Source: Actinomycetes bacterium (GTDB lineage: Bacteria > Actinomycetota > Acidimicrobiia > UBA5794). From it: DNA of 5,661 bases. This document shows, in pieces, positions 1 through 5,661 of the stretch (the first letter of the stretch is position 1; the number at the start of each line of letters is the position of its first letter). Both the position numbers and the translations under genes were made by a program. The DNA is taken from assembly GCA_030598305.1 (NCBI GenBank), contig JAUVQC010000098.1, forward strand, positions 1-5,661, in the 5' to 3' direction. A model generated the notes under the pieces. That model searched no databases. It saw nothing but the letters and a program-made list of their open reading frames with translations, and was not told the origin of the DNA.

Positions 1-18
1 CCTTCTCTATGAGATCAG

Positions 19-46
19 ATCGGTGGCGTTCACATCACCGATTTTA
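19..46 (+). terminator. Possible rho-independent terminator of a gene lying left of the window
   Basis: A 7-bp perfect inverted repeat (ATCGGTG at 19-25, CACCGAT at 36-42) with a 10-nt loop runs straight into a short T run (TTTT if the last stem base is counted within 42-45), read on the plus strand. A plus-strand gene entering from the left could stop at the TGA at 10-12, which would put this hairpin just behind it. The stem is short and the T run modest, so this is only a candidate. It would make the upstream gene convergent with the carbamoyltransferase gene at 129-1103. Confidence 0.3.
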
Positions 47-51
47 CGCTG

Positions 52-77
52 TCGGGGGACACCGAAGTGTCCCCCGA
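52..77 (-). terminator. Strong hairpin downstream of the carbamoyltransferase gene, probable terminator
   Basis: Bases 52-62 and 67-77 form a perfect 11-bp stem rich in G and C around a 4-nt loop. Read on the minus strand the loop is TTCG closed by a C-G pair, the C(UUCG)G tetraloop known to be unusually stable in RNA. It lies about 50 nt beyond the stop codon of the minus-strand carbamoyltransferase gene. No U-tract follows on either strand (the minus strand continues with CAGCGTAAAA), so it would be a U-tract-less terminator or a 3'-end stabilising hairpin rather than a classical rho-independent terminator. Confidence 0.5.
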
Positions 78-89
78 GCACTGGCCTGG

Positions 90-143
90 CATGGTGAGGG
101 CGAACCATCACATAGTGAGGGCGAACCCTCACATGGTGAGGGC
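90..143 (-). repeat. 21-bp tandem repeat (about 2.6 copies) covering the stop codon of the carbamoyltransferase gene
   Basis: Read on the minus strand, two full 21-bp units (143 to 123 and 122 to 102) differ at only two positions, and a third partial copy of 12 bp (101 to 90) follows. Each unit starts GCCCTCAC(C/T)ATG, encoding Ala-Leu-Thr-Met; the two full units then have TGA and end GGTTC. The first unit is the real end of the carbamoyltransferase reading frame, and the next repeats the same codons and stop in frame behind it. Adjacent units form a hairpin (115-121 with 126-132, 7 bp, TTCG loop on the minus strand) that includes the stop codon. It looks like slippage duplication of a gene end. 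Confidence 0.8.
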
Positions 144-1103
144 CATTACCGCCTTCTGCACGTGGAGCCTGTTCTCGGCCTGGTCGAATACGCGGCTCCA
201 TCGACCATCGATGACTGCATCTGCAACCTCGATATTTCGATCGGCAGGGAGTGGATGCATGTAGATGGCGTCTTCATCAGCCATCTCCATCCGGCGTGGA
301 TCGACGATCCAGTCGGTGTAGTTGTCAGAGATCTTCGATGACTCCTCGAGGTTCGATGTGGTGAGCATGGAGCCCCAAGCCTTGGCGTAAACGACATCAG
401 CGCCCGCCATACCTTCTTCGAAGTCCTCGACGATCTCGAAGGAGCCGTGGAACTTCTTTGCGTTGTCCTCGGCCTGAGCCACGATCTCTGGCATCAGCTT
501 GAACTCCGGCGGACGAGTGAGGCGGACGTTCGCTCCGTAGCGGGTCATCAGAAGGATGACGCTCTGGGGAACGCTGATCGGCTTCTGATAGCTCGACGCA
601 TATGCATAGCTCATGTTGATCGTGAGCTTGCGCGGATCGCCCTTCTGCTCGATGATCGTCAGCAGGTCGGCGAGCGCCTGATGAGGGTGGTACCAGTCAC
701 ACTGCATGTTGAGAACAGGCGTGCGGCTGGCTTCTGCGACTGCGCGGATGTAGTCATTTCCGATTCCCCAGTCAACCTGGCGAATCGCGATCCCATCGTT
801 GTACCGACCAAGGATCTCACCGATCTCCTTCCATGTATCACCGTGCCCGATCTGGGTACTCGTGGAATCGAGGAACATGGCGTGACCACCGAGCTGGGCC
901 ATGCCTGCCTCGAAGCTTGCCCTTGTCCTGGTGCTGGAGAAGAAGAACAGCATCGCAAGAACCTTGTCGCGCAACAGCGGGTGGGGTTCGCCAAGGGCTC
1001 GCCTGCGCTTGAGGTCGAGAGCGATATCGATCACTGTGTCGAGTTCGTCCTTCGTCCACTCCTGGGTTGTGATCATGTCACGACCGTGTAGATGAGTTTG
1101 CAT
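129..1103 (-). CDS. Knotted-type carbamoyltransferase, YgeW / N-acetylornithine carbamoyltransferase group
   Basis: A 324-residue member of the aspartate/ornithine carbamoyltransferase superfamily, predicted cytosolic, moving a carbamoyl group between carbamoyl phosphate and an amine. Seen: the carbamoyl-phosphate motif SSTRTR at 56-61, an HPHQ at 139-142 in place of the usual HP(T/C)Q, a proline-containing YAYASSYQKPISVP loop at 166-179 where knotted members carry their knot, AKAWGSM at 240-246, and MHPLPADRN at 282-290. From memory, the middle resembles E. coli YgeW, while the end (AENRLHVQKA, 309-318) resembles Xanthomonas N-acetylornithine carbamoyltransferase; it is shorter than YgeW (about 396 residues). 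The frame is open to an ATG at 1181, but that start overlaps the regulator gene. I chose the ATG at 1101-1103 because AAAGGAG sits 6 nt upstream and the family N-terminus begins there. It lies 31 nt behind the GntR gene, so probably cotranscribed. The exact substrate is unknown. Confidence 0.88.
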   Translation of the reverse strand: MQTHLHGRDMITTQEWTKDELDTVIDIALDLKRRRALGEPHPLLRDKVLAMLFFFSSTRTRASFEAGMAQLGGHAMFLDSTSTQIGHGDTWKEIGEILGRYNDGIAIRQVDWGIGNDYIRAVAEASRTPVLNMQCDWYHPHQALADLLTIIEQKGDPRKLTINMSYAYASSYQKPISVPQSVILLMTRYGANVRLTRPPEFKLMPEIVAQAEDNAKKFHGSFEIVEDFEEGMAGADVVYAKAWGSMLTTSNLEESSKISDNYTDWIVDPRRMEMADEDAIYMHPLPADRNIEVADAVIDGRWSRVFDQAENRLHVQKAVMALTM

Positions 1104-1109
1104 CAATTG

Positions 1110-1116
1110 CTCCTTT
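1110..1116 (-). promoter_or_regulatory. Ribosome binding site that fixes the carbamoyltransferase start
   Basis: Read on the minus strand the sequence is AAAGGAG, followed by 6 nt and the ATG at 1103-1101. This strong site supports the internal start over the longer open frame from 1181, whose first 26 codons are out-of-frame GntR coding sequence and the short spacer behind it. Confidence 0.8.
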
Positions 1117-1134
1117 GTAGTTGCTGGATCTTGT

Positions 1135-1866
1135 TCATGCTCCGGCCCGTTTTCGGATGAGACGGAAGCGGAGGAGATCATCGCGGAAGTACGAGGTTGC
1201 CCTCACGATGGGCTCGTTGTTCTGGTCGAAGCCGATCTCGTCGAACGAGATGGCCAACGTGCCCGTCGCAACCCCGAGCTTTGCCGCCGCATCCTTGTCG
1301 AGGGAGACAGGGATGATCTCTGAGAGGTAGTAACTGAGAGTGCGATTGCAGTGCTGCTCGAGAAACTCGTAGACCGGCGTTGCCTCGTCGTCGGAGTACT
1401 CGGTATCAGTGAGGATGCCGCTCGGTATCCGGTTGATCGTGAGAATCACCGGTTCCTCGTCCTCGAGAAACAGCTTCTCGATGACCAGGATCGAGTCATC
1501 GTTCGAAAGCCCCAACGCCTCGACTGTTGCTGTGTCTGCGGCCATCTCGCTCTCGGCCAGCACGCGAATGGAAGGCACATACCCGTGGTCCTCGAGCACC
1601 TGTTCGTAGGACCAGATCTCCTCGAGCCTTGACTTGATCCGGAGTCCCTGTTCGTTCACGAAGGTACCAGCGCCCTGCCTGCGATAGATCGTGCCCTCGT
1701 GTTCGAGGCGACTCAAGGCATCGCGGACGGTGGTACGACTGACGCCAAGGTCACTGGCCAATTCGGTCTCCGGCGGGATGCGCCCGTCCTCGAATCCGTC
1801 CTCGGCGATTTGCCTCTTGATGTGGTCCTTCACCTGTTCAGTGAGCGATGGATTGCGGGTGATCAT
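1135..1866 (-). CDS. GntR-family (HutC/UTRA subfamily) transcriptional regulator
   Basis: A 243-residue DNA-binding regulator. Residues about 8-72 form the GntR winged helix-turn-helix: IPPETELASDLGVSR (30-44) followed by TTVRDALSRLEHEGTI and RRQGAGTFV (62-70), the family signature almost in full. Residues about 95-236 match the UTRA ligand-binding domain of HutC-type members, ending in the typical SYFRDDLLRFRL stretch (225-236). HutC-type proteins usually repress catabolic or transport operons and are released by a pathway metabolite. Its place between two divergent enzyme sets, with a palindrome at 1898-1917, implies control of both operons and of itself (inference). The ATG at 1866 is the only plausible start, since a TAG lies three codons upstream in frame. 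No good Shine-Dalgarno site is visible; the ATG instead follows a small hairpin. Confidence 0.93.
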   Translation of the reverse strand: MITRNPSLTEQVKDHIKRQIAEDGFEDGRIPPETELASDLGVSRTTVRDALSRLEHEGTIYRRQGAGTFVNEQGLRIKSRLEEIWSYEQVLEDHGYVPSIRVLAESEMAADTATVEALGLSNDDSILVIEKLFLEDEEPVILTINRIPSGILTDTEYSDDEATPVYEFLEQHCNRTLSYYLSEIIPVSLDKDAAAKLGVATGTLAISFDEIGFDQNNEPIVRATSYFRDDLLRFRLIRKRAGA

Positions 1867-1879
1867 CGGGTGCTACCCG
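1867..1879 (-). other. Small hairpin abutting the GntR start codon
   Basis: CGGGT and ACCCG form a perfect 5-bp stem around a 3-nt loop, directly next to the ATG at 1866. It occupies the place where a ribosome binding site would be expected, and none is otherwise seen. It could lower translation of the regulator, or be chance given the GC content. Confidence 0.35.
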
Positions 1880-1897
1880 GCTGGCGTACGGTCATCA

Positions 1898-1917
1898 GGT
1901 TGTAGTATAGTAGGACC
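1898..1917. promoter_or_regulatory. Candidate operator palindrome for the GntR regulator
   Basis: The 20 bp GGTTGTAGTATAGTAGGACC is symmetric at 7 of 10 base pairs, giving GGTnnTAnTA and its complement about a centre between 1907 and 1908. The outer GGT/ACC arms and AT-rich centre recall palindromes bound by HutC-type GntR proteins. It covers the -10 elements of both divergent promoters, so a bound repressor would block both. Assignment to this regulator is inference from position and symmetry. Confidence 0.5.
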
Positions 1918-1933
1918 AATATCCGCAGGCCAA
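1904..1933 (-). promoter_or_regulatory. Predicted promoter for the GntR-carbamoyltransferase operon
   Basis: On the minus strand TTGGCC (1933-1928) and TATACT (1909-1904) are separated by 18 nt, a fair match to a sigma-70-type -35 and -10. Transcription would start near 1897, leaving about 30 nt of leader before the GntR ATG. The -10 is good and the -35 weak. Confidence 0.4.
1906..1911 (+). promoter_or_regulatory. Predicted -10 element for the rightward carbamoyltransferase-kinase-PLP operon
   Basis: TATAGT differs from the consensus TATAAT at one position. No convincing -35 is seen 16-18 nt upstream (the region reads TGGCGTAC), which suits a promoter that needs an activator or is weak. Transcription would start near 1918, about 32 nt before the ATG at 1950. 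It overlaps the minus-strand -10 almost entirely. Confidence 0.4.
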
Positions 1934-1937
1934 ACCC

Positions 1938-1943
1938 AGGAGG
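1938..1943 (+). promoter_or_regulatory. Ribosome binding site of the aspartate-carbamoyltransferase-like gene
   Basis: AGGAGG, a full-strength Shine-Dalgarno sequence, ends 6 nt before the ATG at 1950 and settles that start. Confidence 0.8.
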
Positions 1944-1949
1944 ACATCC

Positions 1950-2900
1950 ATGCGCAGCTTTGCCGGACGCGACATTCTCTCTCTCAAGGAATTCGAACGG
2001 AACGAGTTCTTTCACCTGTTCGAGATCGCAGACCGCCTCGAACCGATCGCACGGGAGCGCCGGAACACGGACCTTCTCTCCCACAAGACACTTGTCACCG
2101 CCTTCTATCAGCCATCCACCCGTACACGTCTGGCCCACGAGGCCGCGATGCACCGCCTCGGTGGAGCCGTCACAGGGTTCTCCGATGCAAAGATGACGCG
2201 TGCAGGGGACTTCTACCAGGAGTCGATCAAGGACACCGTCCACATGTTGGAGTACTACGGCGACGTGCTTGTCATGCGCCACTTCGAACAGGGTGCACCG
2301 CACGAGGCAGCCAAGTGGGCCTCGATTCCCGTCATCAACGCTGGTGATGGTTGGGGTGAGCACCCCACTCAGGTCCTCACCGACCTCTACACCGTGCTCA
2401 AGGAGAAGGGAACCCTCGACGGGCTGACGTTTGTTGCCATCGGCGACCACCGCATGCGCACCATGCACTCCCTGGGATATGCACTCAGCCAGTTCGATGC
2501 CGAGATGGTGATCCTGTCTCCAGAAGAGATGGCTCCTCTTCCCGAGTTCCTTGCAGAGCTCGACGAAAAGGGAACGAACTACCGAACGGTCGATCACATC
2601 GACGAGGTGATCGGTGAAGCTGATGTCATCTACATGGAGCCTGTCATCCAGCCGGATTACACGATTCCCGTCCATGAGAGGCCAGACGACTACGGAATCA
2701 CACCGGACAACTACAAGATCACCCAGGAGGTCATGACCAGGGCCAAGGGCGATTCCATCATCCTCCACTCACTCCCCCGCATGGACGAGCTCCTACCTGA
2801 GGTCGACGACCTCAAGCACGCTCGCTACTGGCAGGAGGCCTACAACGGTGTTGTGATGCGCATGGCGCTCATCTCCTCGGTCCTCGGAGCCTGGGAGTAA
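1950..2900 (+). CDS. Aspartate carbamoyltransferase-like protein, probably with a different substrate
   Basis: A 316-residue superfamily member whose nearest familiar relative is the catalytic chain PyrB. Visible: QPSTRTR (54-60) and HPTQ (138-141) for carbamoyl phosphate, VMRH (108-111), RTMHS (170-174, matching the RTVHS of E. coli PyrB) and HSLPR (273-277, with Ser in place of Pro in HPLPR). By unaided alignment with E. coli PyrB recalled from memory, Arg229 and Gln231, which hold the aspartate side chain, correspond to Pro231 and Ile233 (YMEPVIQ). The 80s loop has Arg84 and Phe88 where PyrB has Ser80 and Lys84. The loop before HSLPR is about six residues longer. Carbamoyl phosphate handling looks intact and amine recognition altered. 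It is the first gene of the plus-strand operon and its stop overlaps the carbamate kinase start (TAATG). A true biosynthetic PyrB is the alternative, but no pyr gene is nearby. Confidence 0.85.
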   Translation: MRSFAGRDILSLKEFERNEFFHLFEIADRLEPIARERRNTDLLSHKTLVTAFYQPSTRTRLAHEAAMHRLGGAVTGFSDAKMTRAGDFYQESIKDTVHMLEYYGDVLVMRHFEQGAPHEAAKWASIPVINAGDGWGEHPTQVLTDLYTVLKEKGTLDGLTFVAIGDHRMRTMHSLGYALSQFDAEMVILSPEEMAPLPEFLAELDEKGTNYRTVDHIDEVIGEADVIYMEPVIQPDYTIPVHERPDDYGITPDNYKITQEVMTRAKGDSIILHSLPRMDELLPEVDDLKHARYWQEAYNGVVMRMALISSVLGAWE

Positions 2901-3841
2901 TGCCAAGACTCGTTATCGCCATTGGCGGCAACTCACTGATCCCGGACGGTGACCACCAGACCGTCCAGGATCAGTACGCCGCGGCGGCTGAGACCGATGA
3001 CCATATTGCTGGTCTCGTCGAGCAGGGCTGGGACGTCGCGATTTCGCACGGCAACGGACCGCAGGTTGGATTCATCCTTCGGCGGTCCGAGCTTGCAAGC
3101 AATGAGTTACACGAGGTCCCACTCGACTACTGCGGAGCCGACACACAAGGCGCGATCGGGTACATGCTCCAGCAGAACCTGGTCAACGACTTCCGCCAAC
3201 GCGGAATCGACAAGAGCGTTGTGACTGTGGTCACCCAGGTCGAGGTGGATGCCAACGACCCGGCTTTCGGGAAACCGGCCAAACCGATCGGTTCATTCAT
3301 GGACGAGGAAGAGGCAGTGCGCCGGCGTGACGAGGAGGGCTGGGATGTTCTCGAGGATGCCGGACGTGGTTGGCGCCGCGTCGTTGCATCGCCACAGCCG
3401 ATGCGCATCGTGGAACTCGACGTGATCCGAAACCTGCTCGATGCCGGTGTTGTGACCATTGCGGTCGGCGGTGGCGGTATCCCTGTCATCGAGAACGAGG
3501 ATGGTGATCTCGAAGGGATCGCTGCGGTGATAGACAAGGATCTGGCCTCTGCGCTCCTGGCCAACCAGGTCAACGCCGATTTGTTGCTGATCTCGACCGC
3601 CGTGGAGCAGGTCGCTCTCAACTTTGGAACACCCGAACAACGGTGGGTTGACCAGTTCACACTCGCCGAGGTCAAGCAGCATCTCGAGGAGGGTGGTCAT
3701 TTTGCCGAGGGCTCGATGGCACCGAAGATGCGTGCGGTCGTCCAGTTCCTCGAGGCCGGCGGCAAGGAAGCACTCATCACCGACCCGGCGAATCTGGAGC
3801 GCGCAATGGCTGGCGAGACTGGTACCAGGATCGTTCAATGA
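2900..3841 (+). CDS. arcC: Carbamate kinase
   Basis: A 313-residue cytosolic kinase of the amino acid kinase fold, normal length for the family. It catalyses carbamoyl phosphate + ADP to carbamate + ATP, the energy-yielding last step of catabolic carbamoyl pathways. Motifs: AIGGNSLI (7-14), HGNGPQVG (50-57), the GRGWRRVVASPQP segment (155-167, usually YGWRRVVPSPxP), AVGGGGIPVI (188-197), VIDKDLASALLA (210-221), NFGTPEQ (241-247) and GSMAPKM (271-277) with its conserved Lys276. Nothing essential seems missing. The start overlaps the preceding stop by one base (TAATG), with GGAG about 10 nt upstream inside the previous gene. The end overlaps the next start (ATGA). This coupling to a carbamoyltransferase argues that the transferase runs toward carbamoyl phosphate, although the reverse cannot be excluded. 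Confidence 0.96.
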   Translation: MPRLVIAIGGNSLIPDGDHQTVQDQYAAAAETDDHIAGLVEQGWDVAISHGNGPQVGFILRRSELASNELHEVPLDYCGADTQGAIGYMLQQNLVNDFRQRGIDKSVVTVVTQVEVDANDPAFGKPAKPIGSFMDEEEAVRRRDEEGWDVLEDAGRGWRRVVASPQPMRIVELDVIRNLLDAGVVTIAVGGGGIPVIENEDGDLEGIAAVIDKDLASALLANQVNADLLLISTAVEQVALNFGTPEQRWVDQFTLAEVKQHLEEGGHFAEGSMAPKMRAVVQFLEAGGKEALITDPANLERAMAGETGTRIVQ

Positions 3842-5094
3842 CGTTCGTCACAGGACTCACGTGTGTGATCTGTGACAAGACGTACCCGGCGGACTATGCC
3901 GGGTACGTCTGCCCCGATCACGGCAACGAGGGAATCCTCGATGTGCGCTATGACTACGAACGCATCGGCACGGCGTTCACCCGCGAAACGCTCGCAGCCG
4001 ACCGAGACCGCACGATGTGGCGGTATAAGCCATTGATGCCGGTGGCACCCGATGCTGTAGTCCCCCCGCTCACGGTCGGTGGAACACCCATGTACAACGC
4101 AACGCCGCTCGCCGAACAACTCGGTGTGGCCAAGGTGTGGGTCAAGGACGAGGGCCGTCAGCCAACGGCATCACTCAAGGATCGAGCGTCAGCAATGGCG
4201 GTCGTGAAGGCACAGGAGCGTGGCGCCGAGGTCGTCACGACCGCGTCAACAGGCAATGCTGCCGCAGCGCTCTCCGGGATCGCTGCGAGCGTCGGACAGC
4301 GCAATGTCATCTTCGTACCGGCATCTGCCCCCGAGGCGAAGGTGGCGCAACTTCTCGCGTACGGTTCGACCGTTGCGCTCGTCAACGGTTCGTACGGTGA
4401 CGCATTCGATCTCTGCATGGAGGCGTCAGCCGAGTACGGTTGGTACAACCGCAACACCGGATACAACCCCTTCATGACGGAGGGCAAGAAGACCGCCGGC
4501 CTCGAAATCCTCGAGGACCTCGGTTGGCAACCACCAGACGCGATCTTTGTGAGCGTCGGTGACGGCTCGATCATCGGCGGGATCCACAAGGCGCTGAAGG
4601 ATGCCTCTGCGCTCGGTTGGATCGACCACATGCCGCGGATCTTCGGGATTCAGTCCGCGGGCAGTGACTACCTCGTTCAAGCGTTCGAAACCGGCGACGA
4701 CGTTCTGACGAAGCAGCCAATAGTCGCTGACACGGTCGCAGACTCGATCAGCGCCGATCTACCGCGCGACCGTATCAAAGCGATGGCAGCCGTGGTGGAG
4801 ACGGACGGTGCATACCTCCGTGTTTCAGATGATGAGATCCTCGAATCCATTCCGACCCTTGCACGTGGCTCGGGTGTCTTCGCAGAGCCCGCAGGTGCAG
4901 CCCCACTTGCCGGGCTCATAGCCGCCCTCGATCAAGGCCTCATCGCTTCGGGTGACCGGGTCGTGTTACTCGCAACCGGAAGTGGCCTCAAGGACGTATC
5001 GTCCGCCATGAAGGCGGTTGCGGCCGTGGGCACGGAACCCATGCGTGTGGACCCAAACCTCGATGCGCTCAAACAAGCTTTGTCCAACAACTGA
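3838..5094 (+). CDS. Threonine synthase-like PLP-dependent enzyme with N-terminal zinc-ribbon motif
   Basis: A 418-residue fold-type II PLP enzyme of the threonine synthase group. The N-terminus has C9-x2-C12-x12-C25-x2-H28, a zinc-ribbon-like motif common in longer threonine synthases. Lys114 in ASLKDRAS is the expected Schiff-base lysine; ASTGNAAAALSG (136-147) is the substrate loop, GDGSIIGG (241-248) the cofactor phosphate loop (usually GxGGxxxG-like), and ATGSGLKD (379-386) the typical C-terminal motif. Threonine synthase turns O-phosphohomoserine into threonine, but no homoserine pathway gene is near and the gene sits between carbamate kinase and another PLP enzyme. It may instead process the amino acid released by the carbamoyltransferase (inference). 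The ATGA overlap with the kinase gene, with AGGA 7 nt upstream of the start, implies translational coupling. A perfect 13-bp inverted repeat lies in the first codons. Confidence 0.88.
   Translation: MTFVTGLTCVICDKTYPADYAGYVCPDHGNEGILDVRYDYERIGTAFTRETLAADRDRTMWRYKPLMPVAPDAVVPPLTVGGTPMYNATPLAEQLGVAKVWVKDEGRQPTASLKDRASAMAVVKAQERGAEVVTTASTGNAAAALSGIAASVGQRNVIFVPASAPEAKVAQLLAYGSTVALVNGSYGDAFDLCMEASAEYGWYNRNTGYNPFMTEGKKTAGLEILEDLGWQPPDAIFVSVGDGSIIGGIHKALKDASALGWIDHMPRIFGIQSAGSDYLVQAFETGDDVLTKQPIVADTVADSISADLPRDRIKAMAAVVETDGAYLRVSDDEILESIPTLARGSGVFAEPAGAAPLAGLIAALDQGLIASGDRVVLLATGSGLKDVSSAMKAVAAVGTEPMRVDPNLDALKQALSNN
3878..3910 (+). other. Perfect 13-bp inverted repeat inside the start of the threonine synthase-like gene
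   Basis: Bases 3878-3890 (AGACGTACCCGGC) and 3898-3910 are exact reverse complements around a 7-nt loop (GGACTAT). The mRNA hairpin begins about 40 nt after the ATG and encodes the stretch between zinc-ligand pairs (Thr15 to Cys25). There is no T run, so it is not a classical terminator. It could slow ribosomes, mark a processing site that separates kinase from PLP-enzyme expression, bind a protein, or be coincidence constrained by the protein sequence. Confidence 0.6.
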
Positions 5095-5099
5095 AAGGA
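5093..5099 (+). promoter_or_regulatory. Ribosome binding site of the last PLP gene
   Basis: GAAAGGA overlaps the TGA stop of the preceding gene and ends 10 nt before the ATG at 5110. The AAAGG at 5103-5107 is too close to the ATG to serve. This supports the start chosen for the partial gene. Confidence 0.6.
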
Positions 5100-5109
5100 C
5101 CCAAAGGTC

Positions 5110-5661
5110 ATGATCGATCTCACCGTCAACGAAGCCGTACTCGAGTCTGCCGTCCAGCAGGCGAGAGAACGCGACTTCAAGATCCCAACGTTCAAGCAGA
5201 TGCGCGACCCAAGCCTGATCCCAGAGGATGTGAAGCAGCGTCTTGGCAGCGTCGGTTTGTGGGACCTCGATCCGCTCAACCTGTACCGCATCACATGGCA
5301 CAACGACCCGAAGCCATCGGGTGGTGGATTCGGTGGCGTGAACTACTTCGAGGTTCCGTCCGAGATCAGTGGTGTGGATGCTCGCATCGTCATGCTTGAA
5401 GGGAAGTGGTTCCCAACGGGTGCCCACAAGGTCGGTGCCGCCTTTGGATGCCTCGCTCCCCGACTTGTGAGTGGTCAGTTCGATCCATCGACCCAGAAGG
5501 CTGTATGGCCCTCCACAGGCAACTACTGCCGTGGCGGCGCGTACGACTCGAACCTCCTTGGTTGCGAGTCGATTGCGATCCTGCCGGAAGGTATGAGCGC
5601 TGAGCGCTTCCATTGGCTCGAGAGCGTGGCTGGTGAAATCATCAAGACTCCGGGCACGGAA
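5110..5661 (+). CDS. Fold-type II PLP-dependent enzyme, N-terminal part (cysteine synthase / tryptophan synthase beta-like), function unknown
   Basis: The first 184 codons of a gene that runs off the right edge; no stop occurs in frame. Lys107 in FPTGAHKVGAAFG (101-113) fits the Schiff-base lysine of fold-type II enzymes; the GAHK order recalls tryptophan synthase beta. STGNYCRGGAYDSNLLG (135-151) is the substrate/phosphate loop seen as STGN or TSGN in cysteine synthases and relatives. A long N-terminal part of about 100 residues precedes the lysine, with a Gly-rich GGGFGGVNYFE segment (71-81). I recall a conserved family of such proteins annotated only as PLP-dependent or cysteine-synthase-like. 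It is not close to E. coli diaminopropionate ammonia-lyase, whose lysine motif differs. The 15-nt gap to the preceding gene places it in the same operon, where two unlike PLP enzymes probably act in sequence on one amino acid (inference). Confidence 0.8.
   Translation, partial: MIDLTVNEAVLESAVQQARERDFKIPTFKQMRDPSLIPEDVKQRLGSVGLWDLDPLNLYRITWHNDPKPSGGGFGGVNYFEVPSEISGVDARIVMLEGKWFPTGAHKVGAAFGCLAPRLVSGQFDPSTQKAVWPSTGNYCRGGAYDSNLLGCESIAILPEGMSAERFHWLESVAGEIIKTPGTE

What the first reader, a model, noticed from the sequence alone, without database searches (positions are those of the whole stretch)
129..5661. Divergent regulon pairing two carbamoyltransferases, carbamate kinase and two PLP enzymes: candidate undescribed ureido-compound pathway
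Seen: GntR regulator, knotted-type carbamoyltransferase, PyrB-like carbamoyltransferase, carbamate kinase, threonine-synthase-like and a second fold-type II PLP enzyme, all packed and divergent. Known: carbamate kinase with a transferase typically makes ATP from carbamoyl phosphate (arginine deiminase, agmatine deiminase, and probably the ygeW-yqeA region). Inference: a ureido amino acid is phosphorolysed and the amine product is broken down by PLP eliminations. Chemically plausible substrates include 3-ureido-2-aminopropionate (giving 2,3-diaminopropionate), O-ureidoserine or O-ureidohomoserine; none can be chosen from sequence. No deiminase, hydantoinase or amidohydrolase is in the window, so the ureido compound may be imported or made by genes to the right.
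Basis: partly seen in the sequence, partly recalled or inferred. Interest (0 to 1): 0.72.

Follow-up and report, generated by a model that had tools for sequence, protein, structure and literature searches.

The report
Variant reductive urate-degradation gene cluster
These packed bacterial genes most likely form the last part of the recently described oxygen-free uric acid breakdown route, in a variant where a second carbamoyl-releasing enzyme and two vitamin-B6 enzymes may stand in for the known final enzymes, which could let the cell make extra ATP from purines.

Summary
The genes are there. The pathway is not undescribed: it is most likely the reductive (yanthine) uric acid pathway published in 2025 (PMC12507026), with different enzymes. 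In relatives the block is linked to SsnA-type, YgfK-type or F420-reductase, HyuA and xanthine dehydrogenase genes; 18 of 140 loci (17 distinct) hold an SsnA-type gene and the knotted transferase. The knotted transferase groups with E. coli YgeW. The PyrB-like enzyme is not an ordinary aspartate transcarbamylase: Arg229, Lys84 and Gln231 are replaced in 80-81 of 81, and 22 of 31 genomes have a separate PyrB. Among 233 genomes of one Chloroflexota class with strong SsnA, YgeY is missing in 20 of 63 with the PyrB-like gene, 15 of 170 without (p=4.6e-5); YgeX is found in 6 of 233. Best reading: both ureido groups of 2,3-diureidopropionate leave as carbamoyl phosphate for ATP, and the ThrC-like and 486-residue PLP enzymes replace YgeX. 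No activity was measured; YgeY or YgeX sometimes coexist with these genes.

The parts
129..1103 (-). Knotted-type carbamoyltransferase, YgeW-like, 324 aa (start at 1103; the longest ORF reaches 1181)
   Evidence: 76 such proteins plus E. coli YgeW form one clade, support 0.997; 36% identical to YgeW
1135..1866 (-). GntR/UTRA regulator, upstream of and on the same strand as the knotted transferase
   Evidence: PF00392, PF07702; a hit to this GntR in 43 of 80 loci
1867..1949 (.). Divergent intergenic region; no inverted or direct repeat found
1950..2900 (+). PyrB-like second carbamoyltransferase, 316 aa; carbamoyl-phosphate site kept, aspartate site changed
2900..3841 (+). Carbamate kinase, 313 aa, 49% identical to E. 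coli YqeA
3838..5094 (+). Threonine-synthase-like fold-type II PLP enzyme, 418 aa
5110..5661 (+). Second fold-type II PLP enzyme (PLP486), first 184 residues; the full-length L005 relative is modelled with the O-acetylserine sulfhydrylase/CBS fold

Best explanation
The window is the downstream part of a reductive (anaerobic-type) uric acid degradation gene cluster, in a relative of Actinomycetota/Acidimicrobiia MAGs. Upstream enzymes, not in the window, reduce and open the purine to 2,3-diureidopropionate. The YgeW-like knotted transferase and the PyrB-like transferase each phosphorolyse one ureido group, giving two carbamoyl phosphates and 2,3-diaminopropionate. Carbamate kinase turns each carbamoyl phosphate into ATP, CO2 and NH3. 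The threonine-synthase-like enzyme and/or PLP486 eliminate ammonia from 2,3-diaminopropionate to give pyruvate, the job of YgeX in E. coli. The GntR protein regulates both divergent units. Shown by sequence: the gene set, its linkage to SsnA-, YgfK-, HyuA- and F420-type genes in relatives, the YgeW clade, and the altered acceptor site of the PyrB-like enzyme. Inferred: every catalytic assignment, the regulation, which transferase cleaves which ureido group, and which PLP enzyme does the elimination.
For: Linkage: L028, L037 and L042 carry PyrB-like, YgeW-like, ThrC-like, PLP486, SsnA-like and YgfK-like genes on one strand; 18 of 140 loci (L001-L140, partly fetched around SsnA or YgeY; L053 and L101 are the same stretch) hold an SsnA-type gene and the knotted transferase. 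Whole genomes (31, chosen from the 80 loci for longer flanks): HyuA over cut-off in 27; SsnA over cut-off in 11 and a 207-246-bit SsnA-like gene in 14 others; YgfK over cut-off in 8; F420 luciferase-family protein in 19. Transferases. YgeY: in L136 it takes the place that the PyrB-like gene has in L044 and L059 (GntR-X-knotted-kinase-ThrC-like); 20 of 63 against 15 of 170 SsnA-positive genomes lack it; over cut-off in 0 of 15 genomes of the window's group. YgeX: in 6 of 233 SsnA-positive genomes; in L002, whose PyrB-like protein is 98% identical to the window's, a YgeX-like gene follows the kinase directly.
Against: No activity data. The window's own genome is not held; the nearest locus, L001, is 82.8% identical over 5667 alignment columns and shows no SsnA-type gene in its 6.6 kb. 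YgeY coexists with the PyrB-like gene in 43 of 63 SsnA-positive genomes, and over all 298 genomes the depletion of YgeY is not significant (49 of 70 against 185 of 228, p=0.066). YgeX-like genes coexist with ThrC-like and PLP486 in G002, G007, G008 and G260. Carbon-nitrogen hydrolase genes lie beside SsnA-like or ThrC-like genes in L035, L041/L100, L091 and L095 and could remove a ureido group by hydrolysis. SsnA-like and the L091 YgfK-like protein are below the curated cut-offs. The Fisher tests ignore kinship. Two PLP enzymes for one elimination are unexplained.
Confidence: 0.55

Rival explanations
1. Same pathway, but only the YgeW-like enzyme works on diureidopropionate; the PyrB-like enzyme acts on another purine-derived ureido compound or in the biosynthetic direction, and YgeY or another hydrolase removes the second ureido group.
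For: YgeY is kept with the PyrB-like gene in 43 of 63 SsnA-positive genomes and in 8 of the 80 loci. Two carbon-nitrogen hydrolase genes (PF00795; one nearest to N-carbamoylputrescine amidase, 254 bits, cut-off 410) occur in L035, L041, L091, L095 and L100, where L041 and L100 overlap, and in L035 and L041 one lies directly before ThrC-like on the same strand.
Against: 0 of 15 genomes of the window's group have YgeY over cut-off; among SsnA-positive genomes YgeY loss is commoner where the PyrB-like gene is present; the PyrB-like gene takes the YgeY position; the hydrolase pair was seen in only those 5 of the loci compared.
Confidence: 0.3
2. The cluster is an arginine- or agmatine-deiminase-like route, or ordinary aspartate/ornithine carbamoylation plus threonine synthesis, placed together by chance.
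For: Pfam and NCBIfam names of the single genes.
Against: Conserved in two phyla with purine genes; separate PyrB in 22 of 31 genomes; separate ThrC above 280 bits in 16 of 31; aspartate-binding residues replaced in 80-81 of 81. Arginine deiminase itself was not searched for.
Confidence: 0.04
3. The PLP pair does not cleave diaminopropionate but serves another step, such as racemising it or using it for biosynthesis, and diaminopropionate ammonia-lyases elsewhere do the cleavage.
For: YgeX-like genes above 280 bits in 6 of 31 genomes, three of which (G002, G007, G008) also have the pair; SbnA, a diaminopropionate biosynthesis family, is a weak relative of PLP486 (38.6 bits).
Against: 25 of 31 genomes and 227 of 233 SsnA-positive genomes show no strong YgeX, so another enzyme must do the step if the pathway runs to the end.
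Confidence: 0.2

Closest known systems
Reductive uric acid degradation cluster of E. coli (xdhD-ygfM-ygfK-ssnA-hyuA-ygeW-yqeA-ygeY-ygeX), PMC12507026
   Same: YgeW-type transferase, carbamate kinase and PF00291 enzymes; in relatives SsnA-type, HyuA, YgfK or an F420 enzyme, xanthine dehydrogenase
   Different: Adds a PyrB-like transferase, no YgeY over cut-off in 15 of 15 genomes of the window's group, and a ThrC-like plus PLP486 pair where E. coli has YgeX
Chloroflexota F420 variant mentioned in PMC12507026
   Same: SsnA with a luciferase-family F420 enzyme and F420 genes on the same contigs
   Different: The passages read map YgeW and YgeX at Pfam level (PF00185, PF00291), which does not tell the PyrB-like enzyme from YgeW or the PLP pair from YgeX
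Aspartate transcarbamylase (PyrB)
   Same: 36% identity to E. coli PyrB; Ser52-Thr55, Arg105, His134, Gln137 and Arg167 kept in 81 of 81
   Different: Arg229 to Pro and Lys84 to Tyr in 81 of 81, Gln231 to Thr in 80 of 81 (column beside a gap), Pro266 to Ser in 81 of 81
Threonine synthase (ThrC)
   Same: Over the TIGR00260 cut-off; lysine motif PT(A/G)SxKDR
   Different: Arg160 of T. thermophilus ThrC is Met, Thr or Val in 26 of 26; its phosphate-binding role is recalled

Membership tests
Reductive uric acid pathway gene cluster | Linked SsnA-type aminohydrolase | tested here: met
   In relatives, not in the window: SsnA over cut-off in 11 of 31 and a below-cut-off SsnA-like gene in 14 more genomes; in the same locus as the knotted transferase in 18 of 140 loci, 17 distinct, and as the PyrB-like gene in 12, 11 distinct
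Reductive uric acid pathway gene cluster | Dearomatising reductase (YgfK, UacX or F420 enzyme) | tested here: met
   In relatives: YgfK over cut-off 8 of 31, F420 luciferase-family 19 of 31; UacX was not searched
Reductive uric acid pathway gene cluster | HyuA hydantoinase | tested here: met
   In relatives: 27 of 31 genomes over the TIGR02033 cut-off
Reductive uric acid pathway gene cluster | YgeY hydrolase | tested here: not met
   Over cut-off in 7 of 31 genomes, 0 of 15 of the window's group; in the class survey it is common, 223 of 298
Reductive uric acid pathway gene cluster | YgeX diaminopropionate ammonia-lyase | tested here: not met
   TIGR03528: 0 of 31 over cut-off, 6 of 31 above 280 bits; 7 of 298 in the class survey. 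One of the six, in L091, passes the NF006058 and TIGR01747 diaminopropionate ammonia-lyase models, so the feature is met in a minority of relatives
Reductive uric acid pathway gene cluster | Conversion of uric acid to pyruvate by these enzymes | not testable with these tools
   Needs enzyme assays
YgeW (knotted transcarbamylase) | Groups with YgeW rather than OTC or PyrB | tested here: met
   Clade of 76 plus YgeW, support 0.997, midpoint root
YgeW (knotted transcarbamylase) | Over the curated TIGR03316 cut-off | tested here: not met
   171.8 bits, cut-off 500; so YgeW-like, not a curated YgeW
Aspartate transcarbamylase | Aspartate-binding residues Lys84, Arg229, Gln231 (roles recalled) | tested here: not met
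   Replaced in 81, 81 and 81 (80 Thr, 1 Ala) of 81; kept in 14 of 14 separate PyrB proteins. It does pass TIGR00670
Threonine synthase | Arg160-type residue (role recalled) | tested here: not met
   Met/Thr/Val in 26 of 26; it does pass TIGR00260
O-acetylserine sulfhydrylase (for PLP486) | Over curated cysK cut-off | tested here: not met

The most novel reading that the evidence does not exclude
In Acidimicrobiia and a part of the Anaerolineae, uric acid breakdown recovers both ureido groups as carbamoyl phosphate through two transcarbamylases of different descent, doubling the substrate-level ATP yield of this segment compared with E. coli. The single YgeX enzyme, which acts on both enantiomers, is replaced by a pair of PLP enzymes, perhaps one for D- and one for L-diaminopropionate.
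Probability: 0.4. Interest if true: 0.65.

Novelty: new variant of a known kind. Interest (0 to 1): 0.5.

Why it matters
It names candidate enzymes for steps that the published pathway leaves open in two large environmental phyla: a second ureido phosphorolysis, and diaminopropionate cleavage without YgeX. It makes the open question of the order and site of ureido cleavage (stated in PMC12990295) testable, because two separate transferases may each be specific for one ureido group. If right, purine breakdown yields two carbamoyl phosphates per urate, which matters for the energy budget of such bacteria. Automatic names such as aspartate carbamoyltransferase, threonine synthase and cysteine synthase would then be wrong for these families.

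Tried and rejected
The window's genome is not held, so presence of the upstream genes in the same species could not be tested. No repeat was found in the divergent region, so no operator is proposed. The xanthinase-type purine route was considered because a FolD gene lies in 7 Chloroflexota loci, but in some of them protein kinase or gyrase genes accompany it, so it may be a mere neighbour, and the linkage is to SsnA and HyuA. Oxalurate phosphorolysis was set aside because the title and abstract start of PMC11326118 (search listings) give that activity to allFGH. Fold search of PLP486 gave the general O-acetylserine sulfhydrylase/CBS fold; no row shown by either program is titled diaminopropionate ammonia-lyase, which excludes nothing. 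Papers for the roles of ThrC Arg160 and PyrB Arg229 were searched and none was read, so these roles are recalled. Prior print was searched; in their listings (titles and abstract starts) I saw none that tells of a PyrB-like enzyme or a ThrC-like/PLP486 pair in this pathway. Only PMC12507026 (parts 1-2 of 7 plus passages) and PMC12990295 (part 1 of 2) were read; the second primary study (Liu et al.) was not seen. The homologue search with PLP486 only showed that the family is large and named cysteine synthase.

Changed on re-checking: the confidence of the best explanation was lowered from 0.75 to 0.55, because the whole statement cannot be likelier than its least certain step (about 0.6) and one search showed the hydrolase pair beside ThrC-like in two more loci; the hydrolases are no longer named D-carbamoylase, since bears out only PF00795.
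Full report
What is in the window. Six genes, whole except the last, which is cut by the edge. On the minus strand a GntR/UTRA regulator (1135-1866) is followed by an OTC-family knotted-type transferase. The listed ORF starts at 1181 and would overlap GntR; the ATG at 1103, preceded by AAAGGAG, fits the start seen in relatives. On the plus strand a PyrB-like transferase, carbamate kinase, threonine-synthase-like PLP enzyme and a second PLP enzyme (PLP486) overlap or lie within 15 bases of each other.

Conservation. A scan of GTDB genomes with the PyrB-like protein found 411 relatives; 80 were kept. Reference proteins compared by tblastn with these 80 loci found the kinase in 73, the knotted transferase in 71, ThrC-like in 54, PLP486 in 47 and this GntR in 43. 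The gene after the kinase was ThrC-like in 40, a BMP-type binding protein in 11, xanthine dehydrogenase in 3, YgeX-like in 1, PLP486 in 1 and none of the references within 1.5 kb in 11; 7 loci had no kinase hit and 6 had it at the end.

The neighbours are purine genes. NCBIfam and Pfam scans of one representative per family named adenine deaminase, 8-oxoguanine deaminase and a YgeY-family hydrolase, each over its cut-off, and a PnrA/BMP-type ABC transporter. A xanthine dehydrogenase-type protein (Se_dep_XDH 789 bits, cut-off 830) matched in 19 of 80 loci. That pointed to the reductive uric acid pathway (PMC12507026, parts 1-2 of 7 and passages read): uric acid to yanthine, then by YgfK and SsnA to ureidomethyl-hydantoin, by HyuA to 2,3-diureidopropionate, by YgeW to albizziin plus carbamoyl phosphate, by YgeY to 2,3-diaminopropionate, by YgeX to pyruvate. 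A commentary (PMC12990295, part 1 of 2 read) says that two studies disagree on which ureido group YgeW cleaves.

Test in whole genomes. I took 31 of the 80 loci, chosen for longer flanks, and searched their genomes. HyuA (TIGR02033) is over cut-off in 27 of 31. SsnA (TIGR03314) is over cut-off in 11 of 31; 14 others have a weaker 207-246-bit match from about position 55 on, in at least 9 of these on the contig of the PyrB-like locus (contig lengths). I call it SsnA-like. Other aminohydrolases of these genomes score in the same range, so the name rests on linkage and on SsnA being the only NCBIfam family of the L091 copy at E of 1e-35 (264.6 bits, cut-off 444). YgfK is over cut-off in 8 of 31. 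A luciferase-family protein (PF00296, nearest to F420-dependent reductases) matches in 19 of 31 at E of 1e-40 or better. YgeY is over cut-off in 7 of 31, all with Chloroflexota-type titles. YgeX (TIGR03528) is over cut-off in none and above 280 bits in 6; the L091 copy passes two other diaminopropionate ammonia-lyase models. The 15 genomes of the window's group are G001-G011, G013, G014, G017 and G020; 13 of their loci bear Actinomycetota-type titles, L010 is titled only bacterium and L017 Acidobacteria.

Direct linkage. In L028, L037 and L042 the PyrB-like, knotted, ThrC-like, PLP486, SsnA-like and YgfK-like genes run on one strand. In loci without a PyrB-like gene, L121, L124 and L125 read YgeY-knotted-kinase-ThrC-like-PLP486-SsnA-NpdG-CofE, with CofD in L121 and L124, and L123 has the same set plus a HyuA-type gene and the F420 enzyme. 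In all, 18 of 140 loci (L001-L140) hold an SsnA-type gene and the knotted transferase together; L053 and L101 are the same stretch, so 17 are distinct. Many of L081-L140 were fetched around SsnA or YgeY, so this is linkage evidence, not a frequency. CofC, CofD, CofE and NpdG pass their NCBIfam cut-offs.

The two transferases. In a tree of 81 PyrB-like, 76 knotted, 14 ordinary PyrB and 6 OTC proteins plus E. coli PyrB, ArgI and YgeW, the knotted proteins and YgeW form one clade (support 0.997) and the PyrB-like proteins one clade (support 0.875) inside the ATCase branch; 7 of 83 knotted proteins were dropped by the length filter (FastTree, midpoint root). At E. coli PyrB numbering, Ser52-Thr55, Arg105, His134, Gln137 and Arg167 are kept in 81 of 81 PyrB-like proteins, while Arg229 is Pro in 81, Lys84 is Tyr in 81, Pro266 is Ser in 81 and Gln231 is Thr in 80 and Ala in 1; the 14 separate PyrB proteins keep Lys84, Arg229 and Gln231 in 14 of 14. 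The Gln231 column lies beside a gap and is less sure. A separate PyrB above 300 bits exists in 22 of 31 genomes, one more shows a contig-end fragment, 8 show none. So the protein keeps the carbamoyl-phosphate site and changes the acceptor site. The roles of these residues are recalled, not from a call.

Replacement tests. In 298 genomes of the class of G018 (not named by the tool; by the titles of members such as L075 and L079, probably Anaerolineae), the PyrB-like gene is in 70 at E of 1e-95, SsnA in 233 at E of 1e-85 (224 over cut-off), YgeY in 234 at E of 1e-75 (223 over cut-off), YgeX in 7 at E of 1e-70. At these thresholds only E. coli of 14 control genomes rings for SsnA and for YgeY, and E. 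coli and Deinobacterium chartae for YgeX. SsnA accompanies the PyrB-like gene in 63 of 70 against 170 of 228 without it (p=0.005). Within the 233 SsnA-positive genomes YgeY is missing in 20 of 63 with and 15 of 170 without the PyrB-like gene (odds ratio 0.21, p=4.6e-5); over all 298 the YgeY difference is not significant (p=0.066). YgeX is present in 6 of 233. The tests ignore kinship and MAG incompleteness. L002, with a PyrB-like protein 98% identical to the window's, has a YgeX-like gene right after the kinase (78% to the L091 copy over 289 residues, up to the contig end); L047 and L048 have a YgeX-like gene and neither PLP enzyme within their loci. Against strict replacement: G002, G007 and G008 have both the pair (L005, L025, L029) and a YgeX-like gene, G260 likewise, and YgeY stays in 43 of 63. 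A pair of carbon-nitrogen hydrolase genes in L035, L041/L100, L091 and L095 is another possible way to remove a ureido group.

Verdict. Membership in the reductive uric acid pathway is strongly supported by linkage in relatives (my estimate 0.9). That the PyrB-like enzyme phosphorolyses a ureido group of this pathway I put at about 0.6, and that the PLP pair replaces YgeX at about 0.6. The published network maps YgeW and YgeX at Pfam level (PF00185, PF00291), so by that label alone it would not tell these families from the E. coli ones. This is a new variant of a known pathway.

Noticed in passing
L091 17156-18088 and 18199-19092; L095; L100; L035; L041: Two carbon-nitrogen hydrolase genes (PF00795) lie beside SsnA-like or ThrC-like genes and could be a hydrolytic alternative for ureido removal.
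   Followed up: partly
L007, L015, L016, L017, L067, L068: MAG titles (Chloroflexi, Acidobacteria, Deltaproteobacteria, Lentisphaerae) sit oddly with PyrB-like proteins 71-93% identical to the window's; misbinning, mislabelling or transfer.
   Followed up: no
G025:C6 (L118); L140 (G119): Two SsnA-type genes on one contig, about 10 kb apart; L118 and L140 show one at 64-67% and one at 43-44% identity to the L109 SsnA.
   Followed up: no
L129 (G033) and L134 (G281): Diverged versions of the knotted transferase and YgeY (43% and 37%; 30% and 39%); L129 joins them with YgfK-like, ThrC-like and PLP486 genes.
   Followed up: no
L043, L050, L051, L052, L054, L056, L062: A FolD gene lies upstream of the purine genes in these loci (family 15); it may be a mere neighbour or serve one-carbon units.
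   Followed up: no
G024:C2:512739-514063; G026:C98:15113-16072: SsnA of G024 falls into two matches with separate open frames, and the transferase beside the PyrB-like gene of G026 shows an in-frame TAG; assembly error or decay.
   Followed up: no
L110 12194-15493: The xanthine dehydrogenase-type protein carries a C-terminal stretch with weak dual-specificity phosphatase-type Pfam matches (PF22785, residues 973-1061), perhaps a fused neighbouring frame.
   Followed up: no
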